Shown in pieces: positions 1-47,017 of a DNA stretch of 47,017 nt. The notes beneath the pieces are model-generated. The model did not search any database. It saw nothing but the letters and a program-made list of their open reading frames with translations, and was not told the DNA's origin. Source of the DNA: a virus. Numbering within the stretch: the first letter of the stretch is position 1; every line of letters starts with the position of its first letter. A program made the translations under genes and the position numbers. The stretch lies in the IMG/VR virus record IMGVR_UViG_3300028920_000104, positions 1 through 47,017 of that record. One strand, 5' to 3'.

Positions 1-3000
1 AATGGTTTGCTTGATGTCCAAACGAGCGGACACGATAAGCTGCCATGTTTCATGCCAGGGCACAAAGTCCAATGTCTGTGTGATGTTGCGACGGAAACCG
101 ACTTTGAAGTGGTCACGGTGCACGATGACAATACGGCCTGTATCAGCCACGTTGCCGCCGCTTGTTACCTTACCATCGGTATCGGCCAGGGCGATTTCAG
201 CGCTCACGAAGACGGGCATACCGTCAAGGATGCCAAGCTGCCCGGTCATGTTCGTGGCGCGTGACCCTGCCTTATCCATCGTCACAAACTCGTCCATATT
301 CAACAGGACGGCTTCAACTTCTGGATGTACAATCATCGCCAGACGGTCAACGCGGGTATTACCAGCAGCCAGCTTGAACCGTAGTTCGCGGATTTTTGCC
401 AGCGTCGGAGCCGCGCCGGAGAAGTTTAGCGCTGATGTTGCGCTGTCGGTCACCAAGCCTTGCTTAATCAGGCCGTTAAACGCCTTGTAGGAGGCAGTAA
501 CGGCGGGTGTACCGCCATCAAGATTGATATTACCGGAAGCAGCGGTGTCACCGTTAACCAGCGTGTTATCAATCGCATCTTCCAATGTGCGGATAGCCTG
601 ACGCCGGAAATGCGGAATGGTTGCCGCAATACCATCTTCTGCCAACTCTGCCGAAATACCAATACGCGTCGCAAGCTTTTGTGCAGACAACGTAATGTTG
701 CTGGTTGAAATCTGGCTATCGGGCAGAGCCGCGCCGGAGCCGCTGATGGTCAGCTGGGCTTCATCGTTTGTCTCACCGACATAGTAAACGGTCGGGTCGC
801 TCGACTCAACGGGGTGTACGTGCGGGTTGGTCGGCATTTCGACTTGCTCGAACAACGGAAGGATAACGTTATCCAGCCGTGAACGTTCCCAAATCTCCTG
901 CCTCCAGCTAGTCGGCACGAACTCATCACCGTATGTCGAAAGCGTCGAGTACATTACTTCGTCGTCCTTGATGGACTTGACAAAGTTAGCCGTCTTTGCA
1001 TCCACGTAGCGGCCGTTCCCGGCTTCACGTTCCAGCTTATCGGCGTACTCACGATAGAATTCCTGCGTAGGACGCCAGTTGCCGGACTTGTAGCCACTGT
1101 TCCACAGGTCAATCGCAAACGACATGTCGTCGGCGCTCATGTTGTGGAACTTGCTCGACACCTGAATACTACTGCCACCCTGCGCAGCGGGACGGCCAGC
1201 GCGCGACTTGCGGTCATTCACTGGAATGTCGGCCTCATTACGTGCGGCCTTCAGTGCCTCGGTCATCTTCTTATCATTCGCAGCGCGGACACGAGCCTGC
1301 GCAGCAAAACCAACAGAAAACAGTGTTTTCATGTTGTCGGAGATGGTTTTCAATACTGCTGACTTAACTTCTTCTTCGTCCATCTTCTGAACGTTTTCAG
1401 GAAGTTCGTCATCCATCTTGGCTTCAACCTCATCGGCCATAGCCTCTGCAACGGCGTTTGACTCTTCTTCGGTCATCTCGCCGTCCTGCTTCATTTTCGC
1501 GTTGTATTCCTCAACAACGGAAATGATGAAATTACGAAGTTCTTCAGGAGACATCGTTCTGTCCTCTTCCTCTTGGTTCTCATCTTCGGATATGTTCAGA
1601 TCACCGTCACGCTCTGCGCTGGCGTTTGCTTCTATGTCTTCTAAAAAGCCCTTAAGCCTTACACCATCGGTCAGCGTCTTGTAGGTGTTAATCTGCGTTA
1701 AACGTGTGGGGTCTGCGGGTGTGGGCGTCAATGCCGCCTCGATAATCTTCCACGTCTTAATGTGGCCGTCTTTTTCAACCTCTACTGATTGCGGCCATGC
1801 CCCGCTTGACCATCCCAGCTTGCCTTTTTTAGCAAGCTCATAAACGGCCTTTTCCCACTCATCGCGCATGTCAAGCTGTGACTGTACCCAAATACCCACG
1901 TTATCTACGCGGGATTTGAGCACGCGCCCGATAGCACGCGAGCCGAGTGTTTCGTCAAGGCCGTGACGGTAGGTGACTGGTTTAGCCTCTACCGGGAAAT
2001 GTTCTAAATCGTAATCCGTGCGGCTGTCGAAGTACTCACCGTCCCAATCTCGAATAGAGTTATCCGAATAGAACGGGACAAGATAGCCTTCAATAATGCC
2101 GTTTGGCATTGCCTTAATTGCACCACCGAAAGCGATGCGCTTATCGTCTGTCATAGTAGCCTCTCTTGATTTGCCGCCCGGTATCGGTGCGTTTGGTTGC
2201 CATGCCCAACAAGCCCAGAACCCTGGCGCGAATGGGTCTTTTTTAGTGCTGCACTGATGGCGTGAATTGAAGTTCCCACGCGCCTCATCATTGTCACGTT
2301 CCATCTGTTCGCCGGGTTGACCCCAGTGCACGAGGCGTTCATCGCCGTCATAGCGCACCCACCGCATGTACTTCTTATCGACTCGCGATGACGGGCGAAC
2401 GGGTGATGCTTGCACCGTCACGCCGTTGTATGTCACGCTGTCAAACGTTGTGTTCTCTGGCGCTTGTTTGGTATTGCTAATCACGCCGTATGGTCGATAG
2501 TCATCGCGTCCAATAATCACGCTGTCTGCAAACGTATCAACTACACCTAATTCACCCGCTGGCGGCTCAATGTCTTTCGGCATGTAGCATAACGTGATAT
2601 GCGGGTTATAGTCGTCCGGCTTGCTAAAATCAGACAAACCGCCGCATAACTCCGACATCCACCTGAATACCTCGGCTTGTGTATCCATGAGTGTTTCCAT
2701 TGGATACAGCCGCACATGTACCGCCCAGCCGTCCGGCGTATCGAATACTTCGACTGTATCGCCGTATACCTCGATGCTATCGGGTAGTTCAACGTTGCTG
2801 ATAACATCGTCTAGTGCGCTGTATGTCCCTTGATTGGCATAGACTAGCGTAATGTGATAGGTGTCTGGTGTTTGCCATTCGATACGGTCATCAGTAAAAC
2901 GCGCTTTTAGTTTTAGTTGAATGTCGCGTATCTGTGCATTGTTCGCCAATGGTATGTATGCAAAACATTCGTTTGACGCTTTCATGTTTTTGACGCGCAT
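1..3000 (-). CDS. Capsid polyprotein: 2H phosphoesterase + RHxC module + prohead protease + major capsid protein (5' 1000 codons)
   Basis: One uninterrupted frame starts at ATG 3000-2998, runs off the left edge and, through the circular junction, ends at TAG 46854-46852: 1012 residues. Modules: (1) residues 1-175, 2H phosphoesterase, with the paired motifs H49-I-T51 and H134-I-T136; (2) about 205-270, a phage module with the signatures RWVRY, LVHWG, NSRHQC and FWACWAW; (3) about 283-435, HK97-type prohead protease (S78), candidate catalytic H346 (YRHGL) and S398/S399 (WSSGAWP), then E421-A-A-L-T; (4) about 436-600, acidic delta/scaffold-like spacer; (5) about 601-1012, HK97-fold major capsid protein. 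ATG 2154, in frame at codon 283, is where a stand-alone protease would normally start. The start at 3000 lacks a strong ribosome site; M6 is an alternative. Protease-capsid fusions are known in phages; the N-terminal 2H unit is the unusual part. The protease is expected to cut the modules apart inside the procapsid (inference). Confidence 0.9.
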   Translation of the reverse strand, partial: MRVKNMKASNECFAYIPLANNAQIRDIQLKLKARFTDDRIEWQTPDTYHITLVYANQGTYSALDDVISNVELPDSIEVYGDTVEVFDTPDGWAVHVRLYPMETLMDTQAEVFRWMSELCGGLSDFSKPDDYNPHITLCYMPKDIEPPAGELGVVDTFADSVIIGRDDYRPYGVISNTKQAPENTTFDSVTYNGVTVQASPVRPSSRVDKKYMRWVRYDGDERLVHWGQPGEQMERDNDEARGNFNSRHQCSTKKDPFAPGFWACWAWQPNAPIPGGKSREATMTDDKRIAFGGAIKAMPNGIIEGYLVPFYSDNSIRDWDGEYFDSRTDYDLEHFPVEAKPVTYRHGLDETLGSRAIGRVLKSRVDNVGIWVQSQLDMRDEWEKAVYELAKKGKLGWSSGAWPQSVEVEKDGHIKTWKIIEAALTPTPADPTRLTQINTYKTLTDGVRLKGFLEDIEANASAERDGDLNISEDENQEEEDRTMSPEELRNFIISVVEEYNAKMKQDGEMTEEESNAVAEAMADEVEAKMDDELPENVQKMDEEEVKSAVLKTISDNMKTLFSVGFAAQARVRAANDKKMTEALKAARNEADIPVNDRKSRAGRPAAQGGSSIQVSSKFHNMSADDMSFAIDLWNSGYKSGNWRPTQEFYREYADKLEREAGNGRYVDAKTANFVKSIKDDEVMYSTLSTYGDEFVPTSWRQEIWERSRLDNVILPLFEQVEMPTNPHVHPVESSDPTVYYVGETNDEAQLTISGSGAALPDSQISTSNITLSAQKLATRIGISAELAEDGIAATIPHFRRQAIRTLEDAIDNTLVNGDTAASGNINLDGGTPAVTASYKAFNGLIKQGLVTDSATSALNFSGAAPTLAKIRELRFKLAAGNTRVDRLAMIVHPEVEAVLLNMDEFVTMDKAGSRATNMTGQLGILDGMPVFVSAEIALADTDGKVTSGGNVADTGRIVIVHRDHFKVGFRRNITQTLDFVPWHETWQLIVSARLDIKQTI

Positions 3001-3033
3001 TGTTTGTTTTGCTCACTGTTCTATCTGGCATAG

Positions 3034-3056
3034 ATATTCGGTACGTTCCAAATTTT
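3034..3056. promoter_or_regulatory. Dispersed palindrome, copy A
   Basis: Core GGTACGTTCC at 3040-3049 with AT-rich flanks (TAGATATTC on the left, AAATTTTC on the right). It is an imperfect member of a family of five palindromes in this genome. It lies between the divergent starts at 3000 (minus) and 3106 (plus) and overlaps the -35 region of the plus-strand promoter, as an operator would. Confidence 0.55.
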
Positions 3057-3074
3057 CGCGAACTATGGTATAAT
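3046..3074 (+). promoter_or_regulatory. Promoter for the 3106-3655 cassette
   Basis: A consensus -10 TATAAT at 3069-3074 is preceded by TGG, an extended -10 element. The -35 region (3046-3051) is poor. The predicted start point near 3081 gives a short leader before ATG 3106. Palindrome copy A overlaps the upstream part. Confidence 0.6.
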
Positions 3075-3105
3075 TAAGCATCGAATGATTACGAAAGGTA
3101 TAGTT

Positions 3106-3468
3106 ATGAGTGACAACATTATCACGTATGAAGTATCTGAATTTATCAACCGTGCAATCCGTCAAGCTCTTGAGAACAACGTTGCGATTATGATGTATAA
3201 GAACGCTTTGCAGTCTCCGACGTGGGTTCCGTATGAACCAATGACGGCGCATGTCGTGATGTTTGCCACACCGAAAACAATAAAGTTCCTCGCGGGTGGG
3301 AATTTGGTGTCCACCGCTCTATTCATTCAGGGCAGGGGACACGTCTACCACGACGATGACACTGTAGATTTTACAATCATCTGCAACCCGCACGTGCCCG
3401 ACTTTGCGCTATGTATTCCCGGTCTGCCTGATGTAATGCTTGAAAGCGAGAACGATAATGCTGACTAA
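3106..3468 (+). CDS. Hypothetical protein (120 aa)
   Basis: The protein is not recognised. It is soluble, starts MSDNIITYEVSEF and has no membrane segment or metal-binding motif. ATG 3106 is chosen because GAAAGG lies eight bases upstream and the -10 box at 3069-3074 leaves too little leader for the in-frame ATG at 3085. It is the first gene of a two-gene plus-strand cassette inserted between the MuF gene and the capsid polyprotein, both on the minus strand, so it is transcribed against the late operon. The palindrome at 3034-3056 suggests separate control. A regulatory or early role is possible but unsupported by homology. Confidence 0.65.
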   Translation: MSDNIITYEVSEFINRAIRQALENNVAIMMYKNALQSPTWVPYEPMTAHVVMFATPKTIKFLAGGNLVSTALFIQGRGHVYHDDDTVDFTIICNPHVPDFALCIPGLPDVMLESENDNAD

Positions 3469-3655
3469 CTGCGAAATAGGCGATCTAATCGTCAACTACG
3501 ACGCATCCAACGGTGTGCCCGAAGGCGCTAACGGTATCGTTACGAACGTTACCCGCAACCGTGTGACCGTTGATTTCTTCGAGCATGGTGCAATCACCGT
3601 TGATCCGCGTAAAACGATGGGTATGTACATCGTTGCTATCAAGGCAGATAACTAA
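3458..3655 (+). CDS. Small beta-rich hypothetical protein (65 aa)
   Basis: Not recognised as a family. The sequence alternates short strands and turns (GDLIVNYDASNG, NGIVTNVTRNRVTVDFF), suggesting a small KOW/SH3-like beta barrel; that is inference. The start overlaps the end of the upstream gene by 11 bases, so the two are probably translationally coupled. Its TAA (3653-3655) overlaps the TAG of the convergent MuF gene (3652-3654 on the minus strand), so the opposing genes share stop-codon bases and leave no room for a terminator. Confidence 0.65.
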   Translation: MLTNCEIGDLIVNYDASNGVPEGANGIVTNVTRNRVTVDFFEHGAITVDPRKTMGMYIVAIKADN

Positions 3656-4425
3656 GCGAACAACCCCGCCCCGCTGATGTTGGACACAATCACGCCGTCG
3701 CGTATCTTGATATCACGCCACGCTGTCGCACGTCTTACGCACTCAGGGCAGTGTTCCGCAGCTCCTAAGCGCCATGACGCGGTATAGTTACCGTCGCCAG
3801 CGTCTTTACGGATTGACCACCTGCACTTGCAGTTAGTCAGGCATGACGTTGTGCCGTCTCCCGGTTGAGAGGGCAGGGCGGGTAATCCCATCGCATCCGC
3901 CTTACCATGCTGTAGCGTGGCGTTTGCATTACCCGCGTATAGCCGCCCACGAGATGACACCGCATCAGCGCTTGTAACGCCGTCACGGTCAATCTGCGCT
4001 TTCCAGTTGTCCAGATAACCTAGCTGCTCTTGCACGCGTGCATTCAATCTATCGAGCGCTTGCGCGTCGTAGTTATCCAGTCCACCATGCCCGATGATGT
4101 CAGCGGTTAGGTGTATCTGGCGTATCTCTTGCGCCATGCCATTACGCCACTCAGATGACGTGATGCTGCCGTCTGCAAGCTGTTGCGCCAAATTCTGCAC
4201 ACGCTTGTCATAGTGCTGTGCATAGCGCCGAAACGCCCGGTCGTCCACGCGCGGACTAGATACCCGGTCACGCCTGAAGACGTTCTGAACGCCTGACCAT
4301 GCACGGCGTATCGTTTGAGCGCCCAACGCCTTAAGGCTGGCGTCGGCGTCTTCAAAATCAATCGGCGTTATCGGTGGCGGTGTTGTCGGCTTCTGCTTCG
4401 TCTGCGTCTCGCACTTGTCGCACAA
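3652..4425 (-). CDS. MuF-like phage head morphogenesis protein
   Basis: 257 residues. The N-terminal two thirds is helical. The C-terminal part (about 180-245) has the MuF/SPP1 gp7 signature: LPALPSQPGDGTTSC followed by CLTNCKCRW, with later Cys pair HCPEC. Family members bind the portal and are packaged in small numbers in the procapsid. The gene directly follows the portal gene, the usual MuF position, and its ATG overlaps the portal end by 68 bases, so a later start cannot be excluded. There is no C-terminal toxin or enzyme extension. Confidence 0.8.
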   Translation of the reverse strand: MCDKCETQTKQKPTTPPPITPIDFEDADASLKALGAQTIRRAWSGVQNVFRRDRVSSPRVDDRAFRRYAQHYDKRVQNLAQQLADGSITSSEWRNGMAQEIRQIHLTADIIGHGGLDNYDAQALDRLNARVQEQLGYLDNWKAQIDRDGVTSADAVSSRGRLYAGNANATLQHGKADAMGLPALPSQPGDGTTSCLTNCKCRWSIRKDAGDGNYTASWRLGAAEHCPECVRRATAWRDIKIRDGVIVSNISGAGLFA

Positions 4426-6103
4426 GGTCTTCTAGTCCTAACTCGTCCCACACGTTAACCAACTCAAGGAACGTATGTTCTGTTATCGCGTCTTGCTGCT
4501 TAATACGCGGCTTCACATCGTCGTAAATGGCATCCACGCTTTCACCTGCTTTATGCCGTTCGTTGATCTCATCGCCCAACGTGGTATCCAACTGCACAAA
4601 CTTGAAATCGCGCTTGTACGGTTTCTTCGCGAATTGATACCACTGCGATAACTCATCGCTTGACTTATCGTCGTCTTCCGGCTGGTCACCGGGGTGTGGT
4701 TCTAAGTTGGCTTCCTCTTCGGTATTAGCCGCCTGCGATGGCAACGCGACCGCTTCGCCCTCTAGCTTGTCCACACCGCCTGCTTGCGCCGCTTGTGCCT
4801 GCGATACTGCTACAGGGTCAAAGCCTGACACCATGATTGCGTCAAGCGGCATGAAGCGCACACCCTCTGCCGCGTCGTCTTCGTCCAAGTTGTTAATGCG
4901 CTGGTAGGTGCGAATGTCAATCGCGCCGTTGCGTAGGTGTCGCTCGTATAGCTGCTGGCGTTGCAAGTCGTTTTCGGTCAACCGCTTGCGCCACTTGTCA
5001 TCATTGAACATGAAATACGTATCACCGCTGTCATCGAATAGCGGCAAGATTTCATCGTTCACGACGGTCGCAATATGTCGGGCGTCTGGCAAGATAACCA
5101 AGTCCATCCAGCTATCGTACATGTCTTTGTGCTGCTGGTAGGGCATCTCGGACATATCGCCTGTAATGGCGCGTGGCGTCCGTAACACCTTATGCACGCG
5201 GTTCGATGCACGCTCAATCGCTGCGTCGTTCTGCTGTAAGTTTGGTTGTTGTGGTGCTGTCACCTCTACTTGATCGGGTAACCAAATCGGTTGCCCCGCG
5301 TTGCGATTGCCCTGGTTCTCGCGTCGCATCTTTTTGATAAAATCACGGCGCTTGTTGTCGGTAAACGTAATGCCGTCATCGCTCACAGCCTTGACGCTGA
5401 AAACGTAGCCAAGTTGTAACCCGTTCTGGAAGAAGTTGTTAATCTGCTGTTTGTATGTCCGGTCAAGGTTGATGCTATCAATAGCCGCCATGACAGGCGA
5501 CATACCGATGTTTTCGTTCAGCAGGTTTAACTTGCGGTCATAGATAATCTCATCAGGGCGGAAGCGCAGCGCTTCCCCGTCACCGTTGTAGCGATACTCG
5601 ACAATGCGCCCGTTGATTTCCTGAACGACCATGCCAGTCGGGTTATACCACTGCAATTGGCGGTAGGCGCTACCAAGTATATCCATCTGCGGCTCAATAA
5701 ACATCTTCCCCGCAACGAGTGATGAATAGTACCATGCTGTGAACAGGTCGAAGCCGTTCATGCGTCGGAACTTGTTAATCGCTTTCGCGACGGTATGCCG
5801 GGGTGCTTGGTCTTCCGAAGAACACAACACCTCGTCGTCTTCCTGTACGGTGTCGCCTTCGTAGCGCCTAATCTGCCACTCGAGGCCAGATAGCGCATTG
5901 ACACGCGCCTCAAGGCAGGCGTATATGTCCTCTTGGATAACCGCCGCCGTCGCCGCGCCATGATCCGTACGTGCGATCTTCAAGTCCTTGCCGACAAACG
6001 CGGGGTCGTCTAATAGCCAATCGTTTGCGCCATACATCCACACGCCGGACTTGACCGCTCTATTGTTTGGTAACAAGCTCTTAAGCCCGTCTAGTATGCC
6101 CAC
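4358..6103 (-). CDS. Portal protein
   Basis: 581 residues. The start is GTG 6103, directly after the terminase stop TAA. The protein forms the dodecameric ring through which DNA enters and leaves the head. It resembles HK97/phi29-type portals: an early alpha/beta region (LARVNALSGLEWQIRR-like segment near residues 65-80), a central stem (SPVMAAIDSINLDRTYKQQ) and a downstream NRVHKVLRTPRAITGD segment typical of portals that choose among fusion/crown helices. The C-terminal tail (about 440-581) is acidic and low-complexity. Position between terminase and MuF supports the call. Confidence 0.9.
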   Translation of the reverse strand: MGILDGLKSLLPNNRAVKSGVWMYGANDWLLDDPAFVGKDLKIARTDHGAATAAVIQEDIYACLEARVNALSGLEWQIRRYEGDTVQEDDEVLCSSEDQAPRHTVAKAINKFRRMNGFDLFTAWYYSSLVAGKMFIEPQMDILGSAYRQLQWYNPTGMVVQEINGRIVEYRYNGDGEALRFRPDEIIYDRKLNLLNENIGMSPVMAAIDSINLDRTYKQQINNFFQNGLQLGYVFSVKAVSDDGITFTDNKRRDFIKKMRRENQGNRNAGQPIWLPDQVEVTAPQQPNLQQNDAAIERASNRVHKVLRTPRAITGDMSEMPYQQHKDMYDSWMDLVILPDARHIATVVNDEILPLFDDSGDTYFMFNDDKWRKRLTENDLQRQQLYERHLRNGAIDIRTYQRINNLDEDDAAEGVRFMPLDAIMVSGFDPVAVSQAQAAQAGGVDKLEGEAVALPSQAANTEEEANLEPHPGDQPEDDDKSSDELSQWYQFAKKPYKRDFKFVQLDTTLGDEINERHKAGESVDAIYDDVKPRIKQQDAITEHTFLELVNVWDELGLEDLVRQVRDADEAEADNTATDNAD

Positions 6104-7519
6104 TTAAAACCCTTCCAGCGGTGAAACGTAATGTATCATGCGGTTTGCTAGTGCACGCGCAATCACGGTGTCATCGTGCGACCCGTTAGGCGCTTCGTAT
6201 TTCCAATGGCCGTTTGGCGTCTGCCGGACTTCAAACTTGCGTAACTCATCGTCTCCGGATTCATCACGTAATAGGTGCAAGCCTCCCGTTTCAAGCGCGT
6301 GATACATACCCTTGATGAGCGGTGGCTTACTCTTGACCGTCATGTTAAACGCCATGATGTCTATATCGCTGCCTAAGAAATGGTCGTCAATGTTTTCAAC
6401 CAGCATGTGATCAAAGTTGCGCTCGATGATGGCGACGCGTGGTTGCCACTTCTCGATTGTAGCAATAATCTTGTCCGCTATGCCCGTCATCGGTAGACGG
6501 TTAAACCTGACAAGCTCTACCTCCGTCTGCGTCTGTACATCTATGACGCTTATTACTGTGAAGTCGTTACTCTGCCCGATGTCCACGCCTAGCACGTATT
6601 CACGCCCTTGCTGCGGTGTGGCGTGGGGATTGCTAATCAGACGCTCGTTCAAATGCGGAATGCTGGCGAAATAACCAGCGCCGGACGCCAGGAAGCATGA
6701 GCGCGGGTCGGTCGGGTACTCTTGTTCAAATGTGCGCTTATCCGATTCGCTGATTTTCCAGCGCCGCCAATTAAGCTGTCCAACTGTAACGCCGTAGCGC
6801 TCAATTAAATCTTCTTCTTCTGGCGTCGGATTAAGTTCTTCGCCGTCCGCTAACGGCTTGATGTATTCAGGGTGATTAAACCATGCGTAAAAGTGAAGTG
6901 TCCATGCGCTTTTTTGGTCGTTCAGCGCTTCCATGCAGCGTTCAAAAAACCAGCCGTGTGCGCCGTTAGCGGTGCTCTCGGCAACCACCCACATTGGACG
7001 ACCGCCCTGCAATGCCGACTTCATAATGCTACCTGCGTCGGGGTACATCGCGATTTCACTGTAGTGTTGGATGCGATAACTACCTGCGCGGCCTACGTTG
7101 GTATTACCCGCCGTACCCGATAGCACCTCGCTATTATACTCAGGGTAAATCGTCAGCGTCGCATTGCTAATACTGCGCTTTGGCCTGAAGTGCTCCGGCA
7201 GGTTGTTATAAAACTTATCCTGTATCAAGCGCATCTTGGTTGTGTTTGCGCCTTCGTCGGTCAATGTGAGCGACCGTGTAGGACGGGTCACACTATACCG
7301 AAAAATCTCTGCTTGTATCGCCGTGCTAAATCCAATCTGGCGCGGCTTCAAGATTAAATCGCGTGATGTCCTGTGCTGCAAGTAATGGATTTGCAGCGGG
7401 TTCATCTTGAACGACACAATATGGTCGTCTTTGTCTTGTATCTTGAGATAGTTCAGCGCGAACAGGTAAGGCGATTTTGCAATACGCTTGAACTTATCCG
7501 CCTGTGCAGATGCCACCAT
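6104..7519 (-). CDS. terL: Terminase large subunit
   Basis: 471 residues; the ATPase and nuclease motor that packages DNA into the prohead. Walker A-like KPRQIGFS at 58-65; Walker B ending HYSE155; coupling motif ESTANG near 181-186; RNase-H-like nuclease with candidate acidic residues D313 (GVDIGQSND), E366 (IIERNFD) and D449/D450 (GSHDDT). The length is normal for a compact TerL. It begins by a TAATG overlap with the small-subunit gene. Confidence 0.93.
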   Translation of the reverse strand: MVASAQADKFKRIAKSPYLFALNYLKIQDKDDHIVSFKMNPLQIHYLQHRTSRDLILKPRQIGFSTAIQAEIFRYSVTRPTRSLTLTDEGANTTKMRLIQDKFYNNLPEHFRPKRSISNATLTIYPEYNSEVLSGTAGNTNVGRAGSYRIQHYSEIAMYPDAGSIMKSALQGGRPMWVVAESTANGAHGWFFERCMEALNDQKSAWTLHFYAWFNHPEYIKPLADGEELNPTPEEEDLIERYGVTVGQLNWRRWKISESDKRTFEQEYPTDPRSCFLASGAGYFASIPHLNERLISNPHATPQQGREYVLGVDIGQSNDFTVISVIDVQTQTEVELVRFNRLPMTGIADKIIATIEKWQPRVAIIERNFDHMLVENIDDHFLGSDIDIMAFNMTVKSKPPLIKGMYHALETGGLHLLRDESGDDELRKFEVRQTPNGHWKYEAPNGSHDDTVIARALANRMIHYVSPLEGF

Positions 7520-7983
7520 TATGCGAACGGGTCATCTATATCGTCAGGATCAACGCTCATGACCTGCGACCATTCCACCGGGCCGCCGTCCTTGCCTGTT
7601 AGCTCACTGCGCTGTGTTGCCTTGCCAAGCTCCCACTCAATTAACTCTGAGGCAACCCGGCTCTTTATGCTTTCGTCTTCACTATCGAGTAGTTTTACTT
7701 TTACCCGCAACGCCTTTAATAATGCCTGCTGGCGCATTGCCATAGCTGCGCTGTGTATGTCCCGACGTGCGGTGTCTAATGCCTTATCCACATACGGCGC
7801 TTTGCTCGACCAACCGTAAACCGTGTTCGGATCAATGTCGATATATTCGGCGGCGTCCTTCTTAGTGAACGTCGGATTTTCAATCATCGCTGTAATGAAA
7901 CGCCATTGCGTATCAGTCAGCAACTCATAAACATTGTCCTTAATATGTTGCTTTTCGTTGGTTTGTGTTGGATTTTCCGTCAT
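7519..7983 (-). CDS. terS: Terminase small subunit
   Basis: 154 residues from ATG 7983 (an in-frame TTG at 7998 is also possible; neither has a strong ribosome site). N-terminal helix-turn-helix around TQWRFITAMIENPTFTKKDAAEYIDIDPNTVYGWSS-like spacing (positions about 25-65 here), then a helical oligomerisation region, and an acidic C terminus ending DDPFA that would contact TerL. It recognises phage DNA for packaging. Coupled to terL by TAATG. Confidence 0.85.
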   Translation of the reverse strand: MTENPTQTNEKQHIKDNVYELLTDTQWRFITAMIENPTFTKKDAAEYIDIDPNTVYGWSSKAPYVDKALDTARRDIHSAAMAMRQQALLKALRVKVKLLDSEDESIKSRVASELIEWELGKATQRSELTGKDGGPVEWSQVMSVDPDDIDDPFA

Positions 7984-8173
7984 TGTGGTTAGGTACAATC
8001 GTCACTGTAAATACGGTTTCGCGCAATGCTAATAAGTGCAGCGCGTTTAAGAGGTCGCTTTCGGGTATGTCTAACTGTATGCGCATTCCGCCACCATCGC
8101 CCGTAACTTTGATTGCGCTTTGTATCGCCGGGAATGAGGCGTTAAATGTGATTGCGTCATCAGCTTTTGTCAT
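7940..8173 (-). CDS. Small conserved phage protein next to terminase (77 aa)
   Basis: Starts MTKADDAITFNASFP at ATG 8173. Its C-terminal half (GGGMRIQLDIPESDLLNALHLL) looks like a small protein often found in phage genomes beside terminase or replication genes, without known function; that is from memory and unverified. The 3' end overlaps the terS start by 44 bases. A longer in-frame start at 8275 is rejected because it would run through the tRNA-like element at 8255-8325 and the terminator-like hairpin at 8205-8250. Confidence 0.6.
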   Translation of the reverse strand: MTKADDAITFNASFPAIQSAIKVTGDGGGMRIQLDIPESDLLNALHLLALRETVFTVTIVPNHNDGKSNTNQRKATY

Positions 8174-8204
8174 ATGTATTTGGGATATTCTGTGATATTT
8201 GGGA

Positions 8205-8253
8205 TAAAACACAAAACGCGCTACACCTCTCGGCCTCACGCGCTTGTGCAGAT
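8205..8253 (-). terminator. GCGCGTTTTGTG hairpin module, copy 1
   Basis: On the minus strand a GC-rich imperfect stem with a GAGA loop (CGCGTGAGGCC / GGTGTAGCGCG) is followed by TTTTGTG, like an intrinsic terminator or RNA 3' processing signal. It lies immediately after the tRNA-like element 8255-8325. About 45 bases are nearly identical to copy 4 at 8799-8849. Confidence 0.5.
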
Positions 8254-8254
8254 A

Positions 8255-8325
8255 ACACCGTGATAGGTCTTGCACCTACATTTGACGGCTCCACGCCGAC
8301 CGGCTTACTTTTAGCCGACACGGTG
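8255..8325 (-). tRNA. tRNA-like element, possible tRNA-Pro(TGG)
   Basis: A 71-base cloverleaf can be drawn without insertions. Acceptor stem CACCGTG/CACGGTG is perfect (7 bp); D stem GGCT/AGCC; anticodon stem GTCGG/CCGTC has one T-T mismatch; T stem GTAGG/CCTAT. The seven-base loop CGTGGAG would place TGG at 34-36. C1-G72 is the pair used by bacterial tRNA-Pro. Departures: position 33 is G, not U; the D loop AAAAGTA lacks GG; the T loop is TGCAAGA rather than TTCRANY; base 73 is T. It may be degenerate or a tRNA mimic. Confidence 0.5.
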
Positions 8326-8373
8326 CGCCACAGGTCAATGATCGGTTGACTACGTGGCTAAGATCCTAAAACA

Positions 8374-8402
8374 ATCTTATCATAGACTGCATTACATGTC
8401 AA
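8374..8402 (-). promoter_or_regulatory. Minus-strand sigma70-type promoter
   Basis: TTGACA (8402-8397) and TAAGAT (8379-8374) on the minus strand with a 17-base spacer. It would transcribe the tRNA-like element 8255-8325 and possibly the packaging genes beyond. The -35 and -10 hexamers are the same as in the promoter at 8892-8919. Confidence 0.7.
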
Positions 8403-8436
8403 ACACAAAACGCGCCACCACGAACGATGACGCGAT
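8403..8436 (-). terminator. GCGCGTTTTGTG hairpin, copy 2
   Basis: On the minus strand CGCGTCA pairs with TGGCGCG-type bases around a loop containing TCGTTCG, followed by TTTTGTG. It follows the tRNA-like half at 8437-8472 and precedes the promoter at 8374-8402, as an intrinsic terminator would. Confidence 0.55.
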
Positions 8437-8520
8437 TATGCGGGGCGCTCTAACCCGCTGAGCTACAGGAGGCGAACCCCCTGGCAGGGCTTGAACCTGC
8501 GACCTCCCCTACCCATACGC
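8437..8520 (-). tRNA. Aberrant tRNA-like element: 3' half precedes 5' half (candidate permuted tRNA)
   Basis: Read on the minus strand, a 3' half comes first: variable region AGGTC, T stem-loop GCAGG-TTCAAGC-CCTGC (8500-8484) and 3' acceptor strand CAGGGGG (8483-8477). After four bases (TTCG) comes a 5' half: acceptor strand CCTCCTG (8472-8466), TA, and a canonical D arm GCTC-AGCGGGTTA-GAGC. The two acceptor strands pair with each other over 7 bp (one G-U), and I found no other partner for either. CCCC after the D arm could pair with GGGG before AGGTC as an anticodon stem. The bases after it include CATAA. Alternatively these are two decayed tRNAs. The anticodon is not assigned. Confidence 0.4.
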
Positions 8521-8581
8521 GGGCGAACAATCCGCATACGTTACGCCTAGCAGGTGTTCAGTCTGCTATATTGCGTGGGGT

Positions 8582-8680
8582 TTGCCCCGGCAGGTCTCGA
8601 CCCTGCAACCCACCCACACGAGCGCTATGCTAGCCAAGCGGATTCGATTCGGGTGTGCTCTACCTTTGAGCTACGGAGCC
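8582..8680 (-). tRNA. tRNA-like element with enlarged anticodon loop
   Basis: Minus strand: acceptor GGCTCCG, TA, D arm GCTC-AAAGGTA-GAGC, A, stem CACCC, then 35 bases, stem GGGTG, GGTT, T stem-loop GCAGG-GTCGAGA-CCTGC, 3' acceptor CGGGGCA. The acceptor pairs at six of seven positions (one G-U; 1-72 is G-A). The anticodon loop is about 28 bases longer than normal and holds a small CGCT/AGCG hairpin, so it may carry a short intron or be decayed. The anticodon cannot be assigned. Confidence 0.5.
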
Positions 8681-8685
8681 ATAAC

Positions 8686-8798
8686 ACAAAACGCGCCGTC
8701 TAGCGTTTGGTGTGTAAACCACATCCATAGCTTGCTTACGAGCGCGTTTGCCCCTATGTGTTGTTATTTTAGGGAGCGCCCCAGGGTCAACGCTCCAT
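8686..8798 (-). ncRNA. Structured non-coding stretch with hairpin copy 3
   Basis: No plausible gene. On the minus strand it contains a perfect 6-bp hairpin GGAGCG/CGCTCC around a 12-base loop near 8773-8796, a TGTG/CACA hairpin near 8710, and ends in GGCGCGTTTTGTG, the same tail as the other three modules. Its upstream partner ACGCGC lies near 8741-8746. It may be a leader or spacer of the tRNA-like transcript. Confidence 0.35.
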
Positions 8799-8849
8799 AC
8801 ACAAAACGCACTACGCCTCTCGGCCTCACACGTTCGTGGCTAGATAACA
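8799..8849 (-). repeat. GCGYGTTTTGTG hairpin module, copy 4
   Basis: Nearly identical to 8205-8253: TTATCT, then CGTGTGAGGCC-GAGA-GGCGTAGTGCG and TTTTGTG on the minus strand. Paired positions differ between the two copies partly in a compensatory way. It lies about 40-90 bases downstream of the promoter at 8892-8919, so it may attenuate that promoter. Confidence 0.5.
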
Positions 8850-8891
8850 GATGAGCCTCGCCTATCCAGCCGTATTCGTGCTTCAACGTCT

Positions 8892-8919
8892 ATCTTACCA
8901 CATGTTTCGCATATGTCAA
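8892..8919 (-). promoter_or_regulatory. Minus-strand promoter ahead of the tRNA-like cluster
   Basis: TTGACA (8919-8914) and TAAGAT (8897-8892) with a 16-base spacer, and TGTGG just before the -10. It is the best candidate to drive the tRNA-like transcript leftward. Confidence 0.65.
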
Positions 8920-8937
8920 GTATTTTCGTAACGCTTG

Positions 8938-9249
8938 TTATTTTCTTCTCACGCGTGGGTGCGGGTCAGGCGTGATTGTGTCTATATAGTAGATAAGCTC
9001 GCCATCATCACCAACGCCCACAGGTTCACCTAAGTATTTTGCCCGTTTCGGTCTAGCCTTGTATTTCTTGCGCAAGTCATCATTCGGTGTTGTCATTCGG
9101 TTCCAATGCTTCTCCAATTCCATAGCAACGGATTTTACAATCCCCCATAGCGCTATACCTGTCAGTGCTGGAATTGCAATTGATAGTCCTAATGCTCCCA
9201 CGACTACCCAAAACCAAAAAATCCCCATAATGATTTCTTCTAACATCAT
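8938..9249 (-). CDS. Small membrane protein (103 aa)
   Basis: An N-terminal hydrophobic stretch, about residues 9-40 (FWFWVVVGALGLSIAIPAL and onward), forms one or two membrane segments, followed by a basic, charged cytoplasmic tail ending RVRRK. Not recognised as a family. The start ATG 9249 overlaps the upstream stop as ATGA, with GAGG in front. Position ahead of the packaging genes is not typical for a holin, so no function is assigned. Confidence 0.6.
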   Translation of the reverse strand: MMLEEIIMGIFWFWVVVGALGLSIAIPALTGIALWGIVKSVAMELEKHWNRMTTPNDDLRKKYKARPKRAKYLGEPVGVGDDGELIYYIDTITPDPHPRVRRK

Positions 9250-9869
9250 GTCCTCGTATATCGGCTATTATTCTGTGCCTGCTTGCGCGACTTCTTTTTA
9301 GCTCGATAATCCCGCATACGCCTATTGTGGCACTCAGAGCACGCATCCCGCCGCAGATACACCTTAACTTCGCCGTTTGCCATCCTGACACGCTTACTAA
9401 CTGGCCAGTGGTCTTCATCGAATGGCTTCGTCTCGTTGCACTTGGTACAATACAGCACTTTTACATCGTCGGGTGATGGCATTACAACCTGTCCATCGCT
9501 GGCGTGTTTCTTTGCGCCCCGGCTCGGCATCTTGTCGTTATCCGCTGGCGTGAGCGGTGCGCCGTCTACCCCATCGGGCAAATAGCCGCGCCATATCTGG
9601 AACATTGCGGCGTACTCATAGAGGCGTCTCGGCTTCGACTGGAACAGAAAATCACGTAACGCATCGTTGACAATGGCGTTAATCGTGCGTTGGCGCATAC
9701 CGGGCTTAATTCCAAATACCTCATGCGCCGTCAGCGGACGCCAACGCGTGATGTATTTCGCCATCGCCTTACGCATAGCCAGGGCGTCTTCGGCACGCTG
9801 GACGATACGCCCGTACTCGCCGCGTTCCCACTCTTCCTGCGGTGTCGGCTTCGGTGTGTTGTCCGTCAT
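9246..9869 (-). CDS. Zinc-ribbon, DNA-binding-like protein (207 aa)
   Basis: Starts MTDNTPKPTPQEEW at ATG 9869, just past the upstream stop. The C-terminal third has two CxxC pairs, CTKC and CSEC, in the arrangement found at the front of HNH endonucleases (xCTKCxETKPFDEDHW ... DACSECHNRRMRDYR), but no HNH catalytic motif follows; the protein ends in a basic tail. The middle contains a helical region (MRQRTINAIVNDALRDFLF). A nucleic-acid-binding regulator or a truncated HNH-type protein are both possible. Confidence 0.65.
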   Translation of the reverse strand: MTDNTPKPTPQEEWERGEYGRIVQRAEDALAMRKAMAKYITRWRPLTAHEVFGIKPGMRQRTINAIVNDALRDFLFQSKPRRLYEYAAMFQIWRGYLPDGVDGAPLTPADNDKMPSRGAKKHASDGQVVMPSPDDVKVLYCTKCNETKPFDEDHWPVSKRVRMANGEVKVYLRRDACSECHNRRMRDYRAKKKSRKQAQNNSRYTRT

Positions 9870-9871
9870 GA

Positions 9872-10183
9872 TTAAATCACACCGCCTAATGCTAGCAGCA
9901 GTCCAATCATAAGAGCGCCGGACACGTAGCCAGCCAGGAAGTACAGCCACTTTACGCCGTCGCCCGTGTTCATCTCGACTGGTTCTAATTCGCCCCATTT
10001 GGTCGTATCATAGCCGTCAATGATGGGTAAATCAATCTCGCTAAAATCGGCGGGAATGTTACTCCATACAACGCCATACCCGCGTCTCTCCGCTTCCCGC
10101 TTCCATTCCAAATCGCGGTCATGCGGCGCTGGCGGCAGCTGTTCGTCTGTCGATTGGTCGAATATCTGTTTTAGCTTTGTCAT
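9872..10183 (-). CDS. Tail-anchored membrane protein (103 aa)
   Basis: A soluble, charged N-terminal region of about 75 residues is followed by a single C-terminal transmembrane segment (WLYFLAGYVSGALMIGLLLAL). AGGGG lies eight bases before ATG 10183. It is in a leftward operon between the proteasome-like protease and the zinc-ribbon gene. No family recognised. Confidence 0.65.
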   Translation of the reverse strand: MTKLKQIFDQSTDEQLPPAPHDRDLEWKREAERRGYGVVWSNIPADFSEIDLPIIDGYDTTKWGELEPVEMNTGDGVKWLYFLAGYVSGALMIGLLLALGGVI

Positions 10184-10192
10184 GGTGTCCCC

Positions 10193-10750
10193 TTACGTCG
10201 TCTCAAACTGGTAATCGCCACCGCTGTACAAGTCCCACTCGCACGCGGCGTCAAGCGCATGGCGCAACATCGTTTTTATGGTCTTCTTGCCGCTCGGCTT
10301 GTCCTGCTTTAGCTGATGGTATAACGCTCCTACTGCGTAATCGCCGCCGCTGCCAATGGCGTCATATCCACGATGACATTCTTGCACGCTGAAATAAAAG
10401 CCCATGTTAAACAATCTTGAACCCATGCCGATTAATAAATGCGATTGCATGTATAGCTCACCTGCTGATGCTTTCGCTTGCCGCCCGTGTGTGTTCAGGA
10501 TGTCTCGAATGGATGGCGCAACCTCTTTTACGATGTAGTGGTAGGCGTCTTCGCCATCTTCCATCTTGCGCGGATTTAGGAATGCGTCTAAAACTTGCAT
10601 GTCCATTGTATCACCAGCGCCACCAATAATCATGTTGCGTATTCTAAAAATCTTTTTAATGCTTGCCTTACGCCTACTCTCGGCAGACAGCCGGGAATCA
10701 GCAGCGAGTGTTACCCGCTTCCCATCGGTATAGCCTGCAATCGTTGTCAT
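10193..10750 (-). CDS. HslV / 20S proteasome beta-like protease
   Basis: 185 residues from ATG 10750, preceded by GAGGAC. The N terminus MTTIAGYTDG places a Thr directly after Met, as in HslV, where Met removal exposes the nucleophile. Other matches: LAADSR (D18), SIKKIF (K32/K33), the IIGGAGDTMD turn, and AIGSGGDYAVGA (S134 region). These follow the order of the Ntn-hydrolase fold. An upstream in-frame ATG at 10798 is rejected because the -10 box of the promoter lies downstream of it and the extra residues would bury the nucleophile. It is the first gene of the leftward programme; a role in proteolysis of host or scaffold proteins is inference. Confidence 0.85.
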   Translation of the reverse strand: MTTIAGYTDGKRVTLAADSRLSAESRRKASIKKIFRIRNMIIGGAGDTMDMQVLDAFLNPRKMEDGEDAYHYIVKEVAPSIRDILNTHGRQAKASAGELYMQSHLLIGMGSRLFNMGFYFSVQECHRGYDAIGSGGDYAVGALYHQLKQDKPSGKKTIKTMLRHALDAACEWDLYSGGDYQFETT

Positions 10751-10779
10751 GCGGTGTCCTCGTACGTCGTCATACCTCG

Positions 10780-10808
10780 ATTGTACACCCGTTCGCATCT
10801 GCCGTCAA
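10780..10808 (-). promoter_or_regulatory. Leftward late-side promoter
   Basis: TTGACG (10808-10803) and TACAAT (10785-10780) on the minus strand with a 17-base spacer. It drives the protease gene and probably the genes beyond. Palindrome copy B abuts the -35 box. Confidence 0.75.
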
Positions 10809-10830
10809 ATTTAGGTACGTACCGAATTTC
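10807..10830. promoter_or_regulatory. Dispersed palindrome, copy B
   Basis: Exact core GGTACGTACC (10814-10823) flanked by AAATTTA and GAATTTC. It lies in the divergent control region, overlapping the upstream edge of the leftward -35 box and about 50 bases upstream of the rightward -10 box, so one bound protein could affect both. Confidence 0.65.
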
Positions 10831-10839
10831 TAATCTATC

Positions 10840-10896
10840 CCCCTAGAAAATGGGGGGCACAGCAGCGCGGGATTATGTTATAGTAGATACATAGTA
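10840..10896 (+). promoter_or_regulatory. Rightward early promoter module, copy 1
   Basis: Extended -10 TGT-TATAGT at 10876-10884. The block CCCCTAGAAA, GCGCGGGATT, TATA and TACATAGT recurs at 28370-28422, so the whole promoter module is duplicated. No good -35 box. Confidence 0.6.
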
Positions 10897-10919
10897 CGAT
10901 AACAAAGACGGAGACAGAC

Positions 10920-11156
10920 ATGAACATCACTTTGCAGACGCGACGCGAACACTTTATCACGAAGATTGACGATGTTAACACCCTTATCGTTTTTAAGACA
11001 TTCAATAATAAGTGGGCGTGGCAGATGTTCAAGAGCAGCCGTCGTCCCGGTGTTACCCTTGACCTGATGGCTTATGACTTCAAGCCGTGCAACACCATGC
11101 TTGCGGCACTGCACAACGCTTACACCGACAGCCGAGTTATCAACCGCAATCGCTAA
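10920..11156 (+). CDS. Small basic hypothetical protein (78 aa)
   Basis: First gene of the rightward programme, starting MNITLQTRREHF after a GGAG ribosome site. It is basic (pI clearly above 9 by composition) with several Trp/Phe residues and no known motif. Small basic first genes in phages are often host-takeover or DNA-binding proteins; that is inference. Confidence 0.65.
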   Translation: MNITLQTRREHFITKIDDVNTLIVFKTFNNKWAWQMFKSSRRPGVTLDLMAYDFKPCNTMLAALHNAYTDSRVINRNR

Positions 11157-11162
11157 CACCCG

Positions 11163-11197
11163 AAAAAAAGAACGGCGGTAGTCAGAAGCTACCGCCG
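11163..11197 (-). terminator. Strong hairpin, terminator-like on the minus strand
   Basis: Nine-bp perfect stem CGGCGGTAG/CTACCGCCG (11173-11181 with 11189-11197), seven-base loop. On the minus strand it is followed by a run of seven T, the layout of an intrinsic terminator; on the plus strand the A run precedes the stem. It would stop leftward transcription before it enters the control region. Confidence 0.6.
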
Positions 11198-11219
11198 CTT
11201 ACGAAAGGAGTCGCACACG

Positions 11220-11588
11220 ATGTCACGACAAACAAATCATACCACAAACGAGACACAACCGCAACGCACAATCCATTACAGCGAACTACTGCAAGGTCTT
11301 GAGAGCCTGCTTAACGAGGGCTTGCAGTACGTCACCGACACCGACACGGAATGGGCTATTGCACACGAAAGCATACATGATGTAGAGTTGACATTAGAAG
11401 TAACCAACGATTGGCGCTATCAGTACACGCTAATCGCAGGTAACGAAGTCTGTCAGACGCCGACACGACCGAAGCCGCACACATGCTACATTACGCGGTG
11501 GCGATTTGGCCGAAACAAGCAGCAAGTATTGAGTTTTAGGAGCGACCATGCAACGCATACCAACGGGCAAGCTAACACGACTGGTTGA
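11220..11588 (+). CDS. Hypothetical protein (122 aa)
   Basis: Starts MSRQTNHTTNE after AAAGGAG and the stereotyped CACACG leader. The central part (EWAIAHESIHDVELTLEV) is probably beta-rich. No family recognised. It overlaps the next small gene by 41 bases. Confidence 0.6.
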   Translation: MSRQTNHTTNETQPQRTIHYSELLQGLESLLNEGLQYVTDTDTEWAIAHESIHDVELTLEVTNDWRYQYTLIAGNEVCQTPTRPKPHTCYITRWRFGRNKQQVLSFRSDHATHTNGQANTTG

Positions 11589-11721
11589 GAAGATGGAACA
11601 CGGCACACCGCGTATGTTAGCCATGCTAGAACTGCGCAACCGTGCGCTATTCGGAGACGCGCAGGCAATAGCGTTTTTGACGCCATTATGGTACAATAGA
11701 CGTAACGATAACGAACGATAG
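11548..11721 (+). CDS. Small basic protein (57 aa)
   Basis: ATG 11548 follows TTTAGGAG at good spacing. The product begins MQRIPTGKLTRLVEKME and is helical and basic; no family. It overlaps the end of the upstream gene and its own 3' end carries the extended -10 promoter at 11689-11697. Short, so coding status rests on the ribosome site and tight packing. Confidence 0.5.
   Translation: MQRIPTGKLTRLVEKMEHGTPRMLAMLELRNRALFGDAQAIAFLTPLWYNRRNDNER
11689..11697 (+). promoter_or_regulatory. Extended -10 promoter before the recombination genes
   Basis: TGG-TACAAT followed by AGACGTAACGATA; the same downstream string recurs after GTACAAT at 25396-25415. No clear -35. It would serve the annealing protein and SSB. 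Confidence 0.5.
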
Positions 11722-11732
11722 GAGCAAGCACG

Positions 11733-12296
11733 ATGACTTTTAACCCGAAGGACTATTTGATTGATTTACGCGGGAAGGACTATCTTGAGGTTAAGTATCG
11801 CCTCATGTGGTTCTACGACGATTGCAAGACAAAAGGCGTCATTGGGCGCATTGAGACCGACCTTATCCCTGGGCTAGATGCTCCGGTGTTCAAAGCGTCG
11901 GTATACATTGACGGTCAGCTAGTCGCAACCGGGCACGGAAGCGCCAACGCTGGCGACCGTAAAGTTGTATGGTCAGGACGTGAGGTTGAAAAAGCAGAGA
12001 CCGCCGCTATTGGCCGTGCGCTTGCCCACGCGGGGTATGGCACACAGTTTACAGATGAAGCCGAAGGCGACCACCTGGCCGATAGTCCAGTAGAACGCAA
12101 CCACAAAGAGACGACACCGAATAGCCCCGCCTATGACTATGTGCCCGACTTGGTAAAAGATGGTTATGTCAAGGGCAAACAGCACGGTATCGACACGATT
12201 GCATGGCTACTAGAAAACGGGCATATCAAGGATAATGCGAACTTAGCGGGAATCAAGCTAGTAATGGACGAACTCAAAGAGAAACAGGGTAAATAA
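11733..12296 (+). CDS. Rad52/DdrA-like single-strand annealing protein (probable)
   Basis: 187 residues. Conserved central segment about 65-107: ATGHGSANAGDRKVV, then SGREVEKAETAAIGRAL and AGYGTQF. This ETxAIGRALxxxGYGTQF signature occurs in a family of bacterial and phage proteins with predicted Rad52-like fold that anneal single-stranded DNA (recalled, not searched). The C-terminal part (about 130-187) is a separate helical tail. It is followed by SSB with a TAATG overlap, a natural functional partner in recombination-dependent replication. Confidence 0.6.
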   Translation: MTFNPKDYLIDLRGKDYLEVKYRLMWFYDDCKTKGVIGRIETDLIPGLDAPVFKASVYIDGQLVATGHGSANAGDRKVVWSGREVEKAETAAIGRALAHAGYGTQFTDEAEGDHLADSPVERNHKETTPNSPAYDYVPDLVKDGYVKGKQHGIDTIAWLLENGHIKDNANLAGIKLVMDELKEKQGK

Positions 12297-12649
12297 TGGA
12301 CTATAACAACATCACAATCACAGGCCATCTAGGCCATAGCCCCGATGTTAAGTCGGGTAATAAAGGCGATTTTGTTGTGTTCCCGGTTGCGGTGAACGGA
12401 TACAACGATAGCACGCAATGGTATGATGTGACCGCATTTGGCAACACTGCGGAAGCGTGCCATAAATACCTGTCAAAAGGTGACCATGTGCTGGTGTCGG
12501 GCGAGTTGACGCTACGTACGTTTGAGAAGCGCGACGGTACGTTTGGCGCAAGCCTGCAAATCCGCGCCAACCGCGTGACGTTCCTGAGCACACGCAACAG
12601 CAATGAGGACGACAGTCCATCGGGCAGTATGGGCGATTTGCCATTCTGA
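12296..12649 (+). CDS. ssb: Single-stranded DNA-binding protein
   Basis: 117 residues with an OB fold of the bacterial SSB type: NNITITGHLGHSPDVK, VVFPVAVNGY, WYDVTAFGNTAEAC, KGDHVLVSGEL, and a C-terminal acidic tip ending DLPF, the peptide that recruits partner proteins. The linker is unusually short. It coats single-stranded DNA at forks. Start overlaps the upstream stop as TAATG. Confidence 0.93.
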   Translation: MDYNNITITGHLGHSPDVKSGNKGDFVVFPVAVNGYNDSTQWYDVTAFGNTAEACHKYLSKGDHVLVSGELTLRTFEKRDGTFGASLQIRANRVTFLSTRNSNEDDSPSGSMGDLPF

Positions 12650-12719
12650 GCATCAGCAACACCGCCTGCCCTGCATAGCGGGGTGGGCGTATCATTCGAT
12701 AACGACGAAAGGACACACG

Positions 12720-13097
12720 ATGAACGAATACACATGGCAAGACACGGCAACAGTAGAGCGCTATTTGACGCTGTTTTTCGACGGCCTGCCGAATGGGAGC
12801 TACATTGGCAAGCCGGCTTATTACCACTCATTCGGAGAAGTCTTTTTTGCTGAACTGCACAATGCAGATAACGCGGTGCTAATCCAGATTAAAAACGGTA
12901 GCGCTGTCACCTGTGAATGGATGGGTAAGTCCGGGTTAGGCACATACGACATCAACACAACCAAGACCAACGCCGAGCTATCCGCGCGCCTTACATCCAT
13001 TAAACATATCGTAGATGATATTCAACAGGTGCTCATCAACGCCGAAAAAGCACGCGACTATGCACGCGTTCAATCCGCCGAATACCCCGCACGTTAA
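12720..13097 (+). CDS. Hypothetical protein (125 aa)
   Basis: Starts MNEYTWQDTATVERY at ATG 12720 after GAAAGGACACACG, the recurrent leader of this phage. No family recognised; the fold looks mixed alpha/beta with a helical C terminus (ARLTSIKHIVDDIQQVL). A small GC-rich hairpin lies upstream (about 12663-12692). Confidence 0.6.
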   Translation: MNEYTWQDTATVERYLTLFFDGLPNGSYIGKPAYYHSFGEVFFAELHNADNAVLIQIKNGSAVTCEWMGKSGLGTYDINTTKTNAELSARLTSIKHIVDDIQQVLINAEKARDYARVQSAEYPAR

Positions 13098-13117
13098 TGT
13101 GTAAATGAGGCTGTTTG

Positions 13118-13126
13118 TGGTATAAT
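13118..13126 (+). promoter_or_regulatory. Extended -10 promoter for the methyltransferase operon
   Basis: TGG-TATAAT, with the -10 (13121-13126) 31 bases before the GTG start at 13158. The -35 region is poor. Same style as the other rightward promoters. Confidence 0.6.
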
Positions 13127-13157
13127 TGCCATAGACAGCCTTTCGTTAGGAGCCGAC

Positions 13158-13994
13158 GTGTTAGCCCTTCCCGAATACGCCATACGCGACAATACGATCC
13201 ATCACACCGACCTGTTTTCGCTGTGTCGGGCGTTGCCTTCGCAGTCGGTTGACATGATACTATGTGATTTACCATATGGTACGACGGCGTGTAGTTGGGA
13301 TAGCATCATTCCTATGGAGCCAATGTGGGACGCGTTCAAGCGGATTATCAAGCCACGCGGGGCTATTGTGCTGACGGCTACGGAGCCATTTGCTAGCCGC
13401 TTGCGTATGTCATGGATAGATGGTTATAAGTATGATTGGGTATGGGATAAACGCCGTCATGCCAATTTTTTTAATGCAAAAGTTATGCCTTTGATGCACC
13501 ATGAATTAATTCTTGTCTTCGGATTTAAACCCGTGTATTTCCCACAAGACACTCAAAGGGTTGATTCCGAAAGAACAAAATATCCACGCGTTCATGGAAG
13601 GTACAAAAAGCAAAACGGTGGTGCATTTGTTGGTGGTCATAAAGAAGTTATTGACGTACATACCAATACAACTAATAGATACCCCGGCAGCATTTTAGAA
13701 TTTGCGCGGGATAGTTTTGGGAACTTACACCCCACACAGAAGCCCGTCGCCTTGTTCGAATACCTGATTAAGACCTACACCCAACCGGGCGAACTTGTAT
13801 TTGATCCATGCGTCGGCAGCGGTACAACGGCGGTCGCTGCACATAAGACCGGACGCCGTTACATCTGCGGAGACATCACACGCGAATACGTAGACATTGC
13901 ACGCCAGCGGGTCATCGACAGCGATCCATACCAACCGAAAAAAGTAAGCGACAGCGCGACACAGCTTAGTCTATTTGAGGAGCCACGCACATGA
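13158..13994 (+). CDS. Adenine-N6/cytosine-N4 DNA methyltransferase (beta class)
   Basis: 278 residues from a GTG start with TTAGGAG in front. Motif IV DLPY at 37-40 precedes motif I (FDPCVGSGTTAV, about 216-227), which is the beta-class order. The sequence ILEFARDSFGNLHPTQKPVALFEYL-type segment before motif I is typical of phage and type III-like enzymes. It methylates phage DNA and probably shields it from restriction; no partner endonuclease is present. It overlaps the next gene by ATGA. Confidence 0.92.
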   Translation: MLALPEYAIRDNTIHHTDLFSLCRALPSQSVDMILCDLPYGTTACSWDSIIPMEPMWDAFKRIIKPRGAIVLTATEPFASRLRMSWIDGYKYDWVWDKRRHANFFNAKVMPLMHHELILVFGFKPVYFPQDTQRVDSERTKYPRVHGRYKKQNGGAFVGGHKEVIDVHTNTTNRYPGSILEFARDSFGNLHPTQKPVALFEYLIKTYTQPGELVFDPCVGSGTTAVAAHKTGRRYICGDITREYVDIARQRVIDSDPYQPKKVSDSATQLSLFEEPRT

Positions 13995-14575
13995 ATGTAT
14001 TTGAAGTAATCAAGCAGCGCGACGACGCCGGGTTTATCGCCGCAGGAGACGCCATACGCGAACGTGTAGCGCAGATGGGACGCGATAAATGGTTCATCGG
14101 TGATATTGTCGAGGCGCTAGATAGAAGCTACGGCAACGCAAAAATAAAAGAGCTTGCCGCTAACACTGGCATCGGCACAGGGTCATTGTATGAATATTGG
14201 CGCGTGGCTAAGACATTCGACACCGACGCGCGCGCACGCATCGACGCGATGGATAACGTCTCATGGTCGCACTGCCTACAGGCCGCGAAACGTGCGCAGC
14301 TAGAGACTACGGACGACAAGCTATCCTGGCTTGAGTACGTCAGCGATAACGATTTAAGCGTGGACGATGCACGCGAGGAACTCAAGACGCGCTACGGGTC
14401 GTCCAGCGGGCGCGGCGAAATGGTCGCAGAATACAAAGCGCGGTATGACCCATACACGCAGCAGCTAGTCATCGACATTGACCAGACCACGCAACCGCTT
14501 GATCCTGATTTAGAGTACACGGTACAAGTATATGAATATTCGGCACGTACCGAATATTTGGAGGTAGTCGCATGA
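13991..14575 (+). CDS. Helix-turn-helix protein (194 aa)
   Basis: N-terminal half is helical, with a helix-turn-helix-like segment near 52-75 (IKELAANTGIGTGSLYEYW). The C-terminal region is acidic and beta-like. It could be a ParB-like or phage regulator; the exact family is not recognised. The ATG overlaps the methyltransferase stop. Palindrome copy C lies within its last codons (YSARTEYLEV). Confidence 0.6.
   Translation: MNVFEVIKQRDDAGFIAAGDAIRERVAQMGRDKWFIGDIVEALDRSYGNAKIKELAANTGIGTGSLYEYWRVAKTFDTDARARIDAMDNVSWSHCLQAAKRAQLETTDDKLSWLEYVSDNDLSVDDAREELKTRYGSSSGRGEMVAEYKARYDPYTQQLVIDIDQTTQPLDPDLEYTVQVYEYSARTEYLEVVA
14534..14560. promoter_or_regulatory. Dispersed palindrome, copy C
   Basis: AATATTCGG[C]ACGTACCGAATATT, a 24-base palindrome with a single mismatched pair; core GGCACGTACC at 14542-14551. 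It is the most symmetrical copy. It lies in the 3' end of the upstream gene, 14 bases before ATG 14572, and covers the likely ribosome-loading region. Confidence 0.65.
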
Positions 14576-14823
14576 AATACGTCATAGAGATGAATGGCAA
14601 AGAAGGGAAATTTGAGATAGGTGGTCGCAGTACACCGTTTGAGACCTTTGACTCCGCGTTTCTCTTTGCGCTCGGCATGGCTGTAAATGACCTACGCGGC
14701 GAAGTGGCAACAGGATACAATAAAGTCGATTTGAGCATCGCCGGTAACACTATCACGGTAAAGTACGGGAACGGCAATTTTGAAGAACGCAAAATCGTTA
14801 ACATAGAAAGCGACGACGAATGA
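14572..14823 (+). CDS. Hypothetical protein (83 aa)
   Basis: Beta-rich small protein starting MKYVIEMNGKEGKFEIGG, no family recognised. GGAGGT lies just upstream. It overlaps both neighbours (ATGA and AATGA), so it belongs to the operon that starts at 13158. Confidence 0.65.
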   Translation: MKYVIEMNGKEGKFEIGGRSTPFETFDSAFLFALGMAVNDLRGEVATGYNKVDLSIAGNTITVKYGNGNFEERKIVNIESDDE

Positions 14824-14993
14824 TAGCCAACGCGATATTCTTTCTCATGTGCGTGGTGTTCGCCGTCGTCAACGCCGTGTACGCATCGTTTGAGCCACGC
14901 GCCAATGTCCAGCGGAGTTATGTCGGATACGCGTTTATCTTTGCGCTGTTTGCGCTGGGGTTTCTGGGGCTAATGATTGCGGAGGTGGTATGA
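14820..14993 (+). CDS. Small two-span membrane protein (57 aa)
   Basis: Starts MIANAIFFLMCVV; two hydrophobic stretches (about 3-20 and 36-56) flank a short polar loop with EPRANVQR. The ATG overlaps the upstream stop by ATGA and the 3' end overlaps the next gene by ATGA. Could be a holin-like or membrane-tethering peptide; function unknown. Confidence 0.6.
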   Translation: MIANAIFFLMCVVFAVVNAVYASFEPRANVQRSYVGYAFIFALFALGFLGLMIAEVV

Positions 14994-15151
14994 TGGTTAC
15001 AGACAAAGTTAGTTTTTGGCATTTAGCCGGGGCGATGTGGGCTATAAGCTATGTGCAAGAGGGGTTAAGTAATCCAAATCTTGGTATAGCGGCATGTCTC
15101 TCTCTCATTGTAGGCGAGTTGATAATTCGCTTAAAGGTAAACAATGACTGA
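14990..15151 (+). CDS. Small membrane-associated protein (53 aa)
   Basis: Starts MMVTDKVSFWHLAGAM, with a C-terminal hydrophobic segment (LGIAACLSLIVGELIIRL). ATGA overlap with the preceding membrane peptide and an eight-base overlap with the next gene suggest co-translation. Function unknown; together with 14820-14993 it looks like a pair of tiny membrane proteins. Confidence 0.55.
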   Translation: MMVTDKVSFWHLAGAMWAISYVQEGLSNPNLGIAACLSLIVGELIIRLKVNND

Positions 15152-15410
15152 CATCTACGCCAGCAAACAAGCGTTTATCGCCGCCATGCATCAGCGCATA
15201 GACGAAACCCGCGACGTGTGGAGCAACGACGCACATCGAGCGCTGACCGTGCTAGAAGCGGATAACAATGCGTGGCAACCTGCGGTGATGCGTCATATCA
15301 TGCAGGAGGAAGCCACACGCGAGGCACGACCGCTCGGTAAGCGCGTGATGGATGTTGTGATGACATACATGAATGAAGTTGACCAAGTAGAATGGAGGCT
15401 AGCACCATGA
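15144..15410 (+). CDS. Hypothetical protein (88 aa)
   Basis: All-helical, starts MTDIYASKQAFIAAMHQR; no family recognised. Overlaps the upstream small gene by eight bases and the next by ATGA. Confidence 0.6.
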   Translation: MTDIYASKQAFIAAMHQRIDETRDVWSNDAHRALTVLEADNNAWQPAVMRHIMQEEATREARPLGKRVMDVVMTYMNEVDQVEWRLAP

Positions 15411-15658
15411 CAGAATTTACGAGAAAAACCATAAACCCGATTGAAGCCGTAAGCGCTCCCACTCCGCAGGAATACGGGCAGTTTGAGAACTGCTGTGCAA
15501 TTATCTTTGGATTGCCTAACGAAACATGGCAATCAATCGTAATGACTGACAGTGGCGCATTAGTACAGCCGCGCCGGACAACCTATCGTGACGCGGTAAA
15601 AGATGCGTTACGCGCTGCAAAAAAATACGAACAGTATGCAAAGGTGTTGAAATCATGA
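15407..15658 (+). CDS. Hypothetical protein (83 aa)
   Basis: Starts MTEFTRKTINPIEAV after GGAGG; ATGA with the upstream gene. C-terminal helix rich in Lys/Ala (YRDAVKDALRAAKKYEQYAK). No family recognised. Confidence 0.6.
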   Translation: MTEFTRKTINPIEAVSAPTPQEYGQFENCCAIIFGLPNETWQSIVMTDSGALVQPRRTTYRDAVKDALRAAKKYEQYAKVLKS

Positions 15659-16371
15659 ACAAGCAAATAGGCGACATTGTAAACGGCGCGTGGCGGGTCG
15701 TATCCGTCAGCGGGAACAAGTTCACAGTTGAACTCATCGGCGATAAAAGCGCCGGGCGTTGGGAAGGTACACAGGCCGAAGATGGAACAATCGAATGGGG
15801 CGCGGTGAGCGATGCTGACCCGCTGCAAGACAACGACGATTTCACGCCTGACCACTGGCAGATTGCGCTTGAGGATGGAAAACGACATGGACGCGGCGTT
15901 GTTGTAGACCTTGAGGAGAGTGAACGGCGCTTTAGTGCTAATGCGTGGCAAGTGCCAGCCGAAGCGCCGATTGTGCCGGCGCAAAAAAACCCGCAACTAA
16001 AACGCGGTGATGTTGTGCTATGGAACGGTCGTGATATGCGGGTGTCAAGCGCTACTGAGCACCAATGTACACTGGTCTCTAATACGCTTAACTGGTCGTC
16101 GGCTAAAACTGCCGTTTCGGTCGGAGTGGATGAGGTAGAAGCGCTTCAAAACCTACGAAATAACAGCTCCATAGACGACGACGACACACGCGCATTGAAG
16201 CGCGCCGTGCGTCTTATCCGCAATGACATGCAAAAACAAGCCTATCGCGAACTGACCGACGCGGGTTACGCCACGCTTGCATCCATGCTTGCAAAACGTT
16301 ACGAGCGCGGCCAGACAATGGACGTTGCCGACATCGAAACAGAAATCGCACGATTGGAGCTAAGCGAATGA
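15655..16371 (+). CDS. Hypothetical protein (238 aa)
   Basis: Two parts: a beta-rich N-terminal region (about 1-155) with two similar short segments, GDIVNGAWRVVSVSGNKFTV at the start and RGDVVLWNGRDMRVSSAT near 118-135, suggesting two small barrel-like repeats; and a helical C-terminal region (about 170-238). No family recognised. ATGA with both neighbours. Confidence 0.6.
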   Translation: MNKQIGDIVNGAWRVVSVSGNKFTVELIGDKSAGRWEGTQAEDGTIEWGAVSDADPLQDNDDFTPDHWQIALEDGKRHGRGVVVDLEESERRFSANAWQVPAEAPIVPAQKNPQLKRGDVVLWNGRDMRVSSATEHQCTLVSNTLNWSSAKTAVSVGVDEVEALQNLRNNSSIDDDDTRALKRAVRLIRNDMQKQAYRELTDAGYATLASMLAKRYERGQTMDVADIETEIARLELSE

Positions 16372-16721
16372 ACGAAAAAGAAGAAACTAAACGCACTATT
16401 TGGGAAATTAAAACAGCCGGGTTAGTGATGGGTAAGGCTCAAGAGGATTTAGCCGACTATATCCTAGCCGTTGCTGCTGACTTAGCCGACTATGTACGGA
16501 AAACGCCGTTAACATCGCACACGCTACGCATGATTGAGCAACTTGAGAACCTCGGCGAAGCGGTGCAATGGCGGTGTGAGAAACAGCGTCACATTGTTAG
16601 CAACGACCAGCCGCTAACATACCGCACAGGATGGGCACAGCCGAACGGGTACATAGAGCTACAATATGTTGTCAAGGTTGATGACGAAACAATCAATAAG
16701 ATTTTAGAGGTGCTAGGATGA
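16368..16721 (+). CDS. Hypothetical protein (117 aa)
   Basis: Helical N terminus with LADYILAVAADLADYV, no motif recognised. Acidic. ATGA-coupled on both sides within the 13158-17424 operon. Confidence 0.6.
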   Translation: MNEKEETKRTIWEIKTAGLVMGKAQEDLADYILAVAADLADYVRKTPLTSHTLRMIEQLENLGEAVQWRCEKQRHIVSNDQPLTYRTGWAQPNGYIELQYVVKVDDETINKILEVLG

Positions 16722-17233
16722 CTGACGAACGATACGAACAGTTAATGCAATACCGTAATCGCCTAATGGAGCTACGGTATGAGATTGAACGCGCACGAGA
16801 TGAAACACTTACACTTGGGGCACTCGGAATAATGGATGGTGTCGGAGCACCGTTTTTTGATAGTGCAATGCAACGCTGGACACGCTTAGAGCAAGAACAG
16901 GAAACAATCCTTGCTGAAATCCCGCGCTTACAGGATAACGCTACACTGGTCAAGTTGTTCGGAGAAGTAGCCGAGAATGGCCTACGTAATAACATACCCG
17001 GTGTAAACGGCGAAACATCGGTTATGTACTCAGTGGAACGCTCGCCAGTCGGTAGAATTAATGTCCCTGTTCCAGTCGAAACTCCGCAGGTATGGCGAGG
17101 TGAGCCTATATTACCTTATGCTGATGTGTCATACAAGACTATTGAACTATACCAATACCATATCAACGGCGAGTATGTTCAAATTGGATATGACGCCGAA
17201 ACCGATACATTATACACGGATGCAACGCCATGA
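16718..17233 (+). CDS. Coiled-coil hypothetical protein (171 aa)
   Basis: Residues 1-75 form probable coiled-coil helices (YRNRLMELRYEIERARDE and RWTRLEQEQETILAEIPRL); the rest is beta-like and ends in repeated Tyr/Asp (ELYQYHINGEYVQIGYDAET). No family. ATGA with the next gene. Confidence 0.6.
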   Translation: MTDERYEQLMQYRNRLMELRYEIERARDETLTLGALGIMDGVGAPFFDSAMQRWTRLEQEQETILAEIPRLQDNATLVKLFGEVAENGLRNNIPGVNGETSVMYSVERSPVGRINVPVPVETPQVWRGEPILPYADVSYKTIELYQYHINGEYVQIGYDAETDTLYTDATP

Positions 17234-17424
17234 CTGACACCGAAGCAATCGACACCATACGCAAGCGATACGAAAATGCCGTTAAGCTGTACGGCGGCGT
17301 GCTGACGTTGCCGAATGGCCAGACATATGACCGCAATACAATGGTTGTGCTGCCATCGGGTGATGCTTTCCCTTTGTGGTATATCCTGGACGGCGGGAAA
17401 CTCGCACTTGACAGCGTAGAATAG
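17230..17424 (+). CDS. Hypothetical protein (64 aa)
   Basis: Starts MTDTEAIDTIRKRYENAV; short amphipathic helix then beta segments. Last gene of the tightly coupled run; after it a gap of 166 bases before the next start holds a weak -10 (TATAGT 17473-17478) and nothing else clear. Confidence 0.55.
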   Translation: MTDTEAIDTIRKRYENAVKLYGGVLTLPNGQTYDRNTMVVLPSGDAFPLWYILDGGKLALDSVE

Positions 17425-17590
17425 ATGTGCTAGTATTGGAGGTGTGAACAAAAACAAGCCTTGTGGTGGGGCTATAGTAGGCATAGAATTGAATGACCGT
17501 TTTTGTCGCAATCTGTGGAGCCGTCTATGCCCGGCACACCATACCACAGGGAGCGACGAAAGCGGTTTTTTGTATCTAGGAGACAACCCC

Positions 17591-17833
17591 ATGACGAAAT
17601 ACGAGTACGCACTTTTTGTCAAAGACGGAGCCTTGCACGGCTTCTACTCCACATTCCACGATGCAACCACCAACGCCAGACAGTTTGATGAGCGCTTAGG
17701 CATTGAACACAACGGCGAGTGGGTAGAGGTTGAACCACAAGGCAAAATTGACGCTTCAACATACTGGTGTTTGACAGATGACTATTGGCGCATTGCGGAG
17801 GTTTACAAGCGGGATGGTGGTATCAATGAGTAA
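17591..17833 (+). CDS. Hypothetical protein (80 aa)
   Basis: Starts MTKYEYALFVKDGALHGF at ATG 17591, with TAGGAG nine bases before. An upstream in-frame start near 17444 is rejected because of its poorer site and unlikely sequence. The gene overlaps the replication initiator gene by eight bases. Confidence 0.6.
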   Translation: MTKYEYALFVKDGALHGFYSTFHDATTNARQFDERLGIEHNGEWVEVEPQGKIDASTYWCLTDDYWRIAEVYKRDGGINE

Positions 17834-18734
17834 CGACACAGCACAACGCCCTGATATTCAAGCCGGGTTAGAGCCAACCGTCACACGCATCATGCCGGAA
17901 CTCGCCGCCGAAATAGGTCTGAACGAAAGCATCATGCTTCTACAGTTGGCCTACTGGATTAAGATCGGCAAGAACTATCGCGACGGTCAGTTCTGGACAT
18001 ACCAATCAAGCCAGGAAATGCGCGATAAGGCGTTTGGTTATTGGAGCGTGAGCACCATCAATCGCACGGCGCAAAGCCTTGAGGCGAAAGGCCTAATCAA
18101 CGTCGCCAACTACAACCAAAAGAAGTACGACCGTACCAAGTGGTTTGCCCTCAACGCAGATGGAATTAGCGCCTTGCAGTCCGTGTCATTGGTCATGGTT
18201 GAAGAAACCATTTGTCAAAATGACAAACGTCAAAATCAAAATGACAAACGTGAAACGCAAGATGACAAACCTATACCAGAGACTACTACAGAGAATACAA
18301 CAGAGAATAAAGATCTATCTGCCGACGCAGATGGCAAGTCAAAATTTGACTGGAATGCCACTATTGACACTATCTGCGATGAATTCAAAGTTAACAAATC
18401 CCGCGCCGGTAATATCTTGCACCAGTTACACGGAACGGTGGCGGAAAGCCGCAAGCATACTGAGTATTATAAGCACCAGCTAGATGAACCACTAACCGAG
18501 CCGCAGGATATACGGAGCTTTGGCGCATGGTATCGCCATGAGTACCCTAACGTGTCTATGCCGTTAGCGCCGGAAGCCATCGCAACACACGTTTACAGGT
18601 GGCGTCAATCCAAGCAGAAGCAAGCGCCACAGTACGCGCCGATTGACCCCGACGCACTCGCCAGCATCCCAACGATTACCGACGCGCCGCAGACGCATAG
18701 TGAGCGCGTGGATTTAGACGGCATAGGATACTAA
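17826..18734 (+). CDS. Winged-helix replication initiator / helicase-loader-like protein
   Basis: 302 residues. The N-terminal domain (about 20-115: LNESIMLLQLAYWIKIG, SSQEMRDKAFGYWSVSTINRTA, LEAKGLINVANYN) is the winged-helix domain of phage replisome organisers and DnaD-like initiators. A Gln/Asn/Asp/Lys linker (about 125-165, with the repeated unit QNDKR) leads to a C-terminal helical region (FKVNKSRAGNILHQLHG, RSFGAWYRHEYP). It is expected to bind the origin and help load the helicase encoded at 19764. Start at 17826 fits the initiator family better than longer frames. Confidence 0.75.
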   Translation: MSNDTAQRPDIQAGLEPTVTRIMPELAAEIGLNESIMLLQLAYWIKIGKNYRDGQFWTYQSSQEMRDKAFGYWSVSTINRTAQSLEAKGLINVANYNQKKYDRTKWFALNADGISALQSVSLVMVEETICQNDKRQNQNDKRETQDDKPIPETTTENTTENKDLSADADGKSKFDWNATIDTICDEFKVNKSRAGNILHQLHGTVAESRKHTEYYKHQLDEPLTEPQDIRSFGAWYRHEYPNVSMPLAPEAIATHVYRWRQSKQKQAPQYAPIDPDALASIPTITDAPQTHSERVDLDGIGY

Positions 18735-18735
18735 C

Positions 18736-19767
18736 ATGAAAGCAGTTAGTTTATTTTCAGGAATTGGCGGAATAGACATCGGTCTGTCCGCAGCTGGTTT
18801 TGACGTAATAGCACAGGTGGAAATTGATGAATACTGTCAGCAAGTCCTCACAAAGCACAGCCGCAACTGGTGGCCTAACTCAGTTATCTATGATGACGTT
18901 AGAGAGTTCGGAGCCGATAGCATCAACGGACAACGCATCGACATCCTCACTGGCGGCTTTCCTTGCCAACCATTTAGTCACGCAGGCAAACGCCTTGCGG
19001 AAGATGATAACCGCAACATGTGGCCAGCCACCCGGCGCATTATTAGCGAGATACGACCGCGAGCACTCCTACTGGAAAACGTCAAGGGGCTTATCACTCA
19101 AAACAAAGGTGAACCCGGATACTTGGGAACTGTCCTTGCTGACCTTTCCGAAATGGGCTATGTGTGTGGATATGGAATTATATCCGCTGCCGATGCCGGA
19201 GCAAGCCACCGACGAGAGCGCGTATGGATTGTGGCCTACAGTAAGAACGCGGGGCATGATAGGAGGGTCAGCGCACAAACAGATGTTCCTGAAGCATCTA
19301 ACAGAAGAGAATGTGGGCGAGTACAGCGCAATGTCAGGTCTAAATCTATGGGCTACGCCACAGCGAACGGACGGAACCGCAGCCGCAATCATAGGCGAGA
19401 ACGACGAATACTACCAAACAAAAACGGGCGTATGGCGCAAGGTAAGCGGCAACGGCGTAGACGGGAGTATGGGGCTACCCCGTCAAGCGCAAGCGCAAAA
19501 CTGGACGCCAGGAGAACCGCCCAAAGCGTTAGGAAGTCTAAACGCCTATTGGACGGAAGCCCTTATGGGATACCCTCCTGGCTGGACACGCCTGAGTTCC
19601 CCGCGCCGCAGGGATTACATCAGTATGAATGGGAACCGCCGCGCACAGTCGATAAATCACAGCAATACAGGCGGCAAAGGATACAGGCGATCGGTAACGC
19701 GGTCGTCCCGCAGATTGTCTATTACATCGCGAAAGAAATCTACAAGACGTTGGAGCCAAAACCATGA
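18736..19767 (+). CDS. C5-cytosine DNA methyltransferase
   Basis: 343 residues with a full motif set: I FSGIGGIDIGLSAAGF (7-22), II VEID (28-31), IV GGFPCQPF with catalytic C77, VI LLENV (112-116), VIII HRRERVWI (158-165), and GNAVVP (320-325). The region 170-300 is Arg/Asn/Ser-rich and would be the target-recognition part. It methylates cytosine to 5-methylcytosine, probably as protection from restriction. Unusual: the +1 frame of the same DNA stays open for 315 codons and reads as conserved protein (next entry). Confidence 0.9.
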   Translation: MKAVSLFSGIGGIDIGLSAAGFDVIAQVEIDEYCQQVLTKHSRNWWPNSVIYDDVREFGADSINGQRIDILTGGFPCQPFSHAGKRLAEDDNRNMWPATRRIISEIRPRALLLENVKGLITQNKGEPGYLGTVLADLSEMGYVCGYGIISAADAGASHRRERVWIVAYSKNAGHDRRVSAQTDVPEASNRRECGRVQRNVRSKSMGYATANGRNRSRNHRRERRILPNKNGRMAQGKRQRRRREYGATPSSASAKLDARRTAQSVRKSKRLLDGSPYGIPSWLDTPEFPAPQGLHQYEWEPPRTVDKSQQYRRQRIQAIGNAVVPQIVYYIAKEIYKTLEPKP

Positions 19768-19771
19768 CTGA
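18824..19771 (+). CDS. Overlapping frame inside the C5-methyltransferase gene (phage LWPT-type protein)
   Basis: This +1-frame open reading frame has 315 codons. From about codon 78 to 255 it carries features of a phage protein family usually annotated with cytosine methylases: SYWKTSRGLSLKTK, FPKWAMCVDMELYPLPM, YGLWPTVRTRGM, NLWATPQRTDG, SMGLPRQ, LNAYWTEALMGYPPGWTRL. The same bases in the other frame encode methyltransferase motifs VI to VIII and the target-recognition region. Codons before 60 and after 260 look non-coding in composition. The true start is unknown (ATG 19004 is a candidate with a poor site), and expression could instead use a frameshift. Confidence 0.5.
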   Translation: MMNTVSKSSQSTAATGGLTQLSMMTLESSEPIASTDNASTSSLAAFLANHLVTQANALRKMITATCGQPPGALLARYDREHSYWKTSRGLSLKTKVNPDTWELSLLTFPKWAMCVDMELYPLPMPEQATDESAYGLWPTVRTRGMIGGSAHKQMFLKHLTEENVGEYSAMSGLNLWATPQRTDGTAAAIIGENDEYYQTKTGVWRKVSGNGVDGSMGLPRQAQAQNWTPGEPPKALGSLNAYWTEALMGYPPGWTRLSSPRRRDYISMNGNRRAQSINHSNTGGKGYRRSVTRSSRRLSITSRKKSTRRWSQNHD

Positions 19772-21692
19772 CCAATCGCACATCTCGCACACAACCGTAT
19801 TCCCGGTAGAGCTAAAAAAGACCGCCAACACCAACGGCGGCGAGTATCACGGGCCGTGTCCATTCTGCGGAGGAGAAGACCGCTTCTATGTCCACCCTGC
19901 CAAGCAGCTATGGCGGTGTCGTCAGTGTGAGCGCGGCGGTGATTATATCGAGTTCGTCAAACAGTATGACGGCATCGACTATAAAGCCGCTTGCGAAAAG
20001 CTAGGCATTACGCCGGACGCCCTACCACCGACACAACAGGCAGCGCTGCGCAAACAGCCAGCTAAGAAGCTAGACCTGCAAGCCGCGCCGATTGTCGAAG
20101 ACATCCAGCGCATTGACGTGCCGACCACAAAACGCGAGTACGACGGTCTAACAGACTACGCCTATGCGCACGGTGTTACGACTGATGTGCTTGTGAAAGC
20201 GGGATGGCAGGAAGTCACACACGGCGGACGGTCTGCGCTATCGTTCCCGACTGCCAACGGTACGCGCTGGCGTTTTGTGGATGGCAACGAACCGCGCTAT
20301 ATCAACACCGAAGGATTTACACGCTGCTGGTATGGTCTTGACCGCGCCATTATTCTAGCAACGGAACTAGATAAGCCGATGGTTATGGTGAACGGTGAGA
20401 TTAGCGCGATTGCAGGACAAGAGCATAGCATACCCGCGTTCACGATGGCGGGTGGCGGTGAGAACAAGATACCGCCTGCACTACTCAAAGAGCTTAACGA
20501 CAAGTGGTCAGGTGACGTTGTGCTGGCGTTTGAAAACGACGACGCCGGGAACCACGCCGCGAAAGCGATAGCGGAGCAACTAGAAGACCGCGCTATCACG
20601 GTAGACTTGGGGTTGTCGGGTAGCGGTGATGTTGCGGACTTGTGCTATATCAGACCGTCAAACGCCGCGTTGCATCTATGGCAGCGGGTAGAGGCGAAAC
20701 GACTTAAACCACGTTCAGACGCGATTGTATCCAGCACGACGGCGTTAGAGCGTTACGACATCCGACTGCGCAATCTGGACACCACGATTGAAGGTGTACC
20801 GATAGAAATGCCGTTCGATCGCCTGCGGACATTCGGCGGGTTTGCATCGGTGCTCATGCCGAATAAGTTGTACGGTGTGATCGCCCCGTCTGGCAGCGGT
20901 AAAACGTCGTTTCTCGGAACGCTTAACGACGCGCTAAACGCGGCAGGTCATAGCGGCTTCTGGTATGGCCCTGAGTGGACAGCAGACGAAAGTATTGACA
21001 TCCGTATTCAGCGTAACGGCGGCTTGTCCACGCAACGCATGATGGAATGGGAGCTATACAAGGTCAACCGACGACTAGGTAAACCGACAAACGAGAGCCA
21101 TAAGATTAGTCAGGCGGAGTTTGAGCAGTCGCAAGCGATCTTAAACACCGTGCGTAACTGGCCGGGTGTAACTGAGTTTTTCCCGCCGCGCACGTCATTG
21201 ACAGACACACTCGCACAAATGCGGGATATGCTGACGATGTACCGTGAGCGTGGGCAGATGGTGACGTATGCCATATTCGACTATATCCAGCTTTTACGCG
21301 CCGATGACGTGGCAATTGATGGTGATAACCGTCACGAAGTCGCAACCGAATTAGTTAAGTCGTTTTGTATGCAGAATAACATTGTAGGTGTTGTCGCATC
21401 ACAGGTTACAAAGTCATCCACGCAGCGCAACAAAGATGCAAATGATAAACTTGATGGCTCAAATATGCTGTTTGTACGCGACGACAAAATGAACTTAGTG
21501 CTCACGTTGAATGTTGAATATGACGACGATATTGACGATAGAGGCGTAGTGGTTGGCAGACGACCCACCCCACGCGGTACAATTGTGGTGTCGAAAAACA
21601 ATCTAGGTGCGAAGGGGCAGCTACAATGTATTGCCGACTGGCCGCGCCTACGCTGGATTGTCGATAAGGATTGGTCAGCGTTGACGCGTTGA
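19764..21692 (+). CDS. Bifunctional primase-helicase
   Basis: 642 residues, similar in layout to T7 gp4. Zinc-binding domain with C32/C35 and C52/C55; a Toprim-like primase core with E212 and FENDDAGNHAA (256-266); linker about 300-345; RecA-type helicase with Walker A APSGSGKTS (374-382), Walker B YAIFDYIQLL (D506) and VGVVASQVTKSS, the sensor-like strand. It primes lagging strands and unwinds the fork. It begins by overlapping the methyltransferase stop, downstream of the initiator, forming a replication block. No DNA polymerase gene was found, so the host enzyme is probably used. Confidence 0.9.
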   Translation: MTDQSHISHTTVFPVELKKTANTNGGEYHGPCPFCGGEDRFYVHPAKQLWRCRQCERGGDYIEFVKQYDGIDYKAACEKLGITPDALPPTQQAALRKQPAKKLDLQAAPIVEDIQRIDVPTTKREYDGLTDYAYAHGVTTDVLVKAGWQEVTHGGRSALSFPTANGTRWRFVDGNEPRYINTEGFTRCWYGLDRAIILATELDKPMVMVNGEISAIAGQEHSIPAFTMAGGGENKIPPALLKELNDKWSGDVVLAFENDDAGNHAAKAIAEQLEDRAITVDLGLSGSGDVADLCYIRPSNAALHLWQRVEAKRLKPRSDAIVSSTTALERYDIRLRNLDTTIEGVPIEMPFDRLRTFGGFASVLMPNKLYGVIAPSGSGKTSFLGTLNDALNAAGHSGFWYGPEWTADESIDIRIQRNGGLSTQRMMEWELYKVNRRLGKPTNESHKISQAEFEQSQAILNTVRNWPGVTEFFPPRTSLTDTLAQMRDMLTMYRERGQMVTYAIFDYIQLLRADDVAIDGDNRHEVATELVKSFCMQNNIVGVVASQVTKSSTQRNKDANDKLDGSNMLFVRDDKMNLVLTLNVEYDDDIDDRGVVVGRRPTPRGTIVVSKNNLGAKGQLQCIADWPRLRWIVDKDWSALTR

Positions 21693-21722
21693 TTGACGCC
21701 CCGTTTACGCTTGTGCTATACT
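21693..21722 (+). promoter_or_regulatory. Rightward promoter TTGACG-18-TATACT
   Basis: -35 TTGACG 21693-21698, 18-base spacer, extended -10 TGC-TATACT (21714-21722), directly after the primase-helicase stop. Drives the next run of small genes. Confidence 0.7.
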
Positions 21723-21749
21723 ATGTTAGACGATACGAAAGGAACCACT

Positions 21750-22034
21750 ATGAGACGTACCACCCTAATCGCAATTCTCCTCATGCTGTGTTTGTATTTC
21801 GCGCTACGTGCCTCCGAAGCGGAGCAACGGGTTAAGCGCATGGAACGCGAACAGCAGCGCATGAAAGCCGACGCCGAACTTGGACGCCAGCAACGTGAAC
21901 GGGACGCGGAATGGAAGCGCCTTATGAGAGATGAATATTACGAGCAAGAACCAGCCGCACGGGTATTATGGCTGGATGATATGAAGCAAGCCGGGGTTGA
22001 TAACCCTATCGAATATTTTGGAATTAAGGAGTAG
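21750..22034 (+). CDS. Membrane-anchored coiled-coil protein (94 aa)
   Basis: N-terminal membrane segment (about 5-20: TLIAILLMLCLYFAL) followed by a highly charged helix with heptad character (EAEQRVKRMEREQQRMKADAE, split here at residues 22-42). Resembles the topology of phage spanins or inner-membrane anchors, but it is far from the late genes. ATG follows GAAAGGA. Function unknown. Confidence 0.6.
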   Translation: MRRTTLIAILLMLCLYFALRASEAEQRVKRMEREQQRMKADAELGRQQRERDAEWKRLMRDEYYEQEPAARVLWLDDMKQAGVDNPIEYFGIKE

Positions 22035-22038
22035 CATC

Positions 22039-22299
22039 ATGGCACGTAAATTTAAGAACGATCACCGCGCAAAGAGTATTCGCAAGCAGACCGCATGGCA
22101 ACGTCGAAACGGTACGCCACAGGAACGTATTCGCGCTAACATCATCGACAAAGAATTTGACGAACTTATGACGATGGTTGATGAAGAAATTGAACGCATT
22201 GAACGTCAGCACTCCTATTCACCGCTGACAAGCGAAGGTTTCCTCAACTGGCTGCCCGATGACTTTGACGACGACGAAAGCGAAAGCGACAATGACTAA
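22039..22299 (+). CDS. Hypothetical protein with basic head and acidic tail (86 aa)
   Basis: Basic first 35 residues (MARKFKNDHRAKSIRKQ) and a strongly acidic C terminus (DDFDDDESESDND). Polyelectrolyte pattern seen in DNA- or protein-mimicking phage factors, but no family is recognised. AAGGAG precedes ATG 22039. Confidence 0.6.
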   Translation: MARKFKNDHRAKSIRKQTAWQRRNGTPQERIRANIIDKEFDELMTMVDEEIERIERQHSYSPLTSEGFLNWLPDDFDDDESESDND

Positions 22300-22765
22300 C
22301 GACAACGCAATGCAGGACGCGCTACAGCGTCTATACGATAGCACCATCGCATTTCACGACACCTTCCAGACGCCACGCGATTACGAAGCGCGGGTGCGCG
22401 TGCTGTGTGAGGAGTGCGGTGAACTGGTACGCGCTACGTATCCGCAAGACATCGCAGAGGAAGCGGCGGACGTTATAGTCACGACGTTTGGCGTTATGCA
22501 GTCACTCGGCATTAATTTTTGCGATGGTTATTATCCATCTTCTTTTTTGCATGGCGTAACTAAGGTGTGGGATTTAGTGAGGTATATTCAAGAATACCCG
22601 CGCTTCCCCAACCCTAAACGATACACGGGTGTTGTGTATGACATCATCGTTGAATGTGCAGCATTGTCAAATGTTGAAGCTATCAACACTGTGATTGAAC
22701 GAAACGAGCGCAAGACGATTAAGACGCATATGCTGAACAAGCATGGCAAGGTAGTGGAACGGTGA
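22292..22765 (+). CDS. MazG-like nucleotide pyrophosphohydrolase
   Basis: 157 residues. The MazG metal-binding pattern is visible: E40-E41-x-x-E44 (CEECGELVRA) and E56-E57-x-x-D60 (AEEAADVIVTTFGVM). Such enzymes hydrolyse nucleoside triphosphates to monophosphates, or may lower ppGpp during infection. The C-terminal half (about 80-157) is longer than the minimal domain and of unknown role. It overlaps the upstream gene by eight bases. Confidence 0.75.
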   Translation: MTNDNAMQDALQRLYDSTIAFHDTFQTPRDYEARVRVLCEECGELVRATYPQDIAEEAADVIVTTFGVMQSLGINFCDGYYPSSFLHGVTKVWDLVRYIQEYPRFPNPKRYTGVVYDIIVECAALSNVEAINTVIERNERKTIKTHMLNKHGKVVER

Positions 22766-23037
22766 ATGACACACTAGATTTTAAACGCATCCTGAAGCAG
22801 CTGGATAGACATGATGTTATATGGCTGTTAAGCACCCATCATGCTGGCGTATACGGGTCGTTTCAGATAGCACCGAGTAAAATGGTTTCGCTTGGTTTAG
22901 TGCATCGCACTATGCAAAAGTCAGGGCGCAATCCAGAATACGGGTATACGCTCTCGCCTTTTGGACACTCGTTTTGTGCATGGCTACAAAGTGCGGCGGT
23001 CAATGAATATTTGGATAAACACCATGCCAATGATTAA
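22762..23037 (+). CDS. Small winged-helix-like protein (91 aa)
   Basis: GTG start overlapping the MazG stop (GTGA). Pattern of helices followed by a strand pair (MVSLGLVHRTMQKS ... YGYTLSPFGHSF) resembles a small winged helix. No family confirmed. Confidence 0.5.
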   Translation: MNDTLDFKRILKQLDRHDVIWLLSTHHAGVYGSFQIAPSKMVSLGLVHRTMQKSGRNPEYGYTLSPFGHSFCAWLQSAAVNEYLDKHHAND

Positions 23038-23263
23038 CGATATTCAAAAAGCGCTAGAGAAACACAATGCAGGTAAGGCGCGTATCAAGTATCATATCGT
23101 GGATACCGCCGCCAGTGGGCGTTGGATTATGTGTTACTTCAATGAGCCGTTAGCCGCGTCAATTGAACAGCAGATGGCTAAGATGAACCTACCATTGCGG
23201 CGGTACGGCTTCGATATGGAGCGCGGTATGTGGTATATGGTATTTGATAGTCGAGGCGATTAG
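23024..23263 (+). CDS. Hypothetical protein (79 aa)
   Basis: Starts MPMINDIQKALEKHN (ATG 23030 is an alternative). Mixed alpha/beta with C-terminal RYGFDMERGMWYMVF. Overlaps the previous gene. The 109 bases that follow, to 23372, hold nothing I can identify. Confidence 0.55.
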   Translation: MPMINDIQKALEKHNAGKARIKYHIVDTAASGRWIMCYFNEPLAASIEQQMAKMNLPLRRYGFDMERGMWYMVFDSRGD

Positions 23264-23372
23264 AGCCACGAAAAACGCGTCACACGTCACATTGTAGCCA
23301 ACGACGTGCAAAATGGCGCTATGGGCGTCTGGTGGCGGTGCAATCGGTATTGTGTAGAGAATGGAGGAACAA

Positions 23373-23663
23373 ATGTGTAGGCATGTAGTATGGAACGGCG
23401 TTGGTTATTACTCAGTACGTGAAGCAGCGCAGGCCAACGGTATAAAAACGTCAGCGATGTGTAACCGTCTTGCAAAAGGCTACACCTGCGATAACGACAT
23501 GCCAGGGACAGGTTCAGTGCAACGTCGTAAGAAGCCTGTTACGTGGAACGGCGTAACGTATCCGTGCATAGCCGACGCAGCAGAAGCATGTTACATCACG
23601 GTCAATGCGATGTACCGACGCCTGCGTAAAGGGTATACGTGTGATGATGATTTAGCGTACTAG
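23373..23663 (+). CDS. Tandemly duplicated HTH-like protein (96 aa)
   Basis: Two copies of one unit of about 45 residues. Copy 1: VVWNGVGYYSVREAAQANGI ... RLAKGYTCDNDM; copy 2: VTWNGVTYPCIADAAEACYI ... RLRKGYTCDDDL. The unit resembles NUMOD1-type DNA-binding repeats: a short beta hairpin, then a helix-turn-helix. ATG 23373 follows GGAGG. Palindrome copy D lies immediately downstream, making this a candidate binder of that site (inference). Confidence 0.65.
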   Translation: MCRHVVWNGVGYYSVREAAQANGIKTSAMCNRLAKGYTCDNDMPGTGSVQRRKKPVTWNGVTYPCIADAAEACYITVNAMYRRLRKGYTCDDDLAY

Positions 23664-23690
23664 ATTTTTGGTACGTACCGAATATTCGAT
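23664..23690. promoter_or_regulatory. Dispersed palindrome, copy D
   Basis: Exact core GGTACGTACC (23670-23679), flanks ATTTTT and GAATATTCG, between the duplicated HTH gene and ATG 23714, 26 bases from the latter. No good -10 lies downstream of it. Confidence 0.65.
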
Positions 23691-23713
23691 AGCATAGAAC
23701 AGGAGAATGATAT

Positions 23714-24043
23714 ATGACAATTAACATGTGGTACGCGCTAGACATGGCCGATGTGTCGCAAGTCCTAAGCAACGATGCAACGTGGGATTTTTCGAGCATT
23801 CAGGGTTGGTGTGAGACAAGTGTTAGAGACCGCCATGAGGTACTTGACCGTGCGCTGAATGATATGGCAGTTTTGGAAGCGTTTATCAAGCATGTGGAAC
23901 GTCGCTTTGAAATGCTACCTGACCGCGTGCGGCGGGTGGTCTATGCCGCGTGGCGTGATATGGAGCACAACTCATGGGGTGATCCATGCAATTTGATTAG
24001 CTTATACGAAACGATTGACAAAGAACAGGAGACGAATGAATGA
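23714..24043 (+). CDS. Hypothetical protein (109 aa)
   Basis: Starts MTINMWYALDMADVSQ after AGGAG; all-helical, with several Trp; no family recognised. First gene after palindrome D. ATGA with the next gene. Confidence 0.6.
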   Translation: MTINMWYALDMADVSQVLSNDATWDFSSIQGWCETSVRDRHEVLDRALNDMAVLEAFIKHVERRFEMLPDRVRRVVYAAWRDMEHNSWGDPCNLISLYETIDKEQETNE

Positions 24044-24249
24044 GCGCAGTGCAGATGTACATCTATCTACGGACGCATCAAGAGGCGTTATTGTTTTGGG
24101 TGACGCCTCATAATGGGAACGGGTTTATTAACGCGTGGGACGCGTACCGCACGACCGAAGAGCCAACATCGGTGAAACTTAATCATCGGTACGGCGAGGC
24201 GTTTTTTGTAGCATCAGATATTGTCGGTATTAGTTTGGACGATGAATAG
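24040..24249 (+). CDS. Hypothetical protein (69 aa)
   Basis: Starts MSAVQMYIYLRTHQEALLFW; short mixed alpha/beta protein, no family. Coupled to the preceding gene by ATGA. Confidence 0.55.
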   Translation: MSAVQMYIYLRTHQEALLFWVTPHNGNGFINAWDAYRTTEEPTSVKLNHRYGEAFFVASDIVGISLDDE

Positions 24250-24258
24250 GAGAATACT

Positions 24259-25149
24259 ATGAACGCAGTAGAACGAGAACAGGAAGCATATCAGGCGTAT
24301 GCGGAGACATACGCGCTACAGCATCCACCGCCCGACAAGCCCGACGCGGCAAAGGATAAACGCCTGGTCACATCGGCGCTTGTTGTGATGATGGTTGCCA
24401 GCATGATTGTATCAGCATCGCGTACCATCGTGGAGTTTGGCGGCGGCGCGGTCGGTGTGGCAGCGTTTACCATGCTGGAAGTCGGCGTGGTGCTCATGAC
24501 GTATGTTCGCACAGAGCTATCGCTGACATCAAAGGACATCGCAGTTTCACCACTCAAGCGTATTCATAAACTGCTAGGTTTCGGCGTCGGGTTGGCGCTT
24601 ATCGTGCTACTCGGTGGCAACCTTGACGCGGTGCTGACCGGGCATGGTTCCGAGGCGGCGTGGTTTGGAACCGCTGTTACAATCTTAATCGCCGTGAGCG
24701 CCCCGCTTCTAGCGTTTATCAGTGGCGACGTGTTAGCGCTGATGACTGCGCAACGTGTCCACGCGCAACGGCGGCTAGATGCGGAGTATAACGCGGCTAT
24801 GTCAGAATGGCGAGACGGTCTAAACGATAGCTGGAAGCGGAGCAAGGGCGCGTTTGTTCGGAAGTATGGGCAGGGTGTCTCTAGGGTGTCTCACGCGTCT
24901 AATGCACTAGACATGTCTAATAGACGTGTAGACGAGACAATAGACAACAGTAGACAACGTGTAGACACATCGCGTACAGTAGACGCAAGTTCGGTCATTG
25001 AAGAGTATTATGATGCTAATCCCGACAAGTTAGGTGCACCCGTTCGCCGAGTAGCAGAATTGATCTATGATGAAATGGGTGTTACAGTTGGAGCATCCAC
25101 CGTTGGGAAAGTGGCGAAACGCCTGAGAGAAAGCGCACAAGATGAGTAA
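24259..25149 (+). CDS. Membrane protein with C-terminal DNA-binding-like domain (296 aa)
   Basis: Four hydrophobic segments at about 38-58, 62-84, 105-124 and 136-163, then a charged cytoplasmic region. The last 60 residues (SSVIEEYYDANPDKLGAPV and onward to KVAKRLRE) look like a helix-turn-helix, following an RVD/Ser-rich linker (about 205-236). The linker DNA holds an unusual cluster of TAGAC words. Architecture suggests a membrane-bound regulator or anchor, similar to SpdB/KilA-type or conjugation membrane proteins, but no family is confirmed. AGGAG precedes the ATG. Confidence 0.6.
   Translation: MNAVEREQEAYQAYAETYALQHPPPDKPDAAKDKRLVTSALVVMMVASMIVSASRTIVEFGGGAVGVAAFTMLEVGVVLMTYVRTELSLTSKDIAVSPLKRIHKLLGFGVGLALIVLLGGNLDAVLTGHGSEAAWFGTAVTILIAVSAPLLAFISGDVLALMTAQRVHAQRRLDAEYNAAMSEWRDGLNDSWKRSKGAFVRKYGQGVSRVSHASNALDMSNRRVDETIDNSRQRVDTSRTVDASSVIEEYYDANPDKLGAPVRRVAELIYDEMGVTVGASTVGKVAKRLRESAQDE
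24877..24984. repeat. Iteron-like cluster of TAGAC/GTCTA words
   Basis: TAGAC begins at 24908, 24921, 24929, 24941, 24951, 24962 and 24980; the inverse GTCT(A/C) begins at 24877, 24888, 24897 and 24915. Several spacings are near one helical turn (10-13 bases). The cluster lies inside a coding region (RVD-rich linker). It could be a protein-binding array or origin, or merely reflect a repetitive linker. Confidence 0.4.
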
Positions 25150-25396
25150 GCATTACTACGACCCTGTTGAGTTGTCAGCGTCTATGAGAACGGCTGTTAA
25201 TCAATTGAAACAACGCGCTCGTAAACATGGTGTAGACCTTGACGACCAACAGGCCGTAACCCTGGCATTGTGGTACTTTCGTTTTGTCGAGACAGGGCGC
25301 GATGATACCGACGCATTTGACCGAGCGTCAATCATCGCACAGTTAGACCCTGCCGATTTAGATGACATCGAGAATGACATAAAAAGCAATCTGTAG
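25142..25396 (+). CDS. Hypothetical protein (84 aa)
   Basis: Starts MSKHYYDPVELSASM; the middle QLKQRARKHGVDLDDQQAVTLAL-type segment (residues 19-43) suggests a ribbon-helix-helix-like or helical regulator. Acidic C terminus (DLDDIENDIKSN). Overlaps the membrane protein gene by eight bases. Confidence 0.55.
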   Translation: MSKHYYDPVELSASMRTAVNQLKQRARKHGVDLDDQQAVTLALWYFRFVETGRDDTDAFDRASIIAQLDPADLDDIENDIKSNL

Positions 25397-25431
25397 TACA
25401 ATAGACGTAACGATACGATAGGAGAATGATT

Positions 25432-25704
25432 ATGAAAACTATGGAAATTGACAGCGTACTAGAAGGTTATAACGTCAGCAAGTCGTATAAGCGCAGCATT
25501 GATTTGCGCGAGGTGCTAAAGACATACATCTTTGCATCAATCGCAATCCTGATTATGGGCCTGATAGAGCACAATAGGCTTGGAGAGTATGTCGCAACGT
25601 TCCAGATTGCATACGCTAGTATGGCGTTAATGATTGGCTTTAACTCAGAGCGTATCCTCAACGTCACAGCGACACGCAAAGGCGAAAGCGAGGACGCATC
25701 ATGA
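25432..25704 (+). CDS. Small two-span membrane protein (90 aa)
   Basis: Two hydrophobic segments, TYIFASIAILIMGLI (about 31-47) and ATFQIAYASMALMIGF (about 57-73), with polar ends. ATG 25432 is best spaced from GGAG; ATG 25426 is possible. A GTACAATAGACGTAACGATA string just upstream (25396-25415) is shared with the leader at 11691-11710. Function unknown. Confidence 0.6.
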   Translation: MKTMEIDSVLEGYNVSKSYKRSIDLREVLKTYIFASIAILIMGLIEHNRLGEYVATFQIAYASMALMIGFNSERILNVTATRKGESEDAS

Positions 25705-25943
25705 CGTATTCAATATGGTGTAACAGTGAGCCGAAAAACTACGATGAAATTTTAGTCTTTGCATCTGGCTTTAACGATATTGCTACGGCTTCAATTAGGG
25801 CGGGTGAAATTGCCATACATCTTACTTTTAATAAGGATGCATGGGAGGCAACTATGATTACACCTACGGCCTATATCGTGGCGCATACCAATGGCACGAT
25901 TATGTATCGCATCAATGTATTAGACGACGAAAGCGCGATGTGA
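25701..25943 (+). CDS. Hypothetical protein (80 aa)
   Basis: Beta-rich small protein starting MTYSIWCNSEPKNYDE; no family. ATGA with the upstream gene and TGATG with the next. Confidence 0.55.
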   Translation: MTYSIWCNSEPKNYDEILVFASGFNDIATASIRAGEIAIHLTFNKDAWEATMITPTAYIVAHTNGTIMYRINVLDDESAM

Positions 25944-26245
25944 TGTGCTACTGGCAACGCTTAGAGGGCAAGTTCGTTCTAGCGCGTGCTCTGTTCGTGC
26001 AAAAAGCATATGACAGCGAATGCGCACTATTGCACCACGTCGAGATTTACAACAACGTCACCGGACTATGGGACGCCGCACGAGACCACGTATGGACGCC
26101 GCCGCGTTCTATGTGGCGATACCTCAAGCCGAACACCGAGATTGTATTTGAAGCGCGGGTGAATTGTTACATCACCGAAGCCGAGCCGGACAATCGGCGG
26201 CTAAACTTTCGTAGTATTGAGTTGTTAGAGAGCGAGGCATCATGA
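25943..26245 (+). CDS. Hypothetical protein (100 aa)
   Basis: Starts MCYWQRLEGKFVLARALF at ATG 25943, overlapping the upstream TGA by one base; a longer in-frame start at 25841 is rejected. Alternating beta segments; no family recognised. Confidence 0.55.
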   Translation: MCYWQRLEGKFVLARALFVQKAYDSECALLHHVEIYNNVTGLWDAARDHVWTPPRSMWRYLKPNTEIVFEARVNCYITEAEPDNRRLNFRSIELLESEAS

Positions 26246-26487
26246 GCGACATTAACCCTGGCGACATTATCGAAGTAAAGGAAACAGAACAACCGTTTGA
26301 GTTTGAGGCGTTTGGAAAGCCTACGACACGCCATTACCTAGCCGTTGTGTATGCAACGGACAACCCCGGCACAGCGGTATCATGCAAGGCATTGACCGGG
26401 CCAGCCGCAGACTACTTGATACCGCTTAGCGTATCGAAGTCTGACATTGTAGCAATCAACGGTGTATACGTAGACAAGGACGCATAG
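26242..26487 (+). CDS. Small beta-barrel-like protein (81 aa)
   Basis: Starts MSDINPGDIIEVKETEQPF; the pattern of short strands (GDIIEV, RHYLAVVYA, AVSCKAL) suggests a PemK/SH3-like or KOW-like barrel. No family confirmed. Coupled by ATGA. Confidence 0.5.
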   Translation: MSDINPGDIIEVKETEQPFEFEAFGKPTTRHYLAVVYATDNPGTAVSCKALTGPAADYLIPLSVSKSDIVAINGVYVDKDA

Positions 26488-26489
26488 AC

Positions 26490-27614
26490 ATGGCATCAGA
26501 CATTCAGCTCTACGTACTGAGGCATTCAAAATTCGCATACATGCCCATGCAGCGGGCGTGTGAGGCTATCGCAAAGCTATATGATTTCAACCCTGACAGC
26601 GTTAGAGGACGGATTAACCGCGTGGACAAAATCAAAGCTAACATCGCACTACTTCGCAAGACCATGCACGATAAGACAGATGATATATCGCCATCGGTCG
26701 CACGCCAGCAAGTCATTGTGGAACAAAGCAAAAAGCGCTTTGAGGAGTGGAAACAATCACGACATGGCAAGCAGACGTTCGGAATGTTTGTCAGTGACGC
26801 TCACATACCCTATGCACGGATGGACGCCGTAGAGCTTATGTTACGGATTGGCGAGGATGTTAAGCCTCATGCGGTCAGCGCGTTTAATGACGCACTCGAC
26901 AACAACGGATACAAACATCCCGATAAGCGCAGCGCACGGGCGTTACTATGGTCATCAGATGATGAGTATAACAAGCGTGCTGAGACGGCGTGGAACGCAT
27001 CGCTACATAGCGTGCTACACGATGACGGCGTGTTAGTAGACGTGCGCGGCAACCATGATAATTATTGGTATGGTAACCAACGCGAAAACGTACCGCAGGC
27101 CGCCGAAAGCAACATCGCAAAACATATGGAGAGCCTATACAAGCAGGGCGTCTTGCAGTTTTCACGCGGTCATGACACTGATGAGCCGCCCGTATGGATG
27201 GCTCCGCGCCTTGTGTGGTGGCATGGCCAGTTCGCCGCACGATCCGCAACGGCAAACGCGGCCAATAGCATTGCACAGTTTATGGAAAACGGCATTGCAT
27301 CAAACGTGGTTGTCGGGCATACGCACCGCCCCGCAACGATACCCGGCGCACTGGTCAAACAACCCGGCGTCACGTTCTACAATAACGGATGCTTATGCAG
27401 GCTGGATAGCTTGCCGTTTATGAAGCGCAAGCCGTTTGCGTGGCAGTTAGCCGTTACCGTCTGTGAGTGGCAGACATACGGAAGTATCGCTGATGACTAC
27501 GTAAAATGTACGGTGGTGACATTCGATAAACGCGGCAACCATTTGACAGCGCGTCATGCTGGCAAGGAATACCGCGTCAAGTACGACGATAAAGTTGTAG
27601 ACGATTACAAGTAG
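26490..27614 (+). CDS. Metallophosphoesterase with N-terminal HTH-like region
   Basis: 374 residues. A helical, HTH-like N-terminal region (about 1-75) precedes a calcineurin-like phosphoesterase domain: D103-x-H105 (VSDAHIPY), ND134-A-L-D137 in place of the usual GDxxD, GNHD (187-190), H245 (WWHGQ) and GHTH (276-279). The metal ligands are therefore complete apart from a Gly-to-Asn change. Phage members act on nucleic acid ends, cyclic nucleotides or phosphoproteins; the substrate here is unknown. Terminator at 27648-27672 closes the run. Confidence 0.85.
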   Translation: MASDIQLYVLRHSKFAYMPMQRACEAIAKLYDFNPDSVRGRINRVDKIKANIALLRKTMHDKTDDISPSVARQQVIVEQSKKRFEEWKQSRHGKQTFGMFVSDAHIPYARMDAVELMLRIGEDVKPHAVSAFNDALDNNGYKHPDKRSARALLWSSDDEYNKRAETAWNASLHSVLHDDGVLVDVRGNHDNYWYGNQRENVPQAAESNIAKHMESLYKQGVLQFSRGHDTDEPPVWMAPRLVWWHGQFAARSATANAANSIAQFMENGIASNVVVGHTHRPATIPGALVKQPGVTFYNNGCLCRLDSLPFMKRKPFAWQLAVTVCEWQTYGSIADDYVKCTVVTFDKRGNHLTARHAGKEYRVKYDDKVVDDYK

Positions 27615-27647
27615 AACGCCCATCATAGCACAGTTTCGCGCAGAAGT

Positions 27648-27672
27648 AAGGGGCGTCTAACGACGCCCTTTT
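27648..27672. terminator. Bidirectional terminator between convergent genes
   Basis: GGGCGTC-TAAC-GACGCCC, a 7-bp perfect stem with tetraloop, extended by A/T pairs and followed by TTTT on the plus strand (AAGG on the other side gives CCTTACTT on the minus). It overlaps the HNH stop codon. Confidence 0.8.
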
Positions 27673-28199
27673 AGATAGGTGTTGACTTTTAGCAGGATGG
27701 AAGCGCCGCGTTCAATTCCCTGCGTTGTGAGCAACCACATTCCCGGCAGTGTAGTGTGTTTAGACTGGTTGCAATCAAAGCACAATGGAACGCAATTATG
27801 TGCAACCGTGCCAGGGCATGTTGTCTCATTATACGGTATCCAGTGATCCATCTCTAGTTTCTCACTACTCCCACACACAGCGCATTTATGCTCAAAATGT
27901 TCTAGTGTCTCATTGTATTCGTCAACGGTCAGCGTTGCAGGATACCCCTTTTTACGCGCCCATGTACGATGCCAGCTTATCCGATGACCTTCGCGGTGTT
28001 TTGACGCCCACCTTGATGACCTAGCCAACATATCCCACTTCTTTTGCGGTTCAAGATTCTCATAATAAATCTTTCTCCGCTTTGACCTACAGACTTTACA
28101 TAAATGATGAAGACCGTTTTTATTTCGCTTATTTCGGTGGAAGTTGTCCGGGGTAAATTCAAGTTCGCGCTTGCAACCGGGGCAAATCTTCGTGGTCAT
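27657..28199 (-). CDS. HNH homing-type endonuclease
   Basis: 180 residues from ATG 28199 (GGGAAG in front). N-terminal zinc ribbon CPGC ... CKVC (residues about 5-35), then HNH domain: CAVCGSSEKLEMDHWIP, NCVPLCFDCNQSK. Free-standing HNH genes are mobile in phage genomes. This one is on the minus strand inside the plus-strand region, has its own promoter (28233-28261), and shares a terminator with the metallophosphoesterase, so it looks like a later insertion. Confidence 0.88.
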   Translation of the reverse strand: MTTKICPGCKRELEFTPDNFHRNKRNKNGLHHLCKVCRSKRRKIYYENLEPQKKWDMLARSSRWASKHREGHRISWHRTWARKKGYPATLTVDEYNETLEHFEHKCAVCGSSEKLEMDHWIPYNETTCPGTVAHNCVPLCFDCNQSKHTTLPGMWLLTTQGIERGASILLKVNTYLKGRR

Positions 28200-28232
28200 G
28201 GTTCTTCCCTTTTTGGTTTTTCCGACACCTCG

Positions 28233-28261
28233 ATTATATACGAAAAGAGGCGATTTTTCAA
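28233..28261 (-). promoter_or_regulatory. Promoter of the HNH gene
   Basis: TTGAAA (28261-28256), 17-base spacer, TATAAT (28238-28233) on the minus strand: the closest match to the sigma70 consensus in the window. It fixes the start at 28199 and excludes the longer frame from 28310. Confidence 0.8.
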
Positions 28262-28369
28262 CCGCCCCTTCGGTGTCAGATGTGCGAAGGGTAACGCACA
28301 CGCCTATCATACACTATGATTGAATACATTGCAACATTAGATGAGTATGAGCAAAATTGATGGCCATAC

Positions 28370-28422
28370 CCCTAGAAACTGGTGTGTTATCGCGCCGGGA
28401 TTGTGCTATACTAAGTACATAG
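28370..28422 (+). promoter_or_regulatory. Rightward promoter module, copy 2
   Basis: Extended -10 TGC-TATACT (28404-28412). The block CCCCTAGAAA ... CGGGATTGTGCTATACTA ... TACATAGT is a second copy of the module at 10840-10896. It drives the gene run starting at 28448. Confidence 0.65.
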
Positions 28423-28447
28423 TCAGATACGAAACGGAGCACACGAG

Positions 28448-28678
28448 ATGAATAACATGTACGCAATTGAGGTTTTTGAAGCTAGCGAAGCAATGGTTGA
28501 AACAGTTTGGGATTACGTCAATAGTGTAATCTGCGAGTGTGAAGTTAACGGTACAATTATCTATGTTGATCCTAGCGACGTAGGTAAGGCTGTTGAGGCC
28601 ATCAATGAACTAGGTTTCACCACCGACGAAGACGAACTCGAAGACGATGATTACAAAGATGAGTACGTCGAAGACTAA
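28448..28678 (+). CDS. Acidic small protein (76 aa)
   Basis: Strongly acidic, ending DEDELEDDDYKDEYVED; the first 60 residues resemble a small alpha/beta (ferredoxin-like) fold: MYAIEVFEASEAMVETVWDY, GTIIYVDPSDVGKAVEAI. It may mimic DNA or bind a host protein; unproven. Leader CGGAGCACACGAG precedes ATG. Confidence 0.6.
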   Translation: MNNMYAIEVFEASEAMVETVWDYVNSVICECEVNGTIIYVDPSDVGKAVEAINELGFTTDEDELEDDDYKDEYVED

Positions 28679-28731
28679 TACCAGCACGGGCGCCTAGTCC
28701 GCCCATCTTAACACTTCTCACGACGATTGTA

Positions 28732-28740
28732 TGCTAGACT
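28732..28740 (+). promoter_or_regulatory. Extended -10 promoter before 28767
   Basis: TGC-TAGACT, in the phage's usual TTGTNTGC context; no clear -35. Confidence 0.45.
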
Positions 28741-28766
28741 AGAAGAAACAAACGAGGATACACGAG

Positions 28767-28979
28767 ATGAAAACACAGAAAAGTTTTACCTTAGCAATCA
28801 AAGACCATCTACGATTGGCATTGTATCAGACAGAGAATGGGTGGGATTGGTACATTTACAGTGATAACCGCCATCCCTCACTGCTAAAGTTTTTGGACTA
28901 CAGCACAGGGTACAGCCGCAGCGCCTATGCTGCGATCAGAAACGCATTTGCAACCAGTCATCTAATTGCACATAGCTAA
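28767..28979 (+). CDS. Hypothetical protein (70 aa)
   Basis: Starts MKTQKSFTLAIKDHLRLA after GAGGATACACGAG, the recurrent leader. Basic, with several Trp and Tyr; no family recognised. Confidence 0.55.
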   Translation: MKTQKSFTLAIKDHLRLALYQTENGWDWYIYSDNRHPSLLKFLDYSTGYSRSAYAAIRNAFATSHLIAHS

Positions 28980-29001
28980 CATACACAAACGAGGACACAC
29001 G

Positions 29002-29247
29002 ATGAGCGACACGACACATACACCCACACATCTACACACATGCAGCGCTTGCGGCGAACAGCCGGACGAATGGCAGCACAATGGGTTCCAAGAGTACCCG
29101 GCGAAATACAAAGACCTGCCGAGCATGAAGCGCAACTTAGACAACGGAAACTATGTGTGGGTGAGTGACGATACGTTCGGTGTGGACTTGTATACGTGCT
29201 CCAATTGTGGCAGCACGACACCGGACACAGTACAGGAGACGAAATAA
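29002..29247 (+). CDS. Zinc-ribbon protein (81 aa)
   Basis: Two CxxC pairs, CSAC near residue 13 and CSNC near residue 68, consistent with a small zinc ribbon; the His-rich start (THTPTHLHTCSAC) may also bind metal. Leader GAGGACACACG. No family assigned. Confidence 0.6.
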   Translation: MSDTTHTPTHLHTCSACGEQPDEWQHNGFQEYPAKYKDLPSMKRNLDNGNYVWVSDDTFGVDLYTCSNCGSTTPDTVQETK

Positions 29248-29486
29248 TGTACCGAGTAACTAGCAACTTCCACGACATCGACACAGGCAAGGTCACCGCA
29301 ACGCACACGCTACGCAGCGACGCGGTAGACGCAGACCACGCGCAACTCATTGCGCACACAGACGCGACACAGTACGTTAACGCGCTACCGAAGACATCCG
29401 AGACGCGTATCCGCAAGCATGTGAGCGGTATCGTGGTCAGCGTGGACGGTAAGCCGTCGATTAGCTACCGCTGGCAGGAGGTGTAG
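29247..29486 (+). CDS. Hypothetical protein (79 aa)
   Basis: Starts MYRVTSNFHDIDTGKVTAT; begins by TAATG overlap with the zinc-ribbon gene. Beta-rich; no family. Confidence 0.55.
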   Translation: MYRVTSNFHDIDTGKVTATHTLRSDAVDADHAQLIAHTDATQYVNALPKTSETRIRKHVSGIVVSVDGKPSISYRWQEV

Positions 29487-29488
29487 AG

Positions 29489-30232
29489 ATGACACGCACA
29501 TATAACGCTTTTTCACACATCAAGTCGCCACGCACGCAGACACGTATTAACCACGTCGGCAGCGTGTATATGGACAAGGGCACGGGCGAGACGTACTTGC
29601 TCGTTGATAGCCGTATCCGCAATGACTGGCGTGAGTACACCGCATACGCTGTGTTGAGCGATGAACCGCCCGTCAAGCTATCCGTGACGAATAACGGCGT
29701 GTTTGACAATCCGCTGCAAGAGGAGATTGACACAAACCGCGATGACATCTACGAAGAATATAACAACGTTTTTTGTGACGGTGTTCGCGAGTGGTTGGTG
29801 GGGCCATTCATCAATGGATACCTTGACACTATCCGCAATCTGTTGGACGCCTACACCTACACCGTTGCTATTCTATCGTCGATTATCGAGGATGCGACCG
29901 AGGCGACAGACGATGAGCTATTCGCAATGCACGACGCGCTACACCTCCTCACTACCGACACCGACGCAAAACAGGTGCTTATCAGTAGTGAAGTTGTCCA
30001 GCTTGCATTGTACGCAAAGCGCAAGGTTACGCAGGAAATCAACTCACGCATGGAGAACATCGAAGTGGAGCTAGACGACGAAATCCCTTTTGACGGCAGG
30101 TCGCGAATTGTTGCGAGGCGCAACATTGGCGCACCGTTACAGGCGGCGTCTCAAGACTGGCGACAGACGCATGACACGTTCGCGGATTTCTTGCAGGATG
30201 AGTTTGCAGATAGACCGGAAGTGAATAGATAA
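29489..30232 (+). CDS. Hypothetical protein (247 aa)
   Basis: An N-terminal beta segment (about 1-75, SPRTQTRINHVGSVYMD, GETYLLVDSRIRNDW) followed by long helices (about 85-200). Acidic. No family recognised. GGAGGTG lies seven bases before ATG; TAATG with the next gene. Confidence 0.6.
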   Translation: MTRTYNAFSHIKSPRTQTRINHVGSVYMDKGTGETYLLVDSRIRNDWREYTAYAVLSDEPPVKLSVTNNGVFDNPLQEEIDTNRDDIYEEYNNVFCDGVREWLVGPFINGYLDTIRNLLDAYTYTVAILSSIIEDATEATDDELFAMHDALHLLTTDTDAKQVLISSEVVQLALYAKRKVTQEINSRMENIEVELDDEIPFDGRSRIVARRNIGAPLQAASQDWRQTHDTFADFLQDEFADRPEVNR

Positions 30233-30465
30233 TGCGCCATATATCCGAGACGACAGGATGCACCGTCTTTACCAACTTCAACGCAGACAAGACCGTGACC
30301 ATCAACATCTACGGTCTGTCTCCGCTGTACGTCGAGACGGAAGTAAGCGAACAGATGGAGCGCTACGGCGCAAAGCATTTTTTCTGTGACCCGTATGAAG
30401 TCACGAGGCAGAAGCGTGGCAATTGGGGCACGACGTTACAATTTTGGCAAGAGGAAGGGAGATAA
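30232..30465 (+). CDS. Hypothetical protein (77 aa)
   Basis: Starts MRHISETTGCTVFTNFNADK; TAATG overlap with the upstream gene. No family recognised. Confidence 0.55.
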   Translation: MRHISETTGCTVFTNFNADKTVTINIYGLSPLYVETEVSEQMERYGAKHFFCDPYEVTRQKRGNWGTTLQFWQEEGR

Positions 30466-30466
30466 C

Positions 30467-30781
30467 ATGATGGGACTTGATTTAGATATTGAAAACATGA
30501 CTACTGAGGAAGTAGTGGCAGCGGTTCAAGAGTTTAATGATAAACGTCTAGCCGCACCGAGCGCGGTATTAAAACAGCTTTGCGACATGTACGGTTACGG
30601 ATGGGTAATGCAGGAAGCGTCAAACCTCTGGCTAGAAATTAACCCGGTAGGTGCGTTACTTGTTGGAACTTGCAAAGGTTTGACAGAGCCATGCGGGTGC
30701 GATGAACCACATAAATGTGATTGGTGTTGTGGTTCCGGATGGTTAACAAAACACGTAAAATTAATCAAGGATAAGAGCTAG
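30467..30781 (+). CDS. Cys-rich small protein (104 aa)
   Basis: A helical N terminus (MTTEEVVAAVQEFNDKR) and a C-terminal Cys cluster CGCDEPHKCDWCCGSGW, which resembles a half zinc finger of the DnaJ central type. ATG 30467 follows AAGGGAG. Function unknown. Confidence 0.6.
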   Translation: MMGLDLDIENMTTEEVVAAVQEFNDKRLAAPSAVLKQLCDMYGYGWVMQEASNLWLEINPVGALLVGTCKGLTEPCGCDEPHKCDWCCGSGWLTKHVKLIKDKS

Positions 30782-30783
30782 TC

Positions 30784-30969
30784 ATGCTGAAAACAATCAC
30801 AGTACACGACTTGACGAACAACGCGCGCTACGTATTCGCGCTGACCGATGATGACGATGATAGCGTTGTCGTGCAACGGGGCGACATTGTACCGCTGTTG
30901 GTGGCAGTCGGTCGGCTTGAGGATGAATTGACGCTGAACGGCGTCGAGTATGAAGCTGAGGTGGAATGA
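30784..30969 (+). CDS. Hypothetical protein (61 aa)
   Basis: Beta-rich, acidic; starts MLKTITVHDLTNNARYVF. The 3' end overlaps the following membrane peptide by ATGA. Confidence 0.5.
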   Translation: MLKTITVHDLTNNARYVFALTDDDDDSVVVQRGDIVPLLVAVGRLEDELTLNGVEYEAEVE

Positions 30970-31055
30970 TGGTAGATATGTTTGCAGTGCTGTGTGTAGG
31001 CGTGTATTTCGTGGTGGCGATGGCGTTTATCGCTAAATACATCTGGAAGGTGTGA
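30966..31055 (+). CDS. Single-span membrane peptide (29 aa)
   Basis: ATG ATG start overlapping the upstream TGA; sequence MMVDMFAVLCVGVYFVVAMA then a short basic end (KYIWKV). Very short; supported only by coupling and its clean membrane segment. Confidence 0.4.
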   Translation: MMVDMFAVLCVGVYFVVAMAFIAKYIWKV

Positions 31056-31099
31056 TTAATCGGTGATAAGCGCACTTAGCACGACAAATAAAAGGAGGA

Positions 31100-31351
31100 A
31101 TGATGTCACAGATTATAGAAGAAATTGCGAAGATTTACGACAGGATAAAAGCTGACAAGTTGCGTATTCAGCATGTCCCCGATGGATGGGAATTGCATTT
31201 GCATCCGTCCGATTTTTACGCACTGGTTAACGCGTTGAACGGTGATGCAAAGAAGCGGTTATTGGTGGAACATCGGATAGGTTTCTACGATGTTGACATT
31301 GACGACACCTTAGAACGTGGAAGGCCAGCATTTAGACCGCCGAAAGCATAA
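31100..31351 (+). CDS. Hypothetical protein (83 aa)
   Basis: Starts MMSQIIEEIAKIYDRIKAD with a perfect AAAGGAGG just ahead. Helical N terminus, beta C terminus. Followed by a strong terminator. No family recognised. Confidence 0.6.
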   Translation: MMSQIIEEIAKIYDRIKADKLRIQHVPDGWELHLHPSDFYALVNALNGDAKKRLLVEHRIGFYDVDIDDTLERGRPAFRPPKA

Positions 31352-31354
31352 CGC

Positions 31355-31386
31355 AAAACAACCCCGGCGCATAACCGGGGTTTTGT
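31355..31386 (+). terminator. Intrinsic terminator of the rightward programme
   Basis: CCCCGG (31362-31367) pairs with CCGGGG (31375-31380) around CGCATAA, then TTTTG; AAAACAA precedes the stem. Strong plus-strand terminator. Confidence 0.85.
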
Positions 31387-31431
31387 CTCATTCCAAGCGC
31401 ATGAAACACGCGCATAGACTAGGAGTACACA

Positions 31432-31653
31432 ATGAACGACGATACACCGAACGTTTTTATAGGCCATTTTGACGAAGAGACACAAGCTGAATTACGCGCT
31501 AGCAATATCGACTGGTCTAATCCTACCAACGCGTTTGTGCTGGTGCGTGACGCTAACGGTACGTGGCGTTGGTCAGATGAAACTGATTTTGAATGGCTAG
31601 AGGCGTGGGGCGAGAAGTTTACCGGGTGGCAAGGTGTTGAGGCCGATAGCTAA
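31432..31653 (+). CDS. Hypothetical protein (73 aa)
   Basis: Last rightward gene, after the terminator. Starts MNDDTPNVFIGHFDEE following CTAGGAG; acidic, Trp-rich C terminus (WRWSDETDFEWLEAWGEKF). No family. It faces the convergent tail gene 46 bases away, with no clear terminator between. Confidence 0.6.
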   Translation: MNDDTPNVFIGHFDEETQAELRASNIDWSNPTNAFVLVRDANGTWRWSDETDFEWLEAWGEKFTGWQGVEADS

Positions 31654-31699
31654 TCAAGCCGCAGGAAACACGCGCCATGATGAGCCGTGCGTCCATCGG

Positions 31700-32290
31700 T
31701 CATACTGGTTGCCACAGTGCTGGAACAGTGGGAGGAGGCCAGATGTTGATGCCAACATTCCCCACTATCACGTAAGTCACACCCTGGTATGTTCGCTGAT
31801 CTCCAATCTGAAGACCCTGCTCGCCCGAAACCCATTCCGTACCGACAGGTTCAAGTGGTTGCTGATCCTCTCGCAGCGTCCATGTGTCCGCCACGCTGTT
31901 CGGTTCCCACACGTTAGCCTCAATGTCTGACACCCAGATTCGGTCAGTCGGTGCATGATACACCTCAAAACCCAGCGGATACGCATCATGAGCACCCTGC
32001 GGTTGTGTCCACGTTGGCGCGACGCCAGACGGCCACGTCTCGGTAAACAGTGACACCGCTACAACGGGTGTCCAATCAATTTGTGACGTGTGAGCCTGGA
32101 TGACGCGCCATAGCTGACCGCTGTAGGACACCACCTCGTCAATGGCGTATGATTGTCCAGATTGCCACGCGGGGAGGTCAGGCGCTAGTATCGGCGCTAA
32201 GTCTTCAGAAATCAGGCTATCACCCGCTACGATAGCACCGTCATAGATGACTGTCTTTCCGTCGCTGTTGCGTAATCTTACATGTGTCAT
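31700..32290 (-). CDS. Carbohydrate-binding-like tail protein (196 aa)
   Basis: Residues 41-82 match the chitin-binding CBM5/12 pattern: AWQSGQSYAIDEVVSY, LWRVIQAHTSQIDWTP. A related, shorter unit recurs at about 150-196 (EWVSGEQGLQIGDQRTYQG ... WPPPTVPALW). The N-terminal 40 residues may attach it to the virion. Last gene of the leftward structural block, expected to bind a cell-surface glycan. ATGA with the preceding gene. Confidence 0.7.
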   Translation of the reverse strand: MTHVRLRNSDGKTVIYDGAIVAGDSLISEDLAPILAPDLPAWQSGQSYAIDEVVSYSGQLWRVIQAHTSQIDWTPVVAVSLFTETWPSGVAPTWTQPQGAHDAYPLGFEVYHAPTDRIWVSDIEANVWEPNSVADTWTLREDQQPLEPVGTEWVSGEQGLQIGDQRTYQGVTYVIVGNVGINIWPPPTVPALWQPV

Positions 32291-32517
32291 CGTCCGTAAC
32301 CACTCCTATCGGTATAGCTAAGGTGTGCGGCTAGTCCGGTGATACTATCAGCAAAGCCATGTGTCCCGCGCAGGCTCTCGATAAACGCACGCGATAGCAG
32401 GCTGCGGTTAGCACCAACGGCTAACGTCTGACCGCCTGGTGCATCCTCTACTACCGCTATTATTTCATCTGTAACATCGTTTGTGATGATGTTTTCGCCA
32501 CTCCGTAAAACAGCCAT
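32287..32517 (-). CDS. Hypothetical protein of the fibre block (76 aa)
   Basis: ATG 32517 is eight bases after AAGGAG; an in-frame GTG at 32526 is rejected because it overlaps that site. Starts MAVLRSGENIITNDVTDE. No family; probably a small virion or fibre-assembly protein by position. Confidence 0.55.
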   Translation of the reverse strand: MAVLRSGENIITNDVTDEIIAVVEDAPGGQTLAVGANRSLLSRAFIESLRGTHGFADSITGLAAHLSYTDRSGYGR

Positions 32518-32518
32518 A

Positions 32519-33451
32519 TTACCCACTCCTTAGCTGCACCGCGCCATCGGTGTCATTGTCGAGCGCGGCCTGTAGCCATACACTGATTTGGCTAGTGATA
32601 AACTCCGCTGGCGTTGTCGCGTAAAAGCGAAATTGTGGCGCAGCTTGTGACGATGTTAAAACCTCTGCTGTTGTGCCTGCTGAACTAAACAGGAAGAAAT
32701 CAAAGCTAAACACCCCGAACAACAATGTCCCGCCTGTAACCGAGAAGTTATCGACAAACACAATGAGATTATCACCATTACCAATAGTCGATAGAGTGTA
32801 GCGTAGGCGCGGGTCTTGTCCCGTATCTGTAACAAATCTCACGCCGTTGGCGTTTTCCTCAACATATGACGTTCCTGTTTCGTCGGTTAGTGTCCATCCG
32901 TCCGGGTATTCTGGCTGAGTCCACACGCTGAAGTCATTATTAGGTAACAACTGGCTGCCAGTCGCACCGTTATAACTCGCGCCAACATTCGCGACACCCT
33001 GATACAGCGCCGACGTAATGTCAGACCCGATTTGTGTGAAATCGGAGGGGTATTCAGGTGTAGCAGTTGTGCTATACCACGCTTTGAGCGTAGAGCCTGA
33101 CACATCCCACGCTAGCGCCGTGATAGACGTTCCAACGTCAGCGGCGGTATAGTCAAAGTCGGTTGTGCCATCCGTCACGCTTCCGGCTTTTGCATCCCAC
33201 GTGCCATCAGCCTGAGACTCTAGCCGTAACTCCCAACCATCATTTAGTAGATATGTATTTGTTGCGTCAAGCGATGACGCACGGACAAACAGTGAAATCC
33301 GTGTTAGAGGGTCGGGGCTGGAAGGCTGGTCAACGTCAAGCACGTACACGCCGTCAGCCGACGCCGGGTACAATGTGCCAGACGCCGGAAACGATACAGG
33401 CGCAAAACCGCCGCTTGGCTGTTGTAGGAGTAGATAGCGTGCTACGCTCAT
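32519..33451 (-). CDS. Tail fibre / receptor-binding-type protein (310 aa)
   Basis: Beta-rich, Ser/Thr/Gly/Asp-rich, with two putative beta-sandwich parts: about 45-165 (NTYLLNDGWELRLESQADGT, resembling a concanavalin-type laminin-like fold) and about 170-310 (LLPNNDFSVWTQPEYPDGWTL-type start, as in carbohydrate-binding jelly rolls). Likely a receptor-binding component; not matched to a named family. Confidence 0.6.
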   Translation of the reverse strand: MSVARYLLLQQPSGGFAPVSFPASGTLYPASADGVYVLDVDQPSSPDPLTRISLFVRASSLDATNTYLLNDGWELRLESQADGTWDAKAGSVTDGTTDFDYTAADVGTSITALAWDVSGSTLKAWYSTTATPEYPSDFTQIGSDITSALYQGVANVGASYNGATGSQLLPNNDFSVWTQPEYPDGWTLTDETGTSYVEENANGVRFVTDTGQDPRLRYTLSTIGNGDNLIVFVDNFSVTGGTLLFGVFSFDFFLFSSAGTTAEVLTSSQAAPQFRFYATTPAEFITSQISVWLQAALDNDTDGAVQLRSG

Positions 33452-33455
33452 GGTG

Positions 33456-34250
33456 TTACCACTCGATAGTATCGTCTAGCTCGCAAAACGCGCCGCCATC
33501 CAATGGTTGGATGAACGGTATCTCATCAATCTGCACTGTCGATTCTGCGAGGTACACGGCATGATTGACGCTAAACCCCGCCTCAATTTCGATGATGGCA
33601 TCGTGTGACGGGCGTACCGGGAAGAACATATCAACCGCGAAACCACCCGTGAACGGCGCGGACGCTTCACCAACTAGCACATCGTCTTCATAGATACGTG
33701 CAATACCAAATAGCTCGTTCTGCTTCCCGGCTTCGCGTGCTGTCTGGTTATAACCGATTAACTTGACTAGATAGCAGTGTCCAGCATAGACATAAATAGG
33801 GTCATACAGACGCCATGTGTACTCACCTGCAATCTGCGGAATTTCCACGTAATGCACGCCACCGATGTACTTGTCACCGTCTGCGTTGGTGGCGTCGTTG
33901 TCCGTGTCGCACTGGACATAAGGCGGTGTCAATCCACCCTCAACCGGGCGCGGTTGCCATAGGAACTCACCCGCCTGCGGTTGGCACTGGAAGCGGCCAT
34001 CAACGCCAGGATACGGAGCTTCAACACCGCGTACCCACATCTCATAGCTGTTGTAGTTTAGCGGCGTATTGAACGTGCCCTCATCAGGTCGCAGGGTCGG
34101 TTCAAGTGTGACGTTAGGCTCTGGCGTCCACGTTGCAACCTCTTGTGTCGGTGTTGCTGTGGCGCACTCGCACGGCTGTTCAACTTCCGCACATGCTGCA
34201 AGTAGCGCGGCAAGTAGGATGATGAGTAACGCATAGGTTAATTTACGCAT
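33456..34250 (-). CDS. Phage-encoded lipoprotein (264 aa)
   Basis: Signal peptide MRKLTYALLIILLAALLAAC with lipobox LAAC, Cys20. A Cys/Thr/Pro-rich stalk follows (CECATATPTQEVATWTPEP, about 26-50), then a beta-rich domain to 264 with several Cys. It should be lipidated and anchored outside the host membrane. In phages such proteins act in superinfection exclusion or lysis; here it sits between a membrane protein and fibre genes. ATG 34250 overlaps the upstream stop by eight bases; a longer start at 34340 lacks the signal peptide at its N terminus. Confidence 0.75.
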   Translation of the reverse strand: MRKLTYALLIILLAALLAACAEVEQPCECATATPTQEVATWTPEPNVTLEPTLRPDEGTFNTPLNYNSYEMWVRGVEAPYPGVDGRFQCQPQAGEFLWQPRPVEGGLTPPYVQCDTDNDATNADGDKYIGGVHYVEIPQIAGEYTWRLYDPIYVYAGHCYLVKLIGYNQTAREAGKQNELFGIARIYEDDVLVGEASAPFTGGFAVDMFFPVRPSHDAIIEIEAGFSVNHAVYLAESTVQIDEIPFIQPLDGGAFCELDDTIEW

Positions 34251-34512
34251 CGGGTGTTTCGCCCTCTGTGTTAGTCTCGTCTTGTTCAACCAATACCTTG
34301 CGCAGTTCAGCGGCAACGGCATCACGAATAAGCTCGTCAAAGTTGCCGGGGATGGCGTCGGTAATGTAGCTTGTGCTATCGACTAGCTTATCAAAGACCT
34401 TAGCCGGAACGCTACGGAACAGAAGGAAATAGGTCGCTGCCAAGATGACATAGAGCACCAATTCGCGGACGATAGTCCAGTCAATGCTTGCGAAAAATTC
34501 AGAAATGGTCAT
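34243..34512 (-). CDS. Small membrane protein, holin candidate (89 aa)
   Basis: One membrane segment (about 18-34: LVLYVILAATYFLLF) then a charged helical tail ending in acidic residues. Small size, location in the late block and next to a lipoprotein fit a holin or a membrane-adaptor of the lysis system; no endolysin is nearby, so the call is tentative. ATG follows CTAGGAG. Palindrome copy E lies 16 bases upstream. Confidence 0.55.
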   Translation of the reverse strand: MTISEFFASIDWTIVRELVLYVILAATYFLLFRSVPAKVFDKLVDSTSYITDAIPGNFDELIRDAVAAELRKVLVEQDETNTEGETPDA

Positions 34513-34527
34513 TGTGATTACTCCTAG

Positions 34528-34551
34528 ATATTTGGTATATACCGAAATTTG
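34528..34551. promoter_or_regulatory. Dispersed palindrome, copy E
   Basis: Core GGTATATACC (34534-34543), flanks ATATTT and GAAATTTG. The central CG of other copies is TA here, keeping symmetry. It is placed between two late genes, 16 bases before the ATG at 34512. Confidence 0.6.
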
Positions 34552-35271
34552 CTATAGCATTTTATCCAGCAGAGCGACACCCCCGCCGCCGCCGAATAAT
34601 GTGATAACACCGCCAATAAACCAGCGGCTTGTAATAATGCTTTGCACCGCGCCGACCCAAACCATCTTACCCTCTATGGCTTTTAAGCGTGGCTCTATAC
34701 CTTCGACGCCTTCATCTTCATTACCCTTGATGGCATCGCGGATTTCTTGAATAACTTCATTCTGGCGCTCTAATGCGGTTTCCGTATTTTGCCACGCCAA
34801 CGCGCTAGCCGTTCTTGCTTGAGCCTCAGTACGTTCTAAACCTCGTACATCTTCGACTAGCTCATCATGTTGCGCAGCTTGTCGTTGCTGGCTATTGGTG
34901 ACAGTCCGTAGTAGCGCGTGAATTTCATCGTTCTCACGTTGCCAACTTTGTGCCCGTAGAGCATCTAAGTCGCGTATCTGTTTGAACTCCGCCTGCGTGG
35001 TGGTCGTGAACGTGTGCATAAACGTTTGCGACTTATCCGTTAAGGCGGCCATTTGTGCCACTACCTGCCTGAACATAGCTTTTAGTTCCTCTAGGTCGTC
35101 AACATCAGCTTTTTTGTCTAGCTGATGTACCAGCCGATCATCACGAGATTTGAATTTCCCGTCAATCTCAGTCCGAGAATAAGTGTGATCGGAAATCATT
35201 TTCTGTACATCGCCGCGTGTGGGTGCGTCACGGTCTATGTCTGATTGCGGCGTAGGCGTCATGTTGTCCAC
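34552..35271 (-). CDS. Coiled-coil protein with C-terminal membrane segment (239 aa)
   Basis: Long helices rich in Gln/Glu/Arg from about 40 to 200, then a hydrophobic C terminus (VGAVQSIITSRWFIGGVITLFGGGGGVALLDKML, about 206-239, with one membrane span). It may belong to the lysis or tail-anchoring set along with the next gene. No family. Confidence 0.6.
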   Translation of the reverse strand: MDNMTPTPQSDIDRDAPTRGDVQKMISDHTYSRTEIDGKFKSRDDRLVHQLDKKADVDDLEELKAMFRQVVAQMAALTDKSQTFMHTFTTTTQAEFKQIRDLDALRAQSWQRENDEIHALLRTVTNSQQRQAAQHDELVEDVRGLERTEAQARTASALAWQNTETALERQNEVIQEIRDAIKGNEDEGVEGIEPRLKAIEGKMVWVGAVQSIITSRWFIGGVITLFGGGGGVALLDKML

Positions 35272-35286
35272 GCGGTCTCCTATCGT

Positions 35287-36081
35287 CTAATTGTCTACTA
35301 GGTATCCATCAAATGTTGCTGTAATACGAGTATCTGCTACGGATGAAAACGCCTGCATTTTTAGTATACCTGGCCCCGTAAGTTTTAATCGTGGGTCAAA
35401 CGACGGTTCAATGTCGCTATTCGCCGTGCTCATTATCCCCTGTGTGCGCTTTGTTATAAACACAGTAGGATTGTTTTCAGGGTCAGGCGCAAACTTGCCA
35501 CGTATAACCGTCTCGTTGGATGACGACGGGTTAACCCCCGAAGTAATCAGCGTGGCAGTAAAATTTGTAATGTACATGGTTTGCGTAGATGGCACACCAT
35601 AAATTGCCATTTGTGTTTGACCGTTCCCGGTTAAAATAGCCGCCGTTACTGTGCCATCGGTCGCGGCTGTTGCCGTGATGGTTCCGAGATTTGGCCCACT
35701 TGCGCCAAACGTTACCACGCTCATACGATGGATAATCACATAACTACCCGACGTATTGACGGGCGTTGTCCCATTCAATGCGACTGTCTCGCTAGTCTCT
35801 GCGGTATCCCAATCAGGCAAGCCCCACACGGTAACTGTTCTTGCACCCGTGCCGCTGCTGTTGGTGTCGTTTGTATTCGTGGACACGAGCGCGTGCACGC
35901 GTGCTGCGGTTGGCGCAAGCCATATTTGCTGCGTTGTCGTCGCGTCCGCTAAATCCCATATGTCGGTAGCGGTAGTCTGTACCCCGTCCGGCGCTTCACC
36001 GAACTTGTTAACGGCGTAGTGGCCGGGGACATTCCCTTTTGAGACTTCAAGCGCAAAGTCTTTATTCGTGATATACGTCAT
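35287..36081 (-). CDS. Virion structural protein, beta-rich (264 aa)
   Basis: Thr/Ser/Ala/Gly-rich, beta-rich (VHALVSTNTNDTNSSGTG, TITATAATDGTVTAAIL). Looks like a tail or baseplate decoration/fibre protein. Starts MTYITNKDFALEVSKGN. No named family. Confidence 0.6.
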   Translation of the reverse strand: MTYITNKDFALEVSKGNVPGHYAVNKFGEAPDGVQTTATDIWDLADATTTQQIWLAPTAARVHALVSTNTNDTNSSGTGARTVTVWGLPDWDTAETSETVALNGTTPVNTSGSYVIIHRMSVVTFGASGPNLGTITATAATDGTVTAAILTGNGQTQMAIYGVPSTQTMYITNFTATLITSGVNPSSSNETVIRGKFAPDPENNPTVFITKRTQGIMSTANSDIEPSFDPRLKLTGPGILKMQAFSSVADTRITATFDGYLVDN

Positions 36082-36082
36082 G

Positions 36083-37177
36083 CTAGATTATCCACCAGTT
36101 GCTATTATCGCTTGTAATCGTAATACTATCGAGATAACCTAGTGTCTGCGAAGTTTCGCTGTCGATTGTCTCGCTCCCGTCACCGTCAATCGTTGCCGTA
36201 TTCGCGCTGGCGTCAATGCGCTTAAAGGTCGGCGTAATCCCCTTCACACCAACCGCGCTAACAAGTGTAATCGTTACATCGCCGCCACTAGCGTCAATTA
36301 GCACCGTTTCATCTTGTGCGGTCGTGGTGTAGTCCGCTGTTTTCGTAACCACAGCCGAACGGTTACCCCGCGCCGCCGTATTAACAATGCCGCGTAAGTC
36401 GTGGAACATGTTATCTAAGGTGATATTGGTTGTATCACCGAAGATGATAACCGAGCGCAATCCAATGGCGTTGTCCGGCGCGGTCAGAAGGCATTCGTTA
36501 ATCAACGTAAACGCGCTAGCAGGTGTCAGCTTCAGGTCGGTGCTTGTGCTCGTTGTGCTGCTGGTCGTTGTCGTGATTGTGTCGTCGGATGGGTCTAACC
36601 ACAAGCACACGAGGCGCTGGTCTGTTTCCGTTCCCGGTACATTGCCCGTAACAACATCAATCGTGGTACTCGACGTTGTGCCACTATAATAGCCGTATGT
36701 GCCATCAGGCTTACGGTACACGCCAGGGAATACACGCACTTTCCCGTTAGACCCGCCATCGGGCCACACTGACAAATCCACAATATTAGCTAGATTGTTA
36801 TACTTTTTCCGGCTATCAATCGGGTTAGTCGTGCTAACAGGGATGCCTGCTTGTTCAAGGTCGGCGGCGTCGTTTTCTTCGATGCGTAAACGTCCGTCCC
36901 AACCCTCGCGCAAGATGACCACGCGGCCCGGTCTTAGCATCAGACCCGCGCCCGGTTTTATTGGCGCGGTCATAATAGGTGGCAGGATAGTAGACGATCC
37001 ACCCGACGAACCGCCAAGCGGACGTACATACACGCGGCTTTGCTGTGCATTGGCATAGATTGAGCCGCTGACGCTGGTAATCTCTACCCGCTGCCCGTCG
37101 TGTAGCTTACGCTTCTGTTGGTTAACCGCCGCTCTAAATTGTTGGTTCCCGCGTAGCCAGTTCGGTATGTTAGTCAT
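36083..37177 (-). CDS. Baseplate / tail-fibre protein (364 aa)
   Basis: N-terminal region with short strands (QRVEITSVSGSIYANAQQ, RVVILREGWDGRLRI), consistent with tail attachment; Ser/Thr-rich linker near 205-220; C-terminal beta domain (ETVLIDASGGDVTITLVSA, KRIDASANTATIDGDG, ETIDSETSQTLGYL, ending SDNSNWWII), a pattern common at the tips of phage fibres. Likely needed for attachment. Confidence 0.7.
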   Translation of the reverse strand: MTNIPNWLRGNQQFRAAVNQQKRKLHDGQRVEITSVSGSIYANAQQSRVYVRPLGGSSGGSSTILPPIMTAPIKPGAGLMLRPGRVVILREGWDGRLRIEENDAADLEQAGIPVSTTNPIDSRKKYNNLANIVDLSVWPDGGSNGKVRVFPGVYRKPDGTYGYYSGTTSSTTIDVVTGNVPGTETDQRLVCLWLDPSDDTITTTTSSTTSTSTDLKLTPASAFTLINECLLTAPDNAIGLRSVIIFGDTTNITLDNMFHDLRGIVNTAARGNRSAVVTKTADYTTTAQDETVLIDASGGDVTITLVSAVGVKGITPTFKRIDASANTATIDGDGSETIDSETSQTLGYLDSITITSDNSNWWII

Positions 37178-37178
37178 A

Positions 37179-40046
37179 TTAGTCTAGTACGCACAATCGA
37201 ATTTGAAACGAAAAGTTTTCCATTTCCGAGGCATCAAACAAACGCCCGTAGGTATAGTTAACCTGTGATCCGTTGCTAGTCTCGCTGGTCTCATAGGTGT
37301 GCTCGGCGTTATACGGCGGTATCCCGGTCGGCTGGTCTCCCTCGATTAGAAAACCGTACCCAGGGTCGTAGGCGGTCGGTTCAATCTCACTAGACCAATA
37401 GTAATAGGCATCTCCGTAAATAGCGTCTGTCCCGTCTGGTGTACAATTATCCGCTCCAAACGGATTTGAACCAATGCCGTGTATTTCAACATTTGTAATC
37501 GTTGCTGACCCTGAGAAGCTACCGTTTGCTGGTGCACGATAAGACGACCTAACAAACGCGGTAATGGTATCCATCACCTGTGTACCTTCCCAAGTGATTG
37601 TTTGACCTGATCCGCTGCTGGCATCACTTGACGATGCAACCTGAATTTGCGTCGTCCCATCGGTGATATTAATTGCAGACACAGGTGTGCTATATGATCC
37701 TTTTGTTAGGTCATATGTGACGATTATTTTTGTAATGGTAGACGCGGTAAATGAGCGCGTGATATTGACAATGCGGTATTCAGACCCACTACCCGGCGCG
37801 GTGTAATCCCCGTGCACCCATCCCGTACCACCTGAGTGCGTCCCCTGGTTAGTCGCCACCGCAGCCCAACTGCCATCACCCGCTGTAAAGTCAAACTCAT
37901 AACACCACCGCGTACCGCTGCCAATCTTGCCGCTCCCACGCACCAGCGTAACAATAGTGTCACCGTTACCAGGTGTGTCTACGGAATCGGCAACCGGGGC
38001 AACCTTCGGACGCATCGCCAGAAGTTCGCAATTAGCAGGCGGCGGCGTTTCCTCGTCAGGAGGTTGCGCTGATTGACCGTCGTCATAAATGCCATCAGTT
38101 AAACCAAGATCACCGCCTAGCCAGGGCGCAAACGTAGCAGGTACTTCGTCGGTGTTCATCCCGTCCGCATTACGCGGGGTAGTCACATCCACGATTGCCG
38201 ATGTGGACTGTGTTTCTAGTCGAAATGTGCCCGTTGTCGGTGCGGCTCCCTCGCGGTTATTGCCCCCTGTCGTCACCTCAATGAGTTCCCATCGTGTATT
38301 AGTATCATACACAATACCGCGTATGGTATCGGTTAGAGCAATGTCAAACTTGAACCACGTATCAACATCGTTTGTCAGGAAGTGCCAACCGTCCCAAAAG
38401 GTTACATTCACCGTAGGCGCTGGCTGTTGCGCGGCGTAGATATTCGCGCACCGTGATGCAATGTCGCTTTCAAACGTAGCAATACTGCTATCAGTCTCAA
38501 ATAGTTGGTTAACCACGTTCACTTGCTGGATACCGCGTATGTCAGCGGTAACGGGCGCGGTTGCCTGCCGGGTGACATAGTTACTAATCGCGGTATCATA
38601 CATACCACCTACAACCGTCGCCAGGCCTACCGACTGCACAGGGTCTTTTGTGAACGTATAATCCATCATGTCAGACGGTGAAATTGTCGCCACCACGTCC
38701 GCAGCATTACGCGCGGTACTACCGCGAAAGCGCAGCGCCCGTGCAACGTCAATGCGTCCGTCAACATCTACTTGCACGATGGATTTATAAATGTCAAGAA
38801 TGGACGTTATCGCCGTGAGCGCTTCGCGTTCATCGTTGTATAGCACTTCACCGTCAGTAACAAAATCGGTGTCACTATCTGGATACTGGATAGCACAGAC
38901 AATCGGTAGGGTGGTATGCTCGGTTAGCGTAAAATGCACCACGCGCGCGGGTGTCGGGTTTTCCATATCGCCCCACGCGGACGGGCTAGCCGTAGCGTTA
39001 ATATCGCCGTACTGCGTTACGGGTGTGCGTGCGATAATCGCCTGTATGCTCTCGACTGAAAATTGACCCGTCGAGACATAACCATAGTCAACGCTGCCGC
39101 CTGTAGACGTGCTTTCCTGCGCTAAATAGCCGACATAATCTATGTTTGTTCGGATGCTTCCGAAGGTGTCGTTATACCACTCATCGGTAAACACTGCGCA
39201 GAATGTACCTTCTAACACGTCGCTGATACCGCTAAACGCGGGAATGTCGCATGACGCGCTTTCCTGTGACCGTGTAATGCTGGCGACGTTGCCGCCATCA
39301 CCAATAAAGCCAAGATTGGCACTCGCGCTATAATCGGTCGGCACTGTCCAGACGGCAATCACGCGCAACCCCGCGTTGCCATTGCTATCGGTAAACGTGT
39401 ACCGAATATGACGGAACGCACCAGCCTCTAGCGTAAACGTTGGATTGTTCGTTGTGCCGCCACTGTCTAACGTATCGTTGCTATTAGACGATGACCATGC
39501 GTGTGTGAAGGTACTCGTGGCGTCATTGTCCATTGCTACCGGACTAGCCGTTGGACTATACGCCGTAGTATCGCGTGTCAACACCACTGCTGATGGTAAC
39601 GCGGCCTCAGTCGGTAGCACACGGCGAAACGTGATTTCCCAATCGCTGTACTCAACACCGCCGCGCACGATACGCGGACGCTCTACGATGTCGTAGGCAT
39701 CTTGTACGGTCACATAGTCGCTAGTCGTGAGTGTCTGCGAACACTGACCAATATATAAAACGGACGTGCCCGACACCTTGCGAACGTAGGTTCTATAGAA
39801 CTCTGTTGCTTTATAATCGCTGCTTGTCGAGAATATCACCCGCTGAAACGATGCAATATTCGACATGCTACCTGACGCAACCGAGCCGACGCTAATCTCC
39901 GCATAGATGTTATCCGTAGGCGCTGCGCTTGGCTGGAATTGCACCACGTCCGTATTTGGACATAAGGCGACAAACTGCTGACCGCGCCATTTCCCACTCC
40001 GTAGTTTTGTAAGTTCGCCCGATGTTAGTTCGGCAAGGATCGCCAT
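37179..40046 (-). CDS. Tail tip / central hub protein (955 aa)
   Basis: Largest tail gene after the tape measure; the usual place of the tail-tip (J-like or Dit/Tal-like) protein. The first 120 residues (MAILAELTSGELTKLRSGKW, then strands) resemble a hub start; the middle (about 400-600) has mixed alpha/beta segments typical of baseplate hubs (VDVDGRIDVARALRFRG, DGWHFLTNDVDTW); the C-terminal 320 residues are beta-rich and may hold a carbohydrate-binding domain. ATG overlaps the upstream stop by one base. Confidence 0.75.
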   Translation of the reverse strand: MAILAELTSGELTKLRSGKWRGQQFVALCPNTDVVQFQPSAAPTDNIYAEISVGSVASGSMSNIASFQRVIFSTSSDYKATEFYRTYVRKVSGTSVLYIGQCSQTLTTSDYVTVQDAYDIVERPRIVRGGVEYSDWEITFRRVLPTEAALPSAVVLTRDTTAYSPTASPVAMDNDATSTFTHAWSSSNSNDTLDSGGTTNNPTFTLEAGAFRHIRYTFTDSNGNAGLRVIAVWTVPTDYSASANLGFIGDGGNVASITRSQESASCDIPAFSGISDVLEGTFCAVFTDEWYNDTFGSIRTNIDYVGYLAQESTSTGGSVDYGYVSTGQFSVESIQAIIARTPVTQYGDINATASPSAWGDMENPTPARVVHFTLTEHTTLPIVCAIQYPDSDTDFVTDGEVLYNDEREALTAITSILDIYKSIVQVDVDGRIDVARALRFRGSTARNAADVVATISPSDMMDYTFTKDPVQSVGLATVVGGMYDTAISNYVTRQATAPVTADIRGIQQVNVVNQLFETDSSIATFESDIASRCANIYAAQQPAPTVNVTFWDGWHFLTNDVDTWFKFDIALTDTIRGIVYDTNTRWELIEVTTGGNNREGAAPTTGTFRLETQSTSAIVDVTTPRNADGMNTDEVPATFAPWLGGDLGLTDGIYDDGQSAQPPDEETPPPANCELLAMRPKVAPVADSVDTPGNGDTIVTLVRGSGKIGSGTRWCYEFDFTAGDGSWAAVATNQGTHSGGTGWVHGDYTAPGSGSEYRIVNITRSFTASTITKIIVTYDLTKGSYSTPVSAINITDGTTQIQVASSSDASSGSGQTITWEGTQVMDTITAFVRSSYRAPANGSFSGSATITNVEIHGIGSNPFGADNCTPDGTDAIYGDAYYYWSSEIEPTAYDPGYGFLIEGDQPTGIPPYNAEHTYETSETSNGSQVNYTYGRLFDASEMENFSFQIRLCVLD

Positions 40047-40483
40047 TAACTACTCGCTTCTATCACTGTAAAGATCCATGTCACGCGCAACCATGCTCCG
40101 CCGCTTGCGCTTGGCTCATCCTCAAACCGTAGTTGGCAGTTATAGCGCGTATAGCTTGTGCCAGTCGTGCGGATATACGCTGTAACCTGACCCTCGTAAT
40201 TGGTCTTCAACCATGCGTAGCTATCGACGTGCATATGCGATTGTACATAGCGTACTTGTTCAAACCCCGCAAACGCTTGACCTGCGCTGGCGTCAATGCG
40301 CTGCTCACCACGCGAATAGCCTGGGTAGGGTGTTTCGTCAATGAAGAAATAGAAATCACCATACCCGGCGATGTGTCGTGTTTTTGGGCTACCGCCTGAT
40401 GGCGTTAAGTCCTCAATGTTGGTCAGTGACCCAAGTGCCACGTCATAGGTTGCGGCAATGCGTATATCTCGTAGATTAGCCAC
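40046..40483 (-). CDS. Distal tail-like protein (145 aa)
   Basis: GTG 40483 follows GGGAGG at good spacing and overlaps the tape-measure stop (GTGGCTAA); start sequence MANLRDIRIAATYDVALGS. A longer frame to 40594 runs through the tape-measure gene and is rejected. It sits between the tape measure and the hub, where Dit-like proteins lie. Beta-rich; contains SYTRYNCQLRFEDEPSASGG. Confidence 0.65.
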   Translation of the reverse strand: MANLRDIRIAATYDVALGSLTNIEDLTPSGGSPKTRHIAGYGDFYFFIDETPYPGYSRGEQRIDASAGQAFAGFEQVRYVQSHMHVDSYAWLKTNYEGQVTAYIRTTGTSYTRYNCQLRFEDEPSASGGAWLRVTWIFTVIEASS

Positions 40484-42140
40484 TGCCCAACCTCCCGCCA
40501 CTAAAGGCGCTAAATGCCGCCGCCATCTCATTCTGCGTAACAGGTGTTTGACCCGCTGATTTTTGCAGGTCGCCAAACATCCGAGAGAAGCCATTCACAA
40601 ACGTCTGCGCAAACTGCTGCTGTAACTTAATCGCCTGCTGATACGCCGCCTGTGCATCCCGGTTCTGACGGTCACGGGCTATTGCCGCATCCCGCCGCTG
40701 GCGTTCGGCCTCAATCGCCAGATCTCTAGTCTGTCGTTGCGCTTCCTGAATGACCTTACGCCGTTGCGACTGGTACTCTAGCAACTGCTGACGGTTAGTT
40801 TCGGCCTCTTGTTCCGCACGTTCGGTTAACGCGTCGGCTTGTTCCTCTTGTGCATCACGGAACGCTGCAAAGTTGCGCTGACGTAATGCTTGGCCTTCGG
40901 CCTTTTCAGCGCCTTCGCGAATCTTCTGCATGTCGCGCAAAAACTCGCGCTGTTCTTTTTGTTCTTGTTCGTAGTAATCGCGCTGCTGGTCGGCTAGGGC
41001 GTCTTGCCCCTCGCGAGCGATGTCGGCGCGTTTATCACTTACGCCGCGGTCAATATCCCCTAGTGCGTCATTGTACGCTGTGCTGGCCTTGCGTAGTGCT
41101 TGGCTATAGGCGTCTGCCGCCTGTGCTGCTTTTTCCTGCGCTTGCTGTTGTTTCTTTGCGGCGTCCTCTTGCGCTTTTACTTGCTCGGCTTGCGCCGATT
41201 TGGCTTGTTCAAGCGCTTGACGCCGGACATCTGTTAAATCACGCTCGGCATCGGCAAAACCGCTTACAGCGTCGGTTGCCTCGTTAACAGCTTCGGCGGT
41301 CTCACGATGGGGAAGTTCCTCCTCCGAGATGGCTTCGTTGAGCCGTTCATTCTCGGCATTGGCCGCTCTGATTTGGTCTTCTAAATCTTTTCTAGCATCA
41401 ACTAGGGCTTGCTCACCGTCGTTAAACACCTTGTCTAAGGCGTTGAAGTTCTCCTGTGCGTATTGTTCATTAAGCCGCTCAATTTCTTTACTGGCGTACT
41501 CAATGAGCCGCTGGTTATCTTCAATCTTTTGTCGTGCGTCTTCAACCGTGCCGCCACCCGCAGCAAATGCGACGAATTCTTTAGACGCCGCTGCAAAGTC
41601 TTTTAACGCCTGTTCTTGTTCTTTGATACTCTGTTTATATGCAAACGCAATAGCCGCCGCGCCAGCAGCAACCCCAACGACTACCAACCCCGCAGGGCCG
41701 AGCGCAGACGCCGCTGCGCTTAGGGTGGACGGCAACCCTGTTACTGCTTCCTTTAGGCGTGGTAGTTCTTCTACCAGTGAGACAACTTCACCAGCTGCAC
41801 CTAGTCCAGCGCCGCCACCTAACCCCGCAAGGTCGGACACGCCGCCGATTGCACCTAACGCGGTTTGGGCATCGCCAGCCCCGCCTAAGTCACCACCCGC
41901 ACCTCCGCCTTTAACGTTAATCTTGCGCGGGTTTTCAAGGTCGTCAAGCGTACGATTAAGCTGCTCGGCTTCCTTGTCCAGCTTCTCAAGGCGTTTTTTG
42001 AACGTCTCGCCCGTAATATCCCCGCGTGCGAAGGCGTTAGATAAATTGACTTGTGCTTGAGCTATTTCGTCGAGACGCTGGCGCGATTGACGCGCTTTTG
42101 CCTGATTAATCTCAAGAGTTACCTCTTCTTTAATCGCCAT
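40476..42140 (-). CDS. Tail tape-measure protein (554 aa)
   Basis: Helical/coiled-coil almost throughout, with a Gly-rich stretch (about 78-118) and one hydrophobic segment (about 147-168, LGPAGLVVVGVAAGAAAIAFAY). Gln/Glu/Arg/Ala-rich C-terminal half. If the usual ~0.15 nm per residue applies, tail length is about 80 nm. Determines tail length and is injected ahead of DNA. It overlaps the chaperone gene end by 11 bases. Confidence 0.9.
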   Translation of the reverse strand: MAIKEEVTLEINQAKARQSRQRLDEIAQAQVNLSNAFARGDITGETFKKRLEKLDKEAEQLNRTLDDLENPRKINVKGGGAGGDLGGAGDAQTALGAIGGVSDLAGLGGGAGLGAAGEVVSLVEELPRLKEAVTGLPSTLSAAASALGPAGLVVVGVAAGAAAIAFAYKQSIKEQEQALKDFAAASKEFVAFAAGGGTVEDARQKIEDNQRLIEYASKEIERLNEQYAQENFNALDKVFNDGEQALVDARKDLEDQIRAANAENERLNEAISEEELPHRETAEAVNEATDAVSGFADAERDLTDVRRQALEQAKSAQAEQVKAQEDAAKKQQQAQEKAAQAADAYSQALRKASTAYNDALGDIDRGVSDKRADIAREGQDALADQQRDYYEQEQKEQREFLRDMQKIREGAEKAEGQALRQRNFAAFRDAQEEQADALTERAEQEAETNRQQLLEYQSQRRKVIQEAQRQTRDLAIEAERQRRDAAIARDRQNRDAQAAYQQAIKLQQQFAQTFVNGFSRMFGDLQKSAGQTPVTQNEMAAAFSAFSGGRLGSG

Positions 42141-42875
42141 TGCGGAGCCTGTTTATCCGTTCCTGTATGTATCGGCGGTCGCGTGGTATGTCTGTCTCTA
42201 GTTCCTCAGATAGCCGGAAGTATCCTACGTCATCCCAAAACCAAGCAGGCTGGTCGAAGTAACCACCTGTGATGGGTAACACGCCGTTTGCTTTGTACTC
42301 CTGATATAGCGACCACGACACCGCGTCATGCGGGAATTGTGACGTATAGCTATCATCGGCAAACAGGGCTAACAAGTCATCCTCGCGTTTTGTCAGGATG
42401 GCTTGCTGATCCAACCAGTAGCCTAAATCATCGTTGCTATAATCTAGGCTGTTCTGTATCGCCTGCGTTATTCGCTGTCGCTGGTCGCTTCGTCTTTTTT
42501 TTCGTCTTCGGTCGTTGCAACTTTATTAAGCTCGTTATAAGCATCTACCCAACTACCAATGACGCCGGGTGTTTTAATCACGTCTAGGTAAGCCGTCCAC
42601 GCTGCCTTAATTGCCTTGTCGCTGCTATCCGCTACGATGTCAGCATTGGCTAACGGCGTCTTGCCTGTGACCGTTGTCACGGGCATGAAGTTGGCAAAGT
42701 CAAAAGCGATGTTAACGAGATGGTGCGGGATTTCCGCGTCGGGACTGCCAATGATACGCTTGACAGCTTCGATGATGTCATACCGCCACCCGTTACGGTC
42801 AAGGTATGCTTGATACTCTGATTTAGTGCGGACGGTAAACGTTAACCCGTCCGCTTCAAATGTGCGTTCTTCCAT
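42130..42875 (-). CDS. Tail assembly chaperone, frameshifted long form (gpGT-like)
   Basis: The short chaperone frame starting at 42875 reaches a run of eight A on the minus strand (T at 42495-42502). A -1 slip there enters a frame open to 42130: ...EKKRRSDQRQRITQAIQNS, DYSNDDLGYWLDQQAILTK and on to ERINRLRNGD. This frame has no start of its own except a TTG at 42414. Position between tail-tube and tape-measure genes is that of lambda G/GT. The long form should bind the tape-measure protein. No downstream structure was evaluated. Confidence 0.75.
42468..42875 (-). CDS. Tail assembly chaperone, short form (gpG-like)
   Basis: 135 residues, zero-frame product ending ATEDEKKDEATSDSE. Helical with a short beta start (MEERTFEADGLTFTVRTK). 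The slip site GAAAAAAAAG lies 28 bases before its TAA. TAATG-coupled to the major tail protein gene. Confidence 0.8.
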   Translation of the reverse strand: MEERTFEADGLTFTVRTKSEYQAYLDRNGWRYDIIEAVKRIIGSPDAEIPHHLVNIAFDFANFMPVTTVTGKTPLANADIVADSSDKAIKAAWTAYLDVIKTPGVIGSWVDAYNELNKVATTEDEKKDEATSDSE

Positions 42876-43708
42876 TAGCTGGCCACTTCATAGATTGCTA
42901 CAATCAAGTCGCCATCCGTGCCAGCGGTGAACGTAATATCGCCACTCGACACAGACACACTTTTTGTACTAGCTGCCGTCGCTGTTTTATCCCATGACCA
43001 CGCCAACACCGTGCCGCTTGTGCGGATTGTCTGCGTAGGTGTAAAGTCTGTTGCAGACCCGTCCTCTTCCCACACGTCGATTGACACGGGGTAGTCAGTC
43101 ACGAACTCAAACGATGAGCCGTTGTCCTTGCCGCCAACCTCGGAAGCATCAGAGCCTAGCTTTGTTCCGTAGAACGTCCGATCAACATAGTTAGCGGTCA
43201 CTGAGTAGTTGTAGTAACCCGCGCCCTGCGTGCCCATCGTGGAACCTGTATAGGTCAGCGTCGCCAACGGGATTAAGACGTGCTCATAACCGCCGCCCGT
43301 TGTGCCGTTACGCTTCTGTGCGCGTCTGGACAGTAGAACAAACATATCAGTGAAATCGCGACCCTTCGGATTGCGCAAGGCCATGCTATATGTCGATTGT
43401 AGGTCAATGTTGCTTGTGCCCTGCACATCGTTAAGCACCGCGTAATCTTGACGCCCGAATGTTAGCTGGAACGTTTCAAGCTCGGTAACGTCAAACTGAA
43501 ACTGTGCGTCAATGCCGTCGTCGCCTTCAATCGGAACCGTTGTCGGTTCTGGCATGGTGGCATCAGCAGCGTTAGCCGCGTATAGGCGGGTTAGACCGTA
43601 GCCGGATGCACTACCACCCGTTAACCCGCCGTAATATGGTAGACCACCGGAAGACCGCCCAACTTGGACGCGCTCAAAACCAGCGGCGTTATACTGAGTA
43701 GTAGCCAT
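42875..43708 (-). CDS. Major tail protein (277 aa)
   Basis: Beta-rich tail-tube protein: N-terminal region (GLTGGSASGYGLTRLYA, AQFQFDVTELETFQLTFGRQ), a middle tube fold, and a C-terminal extension (about 225-277, SVSSGDITFTAGTDGDLIVAI) like an added Ig-type domain. Position directly before the G/GT chaperones supports the call. Hexamers of it form the tail tube. Confidence 0.85.
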   Translation of the reverse strand: MATTQYNAAGFERVQVGRSSGGLPYYGGLTGGSASGYGLTRLYAANAADATMPEPTTVPIEGDDGIDAQFQFDVTELETFQLTFGRQDYAVLNDVQGTSNIDLQSTYSMALRNPKGRDFTDMFVLLSRRAQKRNGTTGGGYEHVLIPLATLTYTGSTMGTQGAGYYNYSVTANYVDRTFYGTKLGSDASEVGGKDNGSSFEFVTDYPVSIDVWEEDGSATDFTPTQTIRTSGTVLAWSWDKTATAASTKSVSVSSGDITFTAGTDGDLIVAIYEVAS

Positions 43709-43710
43709 TG

Positions 43711-44172
43711 TTAGAACTCCCTCAAGAACTCAACGTTTAATGTGAATAGAATTGATAGCACGTCGGTCGCTTGTGGATTAACGTCTATCCCGGTGTCTGA
43801 TGTAATCCGCGCCATGCGAATATCGGTCAGGCCATTGTCGTTTAGCTGTAAATACGGACGTGTGGTGTAGGCTTCAACCACAAGCGGTATCACCGTCTCT
43901 GCATTTTTGTGCGCGGTCTGCAATGCCACGTCTGATGCAAGCGGCGCAACTGCTACTAAGATTGATACGTCTCGCGCCTCTACGATAACAGGCTCGTCAC
44001 CACTGTGCATCGTGCCAAATTGCTCATACGCTGTGTTGCCAATTAGAAGCGGTACGATATACGGGAGCTTCCCCGCTCGTGATGGGTAGTAGCGATAAGC
44101 CGTTAGACCATTGAATGTGATCGTCTGGTTAATCGCGTGCAACCTGTCCAGTAGCGTGCTAATATAGGTCAT
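43711..44172 (-). CDS. Tail terminator-like protein (153 aa)
   Basis: Mixed alpha/beta protein (MTYISTLLDRLHAINQTITF, HSGDEPVIVEARDVSILVAV, FTLNVEFLREF) in the position of the tail terminator, just before the major tail protein gene. Identification by position and fold-like pattern only. It overlaps the connector gene by 14 bases. Confidence 0.6.
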   Translation of the reverse strand: MTYISTLLDRLHAINQTITFNGLTAYRYYPSRAGKLPYIVPLLIGNTAYEQFGTMHSGDEPVIVEARDVSILVAVAPLASDVALQTAHKNAETVIPLVVEAYTTRPYLQLNDNGLTDIRMARITSDTGIDVNPQATDVLSILFTLNVEFLREF

Positions 44173-45073
44173 TGCCGCGTATCCAATCTACGTGGTTTAT
44201 TAGTTGCTTACGCGCCCGTGATGTGAGCGTGTCGGGCGTTGCGACTGGTTCATCAGTCGGGAAGTTCTGACGATCCAGCAAATACAGACCATAGGCTAGC
44301 TGCGCTGTTACGCCTGCTATCTGCCGATGGTGTTGGTATTGTTCAATGTCCGTCGCTGCCGTATGGCTTGCAGCCGTTGTCCCTAGTACGCCACGAACCA
44401 CCGTTACAATGCCCGTCGTGCTGTCGCTATCCGTGACGGCTAACACCTCGCTGTCAATGCGCAGGTAGTCACCGCATGAGAACGCGCTTGCATCTGACGC
44501 CGTGCTAAACGTAAACGACGTTGCCGCGTCGGTTATATCCCCTGTCGGCACGTCCTTACCGCTATCACGCCATGCGTTGGGGTAGTGCGGTACATAGCCC
44601 CACGCCCCCGCCACGCTGATGACTTGCTCAAAGTCGCCATCGCTATCCTTTTCAAACGTCGTGTTACTGGACGCCTTCAGGCGTAGCTGGCGTTTTGGGT
44701 AGCTATTGGCCGGGTATAGCGCGTACTCAGTCGATGCTATGGTGTTGGTGTCGCCGTTGGTAACCGTAGTCACCGCGAGACATGGAGCCGCGCTATCCAA
44801 GTGGATGCGTCGGTAGTCTTCCGGCTCGTAATGCGACGGCTTGCCATCCCGCCACCCATGCGGCGCGTCATATAACAACGTCGCTGTAAACGGTAACGGC
44901 AATGCACGAAGGATTTCATTTACGACGATTTCAGACGCCATACGCAGGAAGAACACCAGCGTACTATCTTGGTCATCGGTATAGGTTGGCGACCCAACAC
45001 CACCGTATGAGTACGCTTTCATCAAGTCCAGCGTGCACAGGTAGACATCGGTGAATGGTTGGTAGAAATCCAT
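44159..45073 (-). CDS. Head-tail connector-like protein (304 aa)
   Basis: Helical start (CTLDLMKAYSYGG, VFFLRMASEIVVNEILRALP) and helical end (ITAGVTAQLAYGLYLLDRQ-type segment, TSRARKQLINHVDWIRG), as in HK97 gp6-like adaptors, with a beta-rich insert (about 170-235, TGDITDAATSFTFSTASDAS) that resembles a phage structural beta domain. Likely the head-completion/adaptor ring under the portal. Confidence 0.65.
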   Translation of the reverse strand: MDFYQPFTDVYLCTLDLMKAYSYGGVGSPTYTDDQDSTLVFFLRMASEIVVNEILRALPLPFTATLLYDAPHGWRDGKPSHYEPEDYRRIHLDSAAPCLAVTTVTNGDTNTIASTEYALYPANSYPKRQLRLKASSNTTFEKDSDGDFEQVISVAGAWGYVPHYPNAWRDSGKDVPTGDITDAATSFTFSTASDASAFSCGDYLRIDSEVLAVTDSDSTTGIVTVVRGVLGTTAASHTAATDIEQYQHHRQIAGVTAQLAYGLYLLDRQNFPTDEPVATPDTLTSRARKQLINHVDWIRGNDLY

Positions 45074-45082
45074 GTTAATCCT

Positions 45083-45625
45083 TTAGTCGTAACGCCGCCG
45101 CGTGAACGGCTTTGCAAACGCATCGCCCCACGTGGCGCGAAACTCTTCTTTGTACGCATCCCGGTAACGACGGTAAAAGTCTGCGATAATCGGTTGCGCA
45201 GCACGCCATCCGGTGTCCTTATGGAACCGTTGCCGCATAGCTAGCGCCTCTGCGGGTGATTTGAAGTTGATCTCGCCCTGCACATAACGCGCATATGACG
45301 TGCTGTTCTCGATAACAATCACCGTGCTGCGCCGTCTACGGGTTGCCACGATTGACCACCCATCTTGTAGCTTGCCGCTACGCTTGGTTGGGATACCGCG
45401 CTCGAAACCGTTAGAAGCGAAAAACGCTCTACGCTGACGCTCACTTGTCCACGCTATCGGGTATTTCGGTTTGCCGGGTGTATGGCGCAAACTACGCAAC
45501 GCATCAGGCGCGGTCTTTTTTGCCGTTCGCCTAACCACGCCTTCGTTGATGTTGTCGATTTCACCGATAATGTTAGACCACTGTTCAAACACATTACCAC
45601 GGGAAACAATGCGCGTCTTAATCAT
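45083..45625 (-). CDS. HK97 gp10-like tail-completion / minor capsid protein (180 aa)
   Basis: Central motif WTSERQRRAFFASN, then KRSGKLQDGWSI and STSYARYVQGE are typical of the HK97 gp10-like family that joins heads to tails. The C terminus is basic (KPFTRRRYD). Confidence 0.8.
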   Translation of the reverse strand: MIKTRIVSRGNVFEQWSNIIGEIDNINEGVVRRTAKKTAPDALRSLRHTPGKPKYPIAWTSERQRRAFFASNGFERGIPTKRSGKLQDGWSIVATRRRRSTVIVIENSTSYARYVQGEINFKSPAEALAMRQRFHKDTGWRAAQPIIADFYRRYRDAYKEEFRATWGDAFAKPFTRRRYD

Positions 45626-45628
45626 CGC

Positions 45629-46003
45629 TTACCCAAACGCCAGTTCACCGTTTTCATATGCACGCTGGCATAGCTCGATTAGTTCGGGCTTGTTAACTCG
45701 GTTAGGGAAGTCAATCCCCGCTTCAAACAACAGGCCGCGCAAATCGGCGGCGGTGTATTCACCGTCCCAATCGATGTCGTAATCAACGTTCGACACGTCC
45801 ACCGCTTCGGGCGTCTCGTCTTCGACTAGCTCCACAACGTCGGTTGCTTCGCTCTCATCCACTGACACCGTAGCGCGATCAATCGCGGTTGCGAAACCTG
45901 CAAGGATAGCCCATTTTGCCACGTCCGCTTTTACGTCGTGTTCTCCCGGTTCCAGATGGACACGGCCAACGGCGTTATATGTGCGATGTACTTGTATCTT
46001 CAT
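45629..46003 (-). CDS. Head-tail joining-region protein with HeH/SAP-like end (124 aa)
   Basis: N-terminal beta segment (VHRTYNAVGRVHLEPGEHDV), acidic middle (ESEATDVVELVEDETPEAVD), and a C-terminal helix-extended-loop-helix-like unit (YTAADLRGLLFEAGIDFPN, VNKPELIELCQRAY). Such endings occur in phage small head or connector proteins. No definite family. Confidence 0.6.
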   Translation of the reverse strand: MKIQVHRTYNAVGRVHLEPGEHDVKADVAKWAILAGFATAIDRATVSVDESEATDVVELVEDETPEAVDVSNVDYDIDWDGEYTAADLRGLLFEAGIDFPNRVNKPELIELCQRAYENGELAFG

Positions 46004-46007
46004 GGGC

Positions 46008-46376
46008 TTAGTCCTCCAACAGATAGATTACACACGTCACCGCGTCGGATGTCGATACAACCGCGTCGGCAACGGTCACAAGCAGGTTAGTCATGTTTAC
46101 GTGAAACGGGCGATATTGTCCCACGCCTGTTCCGGTGTTGTCCTGTATTTCTTCCTGCGGATTGTACGTCGCAGCGGTTCCAGTGTTGGACGCCGTAAGC
46201 AATGTACGCTTCAACCCGTTAGGCTCGGTAATGGTTACGTCGGTTCCTGCGTCTGGTGTACCGCCATATTCCAAGCGCGCACCAAGAACCAAACCGGAGG
46301 CTTTCAACGTGAACGTACCAGTGCCGTCTCCGCTCCCGTCGCTGTCAATTGTGAGCACATGGAATGTACCAGCCAT
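46008..46376 (-). CDS. Head decoration-type protein (122 aa)
   Basis: Beta-rich, Gly/Thr-rich (MAGTFHVLTIDSDGSGDGTG; LVLGARLEYGGTPDAGTDV); position after the capsid gene and likeness to the next gene in size and composition suggest a capsid surface or stabilising protein. By context only. ATG overlaps the upstream stop by one base. Confidence 0.55.
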   Translation of the reverse strand: MAGTFHVLTIDSDGSGDGTGTFTLKASGLVLGARLEYGGTPDAGTDVTITEPNGLKRTLLTASNTGTAATYNPQEEIQDNTGTGVGQYRPFHVNMTNLLVTVADAVVSTSDAVTCVIYLLED

Positions 46377-46792
46377 TAGACATCAAACCCTTCAAACATC
46401 ACATACACCACGATATTAGCATCTGCCGTTTCCGGGCTTAAGCTGCCGTCACTGGTATAGGTTACGCCAATAGACGACCCTGCTGAGAATGGCTCATCAC
46501 CATAAGCGTAAGTTCCGTAGAACTCGGTTGTGCTTGCCGCGTCTGTTTCAATCGTTGCGGTTGTCGCGCCGTCTACCTCAATATCAAATTCCAGCGACCC
46601 GGCTGAAACTGCCGCGCTCATCTGGATACCATAACCGACGATAGAACCATCGAACGGCATAACATAGGTTGCCGTCAAACCACCTGCGACGGCGGTGTCG
46701 GTATCAGTCTGGCTTGCCGCCATGTTCGCCTGTTCAAAGACAAACGGAATAATCGGGCTAGTGGTTCCTGCACGATTTTGTAACTTTGCCAT
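46376..46792 (-). CDS. Virion beta-sandwich protein, head decoration candidate (138 aa)
   Basis: Ser/Thr/Ala/Gly-rich beta protein (MAKLQNRAGTTSPIIPFVF, VMPFDGSIVGYGIQMSAAVSA). First gene after the capsid polyprotein and its terminator. Resembles small head-fibre or decoration proteins in composition; not a confirmed family. Ribosome site AGGTGAAAC. Confidence 0.55.
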   Translation of the reverse strand: MAKLQNRAGTTSPIIPFVFEQANMAASQTDTDTAVAGGLTATYVMPFDGSIVGYGIQMSAAVSAGSLEFDIEVDGATTATIETDAASTTEFYGTYAYGDEPFSAGSSIGVTYTSDGSLSPETADANIVVYVMFEGFDV

Positions 46793-46807
46793 GTTTCACC
46801 TCATATG

Positions 46808-46833
46808 TTAAAAGGCGGCTGTTACACCGCCTT
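46808..46833 (-). terminator. Terminator after the capsid polyprotein gene
   Basis: AAGGCGG (46812-46818) and CCGCCTT (46827-46833) pair around an eight-base loop. On the minus strand the second arm is followed by TTTT. It follows the capsid stop by 18 bases and would make capsid message more abundant than the tail genes downstream. Confidence 0.7.
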
Positions 46834-46851
46834 ATCTGTTACGCTATGCGA

Positions 46852-47017
46852 CTAAACGCCGACGTTGTAGCCAACCACGACGGAACGAGCAATGGTTTGC
46901 TTGATGTCCAAACGAGCGGACACGATAAGCTGCCATGTTTCATGCCAGGGCACAAAGTCCAATGTCTGTGTGATGTTGCGACGGAAACCGACTTTGAAGT
47001 GGTCACGGTGCACGATT
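46852..47017 (-). CDS. Capsid polyprotein, 3' end (repeats bases 1-126)
   Basis: Contains the last codons of the gene that starts at 3000: HETWQLIVSARLDIKQTIA, then RSVVVGYNVGV and TAG (46854-46852). This C-terminal pattern is typical of HK97-like capsid proteins. Codon phase from 3000 is kept across the junction if 46891 equals base 1 (3036 bases, 1012 codons). Confidence 0.9.
   Translation of the reverse strand, partial: IVHRDHFKVGFRRNITQTLDFVPWHETWQLIVSARLDIKQTIARSVVVGYNVGV
46891..47017. repeat. Terminal overlap with bases 1-126
   Basis: 126 identical bases, then one mismatch at the very last base (T at 47017, G at 127). It is best explained by an assembly closed on itself (circular or circularly permuted DNA), not by a genomic terminal repeat, since an open reading frame is continuous across the join. 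Confidence 0.85.

Follow-up and report, generated by a model that had tools for sequence, protein, structure and literature searches.

A 2H phosphoesterase domain at the head of a protease-scaffold-capsid polyprotein with a predicted internal start in a circular virus contig

In phage lambda, the protease C and the scaffold Nu3 are nested in one gene through an internal start. The portal, MuF, scaffold and protease proteins all sit inside the phage head, and we know of no demonstrated case of a packaged 2H phosphoesterase. Fusions of 2H domains to MuF or portal proteins were described in a survey of polyvalent proteins (Iyer et al. 2017, PMC5512222; see also PMC9503650), and they were proposed in 2017, and again in 2022, to be packaged and injected and to act as an RNase or in the destruction of a nucleotide signal (PMC5512222, PMC9503650). 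The argument of Iyer and colleagues for cargo was the carriers' common location inside the head. A protease-scaffold-capsid carrier of 2H was not found in the passages of PMC5512222 that were consulted. Packaging and injection of a 2H domain fused to a head protein is already published for portal and MuF and is not new; added here are a protease-capsid carrier, a predicted nested start and cultured phages that encode a 2H-protease protein.

The polyprotein gene and its modules

The window, that is, the whole stretch of 47,017 nucleotides analysed here (IMG/VR record IMGVR_UViG_3300028920_000104), is a circular contig with 46,890 unique bases, because positions 1-127 are an exact repeat of 46891-47017 (127 bp). 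A minus-strand frame runs from ATG 3000 through position 1 and on from 46890, for 1012 codons, to a stop at 46854-46852. ATG 3000 is the first possible start, and an in-frame TGA lies 15 bases upstream of it. An earlier, sequence-only reading of this DNA had proposed a single frame of this length across the circular junction, and both the translation and the end overlap uphold it; no stop was found in the 2H stretch, where 282 in-frame codons are open upstream of M283. The gene is intact and encodes, in order, a 2H phosphoesterase, an RHxC/WxC mini-domain, an S78-type prohead protease, a scaffold-like linker and an HK97-type capsid protein, and the identities which that reading had given to the 2H, RHxC/WxC, protease and capsid modules all stood. 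Because genes for terminase, portal and a MuF-like protein lie upstream on the same strand, the polyprotein is part of a head gene cluster. Of the capsid relatives that lie in genomes, nearly all come from Anaerolineae and kin, and the host of the virus is therefore probably a Chloroflexota bacterium. The features are as follows.

1-127, no strand: end overlap, identical to 46891-47017
1-3000, minus: polyprotein ORF, residues 1-1000, start ATG at 3000
46852-46890, minus: polyprotein ORF beyond the circular junction, residues 1001-1012 (46855-46890) and stop codon (46852-46854)
2467-2976, minus: 2H phosphoesterase domain, residues 9-178 (about), from Pfam, relatives, structure model and fold
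2185-2451, minus: RHxC/WxC mini-domain, residues 184-272, found in relatives within portal-MuF proteins or at the protease N-terminus
1711-2106, minus: S78-type prohead protease, residues about 299-430, from invariant residues and Pfam matches of relatives
1201-1554, minus: putative scaffold (delta)-like acidic region, residues 483-600, placed by its position between protease and capsid core in the alignment
1-1158, minus: HK97-type major capsid protein core, residues about 615-1000, with the last 12 residues at 46855-46890
3652-4425, minus: MuF-like minor head protein without 2H (phrog_24776; Cys-rich C-terminus), taken as MuF by position and Cys pattern only
4358-6103, minus: portal protein without 2H
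6104-7519, minus: terminase large subunit

The HxT region had been read as a 2H fold with two HxT motifs 85 residues apart. Two HIT motifs, H49-T51 and H134-T136, lie exactly 85 residues apart, one in each half of the domain; these four residues were unchanged throughout a nine-member 2H alignment, and both HxT motifs were retained in 12 of 12 2H copies. In Pfam, the window protein matched LigT_PEase above the cut-off (residues 21-70, 3.7e-5) and Acb1 below it (residues 45-145, 2.1e-4, 21.5 bits against a cut-off of 27), and direct membership of the Acb1 family was rejected on that score; the best relative on the Acb1 profile, L039, reached 26.3 bits, also below 27. A profile made from the 2H alignment returned solved LigT/CPDase-type enzymes first (8.6e-7 to 1.1e-5), with a penguinpox cGAMP phosphodiesterase at 0.0026 and a phage Acb1 weakly at 0.09. 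The AlphaFold model of residues 1-180 (pLDDT 87.3, pTM 0.83) gave its best fold matches with drCPDase (Z 17.0) and, over 162 residues, with E. coli LigT (Z 16.6), followed by Usb1 and AKAP18 (Z about 14.7) and then by Acb1, MHV ns2 and rotavirus VP3. Acb1 aligned at Z 11.9 with 21-23% identity, the highest in the structural list; with the 2H model it lay outside the top 50 by Foldseek and appeared only in a second-look alignment. The Pfam profile, the fold match of the model and the two motifs all bear the proposal out, and the domain almost certainly has a 2H fold with an intact catalytic tetrad. As modelled, that fold is closer to LigT/ThpR than to Acb1. A search with the window 2H alone gave no match among cultured phages.

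Protease residues H346, S398-S399-G and E421 were invariant across three sequences, and the H and SSG across five. The S78 Pfam profile did not match the window protein itself; among relatives, Peptidase_S78 matched L032 above the cut-off (3e-6) and L012, L037 and L038 below it. The major head protein family phrog_10 (PHROG) matched residues 300-946 of the window protein at 1.3e-19, and the Phage_capsid profile matched L005 (3.8e-10) and L046 (5.7e-10).

Predicted internal starts and nested products

If all of the approximately 415 subunits of a T=7 procapsid carried the 482 extra residues (~53 kDa), these would fill well over half of it, taking heads of HK97 size. A nested start would resolve this packing problem, and two candidates are found in the window.

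2160-2166, minus: Shine-Dalgarno-like agagagg ahead of M283
2152-2154, minus: internal ATG M283, which aligns with the natural start of the L004 protease-capsid gene
1563-1574, minus: purine-rich Shine-Dalgarno-like aagaggaagagg ahead of M483
1552-1554, minus: M483, an internal ATG where protease and scaffold meet; the main capsid precursor (530 aa) is predicted to begin here

The Shine-Dalgarno (SD) sequence of M483 is aagaggaagaggacagaacgATG, with GAGG 8 nt upstream of the ATG. SD sequences were also found at the protease/scaffold boundary in L005 (M401, AAGGAAGG) and L004 (M212, ATAGGAG), and an SD-led ATG was present in the protease/scaffold linker in 11 of the 12 viral protease-capsid fusions and in 52 of the 59 chromosomal ones. 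Every linker ATG was compared with the remaining linker codons, a within-linker control that removes purine-rich codon bias. In the viral fusions (n = 12) an SD stood at 13 of 40 linker ATGs versus 116 of 1040 other linker codons (p = 4e-4), and in the chromosomal fusions (n = 59) at 65 of 243 linker ATGs versus 501 of 7331 other linker codons (p = 9e-21) and versus 40 of 510 ATGs elsewhere (p = 1e-11); these p-values are not literal and overstate the independent evidence, because many of the ORFs share ancestry. Defining the start as the first ATG after the protease was dropped, since it misses M401 of L005 and M230 of L037.

The sequence-only reading had every capsid subunit carrying a 2H unit. 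This was not borne out: because a start signal is conserved at the protease/scaffold boundary, most subunits would lack both 2H and protease, and with SD-led linker ATGs in viral and chromosomal fusions alike, we rejected that reading in favour of nested starts. From the sequence signals, the internal start is very probably in use, and nested products like those of lambda C/Nu3, with the 2H form as the minority, are implied. In duplex energy M483 is outscored by another of the window's internal ATGs. The SD of ATG 3000 is poor, and the long form may therefore be rare in this virus, whereas the SD of M283 is good; good SDs precede the 2H-form starts of L005, L033, L046 and L093. A literature search, with its scope mostly outside subscription journals, returned nothing on protease-capsid fusions with internal starts.

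The 2H and RHxC units on other head proteins

Other phages with the same module order were sought, and the 2H-protease-capsid fusion was found in four genomes: the window, L005, L046 and L093. L005 (IMG/VR 3300012002_000098) encodes a 954-aa protein, 37% identical to that of the window and without RHxC; because an independent virus has the same order at this identity, the fusion in the window is not due to chance. The 918-aa protein of L046 lies on a 2.7-Mb Anaerolineaceae contig and is therefore probably that of a prophage, and L093 (Chloroflexota) encodes one of 951 aa. L033 and L041 have a 2H-protease-scaffold protein, with the capsid encoded by a gene of its own; protease and capsid were assigned by eye here. 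The 2H-protease of L033 had no match among cultured phages.

In L042, and likewise in 15 records from Arthrobacter and Microbacterium phages, the 2H domain has a protease of the XkdF type as its partner, and both domains were above the Pfam cut-offs in the three such proteins examined. Existing annotations of 2H-XkdF proteins read 'RNA ligase', 'aldolase class I' or 'capsid maturation protease', and the gp18 labels 'RNA ligase' and 'aldolase' in Arthrobacter phages merit reconsideration. In L008, 2H, MuF and a DUF2213 unit are joined, and in L007, L010, L036, L037, L038, L039 and L105 the 2H domain lies between the portal and a MuF-like C-terminus. The capsid proteins of L037, L038 and L105 belong to the window's own family, which thus carries 2H on the capsid polyprotein or on the portal, depending on the genome. 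Exactly one 2H domain was found in 9 of the 10 records searched, several of which are fragments, and none in L004. About 50 chromosomal Chloroflexota relatives of the protease-capsid protein are without 2H and group together in the capsid tree. At least five changes of carrier state were needed in that tree, which came from a short search and has long branches, and a single clade of protease/capsid-borne 2H was not rejected in the 2H tree (p 0.12); we therefore discarded repeated hopping between carriers as counted events. The number of changes aside, the genome comparison shows that the 2H domain changes carrier.

Judged by sequence identity, the RHxC unit changes position between carriers too. 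That of the window was 72% identical to the unit inside the L005 portal-MuF protein and 80% identical to the unit on the L004 portal, against 33% for the 2H parts and 30-39% for the protease-capsid parts. It is also the best-matching DNA stretch between the window and these loci of L004 (78.6% over 252 bp) and L005 (73.5% over 272 bp). RHxC-protease-capsid proteins without 2H were found in L031 and L032, and RHxC-protease proteins in L027-L030. Residues 195-265 of the window protein matched phrog_7595, of unknown function, at 0.0027 (PHROG), and relatives in cultured phages are annotated as hypothetical or 'HVA1 family' proteins. Identity with DUF5754 was rejected, as the matches remain under the cut-off. 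The model of the unit was only fair (pLDDT 79.5), and a search of solved folds with it by Foldseek gave nothing significant (best E 0.19).

Proposed fate of the 2H domain and comparison with known systems

We propose that the main product, started at M483, would be a scaffold-capsid precursor that builds the shell, and that a minority product from ATG 3000, perhaps with another from M283, would add the protease and, in front, the 2H domain. The minority chains would join the shell through the common capsid part, and a few 2H-RHxC-protease arms would face the procapsid interior. The protease would then free the arms, part of the released 2H would remain in the head, and this would pass into the next host along with the DNA, where it would cut a 2',3'-cyclic, 2'-5' or small cyclic nucleotide linkage; the likeliest target would be a nucleotide alarm signal or damaged RNA. 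In this scheme we infer start use, cleavage, retention, injection and substrate, and taken as a whole its chances are about even. That the 2H domain reaches procapsids is probable, its retention in virions and injection falls a little short of an even prospect, and an immune nucleotide signal as its target is somewhat less likely still. What unites the carriers is that all of them are proteins from inside the head. Because related viruses put 2H on other inner head proteins, a recurrence that fits packaging, these data suggest that 2H is cargo aiding the next infection; injection as a counter-defence is plausible.

The 2H and RHxC units might instead serve head assembly, as scaffold, in protease recruitment or in size control, with catalysis incidental. 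Both are N-terminal to the protease and the scaffold, and the RHxC-protease-capsid proteins of L031 and L032 do without 2H. However, about 50 related protease-capsid proteins have neither unit, and so head assembly seems not to need 2H if those genes, some of which may not encode functional capsids, are functional; 2H also occurs within portal-MuF proteins and on unrelated proteases, and the catalytic tetrad is undecayed in all 12 2H copies. A role in assembly is accordingly improbable, and the earlier suggestion that 2H acts as part of the scaffold is disfavoured by those relatives and by the retained HxT motifs. Slightly more improbable still is that this virus produces little or none of the long form, in which case translation would start at M283 or M483 and leave the 2H stretch as a remnant. 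The L004 gene does begin at the residue matching M283, whose SD is the better one, but 282 codons free of stops, intact 2H catalytic residues and a well-modelled domain oppose this, three relatives begin the 2H form with good SDs, and an obvious SD is also missing from some other window genes.

The proposal of packaged cargo could also be kept with a different substrate, the injected 2H acting on RNA, either by opening 2',3'-cyclic phosphate ends in the repair of cut tRNA or as a Usb1-like RNase. LigT/ThpR and drCPDase lead the fold comparison (Z about 17), ahead of Usb1 and AKAP18, with Acb1 at 11.9; RNA 2',3'-cyclic phosphodiesterase-type enzymes top the profile search; and the RNase option is listed by Iyer et al. 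2017 (PMC5512222). On the other hand, nearness of fold does not fix a substrate, no structure in the list exceeds Acb1 in sequence identity (21-23%), Acb1 also gives a sub-threshold Pfam match, and no RNA ligase was found among the portion of window genes scanned. We regard an RNA target as doubtful, though far less so than a role in assembly or a remnant.

If the proposal of packaged counter-defence is true, the enzyme would be active ahead of the first phage transcript, something impossible for an enzyme that has yet to be expressed. The protease-capsid gene would be a simple route to meter and release cargo, and with a conserved internal start a capsid-fused protease need not load each subunit with protease. 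On a wider and speculative view, unlikely as it stands, the gene may be a dosing device in phages of Chloroflexota and other hosts, in which shell protein comes from the internal start, a small, metered share of long chains loads 2H, the protease frees the cargo and an alarm signal is erased before phage gene expression. With cultured Arthrobacter phages that have a 2H-protease protein, the packaging question is now testable.

Among known systems, the 2H-MuF and 2H-portal fusions (PMC5512222) likewise attach 2H to a protein inside the head of a terminase-portal phage, whereas the carrier here is a protease-scaffold-capsid polyprotein with a conserved, putatively dosage-limiting internal start. 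Arthrobacter phage Laroye gp18 and Microbacterium phage ValentiniPuff gp7 also have 2H N-terminal to a phage serine protease, PF13563 and PF14550 (XkdF) both being above the Pfam cut-offs, but the protease family differs from that of the window and the capsid protein is a separate gene. The anti-CBASS nuclease Acb1 of T4 and FBB1 (PMC9117128) shares the 2H fold and two HxT motifs, but Acb1 is a solo protein and the window protein falls under its Pfam cut-off. Among solved folds, E. coli LigT/ThpR and Deinococcus CPDase come nearest (Z 16-17 over almost the whole length), yet they are cellular solo enzymes, 14-16% identical to the window 2H, with no capsid link. As in lambda C/Nu3, a long form with the protease and a short form with the scaffold would end in the same C-terminus, the short one being started internally in the same frame, whereas here the common C-terminus is the capsid protein itself and a 2H enzyme heads the long form.

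A mini-domain shared among head proteins

The RHxC/WxC mini-domain of the polyprotein was found in the window and in related loci, as follows.

Window 2185-2451: RHxC/WxC mini-domain
L004 (viral) 788-1042: RHxC/WxC mini-domain
L005 (viral) 8034-8286: RHxC/WxC mini-domain
L031, L032 and L027-L030: RHxC/WxC mini-domain also present

Its amino acid identity was 72-80%, whereas that of the carrier proteins was 30-39%, and the carrier itself varied, being portal/MuF in some cases and protease/capsid in others. The mini-domain is a mobile head module, much more strongly conserved than its carriers. It also has relatives in cultured phages of Roseobacter, Pelagibacter and Flavobacterium, within proteins annotated as hypothetical.

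Genes around and beyond the polyprotein

Window 3085-3468 (+): ORF of 127 aa
Window 13158-13994 (+): DNA methyltransferase (PHROG, 1.6e-60)
Window 18736-19767 (+): DNA methyltransferase (PHROG, 1.2e-67)

The 127-aa ORF, for which a Pfam search returned zero matches, lies between the MuF-like minor head protein gene and the polyprotein start, on the strand opposite to the polyprotein; transcription of the polyprotein may therefore start from a separate promoter within the short divergent gap. The two methyltransferase genes possibly form an anti-restriction set.

Protease-capsid fusions without 2H in Chloroflexota

Fusions of 579-670 aa that lack the 2H domain occur in about 50 Chloroflexota genomes, mostly Anaerolineae (contigs among L046-L108), where they form a single group on the tree and nearly all retain the protease His motif. 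Three examples are listed with their bacterial neighbours.

L066:7965-9755: copper chaperone, SDR, AraC regulator
L078:7965-9743: DsbA-like gene
L054:7968-9971: AHSA1, Eco57I-type RM

No portal or terminase match was found around these three (16-18 kb covered per locus); a portal-like gene lies close to the fusion at 13 other loci, and a downstream gene resembling, by eye, a head-tail connector is common to 17 loci. Domesticated capsid, gene transfer agent and prophage remnant are candidate identities for this group.

2H domains on other head proteins

L008:7341-10574: multi-domain fusion, 1077 aa
L043:4369-5490: 2H + XkdF protease, Arthrobacter phage Laroye gp18 (NC_041947)

2H, MuF and a DUF2213 unit are combined with a scaffold-like tail in the single 1077-aa chain, whose N-terminal region resembles, by eye only, an ADP-ribosyltransferase. 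In Laroye, 2H is joined to the XkdF serine protease; the naming of such products is inconsistent among closely related phages, some records giving 'RNA ligase' or 'aldolase class I' and others 'capsid maturation protease'.
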